DNA of 64,000 nt. Origin: Gordonibacter massiliensis (ex Traore et al. 2017) (GTDB lineage: Bacteria; Actinomycetota; Coriobacteriia; Coriobacteriales; Eggerthellaceae). The notes beneath the pieces are model-generated. The model ran no database searches. It saw only the letters and a list, made by a program, of their open reading frames with translations, and was not told where the DNA came from. The DNA lies in the NCBI GenBank assembly GCA_900170005.1, contig LT827128.1, forward strand, positions 2,724,168 through 2,788,167, given 5' to 3'. This document shows positions 1 to 64,000 of the stretch, one piece after another. The first letter of the stretch is position 1. The number at the start of each line of letters is the position of its first letter. A program made the translations under genes and the position numbers.

Positions 1-306
1 GGACGCGACGGTGCCGCCGTCCGGAACCCCCAGCCTGCGGGCGATGTCGCACCAGCGCATGCCCTTGCGCCTCAGCGCGAGCGCCTCGCGCTTGGTGGCG
101 TCGGGGTAGGCCGCGTGCTTCCTGTGCCCGACGCGCCCGCGCACCTCGCGCGCGGGGACGTCGAGCGCCCCGGCCTCCGCCTGGCGGCGCCACTCGTAGA
201 GGCTCCGCCTGGCGGGGTTGCCCGGCAGCCTCGCGAACGCCGCCGCGGGAAGCCCGCTGGCGTCCAGGTCGGCCAGTATCCTCTCCCTTTCCTCCTTCGA
301 GTACAC
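1..306 (-). CDS. Transposase-type helix-turn-helix protein (IS3 OrfA-like), 3' end cut by the window
   Basis: The first 102 codons of a minus-strand gene running off the left edge. The GTG start at 306 has a GGAAGGGAG ribosome binding site just upstream. The N-terminal part (SKEERERILADLDASGLPAA) and the later stretch KREALALRRKGMRWCDIARR look like two successive Arg-rich HTH units, the layout of IS3-family OrfA or orphan transposase DNA-binding proteins. No catalytic DDE domain is visible, as expected if that lies in a separate downstream frame outside the window. Codon use is extremely GC-rich. The HTH and transposase-like nature is fairly clear; the exact IS family is not. Confidence 0.6.
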   Translation of the reverse strand, partial: MYSKEERERILADLDASGLPAAAFARLPGNPARRSLYEWRRQAEAGALDVPAREVRGRVGHRKHAAYPDATKREALALRRKGMRWCDIARRLGVPDGGTVAS

Positions 307-912
307 GATGCAGCTCCCTTCCTTGGATAAGAACCAGTGCGTTCGCCGCAGGGGGTGTCCCCCTACGGTCCAAGAAACCGCCGCACTCCCGTAGGGTACG
401 GATTACGCAGCTCCAAACCCGGTTTGGAGGAACAAGAACACCTTCTGAAGACTCTTTGCATCCACGGGCTTGATTGCCAAACCGCGCGACCAAGGGAAAC
501 GTTGCTGCCTAGTCCAAGTGCCAAAGCTTCGGCGGTACCCTACCGTGATTTTTGCTCAGGAAACCGGGTTCGTTTTGCACGGAGCTGATTCTCGATACCG
601 CGTTTCGCTTTGTGGTGCACCAAGAGAGCACCGTTGGCTTTGAAGCAAAGCCGCTCGGACAAGGTTGGGGTTGCGCCGCAGGATCGGCCTCGGCACGACC
701 GCCGAATGGCTCACCAGCAACGCGGCAAGGCGCAACGCGTTGCCCATGAGCGTGCCGGCAGCGATTTGATCCGGGAGCCGCGGCCTTCGCTGGCCGTCTG
801 GCGGGTGCTGTGCTCTGAAGGAGAATGCGAAATGCGTTATCATGGTCGTCGCAGGCTCGAAACCCCGTCTGCCGCTTTCTGAAACGAACCCAAACGACCG
901 CAGAGAAGGCGC
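307..912. other. 600-bp gap upstream of the kinase gene; small palindromes, no supported gene
   Basis: None of the short open frames here resembles a known protein. The left part is probably the end of the element carrying the gene at 1-306. It holds a GGGGG-tgt-CCCCC palindrome (351-363), a CCCTACGG...CCGTAGGG pair (361-368 and 389-396) and a perfect 9-bp-arm palindrome, CTCCAAACC/GGTTTGGAG, at 411-429. The promoter of the kinase gene should lie in the right half, but I could not assign it. Confidence 0.4.
411..429. repeat. Perfect 19-bp palindrome
   Basis: Arms CTCCAAACC and GGTTTGGAG separated by a single C. It has operator-like geometry, or could be part of an IS end or a decayed hairpin. 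No flanking gene identifies its role. Confidence 0.45.
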
Positions 913-3117
913 ATGGCACGCAACCAGCTCATATTGGATCGGTACCGGCCCATTGGAGAGTCGCGCTCGGGCGGCTTTGGCACGGTGCGCGTGGCATGGG
1001 ACACGCGCATCCAGCGCAAGGTTGCCATCAAATGCATCGAGCTCGACGAGGGCGATGCGGCGCGCGCGGCGCTGCCGGGAGTCGATGCGGTGCGCCGGCC
1101 CCCCTCCGATGCGGACGACTACGCCTATCTCGAACAGGCGGACACAGCCGCCATGCCCAGCTTCGACGAAGTGGATTGGGACGACGTGCCGCCGTGGGAG
1201 GATCCTGTCGAAGCCGACGCGTTTCCATGGGATTCGTCCGACGTGCCCCCTTGGGAAGACCTCCCCGCCGCTCCGCCCCCCGACTTCGAAAGCCCCTTCC
1301 GCAAGAGGGACGAGGCTGAAGCGCGTCGAGCCGCAACTGGGAAGCACGGCAACCGCTCCGCCGCACGCTTGGCCTATGACGATTCGGCCGCTGGTCGTCG
1401 GGAAGGGAGAGCCGCCTCCGCCCGACGCGATCCGGCCGATGACCTTCAACCGGTGCGCTCGCTTTCGCGCATCCCCGGTTTAGACGAGGCTCGCACGGCC
1501 GCCATGCTCACCGATCCGAACATCGTCACCGTGTACGACTTCGAGGTGCAGGGGCGCACGGCCTACCTTATTATGGAGTACATCGAGGGCATCACCCTCA
1601 CCGAGCTTCTGCGCGATTACGCCAGCTACCTCACGCTCGACATGGTCGCCGCCGTGTTCGGTTCGATCGCCCACGCGTTGGAGGTGGCTCACGAGAACCA
1701 GGTGCTCCACCTGGACATCAAGCCCGACAACGTGCTCATCAACCGTCAGGGGCAGGTGAAGGTCACGGACTTCGGCCTGGCCACGTTGGCCGATGCCGGC
1801 GGCTTCGGTGCGGCTGGCGGCGGCACCATCGGCTACATGCCGCTCGAGCAGATGCGCGGCCAGAACCTGGACGCGCGCTGCGACGAGTGGGCGCTCGCCT
1901 CCGTCACCTACGAGATGCTGGCGGGAGAGAACCCGTTCATCGCTCCCGACCTGACCCGTGCGGAATCCGCCATCGAAGACGCGGAGCTCGTGCTGCCGTC
2001 GCTGTGCTGGGACGACCTCGATCCGGCTGCCGACGACGTGGTGTTCTACGCGCTCGACCCCGACCGCGAACAGCGCTACGAGAGCGTCACGGACTTCGCC
2101 GAGGAGATGGAGAAGTTCCTAGGCGAGCCGAAGCAGGGCCATCGCGAACTGTCCGTCATCGTGGGCGACGCGCAGGGCGAGGGCGACGACGAGGGGGAAG
2201 CGGAGGTCGAGCGAGCGCCGCGCGCTCCTCGCGTGCCGTTGCGCGACCGTCTTACGTCGCGTCAAGCGACCATCGCCGCGCATGTCGTGGGGGCGGCCGG
2301 AAGCGGGGCGGTGGCTTTCGTCGCGTTGACGAACCTGCCGCAGATCGGCGGCTTGAACGGCATTTTCGGGCTGGCCGGCCCGATGGCGCTGCTGTTCTGG
2401 GGGCTGTTCGCCCTCATCTTGCTGGCCGGTGCGCTCAAGCCGCACCTGGGCGCGCTTTTGGCGTACTTTGCGCTGGCGGCCGCCCTTATCGCGCAGAACG
2501 CGCCGGCCATCGGATGCGTGCTTCTGGCGGCGACGGCGGTGTGGTGGTACTTCGCCGGTCGCGCGGGCAATGCGGCGGCGAACGCGGCGCTCGTCGTGCC
2601 TCTCGCCGGAGCTGTGGGCGGCAACCAGTTGGCGCCCGCTGCGGCGGGGTTCTTCCTTCCTCCCGCGAAAGCGCTCGGCACGACGGCGTTCGCGCTGCTC
2701 GTGGCTGCGATGTTGGCGTCGTTCGGCACGGGGAACCTGTTGGGATGGGACGCGTTCGCCTATGGGCAGTTCGCCGGCGTCGACGTGCAGGCGAACCTGG
2801 GCGCGCTGCTTTTGCAGCCCGCCACCTGGTGCGTGGCCGCAAGTTGGCTGGCCACCGCAGGCGTGCTCGCCGTGTGTCGCCGCCGCCCGTCCCGCGTGCT
2901 CGAGGTTCTGGGCGCGGTCCTTGCCTCGGCGGCCCTGGTGGCCGGCATGTGCGCGACCGCCTGGCTCGCCTCGGGGCAGCACACCTGGATGCCCTCGGTG
3001 TCCGCCGTCGTGTCCACGGTCGTGGCCGTCGTCACCATCGCCGTCGCCAGCTACTTGGCGCCCCCTCGCGCAGAGGAGTGGGCCGAATGGCCGGAAGAAG
3101 AGGCGTACGAAGGCTAG
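913..3117 (+). CDS. Membrane Ser/Thr protein kinase (PknB-type) with an insert inside the kinase domain
   Basis: A 734-residue protein. The Hanks-type kinase domain has a Gly loop (GESRSGGFGTV), the VAIK lysine (K40), a candidate helix-C Glu (E192), the catalytic loop HLDIKPDN (266-273, D268), DFG (286-288) and GTIGYMPLEQ in the activation segment. Between K40 and helix C lie about 140 extra residues, acidic and Trp/Pro-rich, with DVPPWED occurring twice (91-97 and 110-116). After about residue 440 there are roughly 7-8 hydrophobic segments, ending in an acidic tail. The catalytic loop reads HLD instead of the usual HRD, so it belongs with non-RD kinases. Likely role: membrane-anchored phosphorylation of envelope or division proteins; substrates cannot be inferred. 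The ATG start precedes a typical kinase N-terminus. Confidence 0.85.
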   Translation: MARNQLILDRYRPIGESRSGGFGTVRVAWDTRIQRKVAIKCIELDEGDAARAALPGVDAVRRPPSDADDYAYLEQADTAAMPSFDEVDWDDVPPWEDPVEADAFPWDSSDVPPWEDLPAAPPPDFESPFRKRDEAEARRAATGKHGNRSAARLAYDDSAAGRREGRAASARRDPADDLQPVRSLSRIPGLDEARTAAMLTDPNIVTVYDFEVQGRTAYLIMEYIEGITLTELLRDYASYLTLDMVAAVFGSIAHALEVAHENQVLHLDIKPDNVLINRQGQVKVTDFGLATLADAGGFGAAGGGTIGYMPLEQMRGQNLDARCDEWALASVTYEMLAGENPFIAPDLTRAESAIEDAELVLPSLCWDDLDPAADDVVFYALDPDREQRYESVTDFAEEMEKFLGEPKQGHRELSVIVGDAQGEGDDEGEAEVERAPRAPRVPLRDRLTSRQATIAAHVVGAAGSGAVAFVALTNLPQIGGLNGIFGLAGPMALLFWGLFALILLAGALKPHLGALLAYFALAAALIAQNAPAIGCVLLAATAVWWYFAGRAGNAAANAALVVPLAGAVGGNQLAPAAAGFFLPPAKALGTTAFALLVAAMLASFGTGNLLGWDAFAYGQFAGVDVQANLGALLLQPATWCVAASWLATAGVLAVCRRRPSRVLEVLGAVLASAALVAGMCATAWLASGQHTWMPSVSAVVSTVVAVVTIAVASYLAPPRAEEWAEWPEEEAYEG

Positions 3118-3162
3118 CGTCGAGCGGCGTTTCGACGCGGCTTTTGCAAAGGAGGCGCCGCT

Positions 3163-3672
3163 ATGGAATGCAGGTTGGCTGCGGAAGAAGACTTGCCGCA
3201 GATCAAGCGTATGTACCGAGCGATAATCGAGCGCATGGACGCCGACGGCATCCGCATATGGGACGACGTGTACCCCTGCGAATTCTTCCAAAGCGATATC
3301 GAGCACGGTTGCCTTTACCTTTTGACGGAGGGCGACGAGATGGTCGCCGCCTTCGCCCTGAGCGACTCGAATCCGGGGGAAAACTCCGTGAAGTGGAGCG
3401 ACGCCCAGGCCAAAGCATGCTACCTCGATCGTCTGGGCGTGAACGTGCGATTCGCGAGGAGAGGCATCGGCAGCGCCGCGCTGCGGAGGGCGCAGGATCT
3501 CGCTCGCAAGCGCGGCGCTCGTTACCTGCGCCTTTTCGTCGTGGACGTTAACGCGCCGGCTATCAACCTCTACCGCAAAAGCGGCTTCTCCCAAGCGGAT
3601 GGCGTTCGCGTCGAGCGAATCGACGTCGACCTCGTCCTGCAAGAGCTCGGCTTTGAAATCGCCACGACGTAG
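3163..3672 (+). CDS. GNAT-family N-acetyltransferase
   Basis: A 169-residue protein with the GNAT fold pattern: an N-terminal beta/alpha pair (CRLAAEEDLPQIKRMYRAI), central strands, the acetyl-CoA pyrophosphate loop within RLGVNVRFARRGIGSAAL (R-x-x-G-x-G/A), and a C-terminal NLYRKSGF segment typical of motif B. An AAGGAGG-like site lies at about 3149-3154, spaced well from the ATG. It sits 45 bp after the kinase gene on the same strand, so the two may be cotranscribed. The substrate (small molecule or protein N-terminus) cannot be told from sequence. Confidence 0.85.
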   Translation: MECRLAAEEDLPQIKRMYRAIIERMDADGIRIWDDVYPCEFFQSDIEHGCLYLLTEGDEMVAAFALSDSNPGENSVKWSDAQAKACYLDRLGVNVRFARRGIGSAALRRAQDLARKRGARYLRLFVVDVNAPAINLYRKSGFSQADGVRVERIDVDLVLQELGFEIATT

Positions 3673-3694
3673 GCAGAAGGTTCGCGACGCGGAT

Positions 3695-3711
3695 GATCCC
3701 CTATGGGGATC
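3695..3711. terminator. Short hairpin after the acetyltransferase
   Basis: GATCCCC-tat-GGGGATC, a 7-bp perfect stem with a 3-nt loop shortly downstream of the stop codon. There is no long T run, so termination activity is uncertain. Confidence 0.35.
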
Positions 3712-3876
3712 GCCGCCGTCCCGTTGTCTTTCCAAGCTCTTTTCTTCTTCAAATAATGCGTGCGCTCTCCTGTTGCCAGGAGTATTCTGGATGCGCCATG
3801 GTAGCGTGCTCTACTGCGACGAAGAGCGCGCTTTCCAAACAGCAGGCAGGAAACGAGACAGCGAAAGGAGAAGCCC

Positions 3877-4773
3877 ATGCAGCAATTGGGAGACGAGCGC
3901 GTCCTGTTCGCGTTCGCCCGCGACCTCGAACCGGCGCTTACGGTGGCGTCGGGGGAAACGGTGCGCATCCGCACGCAGGATTGCTTCGGCAACCAGGTGC
4001 AAACGCCCGAGGACCAGCTGGACGAAATCGACTGGGACGCCATCAACCCGGCCACGGGGCCCGTGTACGTGGAGGGCGCGGTGCCCGGCGGCGCGTTGAA
4101 GGTGAAGATCGAGAGCATCGAGCTCGATGCGCAGACGGCATCGTGCACGGGCAAGGACGAGGGCGTGTGCGGCGACCGCTTCGACGCGTGGAGCACGCAC
4201 CTGTGCGCCGTCGAAGACGGGAAGCTGGTGTGGAACGAAAAGCTGTCCATTCCGCTCAACCCCATGATCGGTGTTATCGGCGTTGCTCCGGAAGGCGAGC
4301 CCGTGAACTGCGGCACGCCGGGCAGCCACGGCGGCAACATGGACAACACCGCCATCACCGCGGGGGCCACGCTGTACTTCCCGGTGGCCGTGGAGGGCGC
4401 GCTCTTCGGGTGCGGCGACATGCACGCGGCCATGGGCGACGGCGAGATCAGCGTCTCGGGCGCCGAAGTGGCCGGCTGGGCCACCGTCACGCTCACGGCG
4501 CTGCCCGATTTGCGCCTGACGGACCCGCTCATCGAGAACGACACGCACTTCGGCGTGATCGCGTCGGCCGAGACGCTCGACGCGGCGGCCGACCGCGCCG
4601 TGCACGAGATGGTTGACCTGCTGCACGACCGCACCGGCACGCCCGAGGACGAGCTGGTCATGCTGTTGTCGCTGGTTGCCGACGTGCAGGTGTGTCAGAT
4701 GGTCGACCCGGAGAAAACCGTGCGGTTCATGGTGCCCAAGTACGTGCTGGACGCGCTCGGCTTCGCGCTGTAA
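3877..4773 (+). CDS. Acetamidase/formamidase family amidohydrolase
   Basis: A 298-residue protein matching the FmdA/AmdA family: an N-terminal beta-rich part, ATGPVYVEGAVPGGALKVKI, then NPMIGVIGVAP, CGTPGSHGGNMDN and GALFGCGDMHAAMGDGE, the hallmark acidic, His and Cys-rich active-site segments of formamidase-type enzymes. Length is typical (about 300). It would release ammonia from formamide, acetamide or a related short amide in the cytoplasm. An APC permease follows 93 bp downstream on the same strand, which suggests uptake or exchange of the amide substrate or of the product. AAAGGAG lies 5-10 bases before the ATG. Confidence 0.88.
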   Translation: MQQLGDERVLFAFARDLEPALTVASGETVRIRTQDCFGNQVQTPEDQLDEIDWDAINPATGPVYVEGAVPGGALKVKIESIELDAQTASCTGKDEGVCGDRFDAWSTHLCAVEDGKLVWNEKLSIPLNPMIGVIGVAPEGEPVNCGTPGSHGGNMDNTAITAGATLYFPVAVEGALFGCGDMHAAMGDGEISVSGAEVAGWATVTLTALPDLRLTDPLIENDTHFGVIASAETLDAAADRAVHEMVDLLHDRTGTPEDELVMLLSLVADVQVCQMVDPEKTVRFMVPKYVLDALGFAL

Positions 4774-4866
4774 GACGGCGTTCGAGGCAGAGCGGAAGCG
4801 CCGGAGTCGCCCGGCCCGCCGGAGCCGTCGCAAACAACCATAACTTCGAAACAGGGGGATACTGTC

Positions 4867-6282
4867 ATGACTGAAGAGCAGAAGGCGGTTTCGGCCGCCA
4901 ACGCCGCCGCCCAATCCCAAAGCGCCGCCAGCGAGGCCGCGCTCGAGGCGATGGGCTACAAGCAGGAACTCAAGCGCGCCATGTCCGTGCCCGACATGCT
5001 GGTGTACGGCCTCATCTTCATGGTGCCCATCGCGCCGTTCGGCATCTACGGCGGCGTGTTCGGCGATTCCGGCGGCATGCCGGCCCTCGTGTACCTGGTG
5101 GGCATGATCGCCATGATCTTCACCGCGTTCTCCTACGCCACGCTTTCGCAGGCGTTTCCCGTGTCCGGCTCGGTGTACGGCTACACCAGCCGCGGCATCA
5201 ACAAGCCCGTGGGATTCGTGACCGGTTGGACCATGCTGCTCGATTACCTGCTGGTTCCCACGCTGCTGTACGTGGTGGCGGCCCAGGCCATGAGCGGCAT
5301 CGTGCCGGAGGTGCCGGCGCTCGTGTGGGGCATCCTGTTCGTGGCTATCAACACGTTCGTGAACATCCGCGGCATCGAGCTCACCGTCATCGTCAACCGC
5401 GTGGCCGTGGTGCTGGAGCTGCTGTGCCTGGCCGTGTTCGTGGTCATGGGCGCGCTGTGGATCGCCACCGACCCGCTGTCCAACGGCTTCACCTTGCAGC
5501 CGTTCTACAACCCCGAGACGTTCAATCCGGGCCTCGTGATGAGCGCCGTGTCGCTGGGCGTGCTGTCGTTCCTCGGATTCGACGGCATCGCCACGCTGTC
5601 CGAAGAGGCGAAGGACGCGAAGAAGGGCCCGTCGAAAGCCATGGTGGGGTCGCTGCTCATCGTGGGCTTCCTGTTCATGCTGCAAACCTACATCGCCGGG
5701 TGCCTGAGCCCCGACGGCGCGGTGTTCGCGGACGATCCGGACAACGCGTTCTACCTGGTGGCGGAAATCGCAGGCGGCAAGTTCCTGTACGTGCTGTGCG
5801 CGCTGGCCACGGCCATCGCCTGGGGCATCTTCAACTCGCTGGCCGCGCAGACGGCCATCAGCCGCATCCTGTTCGCCATGAGCCGCGACGGCAACCTGCC
5901 CAAGGCGCTGGCGAAGGTGCATCGCAAGTACCAGACGCCCTACGTGGCCGCCGCATTCGTGGGTGCGCTGTCGCTCATCCTGGTCATCGTGTTCGAGCAG
6001 CTGGGCATCGACGCCATTTCGCGCCTGGTGAACTTCGGCGCGCTCACGTCGTTCTGCGTGCTGCACGTGACGGTGGTGTGGCACTTCTTCATCAAGAACC
6101 GCGACGGCAAGGTGTTCACGCACCTCATCCTGCCGCTTCTGGGCTTCATCATCGTGGGGTACACGTGGATCAGCCTCGACCCCGCTTCGAAGACCATGGG
6201 CATCATCTGGGTTGTCGTGGGCATCGTGTACTACTTCGTGCTGCATAAGGTAATGAAGAAAAACGTGGACCTGGAAGTGTAG
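4867..6282 (+). CDS. APC-superfamily amino acid/amine permease
   Basis: A 471-residue integral membrane protein with about 12 hydrophobic helices. The first helix contains the APC signature region VYGLIFMVPIAPFGIYGGVF, followed by FPVSGSVYGYTSR in helix 2-3 and FLGFDGIATLSEE in helix 6, all characteristic of the amino acid-polyamine-organocation family. The cytoplasmic N-terminus is long and Ala/Gln/Glu-rich. A strong site AACAGGGGGATACTGTC precedes the ATG. The amidohydrolase neighbour suggests transport of an amide or amino acid. A strong bidirectional terminator follows. Confidence 0.87.
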   Translation: MTEEQKAVSAANAAAQSQSAASEAALEAMGYKQELKRAMSVPDMLVYGLIFMVPIAPFGIYGGVFGDSGGMPALVYLVGMIAMIFTAFSYATLSQAFPVSGSVYGYTSRGINKPVGFVTGWTMLLDYLLVPTLLYVVAAQAMSGIVPEVPALVWGILFVAINTFVNIRGIELTVIVNRVAVVLELLCLAVFVVMGALWIATDPLSNGFTLQPFYNPETFNPGLVMSAVSLGVLSFLGFDGIATLSEEAKDAKKGPSKAMVGSLLIVGFLFMLQTYIAGCLSPDGAVFADDPDNAFYLVAEIAGGKFLYVLCALATAIAWGIFNSLAAQTAISRILFAMSRDGNLPKALAKVHRKYQTPYVAAAFVGALSLILVIVFEQLGIDAISRLVNFGALTSFCVLHVTVVWHFFIKNRDGKVFTHLILPLLGFIIVGYTWISLDPASKTMGIIWVVVGIVYYFVLHKVMKKNVDLEV

Positions 6283-6330
6283 CGCTTGGCTGTGCCCGTC
6301 GCCGCGGGCGCCCGTTCGCCGCATAACAAG

Positions 6331-6365
6331 AAACGGCCTGGGGGAAGCGCTCCCCAGGCCGTTTT
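6331..6365. terminator. Bidirectional Rho-independent terminator
   Basis: AAACGGCCTGGGG (6331-6343) pairs perfectly with CCCCAGGCCGTTT, followed by a T run on the plus strand and by AAAC (T run on the minus strand) at the other side. It lies between the convergent permease and pyridoxal kinase genes. Confidence 0.88.
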
Positions 6366-6393
6366 CGTTCATGCGGCGATATGCGTGCGGCCG

Positions 6394-7269
6394 CTACAGC
6401 AGCTCGCACACCTTGCCCAGCAAGGGCTCGAAGCTCACGCCGCGGTCGCGGAACTCGGGCTGTTGGGCGCTCACGATCATGGCGTCGTGCACGAAGTCGC
6501 CGGCGAAGCGCACGGCCTCTTCCAGCGAGCGTCCCGCCATGACGGCGGCCAGCAGGCACGACGCGTACAAATCGCCCGTGCCGTGCAGCATGTAGGGCAG
6601 GTACTCGTTGTGCACCTCCACGGTTTCCGTATCCACGCCGCCCACGAAGTTGCGGATGCACGTCTCGCCCTCGCGCTGGATGCCCTTCAGCACCACGTGC
6701 TTCGCGCCCTTCGCCACGAGGGCGTCCACCAGGCGGTGCGCCTCCTCGTCGGAGATGTCGGTGCCGCCCCAGTCCTCGCCGATGGGCTCGCCCAAGATGA
6801 TGGCGGCCTCGGTCAGGTTCGGCGTGAGGATGTCGGCCCCGCAGGCCAGCTCGGCCATGGCGTCGCAGAGCTCGGGCGTGTAGGTGGGGTACACCTTGCC
6901 GTGGTCGGCCATCACCGGGTCCACCACGCGCAGCGCGGCGGGGTACATGGCGTACAAATCGCGGATGCGGTCCACCTGCTCGGGCGCGCCCAAGAAGCCC
7001 GAGTACACCGCGTCGATCTCCACGCCGATGTTCTTCCACGCCGCCAGGTAGTCGGCCAGCATGTCGGTGGTGTCGTGCATGTACCAGCCGGGGAACGCCG
7101 TGTGCGACGAGAACAGGCCGGTGGGCACGGGGCACACGTCGCAGCCGGCGGCCGAGAGCACCGGGATGGCCACGCCCAGCGAGCACTTGCCGTAACCGCA
7201 CAGGTCGTGCACGGCGGCCACGCGGGGGATGTAGGCGCCTTCGCGCTGGTACAGGGTGGTTTCGCTCAT
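6394..7269 (-). CDS. pdxY: Pyridoxal/pyridoxamine kinase (PdxY-like)
   Basis: A 291-residue ribokinase-like protein. The N-terminal RVAAVHDLCGYGKCSLGVAI corresponds to the substrate loop of PdxY/PdxK enzymes. VVDPVMADHGKVY is the central conserved motif, DILTPNLTEA follows, and HGTGDLYAS contains the GTGD anion hole with the catalytic Asp. Predicted reaction: ATP-dependent phosphorylation of pyridoxal or pyridoxamine in B6 salvage. It stands alone, about 135 bp downstream of a small membrane protein gene whose own terminator lies between, so it probably has its own promoter in that gap. Confidence 0.88.
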   Translation of the reverse strand: MSETTLYQREGAYIPRVAAVHDLCGYGKCSLGVAIPVLSAAGCDVCPVPTGLFSSHTAFPGWYMHDTTDMLADYLAAWKNIGVEIDAVYSGFLGAPEQVDRIRDLYAMYPAALRVVDPVMADHGKVYPTYTPELCDAMAELACGADILTPNLTEAAIILGEPIGEDWGGTDISDEEAHRLVDALVAKGAKHVVLKGIQREGETCIRNFVGGVDTETVEVHNEYLPYMLHGTGDLYASCLLAAVMAGRSLEEAVRFAGDFVHDAMIVSAQQPEFRDRGVSFEPLLGKVCELL

Positions 7270-7347
7270 AAGTCGCTCTTTCTCGAAAGGGTTTTTGCGT
7301 TAACGATAGAATGCAGATTTCGTGGCGCGCGAATCGTTACCGAGTTG

Positions 7348-7370
7348 AAAACGGGCGCCGTGGGCGCCCG
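7348..7370 (-). terminator. Minus-strand terminator after the small membrane protein gene
   Basis: CGGGCGCC-gtg-GGCGCCCG (7352-7370), a perfect 8-bp stem. On the minus strand it is followed by GTTTTC. It separates the small gene at 7406-7603 from pdxY. Confidence 0.7.
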
Positions 7371-7405
7371 CGGTGCTTCATCTTTGAATGTGAAACGATA
7401 ACGGC

Positions 7406-7603
7406 TTACTTCTCTTCGTCTTCGTCATCGTCGTCGAAGAACGACCAATCGTCTTCACCTGCTTCGCGATTGGCGAAGCGCTTGCGGGTGCGACGCTCCA
7501 TGATAATGCAGGCGATTATGCTGACGACCAGCCCAATACCAATCAAGCATCCGATGCCCGGGATCGTCTCGAACAGGAAATGGTACACTTCACCGAAGTC
7601 CAT
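7406..7603 (-). CDS. Small single-pass membrane protein with an acidic tail
   Basis: 65 residues: a short N-terminus (MDFGEVYHFLFETIPG), one hydrophobic segment (IGCLIGIGLVVSIIACIIM, about 16-35), a basic stop-transfer ERRTRKR, then a strongly acidic tail ending DDDDEDEEK. It has its own terminator. No function can be assigned; the polyacidic cytoplasmic tail could bind a partner or cations. A real gene is supported by the membrane-topology signature, the terminator and codon use. Confidence 0.7.
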   Translation of the reverse strand: MDFGEVYHFLFETIPGIGCLIGIGLVVSIIACIIMERRTRKRFANREAGEDDWSFFDDDDEDEEK

Positions 7604-7667
7604 GGCAGCCTCTTCGTCCTATCTATGCAAAGCCCGCCAACAGGCGGCGCTTGTCCGATTTCGACAT

Positions 7668-7691
7668 ATGGGTAGAGTATACTATGCCCAT
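7668..7691. promoter_or_regulatory. Imperfect 24-bp palindrome upstream of the hybrid kinase
   Basis: Outer arms ATGGG/CCCAT and an inner core AGTATACT give a near-symmetric site between the divergent small membrane gene and the hybrid histidine kinase. It is positioned as an operator for one or both promoters. No regulator can be named. Confidence 0.4.
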
Positions 7692-7772
7692 GCAAATACG
7701 GGATACCTCCGCGGCGAGAATCCTTGATATACGTGAACGTATCGATCTGAATAATGCAAAGGTTGTGGGCGC

Positions 7773-10514
7773 ATGTGCGCTGGAATCCGAGCGAAGCGCC
7801 ATCGGCAATTCGCCGTCTACATCGTTGCCGCCCTTGCCGCGGTCGTCGTTCTGGGAGCCTCCTTCGGGCTTGTGGGCTACATCGACCACAAGCTCAAGCA
7901 GGGCGCCGAACAGCAGGTGGTCACGTTCACGCAGCAAACCGCCGGCAACGTGTCGGATCGCGTCTACGTCATCCAGAACACCATCGGGGCCTTCGAGGTG
8001 CAGTCGGCCGACCCCGCTGCCGTCGTGCCGGCCCTCAAGAGTTTGCGTGACCGGTTCGGTTTCGTGGAGGTGGCGTTCGTCGGCATGGACGGCAAAGGGT
8101 ACCTGTCCGACGGCGGGCCTTTCTCCGTCGACGAGATGGAGCAGCCCGAAACGGCGCTTTCGCAAGGCAAAGAGTCATATTCTCCCACGTTCACGCTCGA
8201 GGACGGCCGCGGCGTGCGCATGGCGCAACGGCCGCTTTACCTCAATGGGCAGCAAGTGGGCGCGCTGTACGTGCAAATTCCCCTGAGCATGTTCTCCATG
8301 CCCCGCAAGCTGGGCATGTTCGACGGTCGCGGCTACTTCATGCTGTTCCAAAAGTCGACGGGGGAGATACTGGTGCCTCCTTCCGAAGACACGAAAACGC
8401 CGATAGACGAGGGCATGACCGTGTACTCGTTCCTCGACCAGGCGTCGAACTACGAGCCGGTTGCGGGCGAGAGCAGCTTGGCGGATTCCGTTGCCAGGTC
8501 GCTCGGCAACGACACGGAGAGCCTGTCCGCCTTGGCCGACACGGTGGCGGCGGGCGAAACAGGGCTCGCCACGGGGCCGGTGGACGGCAAAGAGAGCTAC
8601 GTGTGCGTCGCCCCGGTGGCAAAGGGCGGATGGTACGTGTGCAACGTCATCCCCGTGGAGAACGTGCGCGCCGAGGCCTCCATCGTGCTCACGGCGTTCA
8701 AAGTGGTGTTCGCCGTGGTCGTGCTGTGCTTCGTGGCGGTTATCGCGCTCATGTTCTCCGCGTACCGCAAGCGCATGCTCGAGCGCAACGTGGCCATGAA
8801 GTCGCGCCTGTACAAGGCCCTGTCCGACAGCTTGGACATGGCGGTGAACCTGTACTGCCCCGCCGATGGCACGGTCACGCCCATCGTGGCGAAGGCCGTG
8901 CACATCTTGGGCTACACCATGCCCGAGATCATGGCGAACCCCCGCATCGCCGACCAGCTGGAGCTTTCCGACGAGGGGGCCGACCTGCTCGATCGTCTGC
9001 GCAACGACGCGGTGGACGGCTTGCAGCAAGGCGAGTTCTCGTTCGTGCACGTGCAAACGGGCAAGGTTCGCTGGATATCGTATTCCGCCAGCCCGCTCGA
9101 CTACGAGGACAAGCGGCGCATCATGGTGGTGTTCCGCGACGTCACGGTCGAAAAGGAGCTGCAGCTGTCCATGAAGGACGCCATGACGGCCGCCGAGGCC
9201 GCCAACCAGGCGAAGTCCGAGTTCCTCTCGCGCATGAGCCACGAGATACGCACGCCCATGAACGCCATCATCGGCATGCTGCAGATAGCCAAGCTGCACG
9301 CCGACGACCCGGAGAGAACGGCCGAGAGCCTGAGCAAGATCGGCGCCGCGTCGGACCACCTGCTCAACCTCATCAACGACGTGCTGGACATCTCGAAGAT
9401 CGAGAGCGGCAAGATGGTGCTCGCCAGCGAGCCGTTTCGCCTGTCGGTGCTGATGGATCGCGTGGCGGCCGTCATCAGGCCCCAGTGCGAGCAGAAGCGG
9501 CAGATGCTCGAGGTGGTGAAGCCGCCCGAAGACGAGGTGTTCGTGGGCGACGCCGTGCGCCTGCGCCAGCTGCTCATCAACCTGCTGACGAATTCGGTGA
9601 AGTACACGCCCGAAGGCGGGCACGTGCGTTTGGAGGCGACGGTCGGCACCGACTCGGTTGTGGCGTACCGCTGCGTGGCGTTCGTGGTGGCCGACGACGG
9701 CATCGGCATGACGGAGGAGTTCCAGAAGCACCTTTTCGAGCCGTTCGCCATGGAAAGCCGTTCGACCTCGCAGGGCACCGGCTTGGGCATGCCCATCGTG
9801 AAGAACATCGTCACCATGATGGGCGGCGACATCCACGTGCGCACGGCCGTCGACCAGGGGACCACGTTCACGGTGGCCGTGAGCCTGCGCGTCGCGTTCG
9901 AGCCCGAGCGCCGTGCGTTGGAGGAGGCCGAGCACGCGGAAGCCTCTTGGGACGACGAATTCGACGTTTCGGGACGCCCTCGGGAACTTCCGGTGTCGAG
10001 CGCGCTCGACGTGGCTTTCGACGGCCTGTACGGCACGAAGTCCCGCGTGCCCACCCCTTCGCACCTGGTCGCCGACACCGCGGGACCCGCGACGTCGCCC
10101 CTGCCCCCGGCAATCTGCCCGCCGGGCACCCGCGTGCTGCTGGTCGAGGACAACGATTTGAACGCTGAGATCGCCCGCGAGCTTTTGGGCGAGTCGGGCC
10201 TGGTGGTTGAGTGGGCTGAAAACGGCGAGGTGGCGTGCCGCATGTTCGATGAATCGGAAGAGGGCTATTACGACGTGGTCCTCATGGACGTGCAGATGCC
10301 GGTGATGAACGGGTACGAAGCCACGCGCTGCATCCGCGCGCTCGATCGGTCCGATGCCGGCAGCGTGCCCATCATCGCCATGTCCGCGAACGCGTTCGCG
10401 GAAGACGTGCGTGCATCGCTGGAAAGCGGCATGGACGCCCACCTCTCCAAGCCCATCGACATGCAGCGCGTGATGGAGGCCATAGCCGTGCACCTGCGCA
10501 AGCGCCGCGCGTAG
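7773..10514 (+). CDS. Hybrid sensor histidine kinase/response regulator
   Basis: A 913-residue protein. TM1 is about residues 13-35, an extracytoplasmic sensor region of about 260 residues follows, and TM2 is about 300-330. A PAS-like segment (about 340-455) leads to a HisKA domain with [19 protein letters not shown] (phospho-acceptor His about 490). The HATPase_c domain has [19 protein letters not shown] and GTGLGM. The C-terminal receiver domain ([14 protein letters not shown] to HLSKPID) has phospho-acceptor Asp about 839 in VVLMDVQMP. It is an anchored phosphorelay kinase; the output partner (an HPt protein and DNA-binding regulator) is not encoded nearby. The sensor region resembles a dCache-like double PAS fold in size only. 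Confidence 0.92.
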
Positions 10515-10571
10515 CGCGCGTGGGACGCCGGCCGGGCGACTTGCCCGGAGCCGCCGGCCCCCATCGTCCGT

Positions 10572-10637
10572 CGCGCACGGTCGGCCCAAAACCACGGAAT
10601 TCGGCGTCAAAACGTGTTTTTGGTCCGACCGTGCGCG
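10572..10637. repeat. Long inverted repeat (REP-like) between the kinase and serS
   Basis: Two 24-nt arms (10572-10595 and 10614-10637) match at 22 of 24 positions, around an 18-nt centre. The outer part CGCGCACGGTCGG is perfect. It could form a very stable hairpin or cruciform. It lacks a T run, so it looks more like a dispersed palindromic repeat than a simple terminator. Confidence 0.7.
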
Positions 10638-10749
10638 CGATTTCGACGCGCTATGGGGAACATGCCGACGACATGGAGGAACCATAGGGTCCCTCCTGCG
10701 TGCGCTATACTGGATGCCAACGTATTTCGAGCAAGAAGGAGCGCGTCCC

Positions 10750-12039
10750 ATGCTAGACATCAAATTCGTTCGCGATAACCAAGAAGCCGTCGCCGAGGCG
10801 ATGAAGAACCGCCACGCTTCGTGGGATGCCGCGCGCTTCTCCGAGCTCGACGAGACGCGCCGTGCTGCCATCGCGAAGGAAGAGGCTCTGCAGGCCGAGC
10901 GCAACGCCGCGTCGAAATCCATCGGCGCCATGATGGCCGCCGGGCAGAAAGACGAGGCCGAGACCGCCAAGGAGCGCGTGCGCGCCATCAACGACGAGAT
11001 TTCCGCCATCGGCGCCGAGCGCGAAGCGGCCGACGAGGCCCTGCGCGAGCTGCTGCTGGCCACGCCGAACATGCCGGCCGACTCCACGCCGGTGGGCGAC
11101 GACGAGGATGACAACCCCGAGGTGCGCCGCTGGGGCACGCCGCGCGACTTCGCCGCCGAAGGCTTCGAGATGAAGCCGCACTGGGACCTGGGTCCCGAGC
11201 TGGGCATCATCGACTTCGAGCGCGCGGTGAAGCTGGCTGCCAGCCGCTTCATCCTGCTGGGCGGCCTGGGCGCCCGTCTGGAGCGCGCCCTCATCAACTT
11301 CATGGCCGACACGCACGCGTCGCGCGGCTACAAGGAATGGTGGTGCCCCGCCATGGCCAACGCCGAGACGCTCACCGGCACCGGCCAGCTGCCGAAGTTC
11401 GAGGAAGACCTGTTCCACACCACCGAGGGCCTGTACCTCATCCCCACGGCCGAGGTGCAGCTCACGAACATCCATGCCGGCGAGGTGCTGGACGCCGGCC
11501 AGCTGCCGCTCAAGTACTGCGCGTTCACGCCGTGCTTCCGCGAGGAGGCGGGCAGCGCCGGCCGCGACACGCGCGGGCTCATCCGCGTGCACCAGTTCGA
11601 CAAGGTGGAGATGGTGAAGTACGCCAAGCCGGAGGAGAGCTACGACGACCTGGAGGCCATGGTGGCCGACGCCGAGAACATCCTGCAGCTGCTGGGCCTG
11701 CCGTACCGCGTGATCAGCCTGTGCACGGGCGACATCGGCTTCTCCGCCGCCAAGACCTACGACCTGGAGGTTTGGCTGCCCAGCTACAACAACTACAAGG
11801 AGATTTCCTCCTGCTCGAACTGCACGGACTTCCAGGCGCGCCGCGCGAACATCAAGTACCGCGACCCCGGCGCGTTCAAGGGCTCGCGCTACGTGCACAC
11901 GCTGAACGGCTCCGGCCTGGCCGTGGGCCGCACGATGGCCGCCGTCATCGAGAACTACCAGCAGGCCGACGGCACCGTGCGCGTGCCCGACGTGCTGGTG
12001 CCCTACATGGGCGGCGTCGAAGTCATCGCGCCGGAATAA
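10750..12039 (+). CDS. serS: Seryl-tRNA synthetase
   Basis: 429 residues from the ATG at 10750, which begins the conserved [10 protein letters not shown] and has GAAGGA upstream; an upstream in-frame start is not needed. The N-terminal antiparallel coiled-coil arm (about 25-100) is followed by the class II catalytic core with motif 2 ([18 protein letters not shown]), HQFDKVEM and motif 3 ([19 protein letters not shown]). It charges tRNA-Ser and tRNA-Sec with serine in the cytoplasm. It heads a same-strand run that continues with the anchored protein at 12076. Confidence 0.97.
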
Positions 12040-12075
12040 GCGCTGCGGCAACTCGAACGGGTTTGAAGGGCGCGC

Positions 12076-13254
12076 GTGGCGACAAAACGTAAGTCGGTGA
12101 AGAAAGCGAAGAGGGTCACCGGTTCCACGGGGCCGGTGAACTCGCGCCCTGCCGTCGAAACGGGTGCGAAGGCGAAGCCGGCAACCGCTTCCGGGGGGCC
12201 GGACGGAGCCAAGGAGAAGGCCCCTGCCGCCAAGGGGCGGGACGAGGCGAAGGCGAAGCCCTCTCCTGCAGAAAAGAAGAGCGCGGCGAAGCCGAAACCG
12301 TCGGTCGCCTCCGCGCGGAAAGTCGCCATCCCGCCCGCTGCGCCTCCCGCTGCCTCGACGCCGGCCGCCTCGTCGCAGGCGAAGAAGGCCGCGAAAAAAG
12401 ACCGGGAGGTCGAGAAGCGGACGGCCGCGGCCCCCGAATCGCCCGAGGCTCCCGAGAGCTCGAGCGAAGACGCGCCGCGCGCCGAAAAGCCGCGCGGGCG
12501 CAAGGCGGCCAAACGCCGTTGGCCGTGGTACGTGGCGCTGGGCATCGTCGCCGTGCTGATCGTGGTGGTGGCCGCGTTCTCGTGGGATCGGTGGCTGCGC
12601 TACGACGACGCGCGCGAGCTGCAAGGGGAGTGGCAGGTGGCCGACACGGCGAGGGTCGTCGTGGTGAACGGCGAGTCCATCAAGCTGACCGACGACGTGG
12701 CCTACTCCTACGCCATCGACCCCGCGGCGAAGACCATCGAGTTCACGTTCGGGAACATGGAGGGCAAGGGGCGCTACCGCTTCTCCGCCGATCGGTCGCA
12801 ACTGGTCATCACGGAAGGCGACGCTTACTCGACGGCTTCCACCTTGTTCGAGGACCTGGGCTGGATGTGGGACGGTTTCGTGCGTTCCGTGCAAGGCCAG
12901 GAACCCGTGCAGCCGAAGGCGGGCGACGGCACGACCGTGCTCGTGCGCGTCTCGCACGACGCCGAGGCCCAGCCGCGCGACGTTCCCGAGCTCGTCGCAG
13001 GCGCTGCCGCTCAGGATGACGCGTCGAAGGCCGACGCCGCTTCGACTGGCGATGGAAGCCCAAGCGGGGAAGCGGCGAAAACCGAGGAGCCGGAGGGCCC
13101 TCAGGGCGAGGCTTCCGAACACCCCGATGCGGCCGACGAGCCTGTCGGGTCCGGCGACGCTTCCGGCACGGCCGATTCCGGATCGCCCGGCCAGGCAGGT
13201 TCGGGTTCGTCGTCGCCCGGCGACCTGTTCGACGTCAGCGACATCGGAGCCTAG
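12076..13254 (+). CDS. Lys/Ala-rich, single-pass membrane protein with an extracytoplasmic domain
   Basis: A 392-residue protein starting at GTG with GAAGGG just upstream. Residues 1-148 are a low-complexity basic Lys/Ala/Pro cytoplasmic region. A single TM (RWPWYVALGIVAVLIVVVAAF, about 148-171) follows. Residues about 180-290 form a beta-rich domain (LQGEWQVADTARVVVVNGES, FTFGNMEGKGRYRFS) reminiscent of lipocalin-like or DUF4923-type stress domains. The remaining 100 residues are a Glu/Ser/Gly-rich linker without a sorting signal. No family is named with confidence. The basic tail could contact nucleic acid or anionic lipid. The next gene starts at the very next base after the stop. Confidence 0.7.
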   Translation: MATKRKSVKKAKRVTGSTGPVNSRPAVETGAKAKPATASGGPDGAKEKAPAAKGRDEAKAKPSPAEKKSAAKPKPSVASARKVAIPPAAPPAASTPAASSQAKKAAKKDREVEKRTAAAPESPEAPESSSEDAPRAEKPRGRKAAKRRWPWYVALGIVAVLIVVVAAFSWDRWLRYDDARELQGEWQVADTARVVVVNGESIKLTDDVAYSYAIDPAAKTIEFTFGNMEGKGRYRFSADRSQLVITEGDAYSTASTLFEDLGWMWDGFVRSVQGQEPVQPKAGDGTTVLVRVSHDAEAQPRDVPELVAGAAAQDDASKADAASTGDGSPSGEAAKTEEPEGPQGEASEHPDAADEPVGSGDASGTADSGSPGQAGSGSSSPGDLFDVSDIGA

Positions 13255-13674
13255 GTGGACGCCCTGTCCGTCGAACGCTTCGTGGTGGGAGACGGTCGCA
13301 TCGGCTGCGACGTGGCGCTGGCCCCGCATGTGCCGCGCAACACCACGCCGGCGCTTGCCGCGCACGTGCGCGCGGCGTTTCCCGACCTGCCGAGCCACGC
13401 TTGCGTGAACGGGGTGGGCGACACGTTCGGCGTCGTCATGGAGGCGACGTCGCTTCCCCATATGCTGGAGCATCTCGTCATCGACCTGCAAACCCGGGCC
13501 GCGCCGGCCGGCTCCCAGCCCGATGCCGCCTACGTGGGCGTGACAAGATGGACGGACGAATCGGCAGGGAGGGCGCATATAGAAGTGAGCTTCACCGACG
13601 ATTTGGTAGCTTTGCGGGCTTTTCGCGACGCTGCGCGTTTTCTGAACGCCGCGGTGGTAACCTGTTCGCCATGA
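13255..13674 (+). CDS. Small protein resembling the N-terminal domain of cyanophycin synthetase
   Basis: 139 residues from a GTG that directly abuts the previous stop codon, so it is translationally coupled. The segment SLPHMLEHLVIDLQTRA, followed by a G-x-TRW turn and AHIEVSFTDDLVALRAFRDA, resembles the CphA N-terminal pattern (PH-x-x-EH-x-x-x-x-LQ, then G-R-T-R, then the VV/Y strand). The ATP-grasp and Mur-ligase domains of CphA are absent, so it cannot polymerise on its own. It overlaps the start of the aminotransferase by 4 bases. Homology is judged by eye only. Confidence 0.55.
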   Translation: MDALSVERFVVGDGRIGCDVALAPHVPRNTTPALAAHVRAAFPDLPSHACVNGVGDTFGVVMEATSLPHMLEHLVIDLQTRAAPAGSQPDAAYVGVTRWTDESAGRAHIEVSFTDDLVALRAFRDAARFLNAAVVTCSP

Positions 13675-15020
13675 CTTCGGCTCACCTGACATTTGACCAG
13701 ACGGGCGACAAGATCGCCGAACGCGTCGTGAAGATGCGGTCTTCGGCCGTGCGCGACCTGTTCGCCGCCGCCTCCAACCCCAACATCATCTCGCTGTCGG
13801 GCGGCATGCCCGACGTGTCCCTGCTTCCGCACTCCGCCATCCGCACGGCCACCCGCGCCGCATGCGACGACGAGCGCGCCGTGGCGCTGCAGTACGGTTC
13901 CACCGACGGACGTGTGGAAACGAAGCAGGTGTTCTGCGACCTCATGCGCGACATCGGCGTGCGCGCCAAGCCCGAGAACGTCATGATAACCACGGGCGCC
14001 CAAGAGGCGCTCGACCTCATAGCCAAAACGTTCATCGATCCCGGCGACATCATCTTGGCCGAGGGCCCCACGTACCTGGGCGCGCTGCAGGCGTTTTCCG
14101 CCTACGAGCCCGATATCCGCTGCATCCCGTTCGATGACGAGGGCATGCGCATGGATCTGCTGGAGGAAGAGCTCGCGCGCATCGGCAAGGGTAACCCGCG
14201 GCTGAAGTTCCTCTACACCATCCCGAACTTCCAGAACCCCGGCGGCGTGACCATGGTGCCCGCCCGTCGCAAGCGCTTGATAGAGCTGGCCGACGAGTAC
14301 GGTTTCATGGTGGTGGAGGACGACCCGTACGGTCGTTTGCGCTACGACGGCGGGCATGTGCTGCCGCTGAAGGCGCTGTCGGACGATGTGGTGTACCTGG
14401 GCACGGTGTCGAAGGTGTTCGCTCCGGGCCTGCGCACCGGTTGGATCGTGGCGCCGAAAAGCGTGCTTGCGAAGATAAACCTGGTGAAGCAAGGTACCGA
14501 TCTGTGCGGTAGCGCGTTCAACCAGGTGGTGGTGGAGCACTACTTCACCGACACGCCGTGGCAGAAGACGCTGCAGAAGTTCGTGAAAACCTATCGCACG
14601 CGCCGCGACGCCATGCTGGCCGCGCTGGACGAGTACTTTCCGGCCGAGGCTTCGTGGACGCGCCCCGAGGGCGGGTTCTTCGTGTGGGTGACGTTGCCGC
14701 CGTACGTGGACACCGGCTCCATGCTGTCCGTGGCGCTGGAAAACGGCGTGACGTACACGCCGGGCGACGGCTTCTACCCCGGCGGATCCGACGGCAAGAA
14801 CAGCATGCGCATCGCGTTCTGCTTCGAAAGCCCCGAGAACCTCACCGAGGCCGTCAAGCGCCTCGCGGCGGTCATCAACGACCGGTTGGAGCTGTACCGA
14901 GCCTTCATCGAAGCCGGGGCTATTAAGGTTCCGACGGCTTGCCAGCCGTCGGACCGGGTCGACGCTGCGGCTTCCCGCAGCACCCAATCTTCGCGCGATG
15001 ACGAAGGCTCACGTACCTAA
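13671..15020 (+). CDS. PLP-dependent class I/II aminotransferase (LysN/MocR-type fold)
   Basis: 449 residues from the ATG at 13671, overlapping the previous gene's stop (ATGA type). A longer in-frame ORF exists but its upstream part is the other gene in another frame. Motifs: IISLSGGMPD at the N-terminus, GAQEALDLIAK, YTIPNFQNPGG, VVEDDPYGRLRYDG (PLP-phenol Asp) and LGTVSKVFAPGLRTGWIVAP with the Schiff-base Lys. These match 2-aminoadipate or multi-substrate aminotransferases. The last roughly 25-30 residues (from about KVPTACQPSD) are low-complexity and lie in repeat DNA that also supplies the stop codon, so the original protein probably ended near residue 420. Confidence 0.88.
   Translation: MTSAHLTFDQTGDKIAERVVKMRSSAVRDLFAAASNPNIISLSGGMPDVSLLPHSAIRTATRAACDDERAVALQYGSTDGRVETKQVFCDLMRDIGVRAKPENVMITTGAQEALDLIAKTFIDPGDIILAEGPTYLGALQAFSAYEPDIRCIPFDDEGMRMDLLEEELARIGKGNPRLKFLYTIPNFQNPGGVTMVPARRKRLIELADEYGFMVVEDDPYGRLRYDGGHVLPLKALSDDVVYLGTVSKVFAPGLRTGWIVAPKSVLAKINLVKQGTDLCGSAFNQVVVEHYFTDTPWQKTLQKFVKTYRTRRDAMLAALDEYFPAEASWTRPEGGFFVWVTLPPYVDTGSMLSVALENGVTYTPGDGFYPGGSDGKNSMRIAFCFESPENLTEAVKRLAAVINDRLELYRAFIEAGAIKVPTACQPSDRVDAAASRSTQSSRDDEGSRT
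14930..14952. repeat. Hairpin inside the 3' end of the aminotransferase gene
   Basis: CCGACGGC and GCCGTCGG flank a short loop, within the last codons of the reading frame. This looks like an original terminator or repeat that is now read as coding. Confidence 0.45.
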
Positions 15021-15063
15021 GTACGCTTCGCCTTCGCCATCCCACGAATCTTGGGCACTGCGG
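14975..15063. repeat. Imperfect long palindrome spanning the aminotransferase stop codon
   Basis: Left arm 14975-15016 and right arm 15021-15063 are about 80 percent complementary (shared blocks CCGCAG, CCCAA, TTCG, GATG, CGAAGGC and CGTAC) around a CTAA centre. The TAA in that centre is the stop codon of the aminotransferase. Size and structure suggest a small palindromic intergenic element rather than a terminator. Confidence 0.65.
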
Positions 15064-15118
15064 AAACCCTCGCTGACTTTGGTGAACTGGGGGGCGAAGG
15101 CATTTTGAACATGGCAGT

Positions 15119-15159
15119 TGTCATCCTGAGCGCAGTCGAAGGATCCCGCGCGGCGCCAG
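15119..15159. repeat. Dispersed repeat, copy 1 (GTCATCCTGAGCG family)
   Basis: GTCATCCTGAGCGCAGTCGA followed by AGGATCCCGCGCGGC. It shares the core with copies at 24619, 28166 and 62290. It lies in the gap before ddl. Confidence 0.7.
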
Positions 15160-15198
15160 CAAAACGGGCCGCCGGTTGAACAGGTGGAAGGAAGCAAC

Positions 15199-16191
15199 AT
15201 GGGCATGAAAGTAGCAGTGTTGATGGGCGGCGCCTCGTTCGAGCGCGAGTTCTCGCTGGCCAGCGGCAAGAACGTGTGCGCGGCGCTCGAGGAGGCCGGC
15301 CACAAGGTCGTGCCGCTCGACACCACGAGCGACCTCGTTCCCACGCTGCGCAGCGAGCGGCCCGACGTGTGCTACAGCGCCCTGCACGGCAAGCACGGCG
15401 AGGACGGCACCATCCAGAGCCTGCTCGAGTTCGTGGGCATTCCCTTCATCGGCTCCTCGTCGCACGTGTGCCACCGCACGTGGAACAAGGACTCCATGCA
15501 CTACGAGCTGGCCACGTACCGTGCCATCACCGGCGACGCCCCCGTCGCTTCTTGGCCGCAGGGCCTCTACATCGCGCGCGACGCGTTCAAGGACATGGGC
15601 GCCGCGACAGCGCTCGACCTGGTTGAGGAGCGCGTGATCGGCGGTTATCCCGTGGCGGTGAAGCCCGCGCACGGCGGCTCGGCCTTGGGCGTGCATCGCG
15701 TGGATTCCATCGACGATTTGGGCGAGGCCATCCTCGACGCGCTCTCGTTCGACGAGGCCGTGGTTATCGAGCAGTGGGTTGAAGGCGTGGAGATGGCCGT
15801 GTCGGTGCTGGGCACCGGTTGGGACGCCTACGCGCTGCCGCCGGTGGAGATCGTGCCGAAGCAGGGCTTGTACGACACCGCCGCCCGTCTCGACCCCAAC
15901 GCGGTCGATTACATCGCGCCGGTGCGCCCGTCCTCCTTGTCTGACGACGAAGGCGATGCCCAGGCCATACGCGCCGAGATCGAGCGAGCCGCGCTCGAGG
16001 TGTACCGCGCCTACAACGCGCGCGACCTCGCCCGCATCGACCTCATCTGGGACGGCGCGCAAGCCCGCGTGTTCGAGGTGAACGTGTCGCCCGGCATGGC
16101 CGAGCGCTCCTTGTTCCCCGCCGCCTGCACCGCCGCCGGCCTCTCCCTGTCCGCCGTGCTGAACGAACTGGTGACGCAGTACGCGAAGTAA
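15199..16191 (+). CDS. ddl: D-alanine-D-alanine ligase
   Basis: 330 residues. The ATG at 15199 is preceded by GGAAGGA at the right spacing; an in-frame GTG 15 bases earlier lies inside that site. It is an ATP-grasp enzyme: KVAVLMGGASFEREFSLASG (N-terminal Gly-rich loop and catalytic Glu), YSALHGKHGEDGTIQSLLE, GYPVAVKPAHGGSALGV (ATP lysine and loop) and ARVFEVNVSPGM with the metal-binding Glu/Asn pair. It joins two D-Ala for peptidoglycan precursors in the cytoplasm. The segment after GIPFIGSS (HVCHRTWNKDSMHY) departs from the common DK-containing sequence, so D-Ala-D-Ala versus another D-Ala depsipeptide specificity is not certain. Confidence 0.87.
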   Translation: MGMKVAVLMGGASFEREFSLASGKNVCAALEEAGHKVVPLDTTSDLVPTLRSERPDVCYSALHGKHGEDGTIQSLLEFVGIPFIGSSSHVCHRTWNKDSMHYELATYRAITGDAPVASWPQGLYIARDAFKDMGAATALDLVEERVIGGYPVAVKPAHGGSALGVHRVDSIDDLGEAILDALSFDEAVVIEQWVEGVEMAVSVLGTGWDAYALPPVEIVPKQGLYDTAARLDPNAVDYIAPVRPSSLSDDEGDAQAIRAEIERAALEVYRAYNARDLARIDLIWDGAQARVFEVNVSPGMAERSLFPAACTAAGLSLSAVLNELVTQYAK

Positions 16192-16193
16192 GT

Positions 16194-16733
16194 ATGTGCT
16201 TTGGCGTGACGGTGTCCAGGTATAGATGCTGCGCCCTGTGCTTGGCCGTGCTTTTAGTGCTCGGCGCGGTGTTTTGCGCTTTCAGCCCGGATGCCTATGC
16301 TTTGGAGCCGACTTCGTCTTCCGAGGACATTGCCATAGGCGTTTCGGAGCCGTCTGGAGCGGTTTCTGACACGCGCAGCCAAAAGCCCTCTTCGTCCGAA
16401 GGCGGCAGCTCGGAAGATTCTCTTGACCAGCTCGCTTACGATATGGCGTTCGTGATGGTTGTCGTCATGCTCGTTCTCGGTCTTCTATCGCCGCCTGCAT
16501 TGGTGGCCGTCATCGCTTTTGTGCTTACCAGAAAGCGACGTAAAGAGAAGCGCATGTCGGCTTCTGCGATGCCGCCGATGATGGCCGGACCGCCCATGGG
16601 GAGCGTTCCTGTTGATGTGTCCTACGGAAGCCCTGATCCTCAAGCCCAGTTTGTGAAATTCAGCGATGAATACGTCGAGCAGCTTGCGCGCAAGTACGAG
16701 TCGGCCGACGCGGAACCGGGCGCCCCGCGATAA
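16194..16733 (+). CDS. Small exported membrane protein sharing a C-terminal tail with the TPM proteins downstream
   Basis: 179 residues. A signal-peptide-like N-terminus (CCALCLAVLLVLGAVFCAFS) precedes a Ser-rich segment and a TM (MAFVMVVVMLVLGLLSPPAL, about 83-110). A basic stretch follows (TRKRRKEKR), then a cytoplasmic tail with KFSDEYVEQLARKYES. That last motif recurs in the two TPM proteins downstream. The start at 16194 lies two bases after ddl and has no good ribosome binding site, so translation may be coupled or start slightly downstream. Function unknown; the context suggests a component of the same envelope system. Confidence 0.65.
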   Translation: MCFGVTVSRYRCCALCLAVLLVLGAVFCAFSPDAYALEPTSSSEDIAIGVSEPSGAVSDTRSQKPSSSEGGSSEDSLDQLAYDMAFVMVVVMLVLGLLSPPALVAVIAFVLTRKRRKEKRMSASAMPPMMAGPPMGSVPVDVSYGSPDPQAQFVKFSDEYVEQLARKYESADAEPGAPR

Positions 16734-16861
16734 AACTGTCAGCTGGGCGCCCGTCGAAGGCACGTTCGAGTCGCGATCTCCGGTGTTGATCCACACCACT
16801 ATGCTACACTTTTACCGAAGCTTGGGTACGGCGCGGTGCATGCGAAGGCGGTGGATGCCGA

Positions 16862-17671
16862 ATGGGGAAAGGGTGTTTGAAGGTTTTCGGCATTCTCGTC
16901 CTCGCTGCTTTGGTGCTGGGGCTTTTCAGCCAATGCATAGGGCTTGCCGGGGCCGACAACGACCCTGACATCACCCCGTCGACTATCGAGCGCACGCCTC
17001 TGTCCAGCAAGGGCTCGCGTCTGTCTTACGTGTCCTCGGATTATGTAAAAGACGCCGACGGAAACTGGGTGAGCTTCAAATCGACGGTGATGTACGGCAT
17101 GCGCCAGTTCGCTGAAGAAACCGGAGTACAGCCTTACCTGTATATTGCTCCGAGCAGCTCAGTGACTGAGAGGTCGAAGCTTGATGCGAAGGCCCAGCAG
17201 GTGTATGAGGAGCGGTATTCCGATGAAAAGCATTTCGTGCTGGTGTTTTGCGATGACGGCGGCACGGGGTTCAACTGGGGGTATGCGGTTGGGAGCCAAG
17301 CGGCGGGCGTTATGGATGAAGAGGCCGTTTCCATATTGCACGATTACTTGAATCGCTATTACCACGACTCGACCGTAGGTGCGGACAAATTATTCTCGCA
17401 GGCGTTTTCTAAAACGGGAAGTCGTATCATGGAAGTCACGGAGCCTCCGTTCGACTGGGGTGCGCTGTGGCTAAAGGTGGGCATATGCGCGTTCATCGCA
17501 GTGGTGGTTTTCGCTGCGCTGCTTGTTTGGGGCGATCGCCTTGTCAAGCAGAATAAAATCAAGGAGGCTTTGGACGCTCCAATCGAGAAATACAGCGACG
17601 AGCATGTGGAGGAGCTTGCGCGAAAGTACGAGCAGGAGGCGCCGACGGAGCGTCAGACAGGAGAGGGATAG
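16862..17671 (+). CDS. TPM-domain-like membrane protein A
   Basis: 269 residues: an N-terminal TM (CLKVFGILVLAALVLGLFSQ), an extracytoplasmic domain (about 50-190) with VMYGMRQFAEETGVQPYLYI, YEERYSDEKHFVLVFCDDGG and FNWGYAVGSQAAGVMD, a second TM (WLKVGICAFIAVVVFAALLVW) and a basic cytoplasmic tail ending with KYSDEHVEELARKYEQ. The central pattern fits the TPM/YgcG (Psb32/MOLO-1-like) fold, known from membrane-complex quality control. It is followed 3 bp later by a PspA-family gene, so the two are almost certainly coexpressed. No classic catalytic motif was identified. Confidence 0.72.
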   Translation: MGKGCLKVFGILVLAALVLGLFSQCIGLAGADNDPDITPSTIERTPLSSKGSRLSYVSSDYVKDADGNWVSFKSTVMYGMRQFAEETGVQPYLYIAPSSSVTERSKLDAKAQQVYEERYSDEKHFVLVFCDDGGTGFNWGYAVGSQAAGVMDEEAVSILHDYLNRYYHDSTVGADKLFSQAFSKTGSRIMEVTEPPFDWGALWLKVGICAFIAVVVFAALLVWGDRLVKQNKIKEALDAPIEKYSDEHVEELARKYEQEAPTERQTGEG

Positions 17672-17674
17672 ACG

Positions 17675-18355
17675 ATGGGTATTCTGGACCGTTTTTCCGA
17701 CATCGCCAAGGCGAACGTCAACGACCTGCTCGACCAGTGCGAGGATCCCTCGAAGATGATCGACCAGTATCTGCGCGACCTTACGGAAGACCTGATCGAG
17801 GTGAAGCAGGAGACCGCCGGCGTTATGGCAGAGGAGACGCGCACGAAGCGCCTGGTGGATGAGAACGTCGGTCAGATCGCGCGCTTCGCAGGGCTCGCCC
17901 GCAAAGCGCTCGCGGCCGGCAACGAGGATGACGCGCGCGTTTTCCTGGCGAAGAAGCAGGAGTTGGAGGCGGAAGGCGCCGACTTGGCCGTCATCTACGA
18001 GGCGGCGCACGAGAACGCGAGCAAGATGCGCCAGCTGCACGACAAGCTGGTGGACGACATCGAGGAGCTCAACGCGCGTCGCGAGATGATCAAAGCCAAG
18101 GTGTCGGTGGCGAAAACGCAGAACCTGGTGAACGAATACGCGCCCCGCACGGACAAGGCGTCGGGTGCGCTGGACGCGTTCGATCGCATGGAGGACGCCG
18201 CCGACGCGCTGCTCGATCGGGCGAACGCCGCCGCCGAGCTCGATAGGGGGCCGGTTGACGAGGCCGCGGCCCTCGAGGAGAAGTACGCCGGCATGCGCGG
18301 CAGCGCGGCGGTCGAGAACGAATTGGCCGAGCTCAAAGCGGAAATGGGCCTGTAG
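17675..18355 (+). CDS. pspA: PspA/IM30-family membrane-stress protein, copy 1
   Basis: 226 residues, an almost continuous helical protein starting MGILDRFSDIAKANVNDLL with the PspA amphipathic N-terminal helix and the conserved QYLRDLTEDLIEVKQETAGV segment. Known members coat and stabilise damaged inner membrane and some are related to ESCRT-III. Three bases separate it from the TPM-like gene upstream; a CAGGAGAGGG site precedes the ATG. It ends ENELAELKAEMGL. Compare with the paralogue at 19797. Confidence 0.88.
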   Translation: MGILDRFSDIAKANVNDLLDQCEDPSKMIDQYLRDLTEDLIEVKQETAGVMAEETRTKRLVDENVGQIARFAGLARKALAAGNEDDARVFLAKKQELEAEGADLAVIYEAAHENASKMRQLHDKLVDDIEELNARREMIKAKVSVAKTQNLVNEYAPRTDKASGALDAFDRMEDAADALLDRANAAAELDRGPVDEAAALEEKYAGMRGSAAVENELAELKAEMGL

Positions 18356-18384
18356 CGCCGAGGACGCGCGGAAAGGGAGGCGCT

Positions 18385-19731
18385 ATGGGTAGATCGGGAG
18401 GAGGGGGCTCGGGAGGCCGTTCCGGAGGAGGGCGGTCTGGCGGCGGCTTCTCGGGAGGCGGCCGCTCGTCGGGCGGGTTCTCCGGAGGCCGTTCGTCCGG
18501 AGGCTCGGGCGGAAGGTCGCTCTTCTCCGGCGGCGGTTCAGGGGGCTCGGGATCCGGCGGCGGATCGCGGAATCGCGGCTCCGGCGGCTTCAACATAGGC
18601 CCCATCGTGCCGATCTTCATCAATCGCGAACGGCGCAGGGACAGCGGCGCCCCGCGCGGAACCGATTCGGGCTACGGCTACCCGCCGAACGGCTATCCTC
18701 CTACGGGTTCCGGGGCGCCTTACGAAAGCACCCCGAACGCCGGGTCGGGGTACGGCGCCCCTCCATACAGCGCGCCTCCCAACGGCGGCGCTCCCGGCAC
18801 GTACCCATCTTCTCCCTATCCCGGCAACGCGCCTTCCTGCGCTTCGCCCCCGGTCGGCGCGTCGAGTGCCGGAACAGGGTCGACGAAGAAAGGATGCGGC
18901 TGCTCCACCATCCTGTTGGTGCTGGGTTTGCTGATAGTGCTGTCTTCCGTGGTGAGTCTGGCGTTCTCGTGCGCGGGCACGAAGATCGACGGCACTCCCA
19001 TCGTCGAGCGCGCGCCGCTGGCCGCAACGGCCGTTGTCGAGACCGGCTACTACACCGACGAGGACGGCGACTGGGTGCACAATCCGAGCAAGCTCGAGAA
19101 CGGCCTGCGCGAGTTCTACCGGCAAACCGGCGTGCAGCCCTACGTGTACATCCTGCCGAACGGCACGGCTACCTCGACGCAGGAGTTAGGCATGCTCGCC
19201 GAGCAGCGCTACGACGAGCTGTTCTCGGACGAGGGCCATTTTCTGCTTGTGTTCTGCGATGATGGCGACGGCGGGTTCAACTGCGGTTACGCGGTAGGCT
19301 CGCAGGCGCGCTCCGTCATGGACGACGCGGCTATCGACGTGCTGGCCGACAACCTCGACAAGAACTACCGCAACTATTCGCTCGACGAAGAAGAGATCTT
19401 CTCCAAGACGTTCGCCGACACGGCGGAAACGATCATGAAGAAAGACGATACGGTGTACAACGCCGTCGTGTCCCTCGTCACGGTGCTGGTCATCGTGCTG
19501 GTGTACGTGGCGTACCGCGTGGTGCGCACGAAGAAGCAGGAGAAGGAGCGCGCCCGCCAATTCCAAGAGGAGCTGCTTAGAACTCCGCTGGAAAAGTTCG
19601 GGGACCAGGATGTGGAGGAGCTTTCGCGCAAGTACGAGCAGGCTCCCGTCCAAACGCCGCCGACCGCCGGCGGCGCGCCGGCTCCGGCACCTTCCGACAC
19701 TGCCGAGCCGCCCCGGCAACCCGGCGTCTAA
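18385..19731 (+). CDS. TPM-domain-like membrane protein B with a Gly/Ser-rich N-terminus
   Basis: 448 residues. Residues 1-70 are almost pure Gly/Ser/Arg repeats. A Pro/Gly/Tyr-rich region precedes a TM (CSTILLVLGLLIVLSSVVSL, about 172-195). Next comes an extracytoplasmic domain with LREFYRQTGVQPYVYILPN, YDELFSDEGHFLLVFCDDGD and FNCGYAVGSQARSVMDDAA, closely like the protein at 16862. A second TM (about 350-370) and the tail KFGDQDVEELSRKYEQ follow. It repeats the layout of protein A with an added low-complexity N-terminus. The N-terminal region might be cytoplasmic and phase-forming; function unknown. Confidence 0.75.
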   Translation: MGRSGGGGSGGRSGGGRSGGGFSGGGRSSGGFSGGRSSGGSGGRSLFSGGGSGGSGSGGGSRNRGSGGFNIGPIVPIFINRERRRDSGAPRGTDSGYGYPPNGYPPTGSGAPYESTPNAGSGYGAPPYSAPPNGGAPGTYPSSPYPGNAPSCASPPVGASSAGTGSTKKGCGCSTILLVLGLLIVLSSVVSLAFSCAGTKIDGTPIVERAPLAATAVVETGYYTDEDGDWVHNPSKLENGLREFYRQTGVQPYVYILPNGTATSTQELGMLAEQRYDELFSDEGHFLLVFCDDGDGGFNCGYAVGSQARSVMDDAAIDVLADNLDKNYRNYSLDEEEIFSKTFADTAETIMKKDDTVYNAVVSLVTVLVIVLVYVAYRVVRTKKQEKERARQFQEELLRTPLEKFGDQDVEELSRKYEQAPVQTPPTAGGAPAPAPSDTAEPPRQPGV

Positions 19732-19796
19732 TTAGGGAACGGCCCCGCCGAAGCGCGGGGATACCATATACGATGCAAGACAGGAGAGCGATAACC

Positions 19797-20477
19797 ATGG
19801 GAATGCTCGATCGATTCACCGACATCATCAAGGCGAACATCAACGACCTGCTCGACAAGTGCGAGGACCCTGCGAAGATGATCGACCAGTACCTGCGCAA
19901 CCTCACCGAGGATCTTGCCGAGGTGAAGCAGGAGACCGCCGGCGTCATGGCCGAGGAAACGCGCACGAAGCGTCTGGTGGACGAGAACGCCGCCGAAGTG
20001 GCGAAGTACGACGATTTGGCGCGCAAGGCGCTCGCGGCCGGCAACGAGGACGACGCGCGCATGTTCTTGGCCAAGAAGCAGCAGTTCGACGCCCGCGCCG
20101 CCAGCCTGCAGGAATCCTACGAAGCGGCCTGCGCGAACGCGGCCAAGATGCGCCAGATGTACGACAAGCTGGTGAGCGACATCGAGGAGCTCAACGGCCG
20201 TCGCGATGCGGTGAAGGCCAAGGTCGCCGTTGCCAAGACGCAGGACAAGGTGAACAGCATCGCGTCGGGCGTGGACAAAAGCGCGGAGGCCATGGGCGCG
20301 TTCGCCCGCATGGAAGCCAAGGCCGACGGCATGCTCGACCGCTCCAACGCCATGAGCGAGCTCAACGCGAAGCCGGTGGACGAAGCGGCCGCGCTGGAGG
20401 CGAAGTACGCCGCAGCCGGCAGCGATGCGGCCGTGGAGGACGAGCTCGCCAAGCTGAAAGCGGAGATGGGGCTGTAA
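19797..20477 (+). CDS. PspA/IM30-family membrane-stress protein, copy 2
   Basis: 226 residues from the ATG at 19797 (MGMLDRFTDIIKANINDLLD), matching the start of copy 1; an in-frame ATG 24 bases earlier is unlikely. An AGGAG lies upstream. It aligns end to end with the 17675 protein, sharing DQYLRNLTEDLAEVKQETAG, AGNEDDARMFLAKKQ and the ending ELAKLKAEMGL. It is the second half of a duplicated TPM-plus-PspA pair. Likely role: membrane coating under envelope stress, perhaps with specialised conditions relative to copy 1. Confidence 0.87.
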   Translation: MGMLDRFTDIIKANINDLLDKCEDPAKMIDQYLRNLTEDLAEVKQETAGVMAEETRTKRLVDENAAEVAKYDDLARKALAAGNEDDARMFLAKKQQFDARAASLQESYEAACANAAKMRQMYDKLVSDIEELNGRRDAVKAKVAVAKTQDKVNSIASGVDKSAEAMGAFARMEAKADGMLDRSNAMSELNAKPVDEAAALEAKYAAAGSDAAVEDELAKLKAEMGL

Positions 20478-20632
20478 ACGCAAAGGTCAGGTTGCGGGTA
20501 CGCCGTATTGAGGTGCGGCAACGAAAAGGCAACTGAATAATAGAGCGCTCGTGTTTTCCGCACCGCCGGTAGGCGCCTGCCCCTATAATGGGTGAATCGA
20601 CAAACGTCCAGAACATCCTTTAGGAGGCAGAT

Positions 20633-21283
20633 ATGGGCAACAAATTCGGATCCTTTCTCGTCGGCGGTTTGGTCGGCGCTGCCGTCGCGCTGCTGTACGC
20701 TCCCCGCGCGGGTCATGAGACGCGCGCCATGGTCACCGACAAGGTGAACGCGGCGTGGGGCGAGGCCCAGGAGCTGGGCGCCCAGGCGAGCGCGGGCGCG
20801 CAGCATGCGTACCAGGACGTCACGGCCAAGGGCCAGGAGGTCGCGCACGACGTGGCCGCCAAGGGCCAGCAGGCCGTGCAGACCGCCCAGGCCAAGGGCC
20901 AGGAGCTTTACGGTGCCGCCAGCGCGCGCGTGCAGGAGGCCGCCGACAACATCAAGCCGGTGTTCTCCGAGAAGAACGACGACCTGCGCGAGAAGATCGA
21001 AGCCGCCCGCCAGCGCATCGCTGCTCAGGTGGCCAAGAACGCCGAGCAGGCCCACGATGCCGTGAGCGACAAGATCCCCGTGGCGGCCGATGCCGCGCAC
21101 GAGACGGTGGACAACGTGGCCGACAAGGCGCAGGACGTGGCCGACACCGCGAAGAACGCCTTCGAGACGGCCGCCGACAAGGTCGCCGGCGACGACAAGG
21201 AGTCGAAGACCGAGCTTCCGGATTTCGCCGTGCCGGGTCAGCCGGGCGGTTCCGATATCGCGGAAGGCAAGAAGGAAGACTAG
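20633..21283 (+). CDS. YtxH-domain envelope protein
   Basis: 216 residues starting MGNKFGSFLVGGLVGAAVAL, a single hydrophobic segment with the YtxH-type ending LLYAPRAGHETR. The rest is Ala/Gln/Lys-rich and helical, with repeated AKGQE and DKVAD-like units, resembling LEA or apolipoprotein-like stress proteins. TTTAGGAGGCAG precedes the ATG. YtxH proteins are general-stress proteins of unknown biochemical role. It lies between the second PspA and the PRC-barrel gene, inside the envelope-stress island. Confidence 0.78.
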   Translation: MGNKFGSFLVGGLVGAAVALLYAPRAGHETRAMVTDKVNAAWGEAQELGAQASAGAQHAYQDVTAKGQEVAHDVAAKGQQAVQTAQAKGQELYGAASARVQEAADNIKPVFSEKNDDLREKIEAARQRIAAQVAKNAEQAHDAVSDKIPVAADAAHETVDNVADKAQDVADTAKNAFETAADKVAGDDKESKTELPDFAVPGQPGGSDIAEGKKED

Positions 21284-21297
21284 CAACTCGCATGAAT

Positions 21298-21357
21298 GAA
21301 GGCGGCGGCGCGTGGGGCCGAACGGTAGCAGCCGTTCGGCCCCCGCTCGCCGCCTTC
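21298..21357. terminator. Large hairpin after the YtxH gene
   Basis: Outer arms GAAGGCGGCG/CGCCGCCTTC and inner perfect 12-bp stem GGGGCCGAACGG/CCGTTCGGCCCC. No T run follows, so it may be a Rho-assisted terminator or an RNA-stabilising hairpin. Confidence 0.55.
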
Positions 21358-21447
21358 GCGTCATCGGCGCGCTTTCGACTTCGGGTCGTCGCGGTTTGAG
21401 AGCACCGCATGCGCCGTACGCCGTGCGCGTTTGGGGGAAGAGCAAAC

Positions 21448-22455
21448 ATGGCCAAGCAGCAACTGATCACGACCGACGAACTCATGGGCGTCCGGGTTAT
21501 CGGTGGGAAAAAGGGCACGAAGCGCATTGGCAAGGTGCGCCGTTTCGTGTTCCATCCCAAAGAGAAGCGCGTCGTCGGATTCGTGGTGAAGCGCCCCGAC
21601 CTCCTGTGGATGTTCCGTCGCAAGGACCTGTTCGTGTCGATCAACGGCTACGACGTGATAGACGGGCGCATCGTGGTGCGCAACGAGCCTTCGGCCACCA
21701 ACCATGCCGCCTGCAAAGAGCTCGGCGTCGAATGGGACGACTGCGTGCTGTGGGTGGGGCTGCCCGTCATGACCAACGACGGGGAGACGCTCGGTGTGGT
21801 AGGGTCCGTGTCCTTCAACCGCACGACCGGCGCAATCGAATCGATTGGCACGGACAGCGGTGCCACGGCCAACGCGCTGCTCGGCAAGCGCGAGATACCC
21901 GCCAGCCTCGTCAAGGGCTTCAAGCGCGGCATGGGCGCGGCCCTCGCCCGCACGGGCGAGGAGGGGCAGGACGACGACGACGTGGTGCTCGGCGCCATCC
22001 TCGTGGCAGACGAGGCGCGCGACATCGCGGTTGAGGGCGGCTTGGCCGAGAAGGCCGGCGAGGCCACGGCCGTGGTGGTGGACAAGGCGCACACCGCCGT
22101 CGACAAGGCGAAGCCGGTCGCCAGTGCCGCCGCCAAGAAGACGGGCGAGGTGGTGAACAAGGGCGCCTACGCCACCGGCAAGCAGATCGCCGCCACCAAG
22201 GGCATGTTCTCCGGCTTCAAGGAGGAGTACGAGAAGGAACGCGGTCCGAAGCCCGCCAAGGGAGCCGCTATCGAAAAGGCGGACGGTGGCGCGTCGACCG
22301 CTCCCGCAAAGAAAGGGGCTTCGGCGAAGCAAGGCTCGACGGGCGCGAAGTCGACCGCGCCGACTGCCAAAAAGCCCGCGCAGAAACAAGCGCCCAAGAA
22401 GAACATGTTCTCTGCGTTCAAAGAGGAATACGACAAGGCACGCCACGACGAATAG
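21448..22455 (+). CDS. PRC-barrel domain protein with a repeated C-terminal motif
   Basis: 335 residues from the ATG at 21448 (GGGGGAAG upstream). The N-terminal PRC-barrel is about 4-75 (LITTDELMGVRVIGG ... VIDGRIVV), with a second barrel-like half about 85-150. An Ala/Lys-rich helical middle follows. The last 90 residues carry two copies of a short motif, MFSGFKEEYEKERG and MFSAFKEEYDKARH, either side of a Lys/Ala/Pro linker. PRC barrels bind RNA (RimM), photosynthetic reaction centres or partner proteins. The FKEEY repeats may be docking peptides. Its role here is unknown. Confidence 0.72.
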   Translation: MAKQQLITTDELMGVRVIGGKKGTKRIGKVRRFVFHPKEKRVVGFVVKRPDLLWMFRRKDLFVSINGYDVIDGRIVVRNEPSATNHAACKELGVEWDDCVLWVGLPVMTNDGETLGVVGSVSFNRTTGAIESIGTDSGATANALLGKREIPASLVKGFKRGMGAALARTGEEGQDDDDVVLGAILVADEARDIAVEGGLAEKAGEATAVVVDKAHTAVDKAKPVASAAAKKTGEVVNKGAYATGKQIAATKGMFSGFKEEYEKERGPKPAKGAAIEKADGGASTAPAKKGASAKQGSTGAKSTAPTAKKPAQKQAPKKNMFSAFKEEYDKARHDE

Positions 22456-22462
22456 GCACATC

Positions 22463-23281
22463 TTGGTACAAAAAACGCCGCATACATCCACATCCGAAAC
22501 CGGAAAGCTGAAGCAGAAGGCTGTCGAGCGCAAGCACGAATTGCACGAGAAGGCGCAGCAGGAAACGACCGTTCACGGTCACAAGATGGAGAAGGGCGAC
22601 ATCTTCAAGTTCGTCGGCCTTATCGCGTTCTTCGCCATCATGATTTCGATCTGCGTGCTCATCTGGCCGTACGTTGCCGATTTATTCGAGCCGGGCGGGC
22701 TCGACCGCGTTATCGCCGACGTGCGCGGCGCCGGACCCGTGGGGTTCCTCATCCTTTTGGGGCTGCAGTTCCTGCAAGTCGTGGTGGCGTTCATACCCGG
22801 CGAAGTGGTGCAGATCGCCGCCGGCATGCTGTACGGGCCATGGCTTGGCGCGCTCATCATTTTGCTGGGTTGTGTTATCTCCAGCGCGTTCATTTTCGCG
22901 CTCGTGCACAAGCTGGGCGCTCCCTTCGTGCAGAACATGGTGCCCACGAAGTACTTGGAGAAGTTCCGCACCTTCGAGAAGTCGGGCAAGCTGAACATCG
23001 TCGTGCTCGTCTTGTTCCTTATTCCCGGGTTGCCGAAGGACACGTTCACCTATCTGGTGCCGCTCACCGATATGAACATGCGCACGTTCTTGTTGCTGTC
23101 GAACCTGGGGCGTATTCCCGGCATCTTGGTTTCGACCTACGCGGCCGACGGCATCATGGACGGACGCTTCGTGGAGAGCGCCGTCTTGTTCGGCGTGGCT
23201 GCGCTTATCGCGGTGCTGGGGATCGTGTTCCAGAAGCGCATCATGAAGTTTTTGGAGAAGCATTCGCATCGCGGCAAGTAG
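22463..23281 (+). CDS. TVP38/TMEM64 (DedA-superfamily) membrane protein
   Basis: About 272 residues from a TTG at 22463, just after the PRC gene stop. An ATG at 22586 (MEKGDIFKFVGL) is the alternative; I favour the upstream start only because the charged leader QKAVERKHELHEKAQQE looks coding. At least five TMs; the SNARE-associated signature region is FIPGEVVQIAAGMLYGPWLG, with VLFLIPGLPKDTFTYLVPLT and SNLGRIPG further on. This superfamily includes lipid scramblases/transporters such as DedA. It probably helps move phospholipid or carrier lipid across the membrane. Confidence 0.82.
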   Translation: MVQKTPHTSTSETGKLKQKAVERKHELHEKAQQETTVHGHKMEKGDIFKFVGLIAFFAIMISICVLIWPYVADLFEPGGLDRVIADVRGAGPVGFLILLGLQFLQVVVAFIPGEVVQIAAGMLYGPWLGALIILLGCVISSAFIFALVHKLGAPFVQNMVPTKYLEKFRTFEKSGKLNIVVLVLFLIPGLPKDTFTYLVPLTDMNMRTFLLLSNLGRIPGILVSTYAADGIMDGRFVESAVLFGVAALIAVLGIVFQKRIMKFLEKHSHRGK

Positions 23282-23502
23282 CGCTCGCGGCAAGGCTCGC
23301 GCAGACGGCGCAAGGCGGACGTCGCAGCTCGATGCGCCTTCGAGTTCCTTCCAGAGGGTGCTTCTTTCGAAACATTCGGCAACGCAAACCTTAAAGATAG
23401 TATACAGATAGCAATATCAAGGTGACAGGTTATCGACAAAACCGGCGGTGCCGGATACCATGGCGCTAGATACCTCGAAACCTCAGATAGAGAGGCCCTG
23501 TC

Positions 23503-24537
23503 ATGAACCTCAACGAACAGAACGAAAACGCGAACGACGAGGTCGTCGCTGCAGAAGCCGAGCTTCGTGCCGCCTTGGAAACGCTTGAGGCCGCCCGTGC
23601 GCGCCTTGCCGAGTTGAAGGGAGAGCACCCCGCCGTCGAGCCCGGAGCCGACGCGGCCTCAAACGGCGTGCTTGTGGACGAGCTGGAGGTTGCCGCCGTC
23701 GTGGTGGACGAAACGGGCACGATCGACGGCATCGTGGTTGAACATGCCGCGGTGCCCGTTGAAGATATCGTTTCGCCCGCCGAGGCCGAGCCGGCTGCCA
23801 ACGGCGACGACGGCGCCGACGGGTCGGCGGGGGAGGCTTGTTCGGACGCATCCGCGCATGAAGCTTCCCACGCCGCCGCCGAGGCCGTTTCCGCGACCGT
23901 GGTCGAATTCGCTCCGGAGCAGGACTCCGAAGGGTCCGAGGACGGTGCTGCGGCTTCTCCTTCGGCCGAAGCGGCGACCCCTCCGGTGCAGCCCGACCCG
24001 ATGCCCGACTGGGTGCCTTATACGACGACGCCGGCGCCGAACCCGCCTTCCGGGGCTCAGCCGACGCCTCCCACGGGCGCTCCGTACGCGCCGCCCGCCT
24101 CTTCCGGCGAGACGGCATCCGTGCCGCCTTCGGCGCAAGGGTATTACCAGCAGCCTCAGCAGCCGTACGGCGGCTATGCGGCCCCCGGCTACGGGCAGAC
24201 GCCGCATGCGGGTCCGGGCGCGGTCCCTCCCCAGCAACCGTATTACGGCTACCAGCAACCGTACTACCAGCAGCCCGTCATAGCGACGAAAGACCACGTG
24301 GCCGCCGGTCTGCTGGGCATCTTCCTGGGCGCGTTGGGCATCCACAAGTTCTACCTGGGCTACAATACGGCCGGTTTCATCATGCTCGCCGTCACCATCC
24401 TGGGCAGCCTGTTCACGCTCGGGCTCGCCGGTGGCGTCATGTGGGTCATCGGCATCATCGAGGGCATCCTCTACCTGACGAAGTCCCAATCCGAGTTCGA
24501 GCAGATGTACGTCGTCAACAAGCGCGAGTGGTTCTAA
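23503..24537 (+). CDS. TM2-domain protein with a long acidic, Pro-rich N-terminus
   Basis: 344 residues. A coiled-coil N-terminus (VVAAEAELRAALETLEAARA) precedes an acidic Ala/Glu/Asp-rich linker and a Pro/Gln/Tyr-rich segment (about 165-260, with QQPQQPYGGYAAPG). The C-terminal TM2 domain (about 262-335) contains AAGLLGIFLGALGIHKFYLG and VMWVIGIIEGILYLTKSQ, with the DRF-like HKFY turn. TM2 proteins are small two-helix membrane proteins of unknown role. It is followed by a perfect 13-14-bp hairpin. Confidence 0.83.
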   Translation: MNLNEQNENANDEVVAAEAELRAALETLEAARARLAELKGEHPAVEPGADAASNGVLVDELEVAAVVVDETGTIDGIVVEHAAVPVEDIVSPAEAEPAANGDDGADGSAGEACSDASAHEASHAAAEAVSATVVEFAPEQDSEGSEDGAAASPSAEAATPPVQPDPMPDWVPYTTTPAPNPPSGAQPTPPTGAPYAPPASSGETASVPPSAQGYYQQPQQPYGGYAAPGYGQTPHAGPGAVPPQQPYYGYQQPYYQQPVIATKDHVAAGLLGIFLGALGIHKFYLGYNTAGFIMLAVTILGSLFTLGLAGGVMWVIGIIEGILYLTKSQSEFEQMYVVNKREWF

Positions 24538-24567
24538 GGTTCCGCGGGCCTACGGCCCGCGGAACCT
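24537..24567. terminator. Perfect hairpin after the TM2 gene
   Basis: GGTTCCGCGGGCC-tac-GGCCCGCGGAACC, a 13-bp perfect stem beginning at the stop codon. No T run follows. Confidence 0.55.
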
Positions 24568-24618
24568 GCTGATGCTGCGGGCGGCCGGAGCACCCTGAGC
24601 GGCGCGGCGGCTCCCTTT

Positions 24619-24664
24619 TGTCATCCTGAGCGAGCGCAAGCGAGTCGAAGGCTCCCGTGCGGTA
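24619..24664. repeat. Dispersed repeat, copy 2 (GTCATCCTGAGCG family)
   Basis: TGTCATCCTGAGCGAGCGCA, then AGCGAGTCGAAGGCTCCCGT. Same orientation and core as the copies at 15119, 28166 and 62290. Confidence 0.7.
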
Positions 24665-24795
24665 ATCGCCCGTTCGCCTGATTGTTCACGGGTTTTTCGG
24701 TGAATCGGCGCGGTCGGTTCCGCCCATTGGCTAGAATATCCTCATCGATTAAGGCAGCGTTGCCTTTGCGACTGAGATCCTATAAGGAGGAAATC

Positions 24796-25734
24796 ATGCC
24801 CCAAATTACTCGTGATCAGGTGAGGGTGCCGGCCGACGTCATGCCGGAGTCCCGTGACGAGTACATCGAGAACTACCTGAAGGCCACGCGCGGCACGGGC
24901 CGTCTCATGCTGTTCGCGTGCGACCAGAAGATCGAGCACCTCAACAAGGACTTCTACGGCGAGGGCATCGACATCGCCGACGCCAAGCCCGAGCACCTTT
25001 TCGAGATCGGCCGCCAGGGCGTGTGCGGCGTGCTCGCCGGCCAGCGCGGCCTCATCGCGCAGTACGCTGCCGACTATCCCGAGATCAACTACCTCGTGAA
25101 GATGAACTCCAAAACGAACCTCGTGGGCACGAAGCAGGATGACCCCTACTCGCCGCAGCTCTACGATCTCGACGCCGTGCTGGCCATGCGCGAGGCCGGC
25201 GTGAACGTGGTGGGCATCGGCTACACCATCTACCTGGGCAGCGAGTACGAGTCCACCATGATGGCCGAGGCCGGCGAGCTCATCGCCCAGGCGCATGCCA
25301 ACGGTCTGCTCGTGGTGCTGTGGATTTACCCGCGCGGCAAGGCCGTCACGGCCGAGAAGGATCCGGCGCTCATCGCCGGTGCGGCGGGCGTGGCCCTGTG
25401 CCTCGGTGCCGACTTCGTGAAGGTGAACCCGCCGAAGCCCGAGGACGGCACGGCTCCGGCCGAGGCCCTCAAGGTTGCCACGATGGCGTCCGGCCGCACG
25501 GGCCTCGTGTGCGCCGGCGGCTCTACGGTCGATGCCGAGACGTTCCTCACGCAGCTCTACGACCAGATCCACACGGGCGGCGCCGTGGGCAACGCCACCG
25601 GCCGCAACATCCACCAGCGCTCGCTGGACGAGGCCGTCCGCCTGACGAAGGCCATCAGCGCCATCACGCTGGCCGACTACTCCGTGGCCGACGCCCTGGC
25701 CGTGTTCAGCGGCGAGAAGGACTTCTCGCTGTAA
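24796..25734 (+). CDS. Class I fructose-bisphosphate aldolase (DhnA/archaeal type)
   Basis: 312 residues from the ATG at 24796, which has an ideal AAGGAGG site; a longer in-frame extension is not needed. TIM-barrel aldolase of the DhnA/FbaB family: LMLFACDQKIEHLNKDFYG (substrate loop), SKTNLVG, GIGYTIYLGSEYESTMM, and GADFVKVNPPKP, where K209 is the expected Schiff-base lysine. VCAGGSTVDAETFL and GNATGRNIHQRS form the phosphate-binding end. Predicted reaction: reversible cleavage of fructose 1,6-bisphosphate or a related aldol in central carbon metabolism. Confidence 0.85.
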   Translation: MPQITRDQVRVPADVMPESRDEYIENYLKATRGTGRLMLFACDQKIEHLNKDFYGEGIDIADAKPEHLFEIGRQGVCGVLAGQRGLIAQYAADYPEINYLVKMNSKTNLVGTKQDDPYSPQLYDLDAVLAMREAGVNVVGIGYTIYLGSEYESTMMAEAGELIAQAHANGLLVVLWIYPRGKAVTAEKDPALIAGAAGVALCLGADFVKVNPPKPEDGTAPAEALKVATMASGRTGLVCAGGSTVDAETFLTQLYDQIHTGGAVGNATGRNIHQRSLDEAVRLTKAISAITLADYSVADALAVFSGEKDFSL

Positions 25735-25759
25735 GACGCATCGCTCCCACGCTTCATCG

Positions 25760-25795
25760 GCGCCCCCTCCGCACAGCGCGAAGGGGGCGCTTTTT
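25760..25795 (+). terminator. Rho-independent terminator of the aldolase gene
   Basis: GCGCCCCCT (25760-25768) pairs perfectly with AGGGGGCGC (25782-25790), followed by TTTTT. Confidence 0.9.
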
Positions 25796-25891
25796 CGTCA
25801 GGCGCAAGGGCGGCGGTCACCGTTGCCGACAGCATCCATCCGGTTCTTTGGATGACGGACTGTCAATCTATTTGGGAACTTATCAAATACC

Positions 25892-25924
25892 GGCAAGTTT
25901 CTCAAAGCAATTGAGAAACTTGCC
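25892..25924. repeat. Perfect 14-bp-arm hairpin
   Basis: GGCAAGTTTCTCAA-agcaa-TTGAGAAACTTGCC. It is not followed by a T run. It may be regulatory RNA, a protein-binding palindrome or a remnant repeat. Confidence 0.6.
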
Positions 25925-25992
25925 CTTGCTCGGCATTGCAAAACGCCTATTTCCAAAACTTGCTCGAACAAGATATCGCCTCGCGATTATTC

Positions 25993-26003
25993 GGGGGGGG
26001 GGG
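25993..26003 (+). repeat. Homopolymeric G tract (G11)
   Basis: Eleven consecutive G in an otherwise AT-rich intergenic stretch, 281 bases upstream of the catalase start. Such tracts are prone to slipped-strand length change. Confidence 0.85.
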
Positions 26004-26099
26004 TATTCCGTGAGGCGTTCGTTTTTTGAAACTCGCCTTTTGGAAGGCTTTGTTCTCTTTTATATATGAGTATATCAGTTATATTATACACCATTGCTA

Positions 26100-26115
26100 C
26101 GTTTCACGTGAAACA
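26100..26115. promoter_or_regulatory. parS: parS-like ParB-binding palindrome (15/16)
   Basis: The perfect core GTTTCACGTGAAAC (26101-26114) lies in CGTTTCACGTGAAACA, differing from the parS consensus TGTTTCACGTGAAACA only in its first base. A perfect copy is at 62917. Confidence 0.7.
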
Positions 26116-26153
26116 CGTTGTCGAAAAATCAATCACAAATTTGCAACTATGTA

Positions 26154-26178
26154 CTTATTGAGAATCAATATCAATAAG
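26154..26178. promoter_or_regulatory. Fur/PerR-like palindrome upstream of catalase
   Basis: Arms CTTATTGA (26154-26161) and TCAATAAG (26171-26178) around gaatcaata, itself containing a second ATTGA/TCAAT pairing. AT-rich palindromes of this kind upstream of catalase genes are typical of the Fur/PerR family. It lies about 105 bases before the start codon. Confidence 0.55.
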
Positions 26179-26283
26179 TCTAGCAATACCTGACCGTTCG
26201 CGTGTACGATGGGTCCATCGAAAAAGCGGGGCATCCAAGACTCCGCCCAACGTCTCAACCAACGATGAGAAGGGGACGAAACC

Positions 26284-27837
26284 ATGACCGACCACATCGA
26301 CACCACGAAGCTCTATTCCGAGAACGGCGCGCCCGTCGCCGACAACAACCATACTCTCACGGCCGGCGAGCGCGGCCCCATGATGCTCCAGGACAACTGG
26401 ATGATCGAGAAGCTGGCGCACTTCGACCGCGAGGTCATCCCCGAGCGACGCATGCACGCGAAGGGCTCGGGCGCGTACGGCACCTTCAAGGTGACCGGCG
26501 ACATCAGCCAGTACACGAAGGCGGCCGTGTTTCAGCCGGGTGCCGAGACCGAGGTGTTCGTCCGCTTTTCCACCGTGGCGGGCGAGCGCGGCGCGGCCGA
26601 CGCCGAGCGCGACATCCGCGGCTTCGCCATGAAGTTCTATACGCCCGACGGCAACTGGGACCTCGTGGGCAACAACACGCCCGTGTTCTTCCTGCGCGAC
26701 CCTAAGAAGTTCATCGACCTCAACCACGTGGTGAAGCGCGACCCGCGCACCAACATGCACTCGGCGCAGAGCAACTGGGACTTCTGGTCCAGCCTGCCCG
26801 AGGCGCTGCATCAGGTGACCATCGTCATGTCCGACCGCGGCATCCCGGCCAGCTACCGCCATATGCACGGTTTCGGCAGCCACACCTACTCGCTCATCGA
26901 CGAGAACAACAAGCGCACCTGGGTGAAGTTCCACCTGAAGACCCAGCAGGGCATCAAGAACCTCACCGACGAAGAGGCCGCCCAGCTTATCTCAGGGGAT
27001 CGCGAAAGCCACCAGCGCGACCTGTTCTGCGCCATCGAGCGCGGCGAGTTCCCCAAGTGGACGTTCTCCATCCAGGTGATGGACGAGGAGACGGCGAAGA
27101 ACTACAAGGAGAACCCGTTCGACATCACCAAGACGTGGAGCCACAAGGAGTTCCCGCTGATCGAGGTGGGCACCCTGGAGCTGAACCGCAACCCCGAGAA
27201 CTACTTCGCCGAGGTTGAGCAAGCCGCGTTCGCGCCGACGCACCTCGTGCCAGGCATCGGCCTGTCGCCCGACAAGCTGCTGCAGGGCCGCCTGTTCGCC
27301 TACGGTGACGCGCAGCGCTATCGCCTGGGCGTGAACCACAACCACATCCCGGTGAACCGTCCGCGCTGCCCCTACGCCGAGTTCCATCGCGACGGCCAGA
27401 TGCGCGTCGACGGCAACTTCGGCGGAACCATCGGCTACGAGCCCAACAGCTACGGGCAGTGGCAGCAGCAGGCCGATGCGGCCGAGCCGCCGCTGGACCT
27501 GTTCGGCCCGATGGACGCATGGGACCCCGCCGACGACGCCACCGACGACACGTTCTACCAGCCGGGCGACCTGTATCGCCTGATGGAGGAGCCGCAGCGC
27601 GCCGCGCTCATCGACAATACGGCGCGGAACATGGACGGCGTGACCGAGAACATCCGCCTGCGCCACGCGGCCCACTGCTACAAGGCCGACCCCGAGTACG
27701 GCGACCGCCTGGCCGCGGCGCTGGGCGTGGACGCGAACCGCGTGCACGAGCTGGCTCAGATGACCCATGAGGAGCGCATGGCCGCCACCGGACAGCAGGT
27801 CCCCGCCCGCAAAAAGGGCGGCGAGGTGAGCGCCTAA
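26284..27837 (+). CDS. katA: Monofunctional haem catalase
   Basis: 517 residues of the clade with about 480-520-residue subunits. Distal His H58 sits in [16 protein letters not shown], the distal Asn about 131 in [10 protein letters not shown], the [12 protein letters not shown] segment is in the barrel, and the proximal haem ligand Tyr is in [14 protein letters not shown] (about residue 340). GAGAAGGGGAC precedes the ATG. It decomposes hydrogen peroxide in the cytoplasm, a major protection for an anaerobe exposed to oxygen. The gap upstream suggests Fur/PerR-type and possibly phase-variable control. Confidence 0.96.
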
Positions 27838-27951
27838 CCTCTCCGCAACGCGCGTCGGCAGGGGCGTATCAAGAGGATGCACCTCCCTGCCGATGCGCAC
27901 CCTCGGCGAGGGGTACGTCGATGGCGTTTGAGCGGCGGAGCGCAGGGAATC

Positions 27952-28114
27952 GGTGCAAAAATCACCGAAGCCCCCCTCCTTGGAGAGCCCGCAGGGCGTC
28001 TCGTTGGTTTTGAAATCTCGCGACCTGCGGAAACGCATGCGGCATGCGAAGACGGGCATGCGGAGGGACCTTGGTGGGCGGCCCGGGCGGGGGGACGTCG
28101 GTGATTTTTGCACC
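27952..28114. mobile_element. MITE-like element with 17-bp perfect terminal inverted repeats
   Basis: The left end GGTGCAAAAATCACCGA (27952-27968) is matched exactly in inverse orientation at 28098-28114. C/G runs continue the pairing inward imperfectly. Each end is itself a small hairpin (CGGTG...CACCG). The interior has no gene. The size and ends fit a miniature inverted-repeat element, though no target duplication was found. Confidence 0.5.
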
Positions 28115-28165
28115 AAACGCAGGATTCTCAATGCTAAACCACCGTTGGCATGCACCCGGCCATGT

Positions 28166-28250
28166 TGTCATCCTGAGCGGAGGCGGCGAAAGCCGCCGGA
28201 GTCGAAGGATCCCGTGCGGCGGCAGCCGAGGCGCCTCCGGCTGCCGCCGC
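28166..28250. repeat. Dispersed repeat, copy 3, with a 13-bp GC stem
   Basis: TGTCATCCTGAGCGGAGGCG begins the repeat. A small GGCGGC-gaaa-GCCGCC hairpin and GTCGAAGGATCCCGTGCGGC follow. It ends in a perfect stem GCGGCGGCAGCCG (28216-28228)/CGGCTGCCGCCGC (28238-28250). Confidence 0.75.
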
Positions 28251-28271
28251 GTATGAAAGCTTGCGGCTTCT

Positions 28272-30821
28272 TTACTCGCTGCGGCGAAGACGTGCGCGCG
28301 CTGCCGTGAGTACGCCGGCGGCGGCGAGTGCCAATCCCGCCAGGGCGATGCCCGCATCGCCGTCTCCCGACTTGGGGAGCTCCTTGACGGTGGGACCTAC
28401 GTTGCCGGAGGGCTGGGCACCGCTCGCATCGCCGTCGGCGATCTCCGCCTTCTGCTCGAACACGGCGAAGGGCGACAGCTCGTCCACAGACATGCTCGCG
28501 CGCTCGTCCCGTACGACAACCTTCGTCGCTTCGAGCGCGCCGTCGGCCTTTTGGTGCACCATCCAAACCGTCTCGCCCTCGTGATCGGCGTCGACCGACA
28601 ACGACACGGAAAGCGTACCGTCGAACGGGACGTCCTCGCCCGACGTCGCATCGACCACCGACACGTTCGCGCCGACGAGGAACGTTCCCACCTGGTCGGA
28701 TGCCGTCGCGAGCTTCGCAACCTGCTCGTCAGCAAGAGCCGAGAGCGCAATGGAAGCCTGCGTGTCCGCGAGAAACGCCCCCGAAACCCCGGCCTGCGTT
28801 CCGTCAAGCTCGGCCGTCAACGTGCGCTCCTCGTAGGAGGGCTCTTCTTCCGGCAAGTCCACCGTCACGCTCATGGTGTCGCCCGCAACGTCGTTCACCG
28901 TCAGGGAGATGCCGGAGTCCACGCGCTCGTCGGGCGTTTCGCAGCCGTCGTAGAGCGAAAGCGGCAGAAGGCCGCCCTCCCAGTTGAATTGCGTGCAGAA
29001 GACGTTGTTGAAGAAGGGGCGGGATATGAGCGGGTAGCCGTCGTTGTACTGCGTTCCCTCCGGGTAGACGGGCATGATGCCCGGCCGGTGATCCACCGTG
29101 TTGACGGTGTTCGCCATGGTGTTGTTTTCGATGCCTGTTTTGCGCTCGTCCACGACTCCCTGATCGATATGCCACACCACGATGCCGCCCGTTTCGTTGT
29201 AGTATTCCGGCCTTTCCTTGTGGCGCTCTGCGCGGTAATAGGCTGTCAGCCCCCTGTCGAAGCTCTCGAACTGGCGGTTCTCCACCAGATAGTACTCGTC
29301 GGGCGAGTTCGTCGGAATGCGCAGGCATTGGTATCCCTCGTCGCTCCAGAACGTGGACACGTCGTAGGTGCCGTCGGCGGTCACGTCCACGGGCGTGACG
29401 TAACCCAACTCCGCCAGACAGTACGGATCCAAACCCACCGGGGTGAACACCGACGTGCCGTTTTCCTCGTATCTGCCCCAGCTGCCGCCCGCCATCAAGC
29501 TGATCGCATTGACGTCGTACTTGATCCAGGGGAATTCTTCGATGGTCCCTCCGCTGGTGGAGGAGTAGTTGATGTCGTACAGATCGGGAAGCCCCAGGTA
29601 GTGACCCAGTTCGTGCGCCACCGTGCTGAAAGACATCGGCTGGGCGGGGAACTGTCCTTCGACTTTGAAGGTTTCGCCCATGGTGATATAGGAGTCGAAC
29701 TCGATCCCTTTGATCGTTTCGGGTTCGAAGTTGTCTTTGTCCATGCTGGACAGATCCCACTGAAAGCACCACTGAGCCGGCACGTTTTCGCCTGCCGAGG
29801 CTTCGTATCCTGCCACGATGAACAGCAAGCACGCCTCATCTCTGCTCAGTTTGCCGTCTCCGTTCACGTCGTAGGCGGCGAAGTCGATGTACTCGGACGC
29901 CTTCGTAAGGGCCTCCACGTACATCGCGCGAAGATCGGCGGCCTCGGGGCTTTTGAAGTCGGGGCTGCGCCAGTTGCCGTGATTTCGATCAAGGGTCACG
30001 TGGATGATGCCGTCTCCGGCTGCGTCGTACTGGTTGGTATTGGTCTTGCCGTCTGGTCCGACCACGTCATAAGCGCTCGTCTCCGTTGTTGCGGGCACCC
30101 AAGAGAACTTGCTGTTCGACATAGTGGCGTAGAAGTTGGTGATGCTGTTTCCGCTGCCGTAGAGCCGCTCGTGCCAATCGTACTCGTCGTTGTAGCGCTG
30201 TTCGGCTGCGGTCCACTGCGCCTTGTTGCCCTTCGAGTCAGTGTAATTGATAGTGGCGTCGGGTCCGTCGGGGCTTTCGAACCCGATGACGATGGTGATG
30301 AGCGGCAGCGAGGTCTTGGTCTGCACTGCCGAGTTCAAGCTGTAGGCGTTCGCGTTGGACGACCCGTGCGCGGCTTCGATGTCGTCGAGTGTCAGCACCT
30401 CGCTCGTCTCGTGCGTCTGGCCGGTGTAGGCGGACCCGTTCAGCGCGGCGTAGGCCGTCTTACCCGCGTCGTCCGCCAAGGCGGCGGGCGTCAGCGCGTC
30501 CTCCGGTGCGACGCCGTCGGCGCGCGGCCCGAACGCGAAACCGAAGTCCGCTTCCGTCACGTAATACCACGCCTGGTCGAGTGGGTTCTTCTGCACAAGG
30601 AAGCCGTCGGTCGTTCGGACGTAGTGGAAGTACTCGTCGCCGCGTTGGCCGGCTTGGAAGGTCGCGCCATCGGGCTGCGTGTAGCTTTGCTCCACCTCCA
30701 GTGCTGGCCCGGCGAAAGCCGCGGTGGGCGCAAGGCAAAGCGCGATCGCCACGGCAAGGAGGGGGAAGAGGGGGAACGTGCGCTTTTCGAAACGGGTTGT
30801 CTTGCGTGCTTCTTGTTGCAT
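28272..30821 (-). CDS. M6-family (immune inhibitor A-like) metalloprotease, cell-wall anchored
   Basis: 849 residues from the ATG at 30821 with AGGGAG upstream; the open frame extends further but without a good start. Signal peptide about 15-42 (FPLLAVAIALCLAPTAAFA). The catalytic zinc motif HELGHYLGLPDLYD has H403, E404 and H407. YDVNGDGKLSRDE (about 316-328) has the spacing of an EF-hand calcium loop within the protease region. A beta-rich C-terminal part leads to the sorting signal LPKSGDGDAG, a hydrophobic stretch and RARLRRSE. It is probably exported and sortase-linked to the wall, where it degrades proteins. It is transcribed divergently from the beta-helix gene. Confidence 0.87.
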   Translation of the reverse strand: MQQEARKTTRFEKRTFPLFPLLAVAIALCLAPTAAFAGPALEVEQSYTQPDGATFQAGQRGDEYFHYVRTTDGFLVQKNPLDQAWYYVTEADFGFAFGPRADGVAPEDALTPAALADDAGKTAYAALNGSAYTGQTHETSEVLTLDDIEAAHGSSNANAYSLNSAVQTKTSLPLITIVIGFESPDGPDATINYTDSKGNKAQWTAAEQRYNDEYDWHERLYGSGNSITNFYATMSNSKFSWVPATTETSAYDVVGPDGKTNTNQYDAAGDGIIHVTLDRNHGNWRSPDFKSPEAADLRAMYVEALTKASEYIDFAAYDVNGDGKLSRDEACLLFIVAGYEASAGENVPAQWCFQWDLSSMDKDNFEPETIKGIEFDSYITMGETFKVEGQFPAQPMSFSTVAHELGHYLGLPDLYDINYSSTSGGTIEEFPWIKYDVNAISLMAGGSWGRYEENGTSVFTPVGLDPYCLAELGYVTPVDVTADGTYDVSTFWSDEGYQCLRIPTNSPDEYYLVENRQFESFDRGLTAYYRAERHKERPEYYNETGGIVVWHIDQGVVDERKTGIENNTMANTVNTVDHRPGIMPVYPEGTQYNDGYPLISRPFFNNVFCTQFNWEGGLLPLSLYDGCETPDERVDSGISLTVNDVAGDTMSVTVDLPEEEPSYEERTLTAELDGTQAGVSGAFLADTQASIALSALADEQVAKLATASDQVGTFLVGANVSVVDATSGEDVPFDGTLSVSLSVDADHEGETVWMVHQKADGALEATKVVVRDERASMSVDELSPFAVFEQKAEIADGDASGAQPSGNVGPTVKELPKSGDGDAGIALAGLALAAAGVLTAARARLRRSE

Positions 30822-31168
30822 GGTGCTCCCTTTTCGATGGGTTTTACGGTGCGGCATCAGCCATTTCACAACAATTATCGAGCAAGGATACATCATGGCG
30901 CGGTTCGATTCGGGGAGCGCTCGCGAGGTGAGGCGTTCGCGCCGCCGTTTGCGTCGTTCATGCGGGGGGCGAAGGGTTGCTCGGGGGCAGGGTGCTCCTA
31001 GGGGCGCTACGTCGTTCATGTCGCGTAGGTTACAGTTTGGGACAAATTCGAAGACGTCGCAGAAACAATCCCTACTATTTCGCTGGAAGCATACGTATGC
31101 ATGGATGCGCATGGGCGCGGGTAGATCGTCGAGCGGTGCGCATCGAACAGGAGAATGAGAGGCTGCTT
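30822..31168. other. Divergent promoter region between two surface-protein genes
   Basis: 347 bases without a supported gene. It must contain the promoters of the M6 protease and the beta-helix protein. A perfect palindrome, GCATACGTATGC (31089-31100), lies 69 bases before the beta-helix start and is a possible shared operator. Confidence 0.5.
31089..31100. promoter_or_regulatory. Perfect 12-bp palindrome in the divergent promoter region
   Basis: GCATACGTATGC, self-complementary over its full length, between two surface-protein genes. Operator-like; no regulator identified. Confidence 0.4.
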
Positions 31169-33937
31169 ATGGGGCGTTTGGGCAGAAGACTGCGTGAGAA
31201 AACGGCAAAGGCGGGTTCGGTCGCGCTGGCCGTTGCGTTGACGATGTCGTTGGGCGGCACGGCGCTCGCCTTTGCCGACGAAACGGACGAGGACGCCTCG
31301 GTCGGCCTCCCGGCCGAGATCGACGGGCAAACCGCCGCAGACGACCCGACGGCAGCGGACGATCGGCCCGAGGCGGACGTTCCGGCCGAAACCGACGGTC
31401 AGGACTCTTCCCAGCCCGAGGCCCTTCTCGCCAGCGAGCAGGCGGGCACCCCGTTGGAGGCCGACGTGGGCACGCTGGCCCTCACCACGCTGTACGTGTC
31501 ATCCACCGGCGACGATACCGTAGGCACCGGCGAGGCTTCGGCTCCGTACGCGTCGCTTGCGAAGGCGGTCGCCGTGGCGTCGTCGGGGTCCACCATCGTC
31601 GTCATGGACGACATCGTCGCCACCGGGTGCGCCCGCATAACGGACAAGGACCTCGTCATAACGAGCGCGACGTCCACGCCGGTGACCATCACCCGCGGAG
31701 ATGGTTTCGCCGTCATACGCGACACCGCCCGAAGGTGGTACAACCCGGCGATGATCGAGCTGACGGGCGATACGAACGCCACGATTTCCAACATCATCTT
31801 GGACGACGCGGGGAAGTACCAAGGAACGCTGTTCACCGCCCAAGACACCGCGGGCGGCAGCTCGGGCGCCGAGAACTCCATGAACACCGAGCGCGTCCAA
31901 GACGCGATAGTGGCGCTGTACGCCGTCAACGCGGGCTCGTTGACGCTCGACAACGCGCAACTCAAGAACTACGGCGGCCTGTCCGCCATCCGCGCGACCA
32001 ACCCGAACGCGCGCGTGAACATGACCAACGGAAGCACGATAACCGTGGACTCTCCTTCGTACGGCACCGGCAACAGCAGGAAGGGCGGCGTGTGGCTCCA
32101 GGGAAACAGCGTGACCTTCGAGATGCAGAGCGGAACTTCGATAACCAACCTGTACAGCTACGCGATCTTCCCCGAGGGCTCGACGGTGAACATGAACGGA
32201 GAGCTCTCCCGCAACCACTCCACGGCCCTTGCGAGCAACAGCGGAAACGTCGTCATCGGGCCCGACGGCGTGGTCGCGAACAACTCCGGCGGCAACACCG
32301 GCGGCGGCGTGTACGCCAACACGGGCTCGACGCTGGTCGTCAAAGGCAAGATCGTCAACAACTCCGGCAGCGGACGCGGCGGCGGCCTGTACGTTCAAGC
32401 CAACGGCACGCCTTCCACGGCCACGCTCGAGGAGGGTGGGGAGATATCGGGCAACACGAGCTTGGCCCCCGGCGCCGGCGTGAACGTCGACCAGGCGTCG
32501 AACTTCGTCATGAACGGCGGAACCATCACCGGCAACAGGGCGCTGGGCAACACCGGCAGCGGCGTGTACCTCAGGCGCGGCGCGCAGTTCGTCATGAACG
32601 GCGGGAGCCTGCTCGGCAACGGCTCGAGCGCGTCGACGAAGGGCAAGGACATCGCCCTCCAATCCGAGTCCACCAGTTGGGGCCGCATGGGATCCGTCAC
32701 GTTGAACAGCGACGCCCCGACGACGGTGGGCCCCGACCAGGTGTACTACGAAGACGAGAAGAAGTGCGTCTACTACGCGGGCGGCAACGACAAGCTGACC
32801 GTGGGCGACTTGAACGCTGCGGGCAGGACGGCGATAAAGGCCGACGTTGCCGCCGCCGGTCTCACGTACCTCGAATCCATGGTGGTCAGGCCGGAGTACG
32901 AAACCACCGACCTGGAGATCACGAAGCCGTCTGCGGCCAACGCGACGGACCCGTTCTACGCGGCCGTCGTGGAGACGGACGCCTTGGGCGTTCCCGTGGG
33001 AACCTATTCCTACCATATGGTGGGCGTGGCGCCTTCGGGGAACCTTTCGGTTTCGATTCCCTCGTCGACGTCTGCGGCGGGGCATGCGGTCGCCATCGCC
33101 CAGGCTCCGGGCCCGGTTATCACCAAGCAGCCCGAGGACGCGAGCGTGCTCTACAACGAAACGGCCACCTTCGAAGTGGCGGCGGAAGCGCCGTCCGGCA
33201 CGGTGAGCTATCAGTGGCAGAAGTCGACCGACGGCGGTGTGACGTGGATCGACGTTGTCGGCGCGAACGCGGCGACCTACACGACGCCGGCGCTGATCGA
33301 CACGGACAACGGGAACCTCTACCGTTGCGCGGTTGCCTGCAGCGCCGTGAACATAACGCTGCATAGCGACGCCGCCTCGCTTGCCGTTTCGCTTCCCATA
33401 TCCGTTTCGCCCAGCAGCACGTTCGAGCAGGGGAAGGCTCCCGACACCACGGTGACCGTGGGCTCCTCTTTGTCGGTGAAGGCCAGCCTCAACTTGGACG
33501 AGGTCATCTTGGATGGAGCCGTGTTGACGGAGGGGACGGATTACACGTCGGCGGACGGATCCATCATCATCAACCTGCCGGCAAGCTACCTGAACACGCT
33601 GGCGGTGGGCACGTATACGCTGGAGGTCACGACCAAGAACGCTCCGTACGAGGGGCTGTCGGCCCGCACGGACCTCACGGTGATTCCGGCGATCACGCCC
33701 CCCGGCAACGACATCACCGGACCCGGCGAGGATGTTCCCCAGCCCGGTGGCGGCACCGGCGATCCAACGGTCCCGCCGTCTGCGGGCGGCGCCCCTAGCG
33801 GCAAGACCGCTCCGCTGATGCCCGTAACGGGCGACGGCGCGGCCGTGCTTCCCTTGGCCGTTGCGGCGTTCGTCTCCGGCCTGGTCGTTTGCGCCGGTGC
33901 GCTCTTGGCCAGAAGGGCAAGGCGCTCCGCCAAGTAG
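31169..33937 (+). CDS. Cell-wall-anchored beta-helix surface protein with an Ig-like domain
   Basis: 922 residues from the ATG at 31169 (GAGAGG upstream). Signal peptide about 1-36 (SVALAVALTMSLGGTALAFA), then an acidic linker. Residues about 110-560 form a right-handed parallel beta-helix, recognisable by recurrent Gly/Asn turns (NNSGGNTGGGVYANTGSTLV, VMNGGTITGNRALGNTGSGV). An Ig-like or I-set-like domain (about 650-760, PVITKQPEDASVLYNETATF ... VSYQWQKSTDGG) and another beta domain follow. The C-terminus has a Pro/Gly linker and LMPVTGDGAA, a hydrophobic helix and RRARRSAK, a variant sorting signal. Probably an adhesin; polysaccharide lyase activity is possible but catalytic residues were not seen. 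Confidence 0.83.
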   Translation: MGRLGRRLREKTAKAGSVALAVALTMSLGGTALAFADETDEDASVGLPAEIDGQTAADDPTAADDRPEADVPAETDGQDSSQPEALLASEQAGTPLEADVGTLALTTLYVSSTGDDTVGTGEASAPYASLAKAVAVASSGSTIVVMDDIVATGCARITDKDLVITSATSTPVTITRGDGFAVIRDTARRWYNPAMIELTGDTNATISNIILDDAGKYQGTLFTAQDTAGGSSGAENSMNTERVQDAIVALYAVNAGSLTLDNAQLKNYGGLSAIRATNPNARVNMTNGSTITVDSPSYGTGNSRKGGVWLQGNSVTFEMQSGTSITNLYSYAIFPEGSTVNMNGELSRNHSTALASNSGNVVIGPDGVVANNSGGNTGGGVYANTGSTLVVKGKIVNNSGSGRGGGLYVQANGTPSTATLEEGGEISGNTSLAPGAGVNVDQASNFVMNGGTITGNRALGNTGSGVYLRRGAQFVMNGGSLLGNGSSASTKGKDIALQSESTSWGRMGSVTLNSDAPTTVGPDQVYYEDEKKCVYYAGGNDKLTVGDLNAAGRTAIKADVAAAGLTYLESMVVRPEYETTDLEITKPSAANATDPFYAAVVETDALGVPVGTYSYHMVGVAPSGNLSVSIPSSTSAAGHAVAIAQAPGPVITKQPEDASVLYNETATFEVAAEAPSGTVSYQWQKSTDGGVTWIDVVGANAATYTTPALIDTDNGNLYRCAVACSAVNITLHSDAASLAVSLPISVSPSSTFEQGKAPDTTVTVGSSLSVKASLNLDEVILDGAVLTEGTDYTSADGSIIINLPASYLNTLAVGTYTLEVTTKNAPYEGLSARTDLTVIPAITPPGNDITGPGEDVPQPGGGTGDPTVPPSAGGAPSGKTAPLMPVTGDGAAVLPLAVAAFVSGLVVCAGALLARRARRSAK

Positions 33938-34291
33938 CGAACGAACCGGCCTGCAACCAGGCTGACCGAGCCGACCAGGCTTGGGTAAAACCGAATCGCC
34001 CCCGCTTCCCGAGCCGACGAAAGGTTCGAGAAGCGGGGGCTTTTTTGCGCGCTGCGCCGTACAAGCCGGGGTGGTGCAACCCTTCGAGGCTCGTTGTGGC
34101 TTTTCCGAAAAGCAATCGATCTTCCGAAAAAAAGACACTCGGGCCGATGTGCCTAACGATGCGTGACGATGCCGGCTCTCTGCAAATTGAAGGCCCCGCG
34201 ACTCCTTTCTACCATGGGAACCAAGCACGAAGCCGAACGAGTCTTCGGTGGATGCAAGGTTCGTACAGCGAGGAGAAGGAGGAGCTGCCCC
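33938..34291. other. Gap after the beta-helix gene, with a terminator and the next promoter
   Basis: About 350 bases. The first 110 hold a strong terminator (33998-34046). The remaining 240 are less GC-rich and have no supported gene; they should hold the promoter of the zinc-ribbon/MFS/molybdoenzyme operon. A run of A in CCGAAAAAAAGACAC lies near 34127. Confidence 0.5.
33998..34046 (+). terminator. Rho-independent terminator after the beta-helix gene
   Basis: GCCCCCGCTTC (33998-34008) pairs perfectly with GAAGCGGGGGC (34030-34040), followed by TTTTTT. Confidence 0.9.
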
Positions 34292-34486
34292 ATGTGCTTC
34301 AGATCGTCATCGGCAGGTTTCGAGAAAAAGTGCCCGAAATGCGCAACGCCTTACGAGGGCGATGCTACGGTGTGCCCGAAGTGCGGTGCCGCGCTTCCCG
34401 CCGCCAGGGCCGCGGGTGCGCCGGGCGCGCCCGCGGCGCCGGGAGCGCCGAAGGCCCCCGCGGCTCCGGGAACGTCGGGCCGGTAG
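34292..34486 (+). CDS. Small zinc-ribbon protein heading the molybdoenzyme locus
   Basis: 64 residues from the ATG at 34292, with GGAGAAGGAGGAG upstream. A single zinc ribbon has C14, C17, C28 and C31 (KKCPKCATPYEGDATVCPKC). The rest is an Ala/Pro/Gly tail. It precedes the first MFS gene by 94 bases on the same strand. A second small Cys-rich protein (40119) ends the locus. Its role is unknown; it may be a metal-binding accessory or regulator. Confidence 0.62.
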   Translation: MCFRSSSAGFEKKCPKCATPYEGDATVCPKCGAALPAARAAGAPGAPAAPGAPKAPAAPGTSGR

Positions 34487-34580
34487 CCTCGCGAAGGGCG
34501 TGGCGTGCGCGGGTTCGGGCCCGCGTGGTAGGGGAGCGTCGAAGAGGAAGGCCGCACCGCGGCCGGAAAGAAGGAAGGGT

Positions 34581-35840
34581 ATGAGCGTAGAGGCGAAGAA
34601 AGCCCAGATCAACCAAACGGGTCGCGCATGGGTGGTGGCCACCATCGCCATCATCGCGTCCATTTTGATCTCGGCTAACAGCAACAAGCTGCCCGCCACC
34701 ATGTCGCTGGTCATTCCGGCGTTGGGTATCGATACGGGCACGGCCGGCAACATCATGTCGTTGAACGGCTACGTGGGTTTCGTGCTGGCGTTCGTGGCCG
34801 CCAGCATCATCATGAAGTTCGGAACGAAGAAATCGACGCTCATGGTGCTGGCATGCGCGGTGGTCGGTGCCGTTATCAGCGCGTTCGCCACCGACTACAT
34901 CGTCTTGGTTGTCGGCCGCCTTATCGAGGGCGTGGGTTACGCCTGCATCGGAACGGTCATCCCGGTGCTGTTCTCGGAGTGGTTCCCCCCGTCCAAGCGC
35001 GGCGTTCCCATGGGCATCTTTTCCGTATGGGTGCCGCTGGGCTCCATGTTCATCATGGGCACGTCCGGTTTCTTCTTCAACGAGGCCGATCCCGCCAGCT
35101 ACCATGCCGTGTTCTGGTTCGTCGCCGCGCTGCTGGCCGTTATCACCGTGGTGTGGGCGGTGGCCGTGCGCAATCCCCAGGTGTCCTACCTCGAGCAGGA
35201 ATCCGGCCCGAACGCCGAGAAGCCCAAGGTTTCCGAAGGCTTCAAGAGCCTGTCCTGCTGGGTTGCCATGGTGGCGTTCGCGGCGTTCGCTTTGGGCACC
35301 GCCTGCGTCATGAACTTCGAGACGCTTTACATGGTGCAGACCATGGGCATGGACCAGGCGTCTGCGAACGGCATGCTGAACGTGGCGAACATCGCCGTGG
35401 TCGTCGGCGGCATCGGCATCGGCTTCGTCATGAACGCCGTCAAGAGCAACAAAGGGCGCCTGGGCATCTTGGTGGTTTGCTCGGCCGTGCTCGGCGCCAG
35501 CTTCGCCATGGCCTACACGGTGAGCGACGCGATGCTGGTTCCCTGGCTTATCGTGTTCGGCCTTTCCAACGGCGTGGTCCCCGCCATCTTCTTCACCATG
35601 GTGGCCGAAATCGCCCCGCGCCCGGCGTTGGCCAGCGTGTCGTCCACGCTCATGAGCTGCGGACAGTGCGTCGGCGGCATCCTGTTCGGCATTGTGGGCG
35701 CCGTGGTGACGGCTGCCGGTTGGGCGGCGTGCACCGGGCTGCTCGCGGGCGTGGGACTCGTGCTGTTCCTGGGGTCGTTGGCCTTGTTTCTGGTCCTGCG
35801 CGCCCGGGACAAGAAGCGAGATGATGCCGCTGTTCAATAG
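34581..35840 (+). CDS. MFS transporter (molybdoenzyme locus, first copy)
   Basis: 419 residues from the ATG at 34581, preceded by AAGGAAGGG; the open frame begins 333 bases earlier, but that part overlaps the zinc-ribbon gene. About 12 TMs: the first half carries GRLIEGVGYACIGTVIPVLF and WFPPSKRG, resembling the MFS motif between helices 4 and 6. It belongs to the MFS type frequent beside Eggerthellaceae catechol-converting molybdoenzymes. It probably moves the enzyme's aromatic or organic substrate or product. The enzyme gene follows 56 bases later. Confidence 0.85.
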   Translation: MSVEAKKAQINQTGRAWVVATIAIIASILISANSNKLPATMSLVIPALGIDTGTAGNIMSLNGYVGFVLAFVAASIIMKFGTKKSTLMVLACAVVGAVISAFATDYIVLVVGRLIEGVGYACIGTVIPVLFSEWFPPSKRGVPMGIFSVWVPLGSMFIMGTSGFFFNEADPASYHAVFWFVAALLAVITVVWAVAVRNPQVSYLEQESGPNAEKPKVSEGFKSLSCWVAMVAFAAFALGTACVMNFETLYMVQTMGMDQASANGMLNVANIAVVVGGIGIGFVMNAVKSNKGRLGILVVCSAVLGASFAMAYTVSDAMLVPWLIVFGLSNGVVPAIFFTMVAEIAPRPALASVSSTLMSCGQCVGGILFGIVGAVVTAAGWAACTGLLAGVGLVLFLGSLALFLVLRARDKKRDDAAVQ

Positions 35841-35896
35841 GGGATTTCAATTCTTCGCAAGACGAGTGCAGCGAATCAAGAGGTAAGGAGAAGGTT

Positions 35897-38377
35897 ATGG
35901 AATTCAAAAACGATCTAGGCAAGCCGTGGAAGTTCCAGGACGGCGACTTCACGGTCGTGCGCTCCTCGGTGTGGTCGCCCCCGGGGTGCCATCCGGTGGG
36001 GTGCGGCATCAAGATCTACGTGGACAAGGACGGCCGCCTGGACCATATCGAGGGCGACGAGAACGACCCGATCACGCACGGCCGCCTGTGCCCGCGGTGC
36101 CTGGCGCTGAAGGACTACGTGTACAACCCGTCGCGCGTGGTCTACCCCATGCGGCGCGCGAAGGAGGAGCGCGGCAACGCCGACGCTTGGGAGCGCTGCA
36201 CGTGGGACGAGGCGCTCGACCTCATCATGGACAACTGGAAGCGTCTGACCGAGCAGCACGGCCGCGAGACCATGGCCATCTTCGTGGGCACCGGGCGCGA
36301 CGGCATGCTGTCGCAGGACTTCCAGCTGAGCATCTTCCGCACGCCGAACCTGGCGTACACGCAGTCGGGCTACGCCTGTTACCAGCCGCGCATGACGGCC
36401 TCGAACATGGTGCTGGGCGCGCTGTACCCCGAGCTCGACTACGCCGGCGGTCTTCCCGGAGGCTACGACGACCCGCAGTACCAGGTGCCCGAGCTCATGA
36501 TCCTGTGGGGTAAGATGCCCCTGGCGTCGAACCCGGACGGGTTCTTCGGCCATTCCGTCATCGACCTCATGAAGCGCGGCGCGAAGCTCGTGACCATCGA
36601 CCCGCGCGTGAACTGGCTGGCCACGCGCTCGGTGGTGCAGCTGCGCCTGCGCAACGGCACCGACGCGGCGCTGGCCATGGCGCTGTGCAACATCATCATC
36701 AGCGAGGACCTGTACGACCACGACTTCGTGGAGCGCTGGTGCTACGGCTTCGACGAGTTCGCCGAGCGCGTGGCCTACATGACGCCGGAAAACGCCGCCA
36801 AGATATGCGAGATCCCCGTCGAGGACATCTACCGCGTGGCGCGCATGTACGCCGCCGCCAAGCCGGCGTCCATCGCCTGGGGCCTGGCGTTCGACCAGAA
36901 CACGAACGGCATGCAGGCGGGGCACTGCGTGCTGAGCATGATCTGCCTGACGGGCAACCTCGATGTGCCGGGCGGCAACGTGGTGGCCGACCTGTCCATG
37001 CCGGAGGACCTGACGAGCGAAGCGGCTGCGGGCGGTGCCGAGGACTTCAACGACACTCGCTCGTTCATCACCGAGGGCTGGTACCAGATGACCGAGGAAG
37101 AGCGCGGCAAGGCGCTCGGCATGGACAAGTACCCGCTGTACTGCAACCAGATCACGGGCGCCCAGGCCGATTGCGTGCTCGATGCGCTCGAAACGGAAGA
37201 GCCCTATCCCGTTCGCATGGCATGGGTTGCCAACAGCAACCTCATCGCCCCCACGAACTCCGCCGAGCCCACCCGCTGGCATGCCGCCATGGTGAAGTCC
37301 ATCGAGTTCGCCTTCGGCACCGACTGCTTCATCACGCCCACCATCCAGGCGGTGTGCGATGTGTTCCTGCCCATTACCACCGTCGCCGAGCACGACGGCG
37401 TGAACCGCACGCACTACGGCGCGGCCTCCATCACCACCGGCTGCGGCAACAAGGCCGTCACCGTGGGCGAGGCAAAGTGCGACCTGGAGATATACTGCCT
37501 GCTGGCCGAGCGCATGGCCGCGATGTTCCCCGACGACCCCAAGGCCTGCTTCGCGCACGAGAAGTACCCCGACTACCACGACTACCTGAACAAGAACCGC
37601 CTGGAGGGCCGCCACGACTTCGAGGACGTGAAGCAGCTCGTCAAATTCAAGCGCGCCGTCTACTATCGCAAGTACGAGACGGGCAAGCTGCGCCCCGACG
37701 GCCAGCCCGGCTTCCTCACGCCCACGGGGCGCGTGGAGCTGTGGTCGTCGCAGTACAACGACAACGGCATGGACCCGCTGCCGTACTACTACGAGCCGGA
37801 CTTGAGTCCGCGCATCCCCGAAAAGACGGCCGAGGACTTGAACCTCAAGAAGAACCCCCGCATCTCCGACGAGCTGGACGCGAAGTGGCACGAGCGCGAC
37901 CTGTCCCACGAGGAGATCATCGAGAAGTACCCGTTCATCCTGTCCACGGGGCACCGCCGCTACTCGTCGTTCCATAGCGAGCACCGCCAGATCGCCGTGC
38001 TGCGCGAGATCGACCCGAACCCCATGCTGGAGATCAACCCCGCCGACGCCGAGAGGCTGGGCCTGGCCGACGGCCAGTGGTGCGAGATCGAGAACATGTT
38101 CGGCAAGGCCAAGTACAAGGCCCGCCTCATGCCCACCATCAAGCAGGGCCACGTGGAGGCCGACCACGGGTGGTGGTTCCCCGAGCAGGACGGCAGCGAG
38201 CCCAGCCTGTTCGGCGTGTGGCAGTCGAACTGCAACGACCTGGTGCCCATGCACCACAACAATGCGCTCGGATTCGGCGCCCCCTACAAGAGCGCCTGCT
38301 GCAACGTCGTTCCCCTGAAGGAGAGCTACGACGTGGACATGAACGCGTTCGCCGAGAAGTTTGGAAAGCTGGTGTAA
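35897..38377 (+). CDS. Molybdopterin oxidoreductase of the acetylene-hydratase/catechol-dehydroxylase-like group
   Basis: 826 residues with no Tat signal, so probably cytoplasmic. The N-terminal Fe-S segment has C31, C36, C65 and C68 (PPGCHPVGCG ... GRLCPRCLALK); the usual first ligand is a Pro. Central bis-MGD regions include LVTIDPRVNWLATRS, LRNGTDAALAMALCNIII and ASIAWGLAFDQNTNG, close to acetylene hydratase from memory. In the Mo-ligand region, SGYACYQPRM puts C161 where acetylene hydratase has its Cys ligand. The C-terminal domain starts about 690 (FILSTGHRRYSSFHSEHRQI). Related gut enzymes remove hydroxyls from catechols or hydrate/transhydroxylate; the substrate here is unproven. Overlapping organisation with the FeS subunit (2-base gap) supports a two-subunit enzyme. 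Confidence 0.85.
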   Translation: MEFKNDLGKPWKFQDGDFTVVRSSVWSPPGCHPVGCGIKIYVDKDGRLDHIEGDENDPITHGRLCPRCLALKDYVYNPSRVVYPMRRAKEERGNADAWERCTWDEALDLIMDNWKRLTEQHGRETMAIFVGTGRDGMLSQDFQLSIFRTPNLAYTQSGYACYQPRMTASNMVLGALYPELDYAGGLPGGYDDPQYQVPELMILWGKMPLASNPDGFFGHSVIDLMKRGAKLVTIDPRVNWLATRSVVQLRLRNGTDAALAMALCNIIISEDLYDHDFVERWCYGFDEFAERVAYMTPENAAKICEIPVEDIYRVARMYAAAKPASIAWGLAFDQNTNGMQAGHCVLSMICLTGNLDVPGGNVVADLSMPEDLTSEAAAGGAEDFNDTRSFITEGWYQMTEEERGKALGMDKYPLYCNQITGAQADCVLDALETEEPYPVRMAWVANSNLIAPTNSAEPTRWHAAMVKSIEFAFGTDCFITPTIQAVCDVFLPITTVAEHDGVNRTHYGAASITTGCGNKAVTVGEAKCDLEIYCLLAERMAAMFPDDPKACFAHEKYPDYHDYLNKNRLEGRHDFEDVKQLVKFKRAVYYRKYETGKLRPDGQPGFLTPTGRVELWSSQYNDNGMDPLPYYYEPDLSPRIPEKTAEDLNLKKNPRISDELDAKWHERDLSHEEIIEKYPFILSTGHRRYSSFHSEHRQIAVLREIDPNPMLEINPADAERLGLADGQWCEIENMFGKAKYKARLMPTIKQGHVEADHGWWFPEQDGSEPSLFGVWQSNCNDLVPMHHNNALGFGAPYKSACCNVVPLKESYDVDMNAFAEKFGKLV

Positions 38378-38379
38378 CC

Positions 38380-38733
38380 ATGCCTAAATACGCGCTTTTG
38401 ATCGACTACGAGTACTGCACGGGCTGCCAGTCCTGCGAGGTGGCCTGCAAGGAGGAGCATAACTTCCCCGTGGGCAAGTGGGGCATCCGCGTGCTGGACG
38501 AGGGTCCCTGGCAGAAGGACGACGCCAAGGACGAGGGCAGCTGCTTCAACTGGAACAAGATACCCGTGCCCACCGACCTGTGCGACCTGTGCGCGAGCCG
38601 CGTGGAAGACGGCCGCGAGCCCGTGTGCGTGCACAACTGCCTGGGCGACTGCATGCGCTTCGGCACCGTCGAGGAGATGGCGGCGGAGCTGGCTCGGAAA
38701 CCGAAGCAGGTTCTGTGGGCTCCCACCGACTAA
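38380..38733 (+). CDS. 4Fe-4S electron-transfer subunit of the molybdoenzyme
   Basis: 117 residues from the ATG 3 bases after the catalytic subunit stop. The first cluster motif is C13-x2-C16-x2-C19-x3-C23 (EYCTGCQSCEVACKEEH). A second Cys set is C68-x2-C71-x11-C83-x3-C87-x3-C91. It is shorter than DmsB-type subunits (about 200) with four clusters. It should carry electrons to or from the molybdenum active site. The pairing argues for a redox reaction (such as reductive dehydroxylation) rather than a hydratase, which needs no partner. Confidence 0.87.
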   Translation: MPKYALLIDYEYCTGCQSCEVACKEEHNFPVGKWGIRVLDEGPWQKDDAKDEGSCFNWNKIPVPTDLCDLCASRVEDGREPVCVHNCLGDCMRFGTVEEMAAELARKPKQVLWAPTD

Positions 38734-38766
38734 GCGGGCATCTTCGTATATCCTAAGCGGACGTTC

Positions 38767-38798
38767 GCATCCCCGGTCTTGCACGAGGCCGGGGATGC
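38767..38798. terminator. Hairpin between the FeS subunit and the second MFS gene
   Basis: GCATCCCCGG/CCGGGGATGC, a 10-bp perfect stem without a T run. It may partly uncouple the second transporter from the enzyme genes. Confidence 0.5.
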
Positions 38799-38848
38799 GG
38801 GGGCGCCCGGCACGCCTTTCGGGGCGCGTGCCAACGTAAGGAGGGGCT

Positions 38849-40111
38849 ATGGAGGCACAGGGGAAGTCGGCGGCGGTGCCGACTGTCTTGAACGTTGTGG
38901 GCATTCTGGCGCTGTTCTGCACCATGAGCGAGTTCGCCATTCTAACGCCTTCGATAGCGGCGTTCTCCCATCATTTCGCGGACACGAGCATCACCACCAT
39001 CATGTTCGCGAACAGCATCACCGGCATCGTGTCCGTGCCGGTGAGCATCTTGTCGGGCGCGGTGCTGCACCGCATAGGGTTCAAACCGGCTGCCGTCATT
39101 GGCATCTTGGTCATGTCCGTGGGCGGCGCGTTCCCGTTCCTCATGCCGGATATCACGGACTACGCGCCCGTCATCGTTTCGCGCGTTATCGTGGGTTTGG
39201 GCCTGGGCGTCATGTTTCCGGTGGGCAACGCCACCATCATCGCGTTCTTCGACGGCGAGCAACGGTCGCGGTTGCTGGGGCTTGGTATAACCATACAGTT
39301 CGTGTTCAACCTGCTGTACACGACGGTGGCCGGCTACCTGACCGAGATCGGCTGGAACTACTCGTTCCTCGCGTACCTCATCGGTTTCGGGCCGCTGGTC
39401 GCGGCGTTGGCGTGGATGCCGGAGGCAAAGCCGCTCGTCGCCGCGCAGCGCCAGCGCAGCCGGCAGGCGAGCAAGGGCCCCAAGGAGAAGGTACCCCGGG
39501 CCATTTGGGGCTACGCGCTGTTCGCGCTGGCCGCATGGACGTGCGTGGTCACGGTGCAGGTGGTCACGTCGACCATCCTGGACGTGCGCGGGCTGGCCGG
39601 TCCGGGCGAAGCGGCGCTGGTCATCAACTGCTGCGGCGTCGGCACCATCCTGTGCGGGCTGCTGTTCCCGTATCTGGTGAGGCTTTTCAAAACCAGGTTG
39701 TTCGGCGTCTCGGCGTTGCTCGTGGTCGTGGGCATCGTTCCCTGCTTTCTTGCCGACAACCCGTTCGTGTACGCGCTCGGCGTATTCGTGCTCGGGTTTG
39801 GAGGTTCGGCCTTCTTCACGGCTGCCCAGAACGCCACCGGCAACATCGCGCCGAAAAGTCGCGTGCCGTTCGTGAGCGGCGTTATGACCTCGATGATGAA
39901 TCTGGGGCCGTTCATCGGTCCGTATTTGTTCGCCGCTTCGGTCGCGGCCGTTCCGTCGCTTGGCAACGACGCGGTGTTCCCCGTGCTCATCGCGCTTGGC
40001 GCGATCGTGGCAGCGGTGGGGCTCGTTCATCCCATGAAGGCGCTGAACGTATCCTGCGCACCAGAAAAAAGCGAAGCTTGCGCGGCGGACGCCCGATCGG
40101 AATCGCGGTGA
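38849..40111 (+). CDS. MFS transporter (molybdoenzyme locus, second copy)
   Basis: 420 residues, about 12 TMs. ACGTAAGGAGGGG before the ATG is a strong site. It carries VSRVIVGLGLGVMFPVGNAT (helix 4 region), a long central basic loop (QRQRSRQASKGPKEK) and FGGSAFFTAAQNATGN in helix 10. It is distinct from the 34581 transporter. Two transporters flanking one enzyme suggest separate import and export, or substrate and product exchange. Confidence 0.85.
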   Translation: MEAQGKSAAVPTVLNVVGILALFCTMSEFAILTPSIAAFSHHFADTSITTIMFANSITGIVSVPVSILSGAVLHRIGFKPAAVIGILVMSVGGAFPFLMPDITDYAPVIVSRVIVGLGLGVMFPVGNATIIAFFDGEQRSRLLGLGITIQFVFNLLYTTVAGYLTEIGWNYSFLAYLIGFGPLVAALAWMPEAKPLVAAQRQRSRQASKGPKEKVPRAIWGYALFALAAWTCVVTVQVVTSTILDVRGLAGPGEAALVINCCGVGTILCGLLFPYLVRLFKTRLFGVSALLVVVGIVPCFLADNPFVYALGVFVLGFGGSAFFTAAQNATGNIAPKSRVPFVSGVMTSMMNLGPFIGPYLFAASVAAVPSLGNDAVFPVLIALGAIVAAVGLVHPMKALNVSCAPEKSEACAADARSESR

Positions 40112-40118
40112 TCGCGCC

Positions 40119-40319
40119 ATGACCCGCTGCGCGTTCGGTTGCATCCACTGCGGCAAATGCGGTCCCGCGTCCCGCGAGGGCATGGTGAAGCCGAACCCGT
40201 CCGGCTACTGCGCGTTCTGCAAGACGCAGAACGCCGCCGACGCGACGACGTGCGCTTTATGCGGCAAGCCGCTGCCTCGTGCGCCCGGCGTCCGAAAGGA
40301 TGCGGCCCCTTTGCGATAA
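40119..40319 (+). CDS. Small Cys-rich (double zinc-ribbon) protein
   Basis: 66 residues. Cys pairs: C4/C8/C11/C14 at the N-terminus and C31/C34 with C45/C48 (YCAFCKTQNAADATTCALCG). It begins 8 bases after the second MFS stop, so it is probably cotranscribed with it. Like the small protein at 34292, it is a short Cys-rich protein of the molybdoenzyme locus. Function unknown; metal storage, Fe-S assembly and regulation are all open. The C-terminus is basic and Pro-rich. Confidence 0.6.
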   Translation: MTRCAFGCIHCGKCGPASREGMVKPNPSGYCAFCKTQNAADATTCALCGKPLPRAPGVRKDAAPLR

Positions 40320-40323
40320 CGAG

Positions 40324-40917
40324 CTAGGGTTTCGGCGAAGCGGGCTTGAGCGGCGTGTCGAGCAGTTTGTACAGCTCGCGCGGAATGGCGTTGGCCAACC
40401 AGGTGCACAGCTCTTCGAGCGTGGCGTCGTAAGCGCCGTAATGCCATTTGGGAAGAAGATGCACCTCCAGCTCGACGGTGGCGTCCACTTGGAACTTCAG
40501 ACGCTCGGTGAGCTGGCGATGGTGGTAGTCGGTCAAAGTCTCTACCAGCGTTTTCCTGCGCAAGCGCGGCGCGTAATTGTCGATGGCGTTGTAGTCGTCC
40601 GACTTGGCCACGTTGCTGTAGAACTCGCTTCGCTCGGCGATGATGGTTTCCGAGATGTAGTATCCTTCGCGCCACGGAAGCGTCCGTCCGATCTCGTTCG
40701 CGCCTTTCGAGTAGGCGAAGTTCAAGTGCCACTGCGGAATGGCGAACTTGTCCGTGAAGTATCGGTAGAACGTCGCGCGGGATATATGGGCTTCGCTGCA
40801 TATCTGGGTGACGGTTATCTTGTCGAACGGCACGTTGCGCATGAGCGTGTCCAGGGCATCGAATATGCCCATCTTGGTTTTGAAGTCTTCCATCAACGAA
40901 GAAGCCGGTTCGTCCAT
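40324..40917 (-). CDS. TetR-family transcriptional regulator
   Basis: 197 residues. The HTH (about 28-55) reads FDKITVTQICSEAHISRATF followed by YRYFTDKF, typical of TetR. An in-frame Met at residue 9 is an alternative start. It converges on the molybdoenzyme locus (stop-to-stop gap of 4 bases) and is the only regulator beside it. A perfect palindrome 78 bases upstream (40995-41022) is its likely operator. The inducer may be the enzyme's substrate. Confidence 0.83.
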   Translation of the reverse strand: MDEPASSLMEDFKTKMGIFDALDTLMRNVPFDKITVTQICSEAHISRATFYRYFTDKFAIPQWHLNFAYSKGANEIGRTLPWREGYYISETIIAERSEFYSNVAKSDDYNAIDNYAPRLRRKTLVETLTDYHHRQLTERLKFQVDATVELEVHLLPKWHYGAYDATLEELCTWLANAIPRELYKLLDTPLKPASPKP

Positions 40918-40994
40918 ATCAGCCCTCCCCCCTTAACCGATATGACCATGCGGCCATTGTAGCATTGATCTTCCGAAGCGCTTCCGGGCGAAAC

Positions 40995-41022
40995 GTGAGA
41001 CAGATAGGATGATCTGTCTCAC
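40995..41022. promoter_or_regulatory. Perfect inverted repeat, probable TetR operator
   Basis: GTGAGACAGAT (40995-41005) and ATCTGTCTCAC (41012-41022) around a 6-base centre (aggatg). Size and spacing are typical of TetR operators. It lies upstream of the TetR gene and before the divergent zinc-ribbon gene. Confidence 0.65.
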
Positions 41023-41064
41023 GCGCGTGCGTTGCCGGTCTGTTCGGCTCATGGGCTTGGGACG

Positions 41065-41283
41065 ATGCGAAGGGCGGCGGGGCGGCGCGCGGCGTGCTCG
41101 CATTGCGGTAGCACGGAATTCGACGAAAGCCAGGCGCAGATCAACACGGCGGGGCTTACGTTCTTCGACCTCGACTGGGCTAACCGCAGCGCCACCGTGC
41201 CCACCTGTAGGCAGTGCGGGCATATCGAGCGGCTCCTTTCACGGATCACCGGCTTCCCACCTGAGCGCAGACGATATGAGTAG
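41065..41283 (+). CDS. Small zinc-ribbon nucleic-acid-binding-like protein
   Basis: 72 residues from an ATG at 41065; a TTG 33 bases earlier is possible. C11/C14 (CSHCGSTEFDE) and C48/C51 (CRQCGHIERL) with a central LTFFDLDW segment match the pattern of the YpzJ-type predicted zinc-ribbon family. It is oriented away from TetR across the shared operator. Ribosome binding site is weak. The IS110 left end starts about 7 bases after the stop, so the 3' context may have been altered by insertion. Confidence 0.55.
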   Translation: MRRAAGRRAACSHCGSTEFDESQAQINTAGLTFFDLDWANRSATVPTCRQCGHIERLLSRITGFPPERRRYE

Positions 41284-41289
41284 AGCAAC

Positions 41290-41401
41290 GTGAGCCCCTA
41301 CTCGTGCAGGTATTCACTTTCCGTGGGTCGGGGCCGATACTAGGCTCATCTACTAACCCGCGGCGACCGGCCAGGTTGCCACATGCACGGAAGGGGCTCA
41401 C
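41290..41401 (+). ncRNA. Structured left end of the IS110 element, candidate bridge-type RNA
   Basis: The region ends two bases before the transposase ATG. GTGAGCCCC (41290-41298) pairs perfectly with GGGGCTCAC (41393-41401). Nested inside, CGTGCA (41303-41308) pairs with TGCACG (41384-41389), and CCGTGGGT (41321-41328) pairs with ACCCGCGG (41356-41363), counting one G-U. Recent work established that IS110 elements encode a bridge RNA in their non-coding end that specifies target and donor. This structure fits that position but was not folded or compared computationally. Confidence 0.45.
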
Positions 41402-41403
41402 TC

Positions 41404-42515
41404 ATGTCCTATGTTACTTCAATTGGCCTTGACGTACACGCTCGATCCATCACGGCCGTAGCTTTCTCCATAGCGACCGGGGAGGTCGTCTCCAAAAGGT
41501 TTGGCTACTCCCCGGAAGAAGTGGCCCCGTGGATACTTTCTTTCGAGAAGCCCAAAGCCGTATACGAATCGGGGTCACGGGGTTTCACCTCGTGCGGGCT
41601 CTTCGGGGCGTGGGCGTTGATTGCGTGGTCGGAGCCGTCTCCAAGATGCACAGACCGGCCTCTGACAAACGGAGGAAGAACGACCGCAACGACGCCGAGT
41701 TTTTAGCCCGACAGCTCGCGGCGAGAAACATCGTGGAGGTGTTTGTCCCCGACAAGGAGACCGAGGCCGCAAGAAACCTGTCTCGCGTCCTCGAAGACAT
41801 ACGCCAAGACCTCACGCGCGCCAAGCACCGCCTCACCCATCCGCTTATAACGCACGGGCACGTCTGGAACGAGGTTGACCCCGAGGGCAGGCGGCGCGGC
41901 GCGTGGACCCGTGCCCACTGGGAATGGATGCGCTCGATAGAGCTTTCCGAGCCCGCCGCGCAAGAATCTCTCGACTACTACGTGTCCGAGGTGCGCCATA
42001 TCGAGGCGCAGAAAAAGGCGATAGAGAAAAGGATCGCGCTGCATGCGCAAAAAGACCGATGGCGAGGGCGCGTGGAGGCGTTTCGATGCATGAAGGGCAT
42101 AGAGACCGCGACGGCGTTTTCGCTCGTGGCCGAAGCGGGCGTGTTCTCCCGATTCGACTCCGCGCGCGCTTTCTCGTCGTGGCTCGGGCTCGTGCCGAGC
42201 GAGCACTCCTCGGGGGAGCGTATCGCGCGTGGCTCCATCACCAAGGCCGGCAACTCCCATCTGAGAAAGCTTCTCGTGGAGGCTTCCTGGCACTACACGC
42301 GCGCAACCAAGGAGCGCAAACGGGGGCTTTACGACGATGCCGTGCCGATGCCCGTGGCCAACCATGCGGCTGCCGGGGTGAAAAGACTCGTAGAGCGGCG
42401 GGAGCACTTCGTCGAGATGCGCAAGCGGCCCGTGGTGGCCAACGTCGCGACGGCGCGCGAGCTCGCCTGCTGGGTGTGGGCTCTCGGGTGCATGTGCGAA
42501 GGGGCGCTCGACTGA
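41404..42515 (+). pseudogene. IS110 transposase, frameshifted
   Basis: It begins MSYVTSIGLDVHARSITAVA (first RuvC-like Asp in GLDVH). The frame is lost near 41570-41585, where VYESGS runs into the wrong phase while the next frame reads VTGFHLVRALRGVGVDCVVG; one G seems missing from a G run. The second part includes KNDRNDAEFLARQLAARN (DEDD residues) and, in the C-terminal domain, SSGERIARGSITKAGNSHLR with the catalytic Ser region. If GGGG is authentic, the protein is inactive unless ribosomes shift minus one. Confidence 0.8.
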
Positions 42516-43030
42516 CCGAGTGCGGGGCGAACCCATAGCGGTCTTTCCCCGAGGGCCAACGCAATCGACTGGTCGTTGGATGCGATCCCAGATTCTTTTT
42601 GTGGGCACCGGATACCCGGTACGCCCGAAGACAGACTCTTCTTTGTTGAAGGTGCGCGCATCCAGCCGTTGCAACGAAATGCGAAGCCAGGGCGGCGAAC
42701 ATACAAGGCGCTACAAAGCACTGTTGCCGTCAGGCATCCTGCAAGCCTCTTGCCGCCAACCCGCGAATATTAAACTGCGAATACGAGCGTCGATGTAAGA
42801 CACAACCGTCGCGAAGGCCCACTCGGGCGAAGATAGATAGACCCAGATCGGGAAGAATTTCTCGGTCTGGGTCATTATTGCCTCTTGACAAGGCTCTACT
42901 CATATTAAAAAAGAGGAGAAACTGTAGTTTCTCCTCTTTCAACAGGGCATATAATACCATAAATCCCGTTTAAAGTCGAGTCGTGCATACCTGCGCGGTT
43001 CGCGGTATAACCCGATGCGAGGTGATGCGC
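42516..43030. other. IS right non-coding end plus terminators before the DUF6323-like gene
   Basis: There is no supported gene in 515 bases. The left 300 are probably IS110 right-end DNA. Two hairpins follow: GACCCAGA (42840-42847)/TCTGGGTC (42866-42873) and a strong terminator at 42910-42939. The promoter of the next gene should lie in 42940-43020. Confidence 0.55.
42910..42939. terminator. Strong bidirectional terminator
   Basis: AAAGAGGAGAAAC-tgta-GTTTCTCCTCTTT, a 13-bp perfect stem with A and T tracts at its ends. Confidence 0.85.
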
Positions 43031-43690
43031 ATGGGTTTCGATCTGTCGATTCCGCCGCAGTTGCAAGGGGCCGCTGCACGGGAGGATATGGCTGTTTGCA
43101 ACAAGGCCACAGCGAAGTACGGGCTGCGGTTGACCGAGCAGCAGGCGTTGGGGCTCGTGCAGCGACGCGGCGAGGCGCTGCGCGCGACGGGACGCGTGGA
43201 GTTCGGGCGCGGCGTGATTCGCGAGTTGGTGCTGGGGTTCTGCGACTCCCCCTATCTTTCGCAGGAGAATTACGAGGAAACGATCGCCGACGTGCAGGAC
43301 GTGTTCTACCGTCGCAAGGAAGACTCTGAAGTCGGGGAAGCCATGTCCGACGACGACCTGGTGGTGGCGTTGCGCTACGCGTTCGATCACGAGGCGGGCG
43401 GGTCGACCGACGTGCTGGCGGATATGCCGCTTGCGGCGCTTCGCGCGCATGTCGAACGCGGGCGGGCCGGCGACTACGACGAGAAGACGCAGAACGAGGA
43501 GTTCGAAGAGGAGGCAGCCCGTGACGGAGCCGAAGAGCGCGTGCGCGACGAGCTCAGCCGCGCGTACGATGACGAGCGGTGGAAGCGGCCCGGCAACGAC
43601 TACGCCGCCGGTTTCTACGATGGATACAACGAGCTCTACCGTATCGGTTTCGACTCCAACAGCCGCATCGGAGGTTCGTCCCTTGGCTGA
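43031..43690 (+). CDS. DUF6323-like protein
   Basis: 219 residues. The ATG at 43031 has GAGGTG at suitable spacing; other in-frame starts lie 6 bases and more upstream. The central part, LTEQQALGLVQRRGEALRAT followed by GRVEFGRGVIRELVLGFCDS and PYLSQENYEETIADVQDVFY, resembles from memory the DUF6323 family found beside DUF6179 in Clostridia and Coriobacteria. It is soluble, acidic and helical, with no TM. It overlaps the next gene by 8 bases, so translation is coupled. Function unknown. Confidence 0.65.
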   Translation: MGFDLSIPPQLQGAAAREDMAVCNKATAKYGLRLTEQQALGLVQRRGEALRATGRVEFGRGVIRELVLGFCDSPYLSQENYEETIADVQDVFYRRKEDSEVGEAMSDDDLVVALRYAFDHEAGGSTDVLADMPLAALRAHVERGRAGDYDEKTQNEEFEEEAARDGAEERVRDELSRAYDDERWKRPGNDYAAGFYDGYNELYRIGFDSNSRIGGSSLG

Positions 43691-44738
43691 TACAGCGGGC
43701 GCGGGGGATGCAGGCACGGTAGCGCCCGTTGCCGGGGCGGCGCACGCGGGCGGCGATCTGCGGCAGGTCGAGCGCGGGGCCTACGGGGGTTCGGCAGCGC
43801 CTTCGGCGGTGACGGTTGCCGGCTCGGCGACAGGCGCTGCCGAGCGCGGGGCCGCCGGAGCGGCGCTCTCCGCGCCTGCGGACGAGGCGGACTTCCAGGC
43901 GGGGCTCTGGCAGGTGCTGGCCAAGCAGGTGGCGCTCTACACGCTGGGCGAGAGCAGCTCGCTTCCCGAATACGACGCCCACCGGTTGCTCGCCTCGACG
44001 TGCTTCGTGCTGGGCGTCGACCCCGACGATCCGGATCCCTCCCTCATGCGGGTCATCGTCGCCGAAGGCGTGGAGGCAACGTTCGAGCGGGAGGTTCGCC
44101 TTGTCGAGCGCGAGGCGGAGCGCACGGACGGTCTGTGGCGGGAGGTCGCCCTTACTACGCTGCTGCTGGAGAGCGTCGCTTTGAAGGACACGCTGGAGAG
44201 CTTGCGCGGTTTCCGATCGCGCTATGCGCCGCGATTCTTCGCGCACGAGATACCGGCCGACATCGACTATCCGCTGGCGGAACCCGTGCCTGAAGCGGTG
44301 CAAGGCGTGCGGTACGTGAACGCGTACCTCGAGCGGCTTTTGATGGAGAACCGCTTCCTGCAGAGGTTCGATCTGGAACGCTGCAAGGGCGTGCTGCGCG
44401 CCGTGCACCCCGATTACGGCGAGCTTATCCTCAACCTGTTCGAGCCGGTGGCAACGAACGCCGTTGGCTGCGCGCTTGCCGGATGCGACGTGCGGAGCCT
44501 GCGGATGGATGATGCGGGTTACGCGCGCATGGCAACATCGTTGCAGGGGAAGCCGGCGCGGCAGGTGCGCGGCGAGCTGGAGGCCGCCGCTCTGCGCGCA
44601 TGTGGCGAGGTCGGTTTGCGCGCGCCTGACGACGGACCCGTGCGCGGCTACGTGGAGAAGTTCGCGTCCCGCTTGGCACCGCGGTTGCGCAATGCCCTTG
44701 CGCACGACGCGCTCGCGGGCGTGTTCGTGCGCTGGTAG
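43683..44738 (+). CDS. DUF6179-like protein
   Basis: 351 residues from the TTG at 43683, with GGAGGT seven bases upstream; the frame is open further left, but that part is the previous gene in another frame. The region FQAGLWQVLAKQVALYTLGE, then SSSLPEYDAHRLLASTCFVL, matches the conserved start of DUF6179 as I recall it. The remainder is helical and soluble, with several Arg/Glu-rich segments and no recognisable catalytic motif. Overlapping coupling with the DUF6323-like protein suggests they form one complex. Confidence 0.65.
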   Translation: MADTAGAGDAGTVAPVAGAAHAGGDLRQVERGAYGGSAAPSAVTVAGSATGAAERGAAGAALSAPADEADFQAGLWQVLAKQVALYTLGESSSLPEYDAHRLLASTCFVLGVDPDDPDPSLMRVIVAEGVEATFEREVRLVEREAERTDGLWREVALTTLLLESVALKDTLESLRGFRSRYAPRFFAHEIPADIDYPLAEPVPEAVQGVRYVNAYLERLLMENRFLQRFDLERCKGVLRAVHPDYGELILNLFEPVATNAVGCALAGCDVRSLRMDDAGYARMATSLQGKPARQVRGELEAAALRACGEVGLRAPDDGPVRGYVEKFASRLAPRLRNALAHDALAGVFVRW

Positions 44739-44893
44739 TTTTACCCGGAGATCAAGCGGGACATGCGGACCGGGTCCGCCTCAAAATCCGCTCTCGGTGA
44801 CCTTTTCTGCTAAAAAATCACGTTTGGGGCTTCGGCGCGTGCTCTGCGGTTCGCCTTTGCGGCGCGACTGCACGAAACGATGTCGGCCGGCTT

Positions 44894-46054
44894 TCAGGCA
44901 CGCGAACCCGGCCATCGGCTCGCCACGCCTTGGGTGAGGTGGCGCGCGGTGATCTCGGTGAGGGGCTTGAGGGCCGCGAGCAGCGTGGCGCGCGTGGCGG
45001 GGTTGATGCGCTTGGCGGCTTCCGCCACGCGCGCGATGGCCTTCGCGCCGCCGCTCAGCAGGTCGGAGGCGTCCTGCGCGCCCGATGCCTCCACGGCTTC
45101 GAAGAACGCGTCCACCACCACGGCCGCCTCTTCGTCGCTGAACCCGGCCAGCCACTCCGTGAGCACGGAATCGGTGAGTTGCGCGCCGTCGGTCAGGGAA
45201 TCCAGATAGACGAAATCGTCGCCTGCCACCTCCCAGGTGAACACGCTGTGCTGGTCGATTCCCTTGGCAGTGCTCTTTACCACGCGTGGTGCCGCATGCG
45301 ATTCCATGAGCATGCCGATGATCGAGTCTTGCGGCACGGTGCGGTGGATGCGGTTTTCGAGCGTCGCCCAGTCGCCGGGCTCGAACGTGCCGGCTTTGAA
45401 CCCGGGGCCGTCGTGGGTGTACACGCGCTCTATGCGGTCCTGCACGGTAGGGGAAGATTTCAACGCGGCGTACGCGGCCAAGTTCCCGCCCTTCGAATGG
45501 CCGCCCACCATCAGGCGCTTCACCGGTCGCGACGCGACGGCTTGCAGATAGCGCGCGGCCTGCTCCTGCGCGGGAACGGGGGAGGTGTAGGCCATGTTGA
45601 AGTTCTCGCGCCAGCCGGTGAGCGAGGTGTCCGTGCCACGGAAGCCCACATAGGCGAAATCCTTGCGGTAAACGAACGTCATGGCGGCGAACTGGGTCTG
45701 CCGCTCGGTGTCGAACAGGCTCAGGTAGTCGCGCACGCGCACGTCCCGGAAGCGCGGGCTGGCCGCCAGCGCCAGCAGATTCTGCTTCACCAGATCGGGC
45801 GCGAGTCCGGTGAACATGGTGGGGTACAACTCGGCGCGCAGCGCATCGGTGAAACGTACGGCGCCTCGTGCCGGCGACAGCAGGTTCTCCACCACGGTGC
45901 CCAGATCGAGAAACGTTTTCCGCTCGCGCAACGCCGGCACCACGCCTTCGGCGCGCACCATGCAGAACTGGGAGAGCACGGCCGAGTCCACCGGATTGAA
46001 CGGCTTCTCGTCGAACGGGGCGAACTCGGTCGCCAGATAGTCGAGCAGGTTCAT
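44894..46054 (-). CDS. DUF2974 alpha/beta-hydrolase-like protein (Mbeg1-like)
   Basis: 386 residues from the ATG at 46054 (AGAGGA upstream); an in-frame ATG 39 bases earlier has a poorer context. VGFRGTDTSLTGWRENFNMA (the GTD substrate loop of lipase-like proteins) and LMVGGHSKGGNLAAYAAL with nucleophile Ser in GHSKGG define the family. Later, RVYTHDGPGFKAG and QHSVFTWEV supply a likely Asp and His. It has no signal peptide, so it is cytoplasmic. The substrate (lipid, ester or protein) is unknown. Confidence 0.8.
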   Translation of the reverse strand: MNLLDYLATEFAPFDEKPFNPVDSAVLSQFCMVRAEGVVPALRERKTFLDLGTVVENLLSPARGAVRFTDALRAELYPTMFTGLAPDLVKQNLLALAASPRFRDVRVRDYLSLFDTERQTQFAAMTFVYRKDFAYVGFRGTDTSLTGWRENFNMAYTSPVPAQEQAARYLQAVASRPVKRLMVGGHSKGGNLAAYAALKSSPTVQDRIERVYTHDGPGFKAGTFEPGDWATLENRIHRTVPQDSIIGMLMESHAAPRVVKSTAKGIDQHSVFTWEVAGDDFVYLDSLTDGAQLTDSVLTEWLAGFSDEEAAVVVDAFFEAVEASGAQDASDLLSGGAKAIARVAEAAKRINPATRATLLAALKPLTEITARHLTQGVASRWPGSRA

Positions 46055-46539
46055 GCGGACGTCCTCTCGAGCGGATAAATGTTTCCCTGCCATTGTAGCC
46101 GGTGCGATTGCGCCAAGCGAACGGACTTTCGTCCGACAGCGCGCCTTTGCGCGCTGTTAGTCGGAAACGCGATTGGGATGCAAAACGACGCTGGTTGCGT
46201 TGAATGCGGTCTCGGTTCGGCCGTTAGGTCGGTGGTTCACGGCCCGAAGCGTCCATGCGACACGATCGCGTTTTGAGTAGCTCCGCCGTTCGGGGTGACG
46301 AATGCAGCCGTTTGCGACTCGCCGTTCATTTGCATCCGCTAGCCCTAAACGATAGGTTTGAACAGGTAATATGCTGCACGCTTATCCAGGTCGGCGAGAT
46401 GCGTTCGGGCGCTAGCCGAAGAAATGCGACGCAGGCGAGCGGCGTCGAGCAACGTGTGGGGCGCTGTGGTGAAATGACGTATCTTTTAACCGGCAACGCC
46501 ATCGGCTCTTGGGGTCGTTGGCAGAAGCGGAGGTAGAGT
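46055..46539. other. 480-bp gap between divergent hydrolase and MFS genes
   Basis: The two small open frames here have no recognisable protein features. A perfect hairpin CAGCGCGC-cttt-GCGCGCTG lies at 46137-46156, preceded by a small GGAC-tttc-GTCC hairpin. Lower GC around 46330-46500 suggests the promoter of the MFS gene. Confidence 0.5.
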
Positions 46540-47835
46540 ATGCGGAAGACCACGGCGAACACACCTCAGGGAGAACGGAGAGCGCGCCGCGTGCATCCTG
46601 CGTGGCTCATCTTGATTGCATGTTGCTTTCTACAGGCTGGCGGCATGGGCACCATCAACAACGCGGCGGGCATCATGGTTCCCGCCGTTCTGGGCGACCT
46701 GCAATTCTCGCAAGGCAGCTTCATGCTGTACTTCACTATCCAAGGATTATGCATGACGGCGGTGCTGCCAATTGTCGGCAAGCTGCTGTCGAAGGTGAGC
46801 ATGAAGGTGCTTGTGAGCGGGGGTATGGTGGCATGCGCCCTTGCCTTCGCCTCGATGAGCCAGTTCAACGCCGTGTGGCAATGGTATGCGGCGGGCGCCG
46901 TGCTGGGCGTGGGGATGGGATTCTCGTTCCTTCTGCCCGCGCCGGTTATGATAGGCAATTGGTTCAAGAAGAAAGCTGGCTTGGCCATGGGCATTGCCAT
47001 GGCGTGCTCCGGGGTTGGTGGCGCGATCATGAACCCGTTGGGCGGCATGCTCATCCAGACGCTCGGGTGGAGGCCGTCGTACGCGATACTAGCGGGTATC
47101 GCAGCCGCCCTTGTTCTGCCGTTCTCGCTCTTCGTGATGAAGACCAAGCCCGCCGACCCCCTTGGAGCTTACGGGGCGGAAGAGGCAGGCGATGCCCAGG
47201 TGGGTGGAGGAGCGGGTAAAACGGGCGAGACGAGCGGGGTTTCCGCAGGCCGGGCCGTACGCTCTTTGGCGTTCGTGTGCGTGTTCCTGGTGGCCGGCGC
47301 CGTGTCGCTCGATAGCTCGTTCATGCAGCTTCTGGCTACGTTCGCCGACACGGCGGGGTTGGCGGCCGTCGCCGCGTTCATCCCGTCGGTGGCCATGATC
47401 AGCAACATCGTGGGCAAGCTCGTCTTGGGATGGCTCAACGATGCCGTGGGCACGCGCAACGCCACGGTGTGCGGATTCGCCGTGGGTCTCGTGTCGTTCG
47501 TCCTGTTCCTGCTGTCGCGGGGCAACGTTCCGCTCGTTATCGCGGCTGCGGCGCTGTTTGGCGTGCTCACAGCCATGGTGACCGTGAACGTGCCCCTAAT
47601 CGTGCGTTCCGCGTTCGGCTCGAAGGATTACAGCTCCATCTTCTCGTACGTGAGCGTGGGCACGTCGCTCATCGGATCGGTGGGCGTGGCGGTGTACGGA
47701 TTCTTGTTCGACGCCTTCGGCTCGTACGATCCCAGCTTCGTCATGGGCATAGCCACCTGCGTCGCAGGGGCCGTGCTGGCGATCGTCGGGGTGGCTGCGG
47801 CGAAGGGCCTGCGCGAGCCTTCCCGTGCGTCGTAG
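46540..47835 (+). CDS. MFS transporter (OFA-like)
   Basis: 431 residues, 12 predicted TMs. The first helix region (HPAWLILIACCFLQAGGMGT) and GAVLGVGMGFSFLLPAPVMI with GNWFKKKAGLAMGIAMACSG resemble the oxalate:formate antiporter-like family, including the WF-x-x-x-x-GLA motif. GGAGGTAGAGT precedes the ATG. A terminator is shared with the convergent Asp23 operon. The substrate is likely an organic anion; unproven. Confidence 0.85.
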   Translation: MRKTTANTPQGERRARRVHPAWLILIACCFLQAGGMGTINNAAGIMVPAVLGDLQFSQGSFMLYFTIQGLCMTAVLPIVGKLLSKVSMKVLVSGGMVACALAFASMSQFNAVWQWYAAGAVLGVGMGFSFLLPAPVMIGNWFKKKAGLAMGIAMACSGVGGAIMNPLGGMLIQTLGWRPSYAILAGIAAALVLPFSLFVMKTKPADPLGAYGAEEAGDAQVGGGAGKTGETSGVSAGRAVRSLAFVCVFLVAGAVSLDSSFMQLLATFADTAGLAAVAAFIPSVAMISNIVGKLVLGWLNDAVGTRNATVCGFAVGLVSFVLFLLSRGNVPLVIAAAALFGVLTAMVTVNVPLIVRSAFGSKDYSSIFSYVSVGTSLIGSVGVAVYGFLFDAFGSYDPSFVMGIATCVAGAVLAIVGVAAAKGLREPSRAS

Positions 47836-47881
47836 GTTGCGCGACGCGTCGCCGCTTTCGAGGCGTGCGTGAAACAGCATA

Positions 47882-47911
47882 AGGCCCGCTCTCCCGAAGG
47901 AAAGCGGGCCT
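47882..47911. terminator. Bidirectional terminator between the MFS and asp23 genes
   Basis: AGGCCCGCT (47882-47890) pairs with AGCGGGCCT (47903-47911). Confidence 0.75.
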
Positions 47912-47962
47912 CCGCCGCGTGCGGACGGGTCGCGCGCGGCTCATGCGACGCGCGGGAGTCCT

Positions 47963-48484
47963 CTACTGGTTGTTCGAGGAGCCGCTCTGCCCGTCGTCGT
48001 TGTTGTTGGAGCCGTTCTTGTCGGCGTACTCGTCGGGGGTCATGACGTCGACCACGTTGACGGTCATCTCGATGACGTTCAGGCCCGTCATGTCCTTGAT
48101 GTCTTTGCCCACCACGTCTTTGATCTGGTCGAACACGTCCACGGCGGACTTGCCGTACTCCAGGATGATGTCGAGGTCGACCTTGGCGTTCTGCTCGTCC
48201 ACCACGTCGGCGTCGACGCCCTTCGTCTTGTCGTCGCCGCCCAGGCCCTCCTGCACGCGGGAGAGCAGGTTGCCCTTCATGTCGATGATGCCGTCGATCT
48301 TCTGAGCGGACTTCGAGGAGATCTTCTCCACCACGTTCTCGTCGATGACGAGCTTATACTGCGGCTCGGCCGGGGCGCTGGAGACGCTGGAGGCGGAATC
48401 GGAGGTGTCCATCGAGGCGTACGGGTCGTACGAGCTCGTGCTGGAGGTAGAGGTGACGGGCTTTTCCATAGTTGCTTGGGTCAT
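47963..48484 (-). CDS. asp23: Asp23/Gls24-family envelope stress protein
   Basis: 173 residues. A Ser-rich N-terminus is followed by the Asp23 core: YKLVIDENVVEKISSKSAQKI, GVDADVVDEQNAKVDLDIIL, VDVFDQIKDVVGKDIKDMTG and LNVIEMTVNVVDV, then an Asn/Asp-rich tail. In staphylococci Asp23 is attached to the membrane through AmaP, encoded here as well, and loss of it induces cell-wall stress genes. It is the last gene of a three-gene operon (amaP, DUF2273-like, asp23). Confidence 0.9.
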   Translation of the reverse strand: MTQATMEKPVTSTSSTSSYDPYASMDTSDSASSVSSAPAEPQYKLVIDENVVEKISSKSAQKIDGIIDMKGNLLSRVQEGLGGDDKTKGVDADVVDEQNAKVDLDIILEYGKSAVDVFDQIKDVVGKDIKDMTGLNVIEMTVNVVDVMTPDEYADKNGSNNNDDGQSGSSNNQ

Positions 48485-48582
48485 GATCGTGTCCTTTCTT
48501 CGGGGTTTCCTTGCGGGGGTGCGTGACGTGCGGCCTCGCCTCGCGCCTGCTTGCGGGCGCGAGGCTCGGTCGAACGGGGTCG

Positions 48583-48975
48583 CTAGTTTACGCGGTCGAG
48601 GAAATGCCGCATGCGCTCGCGCGTGGCGCGGTCGCCGTCGCGGTACTTGCCGACGACGACGCCGACGGCTGCGAACACGGCCAGCAGCACCGTGGGCCAG
48701 AAGCCCACGATGAGGATGAGCGCCGCCGCGACGAAGCCGATGATGCCGTACAGCACCGCGTGGCTGTGGTTCTCCACGTAGGGCGCCATGGCGCGCTTCA
48801 TGCTGGCGTACACGCCGCGGTCGTGCTTCGTCTCGGACGCGGCGTTCGCGATGACGTCGGACGGCGTGTCAGCGGGGCGGGGCGCGTCGGCATCGCGGTC
48901 GCGCGACGTCGACGCGGCCGACGGGCGCGCCGTGCCGGAGGCGCCCATGTTCATCTTCATAGCCGATTGTGTCAT
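48583..48975 (-). CDS. DUF2273-like small membrane protein of the Asp23 operon
   Basis: 130 residues. A 60-residue low-complexity N-terminus precedes two close TMs (HAVLYGIIGFVAAALILIVG, then FWPTVLLAVFAAVGVVVGKY) and the ending YRDGDRATRERMRHFLDRVN. This matches the family found between amaP and asp23 in Firmicutes and Actinobacteria. It lies between those two genes here, which supports the assignment. Function unknown; probably part of the membrane anchor. Confidence 0.8.
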   Translation of the reverse strand: MTQSAMKMNMGASGTARPSAASTSRDRDADAPRPADTPSDVIANAASETKHDRGVYASMKRAMAPYVENHSHAVLYGIIGFVAAALILIVGFWPTVLLAVFAAVGVVVGKYRDGDRATRERMRHFLDRVN

Positions 48976-48987
48976 GCCTGCACCTCC

Positions 48988-49611
48988 TTACTTGCCCACG
49001 GCATGAGCCGGCACGGGCTGGGTCTGGTGCTGGCGGCTCGTGTCGTTCGTGTACTTCGTTGCCTGCTGCGTGAACGCGGGCGTGACCACGTCGGCGTCGC
49101 CGGCGAACGTGATGCGCACGGAGTCGACCGGATATCCGGTGAACGCCTCGAGCGTCGCGGCGATCTCGTCCTGCAGCTTCGCGCCCAACTCGCCCAGCTC
49201 GGCGTTGCGGCCGGGATCGATCTTCGCGTGGATGGCCATGCGCGGGTCGTGCTTGTGCGTGATGTCCACCTTCACGTTGTTGACCGAGAGGCCGTGGTGG
49301 GCCTCCACCACATGCTTCACGGTGGACTGGATGGCGTTCTGCGTGATGGCGATGCTGCCGTTGTCGCGCTCGAGCTCAAGCTGGGAGTTGCGCCCCGGCG
49401 CGGTGAGCGCGCGGATGAGCACCACCAAAAGGCCCACTGCCGTTATGCCCAAGAGCACGGCTTCGACGATGTAGAACCAGGGCATGGCCATGAGCCACGC
49501 GATGGCGGGGTACAGTGGTTCCCATGCGAACCACAGGGCTGCGAGCACGCCGATGCCCAGCACGGCAGCCACGACGAACACGATCATGCAGAAGCGTTTG
49601 AACTTTCCCAT
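48988..49611 (-). CDS. amaP: AmaP, alkaline-shock membrane anchor protein
   Basis: 207 residues from the ATG at 49611 (GAAAGGCGG upstream); the reading frame extends further but without support. Two TMs: FCMIVFVVAAVLGIGVLAAL and [20 protein letters not shown]. The soluble domain NGSIAITQNAIQSTVKHVVE and VNNVKVDITHKHDPRMAIHA corresponds to AmaP-type proteins, which place Asp23 at the membrane. It is the first gene of the operon. The C-terminal 35 residues are Gln/Thr-rich. Confidence 0.85.
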   Translation of the reverse strand: MGKFKRFCMIVFVVAAVLGIGVLAALWFAWEPLYPAIAWLMAMPWFYIVEAVLLGITAVGLLVVLIRALTAPGRNSQLELERDNGSIAITQNAIQSTVKHVVEAHHGLSVNNVKVDITHKHDPRMAIHAKIDPGRNAELGELGAKLQDEIAATLEAFTGYPVDSVRITFAGDADVVTPAFTQQATKYTNDTSRQHQTQPVPAHAVGK

Positions 49612-49891
49612 GTATGCCGCCTTTCTTTCTCGTGCGCGCTTCGCGTTCTCGCGGCGCGCTGTCGGATGGAGTGCGACCACTCTAGGAGAAAGAGGCGGCG
49701 GAGGTAAGCGGTTGTACGGACTTGCGGCCGGGCGATTGCCGGGCCGTAGGGTTCGCATGCGTCGCAGGCCATCGGCGCGTTCGTTTCGCATGAGACGGCG
49801 TTCGTGTCGCTTGGGGCGGGCTATGCGCGAAGGCGACGGCGTTCCTTCGTACAATGTGAGCCCGATGAAGTTTCCGAGGAAGGGGCCGACC

Positions 49892-52147
49892 ATGGAACGG
49901 TTGTTGACGAAAACGCGCGTCGCCGGGCGCATGCTCTTGGCGCTGCTGTTGGCGACGTTGCTGGCATCATGGACGCCGGGTCGCGCATGGGCGGACGAGT
50001 CGAGCGGCACAGCGGCGCTTGCGGAAAGCCTAGCGGGCTACCGCGACGAGATCGAGGCCGTCATGCGGCAGGCCGCCGCCGAGGGGGCCGACTCCGTCGA
50101 TGCCTTGAACGCATATCTGCGGCAGGCGTACAACAGCGACGAGGGCGGCGTTGCCCCGCTGTCGAACGAAGGGTTGCCCCCGCGGTACTATCTGACGAAT
50201 TTGGGGCAGGTCACCAGCGTGAAGCTCCAACATCCTTGGGGCTCGTGCTGGTCGTTCGGGGCCGTTTCGGCTCTTGAGTCGTCGATGCTGAAGGCTCGAG
50301 GGCTCGGCGGGGACGACGCCGTGTTCTGGAGCGGCGAGGACGTGAAGCCCCAGCTGTCGAATCTGACGAACGAGATCGATCTGTCCGAGCACACCGTGGC
50401 ATGGTTCGCGCACCAGCCGCAGACGCAGGAGAGCGGCGGTTCGCAGGCGGGCGAAGGCGCCAGCAGGCCTGTTGAGGCCGACGGCACCATGACGAACGGC
50501 ACGCAGCTTGGGGGCGGTTACACGGAGCTCGCCGAGGCGCAGTTCACGGCATGGCAGGGCGCGGCCTTGGAAGCCGACGCTCCCTACACGTACCGCACCG
50601 ATGCCGGATTCTTCCACCCGGATGCGGCGAAGAACGATATTCCCTGGTGGCGCTTTGACCGCAGCAAAAGCGAAGAACCCGATCCTGCGGATGCGACCGA
50701 CGCGCGCAACAAGGATTGGTCGCTCGACGACAGCGTGCGCATGAACGACGTCGTGAGGGTGCAGGGCGTGCGCAACTTGCCCGTGCCGGTGAAGACGACG
50801 CTCGGAAGCGAGGGGCCCTCCACCTACGACGGCTACGACGCGAGTGCGACGGAGGCCATCAAGCAGGCGCTCATGGAGGTGGGCGCGGTGTCCATAGCCT
50901 ATTACTCTCCCGGCTCTCATCCGTCCGACATCAATCCCGACGGATCGTATCCTGACGCCGGCGAGTACTTCAACTACAAGGAATGGTGCCAGTACGACAA
51001 TCGCACGGCGGTGAGTTCCAACCACGAGGTGACCGTCGTCGGCTGGAACGACAGCTACCCGGCGAGCAACTTCAAAGGCACGGTAGGCGGTTCGCCGAAA
51101 GATGAGAACGGCAATCCACTCAACGGAGCTTGGCTGGTGAAGAACAGCTGGGGGTCGAACGACTTCTTCACCGCCGCGGGATACCCCCAAGACGACTTGA
51201 AGTGGGGCCTTGAAGACGAGAACGGCAAGCACACCGGATTCTTCTGGCTGTCGTACTACGACCACACCATCTCGTCCGCCACTGCCTACGAAGTGGCCAA
51301 GGCCGACGAGGCCTTCGCCCACAACTACCAGTACGATTACCTGGCAACGAGGCAGCAGATCCCCGCCTTGGTCAAGGTGCCGACGCCCAAAACGGAGGTG
51401 GCGAACGTGTTCACCGCGCAGGGCGACGAGCTGCTGCGGGCCGTGTCGGCCCGCACGTTCGCGAAGAACGCCACGGTGAACGTGAAGGTATACGTGCTGG
51501 ACGAGGGCGAGGCCTGGCCGGGGGGCGGTACGCTGGCGGCGGAGCAGCAGGAGGTGTTTCCCTTCGGCGGGTACCACACCATCCACCTTGCCGAGCCGGT
51601 GAAACTCGCCCAGGGGCAGCGGTTCGTCGTGACGGAGAACGAGCCGACGACCCGCGCCAATCCGCAAACCGGCGAGTTGGAAGCAGCTGCCTACCTGCCG
51701 CTCGAGACGGTGCTCGATGCCTCGCTTCCCAATCAGGACCTCAGTCCGACGAAGGTGATCGCCAACGAAGGGGAAACGTACATCACCGACGACGGCGAGC
51801 ACTGGTCCACGCCGGCCGAGCTCGAGAAGGCCACAACCGAGGCGATGGGCGGCCTCGCGCTGTACCACTACGGCAACGCCATGATCAAGGCGTTCACCGA
51901 CGATGATCCGAACCCGGCTCCGAAGCCGGTCGACCCCGCTCCCGTCGACCCCTCGCCTGGCGGCGATCCGCAGCAGCCCGGGGCCCTCGAGCCCGAGCGC
52001 GTGGACTTCGGGCACGCGGAGGCGAAGCCGCTTTCCAAGACCGGCGACGCCGCAACGCCGGCCGCAAGCGCGGCTGCGGCGCTGGCGCTGGGCGCGCTGG
52101 TCTCCGTCGCGGTTTCGGCCTTTGCAGCGCGCCGCCGACGGGCGTGA
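49892..52147 (+). CDS. Papain-like (C1) cysteine protease, sorting-signal anchored, copy 1
   Basis: 751 residues from the ATG at 49892 (GAGGAAGGGG upstream). Signal peptide about 10-34 (LLALLLATLLASWTPGRAWA). Catalytic C119 lies in HPWGSCWSFGAVSALES, H378 in SSNHEVTVVGWND and N418 in VKNSWGSND, so the triad is complete. A lectin-like beta domain (about 500-620, ANVFTAQGDELLRAVSARTF) follows. The C-terminus has a Pro/Asp linker (DPNPAPKPVDPAPV), then LSKTGDA, a hydrophobic segment and RRRRA, a variant sorting signal. Probably an exported wall-linked protease of host or microbial proteins. The paralogue at 52404 follows. Confidence 0.86.
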   Translation: MERLLTKTRVAGRMLLALLLATLLASWTPGRAWADESSGTAALAESLAGYRDEIEAVMRQAAAEGADSVDALNAYLRQAYNSDEGGVAPLSNEGLPPRYYLTNLGQVTSVKLQHPWGSCWSFGAVSALESSMLKARGLGGDDAVFWSGEDVKPQLSNLTNEIDLSEHTVAWFAHQPQTQESGGSQAGEGASRPVEADGTMTNGTQLGGGYTELAEAQFTAWQGAALEADAPYTYRTDAGFFHPDAAKNDIPWWRFDRSKSEEPDPADATDARNKDWSLDDSVRMNDVVRVQGVRNLPVPVKTTLGSEGPSTYDGYDASATEAIKQALMEVGAVSIAYYSPGSHPSDINPDGSYPDAGEYFNYKEWCQYDNRTAVSSNHEVTVVGWNDSYPASNFKGTVGGSPKDENGNPLNGAWLVKNSWGSNDFFTAAGYPQDDLKWGLEDENGKHTGFFWLSYYDHTISSATAYEVAKADEAFAHNYQYDYLATRQQIPALVKVPTPKTEVANVFTAQGDELLRAVSARTFAKNATVNVKVYVLDEGEAWPGGGTLAAEQQEVFPFGGYHTIHLAEPVKLAQGQRFVVTENEPTTRANPQTGELEAAAYLPLETVLDASLPNQDLSPTKVIANEGETYITDDGEHWSTPAELEKATTEAMGGLALYHYGNAMIKAFTDDDPNPAPKPVDPAPVDPSPGGDPQQPGALEPERVDFGHAEAKPLSKTGDAATPAASAAAALALGALVSVAVSAFAARRRRA

Positions 52148-52174
52148 GGGACGGCTGCGTAAGCGCACGTCGGC

Positions 52175-52226
52175 GATCGTCCTGTAGGGCGAGGGCTCTG
52201 CCCTCGCCCTACAGGACGATCATTTT
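52175..52226. terminator. 47-base perfect inverted repeat with T run
   Basis: 21-bp perfect arms (52175-52195 and 52201-52221, containing CCTGTAGGGCGAGGG) with a CTCTG loop and ATTTTT after. It is an excellent terminator but also part of a repeat: a degenerate copy (GGGGCAGAGCCCCCCGCCCT) starts at about 52237. Confidence 0.85.
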
Positions 52227-52403
52227 TGAACGGAAGGGGCAGAGCCCCCCGCCCTACGAGGTCGACAAGGCGGGGTTTTCGGCGCGGTGACCGCACGGCA
52301 GCTTGACGGCTTATGCAAATCGTAACCGGACTGTTTTCTTGTCGATGGTTTCAGCCTCCTACAATGGAAAGGAGGCATCTTTTCCTTTGACAACGGAGGC
52401 CGC

Positions 52404-54641
52404 ATGGCTGCAACGAAACCAAAGGGGCCGGCGTTCCTGCACGTCGCGCTTTCGCTTCTGCTGGCATGGTCGCTCGCGTCGATTCCGGGCGCGAAGCCCG
52501 CTTGGGCGGACGACCGGGAAGGGGCGGGCCTGACGGCTGCGGCGCAGACGGCGGCCGACGCGAACGAAGATGTCGTCGCCGTTCTGAGGACGGCCGCGGC
52601 GTCGGGCGAGGATCCCAACTTGGCGTTGGCTCGCTACGTGGAGCAACATGCCGACGACGGCGCGGTCGATAGCGCGCCGCTCGCGAACGCCATGGCTCCT
52701 TCGCGCTATTACCTTACGAACCTCGGCCAGGTCACCAGCGTGAAATTCCAGAACCCCTGGGGCTCGTGCTGGGCCTTCGCCGCCATCTCGGCGCTCGAGT
52801 CGTCGGTGCTGAAGGCGCAGGCTCCCTCCGTCGATGACAGTGTGTTCTGGAGCGATCCCGGAAGCGTGGAGCCCCAGATCACCGGGCTGACGGATGCGGT
52901 CGATTACTCCGAGCGCGCGCTTGGTTGGTTCGCGCACGAGCGCCAAACCGAAGCGCTTGCCGGCGTCCAGGCGGGCGAGGGCATGAACCGCCAGAAAACG
53001 ACGCTCGGCACGCAGATGGCGGGCGCCGCACCGTGGAACGCGGAGACGGAGTTCACCTCCGGCTTGTCCATGGCCGCCGAAGGCGATGTCCCCTACACGT
53101 ATCTCGCGGCGAGCGGAGCGCCTTACGTTCCCGATCCGCAGAAGGGCGACCTGCCCTGGTGGAACATGGTGCCGAACCCTGACGGCAGCGTGCCCGAGGA
53201 GCCCATCGACGGCTCCGCCGACGCGCGCCTGCAGGACTGGTCGGTCGACGCTTTGCTGCGCGCGCTGGCCGAGGTGAAGGTCAACGGCTCGATGGCGCTT
53301 CCCAGCCCGGCCAAAACGTCCACTACCGTGGTGGACGGCGTTACGAAAACCGAGTACCTGGGCTACGACGAGAACGCGACCGAGGCTATCAAACAGGTGC
53401 TCATGGACGTGGGCGGCGTGTCCATCACCTACATGGCCGACCAGTCGAAACCGGGGAGCGGCTCCATCGTGCAAGGCGGCAGCGGCGAACATTTCTCTTA
53501 CGACAACTGGTGCCAGTACAACGGCGTCGATCTGAAGTCCGATCACGGGGTGACCATCGTGGGCTGGAACGACGACTATCCGGCCGCGAACTTCACCGGC
53601 ACGGTGAGCGGCCAGCCCGAAGGCGACGGCGCCTGGCTCGTGAAGAACAGCTGGGGGTCGGACGCGTTCTTCGACGCCTGGGGTTATCCAAGCGACAAGA
53701 AGCACTGGGGGCTTGAAGACGCCGACGGCAACCACACCGGGTTCTTCTGGCTGTCGTACTACGACCACAGCATCTCATCTCCCTACGCTTACGAGGTTTC
53801 GCCGATCAACGACTACCAGCATCGCTACCAATACGATTACCTGGGGATCGCCGGCGCACCCACGCAAGATGCCGTGGAAGGCGATGCCGTGCTATTCGCC
53901 AACGTGTTCACCGCGCAGGGCGACGAGCTGCTGCGCGCCGTGTCGGCGCGCACGTTCGCTCCGGGCGAGACGGCGGAGGTGTCGGTGTACCTGCTGGACG
54001 CCGGCGACGAGCACCCCACCGACGGCAAGTTGGCGGCACCTGTGCAAAGCGCCACGTTCAGCTATGCCGGCTATCATGAGATAGCGTTGGACCAGCCGAT
54101 TCAGCTTGCGGAGGGCCAGCGCTTCGCCGTGGTGGAAGGCGTTCAGGCCGTCACGGCCGACGGCGCGCCGGGCGGGTACTTGAGCCTCGAACGCTGTTTG
54201 GACGCCGAGCTTATCGCCCAGATAAGCTCCGAAGCCATGGTGGGCCGGGCCGTGGCGAACGCTGGCGAGACGTACCTCACCACCGACGGCGAGGAATGGG
54301 TCACGCCGGCCGACTACGAGGACGCCGTGACCCAGGCACAGGGCGGCGAAGCGCTCGTGCATTACGGCAACGCCATGATCAAGGCGTTCACCGACGACGA
54401 CCCGAACCCCGCGCCGAAGCCGGTCGATCCCGGCCCCGTCAACCCCTCGCCGGGCGACGATCCGCAGCAGCCTGGGGGATTCGAGCCCGAGCGCGTGGAC
54501 TTCGGGAACGCGCAGGCGAAACCGCTTTCCAGGACGGGCGATGCCGCGATGCCGGCCGCAGGCGCGGTTGCGGCGCTTGCGCTGGGGGCGCTGGCCTCCG
54601 GCGCGGTTGCGGCGTTCACGGTACGTCGTCGAACGAGATAA
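52404..54641 (+). CDS. Papain-like (C1) cysteine protease, sorting-signal anchored, copy 2
   Basis: 745 residues from an ATG with ACGGAGG upstream. Signal peptide about 10-35 (ALSLLLAWSLASIPGAKPAW). C122 in NPWGSCWAFAAISALES, H381 in DHGVTIVGWNDD and N415 in VKNSWGSDAF complete the triad. The domain order matches copy 1, with the lectin-like region (ANVFTAQGDELLRAVSARTF) and a linker containing YGNAMIKAFTDDDPNPAPKP shared exactly. The sorting signal reads LSRTGDA, then a hydrophobic helix and RRRTR. The two genes arose by tandem duplication. Confidence 0.86.
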   Translation: MAATKPKGPAFLHVALSLLLAWSLASIPGAKPAWADDREGAGLTAAAQTAADANEDVVAVLRTAAASGEDPNLALARYVEQHADDGAVDSAPLANAMAPSRYYLTNLGQVTSVKFQNPWGSCWAFAAISALESSVLKAQAPSVDDSVFWSDPGSVEPQITGLTDAVDYSERALGWFAHERQTEALAGVQAGEGMNRQKTTLGTQMAGAAPWNAETEFTSGLSMAAEGDVPYTYLAASGAPYVPDPQKGDLPWWNMVPNPDGSVPEEPIDGSADARLQDWSVDALLRALAEVKVNGSMALPSPAKTSTTVVDGVTKTEYLGYDENATEAIKQVLMDVGGVSITYMADQSKPGSGSIVQGGSGEHFSYDNWCQYNGVDLKSDHGVTIVGWNDDYPAANFTGTVSGQPEGDGAWLVKNSWGSDAFFDAWGYPSDKKHWGLEDADGNHTGFFWLSYYDHSISSPYAYEVSPINDYQHRYQYDYLGIAGAPTQDAVEGDAVLFANVFTAQGDELLRAVSARTFAPGETAEVSVYLLDAGDEHPTDGKLAAPVQSATFSYAGYHEIALDQPIQLAEGQRFAVVEGVQAVTADGAPGGYLSLERCLDAELIAQISSEAMVGRAVANAGETYLTTDGEEWVTPADYEDAVTQAQGGEALVHYGNAMIKAFTDDDPNPAPKPVDPGPVNPSPGDDPQQPGGFEPERVDFGNAQAKPLSRTGDAAMPAAGAVAALALGALASGAVAAFTVRRRTR

Positions 54642-54687
54642 CGCGGCTCGCCGGCCTTGTACCCAGATGGCGCCACGTGCTCGACCG

Positions 54688-54733
54688 AGCAGAAGGCCCG
54701 GAGGAGTTCGCATCCACCGGGCCTTCGTCTGCT
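54688..54733. terminator. Bidirectional terminator after the C1 protease pair
   Basis: GAAGGCCCGG (54692-54701) pairs with CCGGGCCTTC (54717-54726); the outer AGCA/TGCT bases extend the stem. It lies between convergent genes. Confidence 0.7.
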
Positions 54734-54763
54734 TACCTTTGCGTTTTCGTCGGCAAACGCGTT

Positions 54764-55723
54764 CTAGTCTACGGTGCCCGCGCCGGCCGGATCAAGGGCG
54801 GGGCGCTTGCGCATGATGTCGTAGGAAAGCCAGGTGCATACGCCGGTTATCAGCAGCTCCACCACATCGCTCGAACCGCTGGAGGCGAAGGTTCCCTGCG
54901 CGAGGCTCCAGCCAATGCCGATGACGCAGAGCGCGAGGCTGATGATGCACAGCACGAAGAACGGCTTGATCTTGCGTGGGTCGTTTGCTCCGCGCAGGCC
55001 GAAGATGCCCACGACCAGGTCGATGACCGAGCTGATGATGAGCACGATGGCGAACGACATCATCAGCACGAGGCTCGATACGGACTGACCGTTCAAGTCA
55101 ACGGTGTAATCGATGCCGATGCCGTTGGCCATAGAGAACACCGCCAGCGCCATCATCGCGGCGCTCACGAGCAGCGTGACGATGGCGAACACGATAAGCA
55201 CGATGGCGATGACGCGCAGCGCCTTCTGGCTGCCGGAGCGCTCGGCCTCCGGCTCGCCCACGATGCCCCTATCGCGATCCCTTTTCACCTGGTCGGCCAG
55301 CGTCGTGCAGAAAATCAGGTAGATGATGTCGCCAATGAACAGGAAGGGGTCGCGGAAGATGCTTCCGTGGTTAACCCAGGTGTAGATGAACATCGCGAAA
55401 AGCACGATGGAGATGCCCCAGCTGAGTGCCCGGTAAGGCCCGATCTTGCTCGCGTCGTTGGCTCCTCGTATGCCGAGAACGGCCACGACGAGCTCGATCA
55501 AGCCCAGTACAACGACAAGGGATCCCACCACGGTGGTCACAAGCCCCGCCGTGGTGTCGGTGCCGCCTACGTTCAGCGGTTCGTCAATGCCGAGCGGCCC
55601 GGCCGAGGCGCCGGCTGCGATGATGACGATGCCCGAGATTGTCACGAGTATTCCGAATACGATCATGATGACGGACGTGATGTACAGCGCTTTCTGGTTT
55701 CCAGTGCGGGGAGGATGGGCCAT
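54764..55723 (-). CDS. Eight-TM membrane protein made of two tandem four-helix repeats
   Basis: 319 residues from the ATG at 55723 (AAGAAAGGA upstream). Each half has the order GxQKALxxxxxxMIVFxI, two central helices and a GIRGANDASKI/GLRGANDPRKI loop, then a last helix pair. The shared motif G[IL]RGAND-x-[SR]KI marks a duplication within the gene. A charged linker joins the halves (QVKRDRDRGIVGEPEAERSG). No transporter signature is seen and no function can be assigned. Confidence 0.75.
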   Translation of the reverse strand: MAHPPRTGNQKALYITSVIMIVFGILVTISGIVIIAAGASAGPLGIDEPLNVGGTDTTAGLVTTVVGSLVVVLGLIELVVAVLGIRGANDASKIGPYRALSWGISIVLFAMFIYTWVNHGSIFRDPFLFIGDIIYLIFCTTLADQVKRDRDRGIVGEPEAERSGSQKALRVIAIVLIVFAIVTLLVSAAMMALAVFSMANGIGIDYTVDLNGQSVSSLVLMMSFAIVLIISSVIDLVVGIFGLRGANDPRKIKPFFVLCIISLALCVIGIGWSLAQGTFASSGSSDVVELLITGVCTWLSYDIMRKRPALDPAGAGTVD

Positions 55724-56072
55724 GGGGGCGTCCTTTCTTGAGTGCGCCGCCGAAGTCGCCGCCCGGCGAAACCCGCTGCATGGACGTGAGATCCACGAGG
55801 CGGGCTTTGCCGGCGCGCACTTTCCGGACGACGCTGTGTCGGGTATGCTCCTGCGCAGTATACGACGGTGTCGCGGCGGGCAGATGCGATGGACGGCCCG
55901 ATGAAAGAAGAAGCGAAACGAACGCCTCTTTTTGCGAAACGAAGGACGCCCGCCGCTGGGCAACGGACGTTGGCGGCCCGCGACCGGCGCGGCCTACACC
56001 GGACGCCGGTCACGGGTCGCACGGGGTCGGCCGCCTCTACGGGCGATCCGACCGATTCCGTTGCGGGAGGGG

Positions 56073-56903
56073 CTAGGCGGAAGCTTCGATGAACAGCTTG
56101 ATGTCGCGGTAGCGCTTCTCGGCCACCGGGCAGGCCGTGCCGTCGTCAAGCACCAGTTGGAACCGTGCGACTTCCCTAGCCCGGCTCATATTGGCTAGGC
56201 AGCTGCGATGCGTGCGCAGAAAGCCGCGATCGGCGAACTTCTGCTCGAGCTCGCCCATGGAGGTGCGCATGAGGAAGCTTCCCTGGGAATGCCTGACGCG
56301 GCAGCGCGGGCCCTCCGCCATCACGCAGCATATCTCGTCGGGGTGGAGGAAATGCATCTTCCCTTTGACGTCGCGGAACTCCATCTTGCTTTCCGACGCG
56401 CTCAGCGTCTCGAAATGGTCGAGCAGGTAGTTGAGGGCGTTCTCGTTCTCGGCGAGCTGCGGGAACGCCTCGTTGGCGTCCGTGGTGTTCGACACATGCA
56501 GATGGACGATGCGCGGCCCGTCAGGGGTGGGCGCCCATACGTAGGTGGCGTGCTGCGTGAACGGAAGGTTGCGCCTGCCGTCGTGCGACTTGACCAGCAC
56601 GGTGTAGATCGCGCTCGCAATCCAAACGCTGCCGCGCCGCTTGGCAATCCACTGCTCGTCCGCCAAGGCCAGTCTCGTGTCGTATTCGGCGCGGAGTATC
56701 TCCTTCATGTCCTCGAGGTTCGAAGCCGTTTGGAGGGAGAACGGGCCGAGCCACACGATGTCGTCGGCCATGTGGGCCATGGCCGCATCCATGTCCCGCT
56801 CGACGAAGTGCTTGTAAGCCGATTGGCGCGACAACTCGATGACGATGCGCTCTCGCAGGCGCGCATCGTCGGTTTTAGACGGTAGGGCAGTTTCGTTGCG
56901 CAC
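56073..56903 (-). CDS. One-component regulator: NTF2/SnoaL-like domain fused to LytTR
   Basis: 276 residues. Residues about 15-140 have the pattern of a small NTF2-like fold (SAYKHFVERDMDAAMAHMAD, DIVWLGPF, ASAIYTVLVKS, THATYVW-type strands). The C-terminal LytTR domain, about 175-272, includes DVKGKMHFLHPDEICCVMAE and FLRTHRSCLANMSRAREVAR, the diagnostic RTHRS segment. It has no receiver domain, so it would sense a ligand directly. Upstream regulatory gap 56904-57037 separates it from moeA. Confidence 0.78.
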   Translation of the reverse strand: MRNETALPSKTDDARLRERIVIELSRQSAYKHFVERDMDAAMAHMADDIVWLGPFSLQTASNLEDMKEILRAEYDTRLALADEQWIAKRRGSVWIASAIYTVLVKSHDGRRNLPFTQHATYVWAPTPDGPRIVHLHVSNTTDANEAFPQLAENENALNYLLDHFETLSASESKMEFRDVKGKMHFLHPDEICCVMAEGPRCRVRHSQGSFLMRTSMGELEQKFADRGFLRTHRSCLANMSRAREVARFQLVLDDGTACPVAEKRYRDIKLFIEASA

Positions 56904-57037
56904 GAGCGTCCTTTCGCGAACACAGTAACCGTGACGACTTGCTTTGAGGCACGATCAGGATAACGCGGTAACGGGCAAAATGGAACAGAAGTCGCCGTGC
57001 GGCGGAGTGCGGCAGAGGCAAACGGACTCCTTGCCGC

Positions 57038-58264
57038 TTAGTCGATGAGCTCCTCTCCGCGCAGCAGCTCCACGTCGACGATGGCCCCGGTTTCGAAGCC
57101 GCGCTCGCCGATGGGGGAGACGCGTTGGGCGTTGCTGGCCATGCAGGCGGCCAGGTCGCCGGCCTTGAAGTTGAGGAAGTTCGCCGTGTAGCCGGTGGGG
57201 CTGTCCGCGTCGCGCACCAGGTTCACGCGGGCGATGTTCGCCATCTGCGGCGGACCTGCCACCTCGGCCGCCGCGCGCGCCTTCACCGTGGGGATGGTGC
57301 GCACGGGTACGCCCAGGAAGCGCGCGACCGCCGCTTGCAGGCACCATTGCGTGCCGTAGTAGGCGGCCAGCGTGGGGCCGGGCAGGTCGACGACGGGCTT
57401 GCCGTCGGCCACGGCCAACATGAGCGGACGTCCGGGCACGGCGGCGATGTAATGATGCACCACGCGGCCGCGCTTCTCGATCATGCGCACGTTGAAATCC
57501 TCCTCGCCCACGGCCGAGCCGCCGTTGACGACCACGAAATCGGCCACGGCCAGCGCTTCGGCGAACGCCCGCTCGAGCGCGGCCTCGTCGTCGCGAACGA
57601 TGGGGAACACGAGGGGCTCGGCACCGTATTCCAGCAGCATATGTTTCACCATCAGGCTGTTCGTGTCGACGTTCTGACCGCGTTGGGGCTTGGTGCCGGC
57701 CGGCACCAGCTCGCTGCCTGTGGGGATGAACGCCACGCGCGGCTTGCGACGCACGGGCACCATGGTGATTCCGCCCATGGCGAGCGTCGCCAGGTCGGTC
57801 GGACGCACGGGCAGTCCCGCCTTCATGAGCGGCGTGCCCGCTTTGATGGTGTCGCCGGCGGCGCGCACGTTCGTGCCGGGCTCCACCTGCACGTCGGCGC
57901 CGAGCACGATCGAGCCGTCCGGCTGGATGGCGGCCTTCTCTATCATCACGACGGCGTCGTAAGCGTCGGGAAAATCGTCGCCGGTGTCGGCGCGCACGTA
58001 GTCCTCGCCGAGACGCCAGCCGCTCGTGTCCGGCAGGCCGTTCGCGAACGCCGCCGATTTCACGGCGATGCCGTCGCACGACGACGCGCGCACCACCGGC
58101 AGCGTGTTCGTCGACACCAGGTCGCGCGCCGTCACGCGCCCCACGGCCTCGTCCAGGCTCACCAACTCGGTGGCGGTTGCCGCCGCCGAGGGCTCCCAAG
58201 CTGCGAAAAAGTCCGCAAGCGCCTCCTCGCGCGACGGGAACCCGTGCATGATCTTCTCTCCCAT
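57038..58264 (-). CDS. moeA: MoeA-like molybdopterin molybdenumtransferase
   Basis: 408 residues. MoeA motifs: ASSCDGIAVKS (substrate loop), DAVVMIEKA, GTPLMKAGLPVRPTDLATLA, FIPTGSELVPAG (PTGSEL), VVVNGGSAVGEEDFN (GG-S-x-G-x-x-D) and AAVPGRPLMLAVAD. The last conserved region reads DLPGPTLAAYYGT instead of the usual GNP-V/S-A, so it may be a specialised paralogue. It inserts molybdate into adenylylated molybdopterin; together with the molybdoenzyme in this window it indicates an active Moco pathway. AGGGAG precedes the ATG. Confidence 0.88.
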   Translation of the reverse strand: MGEKIMHGFPSREEALADFFAAWEPSAAATATELVSLDEAVGRVTARDLVSTNTLPVVRASSCDGIAVKSAAFANGLPDTSGWRLGEDYVRADTGDDFPDAYDAVVMIEKAAIQPDGSIVLGADVQVEPGTNVRAAGDTIKAGTPLMKAGLPVRPTDLATLAMGGITMVPVRRKPRVAFIPTGSELVPAGTKPQRGQNVDTNSLMVKHMLLEYGAEPLVFPIVRDDEAALERAFAEALAVADFVVVNGGSAVGEEDFNVRMIEKRGRVVHHYIAAVPGRPLMLAVADGKPVVDLPGPTLAAYYGTQWCLQAAVARFLGVPVRTIPTVKARAAAEVAGPPQMANIARVNLVRDADSPTGYTANFLNFKAGDLAACMASNAQRVSPIGERGFETGAIVDVELLRGEELID

Positions 58265-58413
58265 AGTTCGCTCCCTGGTTGTTGGCGGTTTTGCTTCAGT
58301 GCCATTATAGTACGGAGAAACAGGCAGGCCCGAGTGTCCGCGGAAGAGCGACCGATACCGTTTGCGCGGCGCGTCGCCAACGGCCGGTCGGGCATGAAGC
58401 GGCCTTCCTCCGG

Positions 58414-61400
58414 TTAGCGTTCCTCCGGTTGGCGTTCCTGCAACGATCTTTTACGGGCGGCGGCCATTGCGACGACAAGAGTTGCGAGCGCAAAGACCGC
58501 AGCGACGCCTTCGAACCCCGTATAATCGCCCGTCGATGCCAGCACGGTTGGCGTGCTGCCTTGATGGTCGGCGGACGTCGGCAGGTTGGAGCCGCTGGGG
58601 TCGTCGGGCGTGTCCTGGTCCTTGATCGTCAGGCGGCTGAATACGAGCCCCTTGCCATGGCTCACCGAATCCGTCGGGTCGAGTCCAAGCACGTAGAAGT
58701 CGCCGTTCAACACGGTTCCGCCTGCGTAGGGTATCTTGACGGGAGCGAGTCGCTTCTGGAGCGTTATCCACGTATCGGCTACGGGGTCGTACACGAAGGT
58801 GTCCGCTTTGCCCGCCTCGTTTTCGCATGCCAAGCCGCTCACGATAAGCGATTCCCCCGCTAGGGTGACGGAGGTTCCGTCGATGGCGACGACGGTCGAG
58901 CCCGAAGGCAACGTCGCGCATGCCGACGTTGCTAGCTGACGTGCCAAAATGCCCTCCGGCATGGCGGCTGCCGGCGAGAACGTGGATTCGGACAGGCGCT
59001 CGCACGTCGTGGTGACCGCATCCATTGCCTCGCCGCCTGCTGCGACGACCAGGGCTCCTTCGACAAATTGCGCGGCGGGGAATAACCGTGCCTCGTTGAA
59101 GTGGAGGCATGTCTCGACGCTCCCCGTGGCAAGGTCGATCTTCGTCACGGTGGCTGCTCCGACGACGTTGCCCTGCTCGTCTATCAGGAGCCCGCCGACG
59201 ATCCATGCGGTGCCGTTCTCAACCAGCATTTGCGCATATGCGGTTCCGGGATCGATCTTGTCCGCGCAATCTGCAACGAGGTCGAGGTCGCCCGAGCCGG
59301 GGTCGTAGCGGTACAGCTTCGCGATGCTTGCGGCGTACAGGTACAACATATCGTCCGAGGCGCTCATCAGCACGCCGTCGCTTTCGATGCCGCGGAACCG
59401 TTCGTCCACGCTCCACGCCTGCGTGTGCGGGTCGTACACGAGCAGGAGCGTCTCGGCGGCGGCTTCGGAGGCATGCGTGCGCGTGGTGTAAACGTACGAT
59501 GATGTCGCGTACACCTTCCCCTGTGCGGTGGCAAGGTGCCACGGCGTGTCCGTTGCGGCCGCGTTTATGCCAAGTTCAGCCAGATCAGGGGCCGGTAGCG
59601 TGTCGAAGAAAACCGCAGACGCGTCATCGGCCGTTCCCTTCACGAATGCGAGTTGGCGTCCCGTCTGGTTGTTGCCATCGGCGCGCTGCACCGTTACGTA
59701 ACGCATATCGTCGGCAAGCCCGCTGGGGAGCGCCACGCGCACCTCGGCGTCGCTCCAGAACGTGATGGCAAGCTCCGCTGCGTCGACGCCTTCAATGAGA
59801 ACGGCCCCGGTTTCGCTTCCGAAGAACGCGCCTTTTATGGAAAGCTGCGCGCTATCGTTCCCGTCTTGCTCGACGGCGTCGACCACGGGCAGGGGGTTGC
59901 TGGTCCTTGAAAGGTCGAGCCGTCCGTCTGAGGTGCAGGTGCCCTCGAGGTTCTTCGAGCGAGCGACCGATCCCAGCAAGCGTGCCCTGCGCGTCGTCGC
60001 GCTGTCCTGAGGGTATGTGGTTGCTAGCAAGGCTAGGGCGCCGGACACCACAGGCGCGGCCATGGACGTGCCGCTCCATTCTCGGTAGGGCGAGACGGCG
60101 TAGGCCCCTTCGTGCGCCAGCGCCACGTTGTCGATGGAGAACGTCACGTCGACGCCGGCGTCGCGCGTGAACGTGCGCTCTATCCTGATGACGGGGTTGC
60201 TCCAGTCGATCTGCGCGAGCGCCGTTTCGTCGAGGGCGAAGGAGAACGTCGACCATTCGTTGTTCACAACGTAGGGCGGTTGGTCGGGGTCGGAGATTTC
60301 GATCCAGCCGTTGTCTGCCCCCTTCATGTACACGCGCAGCAAGCGCTGAAAACCTCCATCAAGGTCGGAGCTGACCGCATCGAAGGCAACAACCGAGGGC
60401 GGGTCGTCGCGGTCGATGCTCAACTTCGCCTCGTCGGTTGCCGTGAAGTCGAGGGCGGCCTTCATCTGGTCGGCAGGGTTGGTTACGGTCCAGGCAAGGC
60501 CATGACCGTCCACCTTCCCTTCGGCATCGCTCTCCGCAGCCGCTTCGAGCGTCACCTGCGGGCAGCCTTCGTCCTTGGCCTGCGAGACTTCGAAGAACGT
60601 GAAAGCGAGGGGCTCTTCTGATCCGCTGGTCTCGTCGAACGTATCGCGCACGGCGACCTTGTTCTCGTCTACGAGCAAGGCCGCCGCGTCCTGGAGCATA
60701 ACGGTTGAAAGAATGGAGTAGCCGGGGGCCGCGAGGTCGGTCGAAACGGCCCCGTAATTCGAGAACGACGTGAGACCGCCCGTTCTGTCCACGGCGTTCA
60801 CCACTATCGTGCCACGGGCGTTTCCCGGCTGGTCGGTCACGAGGTCGTTGTCCTTCGCCTCGTTGCCTGCGGCGCATACCGAAATCACGCCATACGACTT
60901 GTACAAGTCTTCCATGATCGAGCTCAGCAACGCATCGACGCCGATGCCTCCCCAGGAGTTGTTCGCCGCCACTATGTTCAGGCCGGTCTTAGCCGCTTTC
61001 TTAAGATACTGGTACGCTCGCGCTGCATTCGAGTTCAAGATCGCTCCGTTGTCGCCGCCCACGCGCAGCGCCATGATGCGAGCGTTCGGCGCCATGCCGG
61101 AAACTCCTTCGCCGTTGCCGGATTCCGCCGCGACGATGCCGGCCACATGCGTGCCGTGCCCGTAGGCGTCCATGGGATCGGCGTCGTTGTCTGCGAAGTC
61201 GTAGCCGTAGGGGCCCGAGTTCTCGTCCACGGATTCGCCGCCTGTCCACATAACGTTTTCAAGGTCGGGGTTCGAGTAATCGACGCCCGTGTCGAGGATG
61301 GCGACGATCCTCTGGTCGTCTTCGGGAGAGCTTGCACTCGCAGGCAGCCCGTCGGGCCAAAGCGCCTCCCAAAGGTCTTGCACGTTCGTGCCGCCGATTG

Positions 61401-62058
61401 CCGTATCGGACCTTTGAAGATGGGATTGCGCCGGGAAGAGGGGATCGTTGGGAACGAAGGGGTCGGCAGCGGTCGCCGCGAAGCCGTTGCCGGAATCGGC
61501 GGCGCCTGCATCCACCGCGGTGGTTTCATCGTCTAAATCCGTTGGATTGTCGAGAACGCGCAGGTAGTCGGGCTCGGCCATCACCACGCTGTCGACGCCT
61601 ATCAGGCTGATCAGCAGCGCTTCGGTGGTCTGCGTGCTCGACTCGATGACCACCACGCGATCGGGCGTGGCCGGTTCGTCGAAGGTGTTGGAGAAGGGGG
61701 AGAGCGCGGAGGCGCCGTATTCGACGGCATCGTTTTCGGCTGTCATGTCCGACGAACTTGCGTCGTATTCGTAGAGTCCCTCGATGGCAAGAGGCTGCGC
61801 GTTGCGTCCACGCGGCGACGGCATCTCGAAATCGTCCGTCACTCGTGCGAGCACGCGGCCTTCGACGTACGATCCTGCTTCGAGCAGTTCTTGCACGGTG
61901 AGGGCGTCTTCGCCCGATCCGACCTTCGGCGGCGCATCATTGGAATAGGATGTTCCCGCCGCAGCGGTGCCATTTGATTCCGCCGCGAACGCGGGCGTTC
62001 CGAAGCCGCATAGGCTCAGGACGAGGGCAAGGGAAAGAATCTTCTGCGAAGCGCGCAT
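58414..62058 (-). CDS. Large subtilisin-like (S8) surface protease with a beta-propeller-like C-terminus
   Basis: 1214 residues. Signal peptide about 1-25 (ILSLALVLSLCGFGTPAFAA). Catalytic D256 lies in AILDTGVDYSNPDL, H301 in GHGTHVAG and S665 in WSGTSMAAPVVSG; the oxyanion Asn is in VAANNSWGG. About 365 residues separate H and S, so a roughly 200-residue domain is inserted before the Ser. After about 720 come Ig-like and Kelch-like repeats (LLVYDPHTQAWSVDERF, DTFVYDPVADTWITLQKRL). Sorting signal LASTGDYTGFE is followed by a hydrophobic helix and RKRSLQERQPEER. Probably a sortase-anchored exported protease. Confidence 0.88.
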   Translation of the reverse strand: MRASQKILSLALVLSLCGFGTPAFAAESNGTAAAGTSYSNDAPPKVGSGEDALTVQELLEAGSYVEGRVLARVTDDFEMPSPRGRNAQPLAIEGLYEYDASSSDMTAENDAVEYGASALSPFSNTFDEPATPDRVVVIESSTQTTEALLISLIGVDSVVMAEPDYLRVLDNPTDLDDETTAVDAGAADSGNGFAATAADPFVPNDPLFPAQSHLQRSDTAIGGTNVQDLWEALWPDGLPASASSPEDDQRIVAILDTGVDYSNPDLENVMWTGGESVDENSGPYGYDFADNDADPMDAYGHGTHVAGIVAAESGNGEGVSGMAPNARIMALRVGGDNGAILNSNAARAYQYLKKAAKTGLNIVAANNSWGGIGVDALLSSIMEDLYKSYGVISVCAAGNEAKDNDLVTDQPGNARGTIVVNAVDRTGGLTSFSNYGAVSTDLAAPGYSILSTVMLQDAAALLVDENKVAVRDTFDETSGSEEPLAFTFFEVSQAKDEGCPQVTLEAAAESDAEGKVDGHGLAWTVTNPADQMKAALDFTATDEAKLSIDRDDPPSVVAFDAVSSDLDGGFQRLLRVYMKGADNGWIEISDPDQPPYVVNNEWSTFSFALDETALAQIDWSNPVIRIERTFTRDAGVDVTFSIDNVALAHEGAYAVSPYREWSGTSMAAPVVSGALALLATTYPQDSATTRRARLLGSVARSKNLEGTCTSDGRLDLSRTSNPLPVVDAVEQDGNDSAQLSIKGAFFGSETGAVLIEGVDAAELAITFWSDAEVRVALPSGLADDMRYVTVQRADGNNQTGRQLAFVKGTADDASAVFFDTLPAPDLAELGINAAATDTPWHLATAQGKVYATSSYVYTTRTHASEAAAETLLLVYDPHTQAWSVDERFRGIESDGVLMSASDDMLYLYAASIAKLYRYDPGSGDLDLVADCADKIDPGTAYAQMLVENGTAWIVGGLLIDEQGNVVGAATVTKIDLATGSVETCLHFNEARLFPAAQFVEGALVVAAGGEAMDAVTTTCERLSESTFSPAAAMPEGILARQLATSACATLPSGSTVVAIDGTSVTLAGESLIVSGLACENEAGKADTFVYDPVADTWITLQKRLAPVKIPYAGGTVLNGDFYVLGLDPTDSVSHGKGLVFSRLTIKDQDTPDDPSGSNLPTSADHQGSTPTVLASTGDYTGFEGVAAVFALATLVVAMAAARKRSLQERQPEER

Positions 62059-62164
62059 GTGTGCCTCCCGTTTTCGACGACGCTCGCCAGTGTAGCACGC
62101 GTGTTGTCGAGAACGCCTAGCGTGCGCGCGCTAGGTAGAATGCCGAACCCTGCCGGTAGCTGCT

Positions 62165-62300
62165 TTGCCGCCCCGAGCGAGCGGCAAGCCTCCTGCTCCC
62201 TTGTCGTCCCGAGCGAGAGAAGGCCCCTTTCGTCACCTGTCCAGAAAAGAGTCCTTTTTGTCACCCCGAGCGGGAGAAAAGCCCCTTTTTGTCATCCTGA
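62165..62300. repeat. Degenerate tandem repeats related to the dispersed family
   Basis: Four units with the pattern TTGTC-N-Y-CCYGAGCGRG-x-G lie at about 62165, 62201, 62258 and 62289. The last continues into dispersed repeat copy 4. Confidence 0.6.
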
Positions 62301-62379
62301 GCGAGCGTAAGCGAGTCGAAGGATCCCGTGCGGCACCAGCCGGAAGCGCCACGGCTGGTGCCGCACGGGATCCTTCGAC
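62289..62379. repeat. Dispersed repeat, copy 4, with a perfect 28-bp inverted repeat
   Basis: GTCATCCTGAGCGAGCGTAA begins the copy. The arms at 62315-62342 and 62352-62379 match perfectly over 28 bases (each contains GGATCCCGTGCGGCACC or its complement) around a 9-base loop. It may also terminate transcription of the flanking minus-strand moaE. Confidence 0.8.
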
Positions 62380-62404
62380 ATCCCAAGCATAGCCTTTCGA
62401 GGCT

Positions 62405-62800
62405 CTACGCGTAGATTTCCTTCTCAACCACCAGGTCGTTCTTGATCTTGCCGACGAGCTTCTGAAGCGCGTCGATGCAGTTCGGGCGGATGTCCGCGCC
62501 GATGAGCACGTACATGATGGAGTCGCCAACGTCCAAAACGCCCTCGTTCAGCCACGTGCGCACGTAGTACACGCCGGGCCAGGTGAGCGCTTCCTTCTCC
62601 GCCGCCGCCACGCCCTCGGCGTCGTAGGAGAACTCGACCTGCGCCACGTCGCCCAGGCCCTCCACGCCTTCGCGCACCTGCTTCTTCGGCGTGATGCGCA
62701 CGATGCCGTTGTGGGCGAGGAACATGCCGCACTGGGCGGCCTGCGGATCCTGCTTGGCCTCTTTGAGCCACTGGTCGATGGACGGTTCTTGCTGTGCCAT
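62405..62800 (-). CDS. moaE: MoaE-like molybdopterin synthase large subunit
   Basis: 131 residues, close to the length of short actinobacterial MoaE proteins. SIDQWLKEAKQDPQAAQCGM, FLAHNGIVRITPKKQ, the central YDAEGVAAAEKEAL and YVRTWLNEGVLDVGDSIMYV follow the MoaE order, and KLVGKIKNDLVVEKEIYA carries the Lys-rich end. It would convert precursor Z to molybdopterin together with MoaD. No MoaD lies beside it. It is one of two Moco genes near each other (moeA is 4 kb away). Confidence 0.77.
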   Translation of the reverse strand: MAQQEPSIDQWLKEAKQDPQAAQCGMFLAHNGIVRITPKKQVREGVEGLGDVAQVEFSYDAEGVAAAEKEALTWPGVYYVRTWLNEGVLDVGDSIMYVLIGADIRPNCIDALQKLVGKIKNDLVVEKEIYA

Positions 62801-63124
62801 GGTGCCCCTCTCTTCGTTTTTCCGGTTCGCCCATTATACGGTATCGGGTGCAATAAAAGCACAGCAATAGAGTAGGAATATGATCGAGCGCGCGTCCCGT
62901 ACGAAAAGCGAACGAATGTTTCACGTGAAACATCGATGCGCAATGCGTCGTGCCCGATGCGCGGGAGGTGCGAAGGGGGAATGCGCGATTCGGAGACGAG
63001 GATTCAGGAAGCGGGCAATGGGGAAAGCGGAATGGCGTTTGGAGGTTGAAACCGAAGCGCCGAAAGCGAAATAGAGAAGCAGGTGCGTTAAAAAACGAGC
63101 AACGAAAAAACGAGCAACGAAAAG
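62801..63124. other. Gap holding a perfect parS, between moaE and a TetR gene
   Basis: About 324 bases, moderately AT-rich at both ends. It carries parS (62917-62932) and no supported gene. The promoter of moaE should lie at about 62810-62870; TetR converges from the right. Confidence 0.55.
62917..62932. promoter_or_regulatory. parS: Perfect ParB-binding site parS
   Basis: TGTTTCACGTGAAACA, identical to the parS consensus established in Bacillus and widely conserved. It lies outside any gene. A 15/16 copy is at about 26100. Confidence 0.85.
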
Positions 63125-63679
63125 CTAAAGCGCGGCCAGGCCGCTGTCGGTCATCTTTTCGATGAAACGGGCGATGTCCTCGGGGCTGTCGGCCATGTCG
63201 TTTTGAACCCATGCGCGCACCACCGCGAGGCAACCGTTCGCCATGAACGTGTAGAGGCGGTCGAGCTCGGCTTCCGGCAGCTCGGGCCGCTGCTGGCGCC
63301 ACAGGGCGACGCTGCTCTCGCGCAGCGTCTCCACCACGCGCAGCGGGAACTCGGGGTCGCCGTGCTCGCCGAAGATGGCTTGGCACGACCGCTCGTTGTC
63401 CACGATGATGCGGCATATCTCGTTGCTGAACGCACTCAGCGACTTGCCGGGCAGCGTGGTGCTCAGCGAACGCATGATGGTGTGCGCCAGGTCGCGCTCT
63501 ATCTCCTCGTGCAGGTCGAAGATGTCGCGGTAATGCGCGTAGAACGTGGCGCGGTTGACGTCGGCCTTCTCGCACAGTTCCTTCACCGTGATCTTCGACA
63601 CGGGCTTTTCCAAGAGCAGGTCGAGGAACCCTTCGCGCAGCAGCAGCTTCGTCAGCCGCACCCGATGGTCTTGCTTCAT
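63125..63679 (-). CDS. TetR-family transcriptional regulator
   Basis: 184 residues from the ATG at 63679 (MKQDHRVRLTKLLLREGFLD); a further upstream in-frame Met exists but has weaker context. HTH: VSKITVKELCEKADVNRATF followed by YAHYRDIFDL, typical of TetR. The ligand domain is helical and acidic. No neighbour gene on the right is in the window; a palindrome at 63887-63902 lies about 208 bases upstream and could be its operator. Confidence 0.83.
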   Translation of the reverse strand: MKQDHRVRLTKLLLREGFLDLLLEKPVSKITVKELCEKADVNRATFYAHYRDIFDLHEEIERDLAHTIMRSLSTTLPGKSLSAFSNEICRIIVDNERSCQAIFGEHGDPEFPLRVVETLRESSVALWRQQRPELPEAELDRLYTFMANGCLAVVRAWVQNDMADSPEDIARFIEKMTDSGLAAL

Positions 63680-64000
63680 GCCCGCCCGCCTTCCGTCCGC
63701 TCGGTCCTTGCTTTGTGTGCCTTCGCGCCGTGTTCGCCCCTGCTTTTCCGTCCAGCCTACGCGGCGTGTTTCCCCGGCTCGCATGTGTTCGCGCATCGTC
63801 CTTCACGCCGTTTCGCCCGCCCAGCCTGCGCGTCCGCACCTCTTTAACGCATATTTTTCGCCGATGTCCGACACCGACGATGAAAGTGTCGGTTTGCCGA
63901 CATATCGGGGAAGATCATCGGTTGAAGATTCAGCATAATGCAATATAACAGTATTAGCGAAAGATAATCAACACGGTGTTGCCACATGGCCGCGCCTCCG
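63680..64000. other. Regulatory end region upstream of the TetR gene
   Basis: There is no supported gene. The last 170 bases are AT-rich with TATAACAGTATTAGC and AAAGATAATC, as for a promoter reading right. TGTCGG-tttg-CCGACA (63887-63902) and a CCGACAC/GTGTCGG pair (about 63868-63892) make a candidate operator cluster. Confidence 0.45.
63887..63902. promoter_or_regulatory. Candidate operator palindrome upstream of TetR
   Basis: TGTCGG and CCGACA around a four-base TTTG centre; an overlapping CCGACAC...GTGTCGG pairing lies just left. Typical TetR-type size, but the link is positional only. Confidence 0.4.

Follow-up and report, generated by a model that had tools for sequence, protein, structure and literature searches.

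Gene content of the molybdoenzyme locus

The DNA analysed here (hereafter referred to as the window) is a stretch of 64,000 nucleotides from Gordonibacter massiliensis, the genome of which (G000; 3.95 Mb) carries about 82 PF00384 molybdoenzyme genes. The first-pass annotation had placed at 34292-41022 of the window a soluble molybdoenzyme and its iron-sulfur partner, lying between two MFS transporters and two small Cys-rich proteins, with one TetR regulator. All seven genes, encoding family B, MFS1, the molybdoenzyme, the 4Fe-4S partner, MFS2, family A and TetR, were found in the sequence at this position. The start, 34292, is the ATG of the family B gene, and the end, 41022, lies one base beyond a palindrome at 40996-41021. 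The features are as follows.

34292..34486, + strand: small Cys-rich protein of family B (13-homologue alignment; MCFR..., zinc ribbon, APGAPKAPG tail)
34581..35840, + strand: MFS transporter 1 (MFS1), 419 aa (PF07690, E 8e-34; orthologues 73-84% identical at the equal position)
35897..38377, + strand: catalytic subunit of a bis-MGD molybdoenzyme, 826 aa (PF00384, PF01568 and PF04879, all above cut-off)
35987..36004, + strand: codons C31 to C36 of the molybdoenzyme, C-X4-C, the first two cysteines of the changed set (alignment)
36089..36100, + strand: codons C65 to C68 (CPRC) of the molybdoenzyme, the canonical last Cys and a clade-specific extra Cys
36377..36379, + strand: codon C161 of the molybdoenzyme, predicted Mo ligand (alignment with known ligands; Cys in 80/80)
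38380..38733, + strand: 117-aa 4Fe-4S partner; its motifs suggest about two [4Fe-4S] clusters (Fer4-type matches; 10 Cys)
38849..40111, + strand: MFS transporter 2 (MFS2), 420 aa (PF07690, E 6e-45; orthologues 70-79% identical at the equal position)
40119..40319, + strand: small Cys-rich protein of family A (C-X3-C-X2-C-X2-C and a CxxC...CxxC ribbon; found in orthologous loci)
40324..40917, - strand: regulator of the TetR family, its gene convergent to the operon, ATG at 40917 or 40893 (PF00440, E 3e-7)
40996..41021, no strand: 26-bp perfect palindrome TGAGACAGAT-N6-ATCTGTCTCA upstream of tetR, candidate operator
41529..42515, + strand: IS110-family transposase, a neighbour outside the locus proper (NF033542, 181.6 bits, cut-off 140)

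The molybdoenzyme is soluble, as had been claimed: its 826-residue product begins with MEFKNDLGKPWKF and has neither a Tat signal nor an RR motif, and the gene content of the locus includes no membrane-anchor gene in the operon. The 117-residue partner is 74-86% identical in the orthologous loci of other genomes. An ORF at 41032-41283 was a candidate for one of the Cys-rich pair and was rejected; it has a borderline zinc-ribbon match only, lies outside the conserved set, and had no homologue in the other loci compared at that stage. Upstream of the locus, at 28272-33937, the window carries large, secreted-looking genes on opposite strands (metalloprotease-like and surface-protein-like).

The regulator described for loci of this kind is of the 12-TM LuxR type. 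This feature, common but not defining, is absent from the window locus, where a TetR-family gene is found. The 26-bp palindrome occurs as a single copy in the genome. An operator common to tetR and the operon promoter was considered and rejected, as the perfect palindrome lies upstream of tetR alone and none lies near the operon start. Since the palindrome is not repeated there, control of the operon by TetR draws no support from a common site.

The molybdoenzyme groups with Gordonibacter-type catechol dehydroxylases

In a tree of 97 sequences of the bis-MGD family, the molybdoenzyme was placed within a clade of 80 sequences (support 0.914), where it belongs to an orthologous group of its own comprising nine sequences (support 1.0). 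The same clade contains the Eadh homologues G000_734963 and G000_717569, which were recognised by synteny with the published ellagic-acid cluster (amidohydrolase, MFS and two molybdoenzymes; PMC12771579), not by accession. Dadh, El Hcdh, Cadh, Dodh and Cldh were compared by description; among the published enzymes, only those of the eam cluster were recognised, via this synteny. The Eadh enzymes have been shown biochemically to be catechol dehydroxylases (PMC12771579), and the tree thus bears out the kinship with catechol dehydroxylases of the Gordonibacter type. The eam (ellagic-acid) cluster itself can be recognised in all five genomes of the genus (G000 717569-738000, covered by L030, L084 and L070, and L080-L083).

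A relationship with acetylene hydratase had also been proposed in the first-pass annotation. Acetylene hydratase is the nearest solved relative both by sequence (2e7z, E 1e-61) and by fold; an AlphaFold2 model of the molybdoenzyme (mean pLDDT 88.6) gave acetylene hydratase as its top structural match, with a Z score of 36.2 over 694 residues, and polysulfide reductase as the second, with a Z score of 30.6. In the 97-sequence tree, however, acetylene hydratase, represented by a partial sequence taken from the alignment with 2e7z, lies outside the 80-sequence clade in a neighbouring group, paired with G000_2868294 (L037 6295-8448; G000 2868294). Grouping with the DMSO/nitrate reductases, the outcome that had been named as evidence against the proposal, was not seen. 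DmsA is far from the molybdoenzyme in the tree, and the ligand position is Cys, whereas the DmsA type has Ser. The placement in the dehydroxylase clade, with DmsA distant, therefore argues against kinship with ordinary DMSO/nitrate reductases. These results, taken together, indicate that the locus is a complete operon for a soluble Mo enzyme of the catechol-dehydroxylating gut type, and that this enzyme is an orphan member of the type.

Orthologues and the second copy

Orthologues 75-88% identical to the molybdoenzyme were found elsewhere in the Eggerthellaceae, outside this genus, and also in a single genome belonging to a different family of the same order; the sources were Enterorhabdus sp. 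P55, Adlercreutzia faecimuris and MAGs. In the four sister species of the genus there was no match of at least 72%, the best being about 60% identical over part of the length. As 72% identity is the boundary of shared function in published work (PMC11585353), the window enzyme represents a separate orthologous group, which has probably been exchanged between gut Eggerthellaceae. The gene order MFS1-molybdoenzyme-FeS-MFS2 is found again, at 70-88% identity, on independent contigs from other genera, indicating that the arrangement is not a chance one. Family A is present wherever an orthologous contig extends far enough, and MFS1, the molybdoenzyme, the FeS partner, MFS2 and family A usually occur together; the A. 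faecimuris locus is without MFS2, and L086 retains only the molybdoenzyme, the FeS partner and family A. In L087, a more distant relative (64%), the four core genes are present and family A is not detectable. A TetR gene is found at the complete orthologous loci, L086 excepted, in two alternative positions.

The genome carries a second copy of the molybdoenzyme gene at G000 2143613-2146090 (minus strand), 96% identical in protein. About 1000 mid-gene bases are identical to those of the window copy; the substitutions are clustered in codons 711-741, where the conserved W728 and G736 are changed and codon 741 is TAG. The in-frame TAG and the two altered residues argue against this copy being a functional paralogue. 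No donor of the clustered substitutions was found among the paralogues compared, and the mosaic pattern resembles the outcome of gene conversion together with decay, or of an error in the assembly. The second-copy locus (L019 9254-12090; G000 2143254-2146090, minus strand) also encodes a family A protein, a relative of MFS2, another enzyme of the clade, and an enzyme resembling AthL, of the pyrogallol hydroxytransferase type (L019 4992-7598). Several enzymes of the genome (L065, L067 and others) have the same Cys-free N-terminus as the AthL-like one, and three of them are near family B genes.

The predicted Mo ligand and an altered set of putative Fe-S cysteines

The proposal that C161 is the Mo ligand held up on alignment: the residue aligns with Cys173 of PsrA (polysulfide reductase) and with the FdhF cysteine, and it is Cys in all 80 clade members. 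The N-terminal cysteines differ from the usual ones. None of the 80 members has the canonical first Cys of the CX2-3CX3C...C motif, which is present in the outgroups that cover the region; instead, nearly all members have C31-X3/4-C36 and C65-x-R-C68, the outgroups being without Cys at the position of C68. All four cysteines occur in 76 of the 80 members, none of them in two, and Asp stands at position 31 in the remaining two. Where relatives have Lys/Arg after the last cluster Cys, 77 of the 80 members have Arg; in formate dehydrogenase, this Lys/Arg links the cluster and the pterin. A review describes the Fe-S motif as absent from the catalytic subunits of Gordonibacter (PMC11574389). Our alignment suggests that the Fe-S ligand set of the clade is changed, by loss of the first Cys and gain of C68, and not absent.

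This reading is supported by joint loss of the four positions and of the partner's cluster cysteines. In 18 loci (G000_174830 and 17 further ones), positions 31, 36, 65 and 68 read S, Y, N and N, and the partners encoded in the same 18 loci have only 1-5 Cys left, as against 9-10 elsewhere. In this Fe-S-free subfamily (L033 6831-9541, corresponding to G000 174830-177540, and L088-L100, L102, L103, L105 and L106), the other catalytic subunits, with one exception, are 84-98% identical to G000_174830. C161 is retained in the subfamily while the cluster cysteines are gone, which suggests that its members are non-redox molybdoenzymes. Two members count against the changed ligand set. G000_295109 has lost all four cysteines and its partner still has 9 Cys, and L104 has only C36 and C65 of the four, with D31, and intact partner clusters; the N-terminal site is thus not needed in every member.

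We also considered the alternative that the four cysteines hold mononuclear Zn or Fe in two CX2-4C knuckles, not a [4Fe-4S] cluster. The spacing C-X4-C ... C-X2-C is like that of a knuckle pair and the canonical CX2CX3C is gone, but a mononuclear site seems doubtful to us, because the Arg has been kept in 77/80 members at the place where Lys/Arg follows the last cluster Cys in relatives, and because, in the Fe-S-free subfamily, the 18 loci with changes at the four positions are the very ones in which the partner has lost its cluster cysteines. Should C31, C36, C65 and C68 indeed bind a cluster, the list of cofactors published for this class needs correction.

Two families of small Cys-rich proteins accompany these enzymes

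The window locus carries both family A and family B. Family A proteins have about 55-85 residues and eight conserved Cys, 7 of them invariant and the eighth nearly so in an alignment of 32 sequences; family B proteins have about 65-90 residues, with MCFRP, a zinc ribbon and the APGAPKAPG tail in the alignment with 13 homologues. Neither has a specific family in Pfam or NCBIfam, where only generic ribbon matches were obtained. The AlphaFold2 model of family A, with a pLDDT of 73, was not considered good enough to search for similar folds, and the PDB profile matches of this family are confined to the C-terminal ribbon.

Each family has 18 sites in G000, and 17 of the 18 family A sites and all 18 family B sites lie within 5 kb of a molybdoenzyme gene. 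Such regions make up about 22% of the genome, and none of 5000 rotations was equally extreme. As the A and B models were seeded from loci picked for molybdoenzymes, it is the non-seed sites that matter, and all 12 of these are likewise no more than 5 kb from such a gene. Within G000, family A is near 17 of 34 clade members versus 4 of 48 other molybdoenzymes (p 2.7e-5); family B is less specific (14/34 versus 8/48, p 0.014). Among 119 Eggerthellaceae genomes, with kinship ignored, family A occurs in 35 of the 47 genomes with this enzyme type versus 3 of the 72 without it (Fisher 1.7e-16), and family B in 45 of 47 versus 4 of 72 (Fisher 1.5e-25). Outside the Eggerthellaceae, partial ribbon matches only were found among 199 genomes of the class; L042, a relative in another family, carries family A. 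Families A and B are thus Eggerthellaceae-centred, and they go with these enzymes both in where their genes lie and in which genomes have them. The sequence distances of family A and of the neighbouring enzymes are correlated (Mantel r 0.44, 28 pairs), as linkage alone could yield.

SlyD/FKBP-like isomerase genes often lie between the FeS gene and family A (L022 8829, L026 14082, L042 2662, L043 9581 and others), and one is beside family A in the orthologue L012 (14188). A trigger-factor-like gene follows family A at L022 457-1767, and a TorD-like gene is found at L043 5225-5932. Between convergent molybdoenzyme units, at L027 7829-8126, lie two genes of family A, one on each strand, with 3' ends overlapping by about 130 bases. 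The linkage of A and B, together with the folding-helper neighbours, suggests a role in maturation. The main texts of two key papers on these enzymes mention neither zinc nor an isomerase, and a literature search gave no paper in which zinc ribbons are connected with them. No family A or B gene is adjacent to the eam dehydroxylases, so that A and B are not universally needed in cis.

A contrary explanation is that A and B are not accessory, being unrelated zinc-ribbon proteins that hitch-hike in molybdoenzyme-rich regions. Both are small and ribbon-like, the eam cluster does without them, and the share of the genome within 5 kb of a molybdoenzyme gene is considerable. We nevertheless regard hitch-hiking as rather unlikely in view of the near-complete confinement of both families to these regions, which extends to the non-seed sites, the co-occurrence over the 119 genomes, and the constant gene order in orthologous loci. 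Our tentative proposal, on which we would not insist, is that the Gordonibacter-type dehydroxylases combine an Fe-S site rewired by loss of the first Cys and gain of C68 with dependence on a dedicated, unreported accessory set (A, B and often SlyD- or trigger-factor-like helpers), which would take the place of the TorD-type maturation genes found with the Eggerthella enzymes. If A and B are maturation or electron-delivery factors, this could help explain the poor expression of catechol dehydroxylases in standard hosts.

Proposed working of the locus

We consider it likely that the locus specifies a reductive dehydroxylase with two subunits, located in the cytoplasm and belonging to the clade of Gordonibacter-type catechol dehydroxylases, and that it works as outlined here on a substrate that is probably not among the published ones. 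An inducer, probably the substrate, would release the TetR repressor, and one or both MFS proteins may import a catechol-bearing aromatic compound or export the product. Electrons would pass from the 117-residue ferredoxin-like partner through the putative cluster at C31/C36/C65/C68 to the bis-MGD centre, where Mo (or W), its ligation by C161 being supported by alignment, would take part in removal of one catechol hydroxyl. Family A, and family B where present, would probably be accessory, in enzyme maturation or in electron delivery. Membership of the clade is no proof of catechol reduction, since the clade has catalytically divergent members, including the Fe-S-free subfamily.

A reductive dehydroxylase of the same build could instead use a substrate other than a catechol, such as an alpha-hydroxyketone, as happens in corticoid 21-dehydroxylation. 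A Mo-dependent corticoid dehydroxylase has been reported from Eggerthella and Gordonibacter (review PMC11574389), and the orthologous group is without a match of at least 72% in the sister species; we hold this to be improbable, as the characterised Gordonibacter-type enzymes use catechols as substrates (PMC7028382, PMC11887054, PMC12771579) and the catechol was required wherever this was tested (PMC12771579). A non-redox hydratase or transhydroxylase, like acetylene hydratase in chemistry and fold, is very improbable: acetylene hydratase is the closest solved relative and Fe-S-free clade members exist, but it groups elsewhere in the tree, the window enzyme still has the complete set of four clade cysteines, its partner contains 10 Cys, and the Fe-S-free subfamily illustrates the appearance of a member that has lost the chain.

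On the best reading, the enzyme is a new orphan member of an ordinary class, with features at the level of the family that are worth testing. Each enzyme of this kind gives the gut one particular activity towards a drug or a compound derived from diet or host. Genetic tools exist for Gordonibacter urolithinfaciens, in which the role of the Cys-rich families and the cluster claims are directly testable.

Comparison with known systems

Acetylene hydratase of Pelobacter acetylenicus (2e7z), the closest solved structure, is also a bis-MGD enzyme with a Cys ligand; the window enzyme differs from it in having a redox partner and the altered Fe-S Cys set. Pyrogallol hydroxytransferase (AthL, 4v4c) is a bis-MGD enzyme acting on hydroxyarenes, with an N-terminal domain different from that of the window enzyme, which does not match PF21423 (AhtL-like N-terminal domain) and, at E values up to 1e-10, does not match 4v4c, whereas the enzyme near the second copy matches both.

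The layout had been said to match what is known of dehydroxylase loci, which is true of one of the two published types. The Eggerthella-type enzymes (Dadh, El Hcdh and Cadh) carry a Tat signal, contain a multi-cluster subunit and a membrane anchor, and come with accessory proteins of the TorD type; this membrane-bound architecture is absent from the window locus, which has none of these features, and the window enzyme is shorter, although the type of reaction is likely to be common to both. The published Gordonibacter-type layout, in contrast, consists of a soluble catalytic subunit, a small 4Fe-4S partner and MFS (PMC7028382, PMC11887054, PMC12771579), and in these three respects Dodh, Cldh, Gp Hcdh and Eadh1/2 (PMC7028382, PMC11585353, PMC12771579) are like the window enzyme. 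The latter is unlike them in forming a separate orthologous group, in having TetR in place of the 12-TM LuxR regulator, and in occurring in two copies in the genome. With the Eadh homologues, it shares the clade, as tested in the tree, and an identical set of four cysteines.
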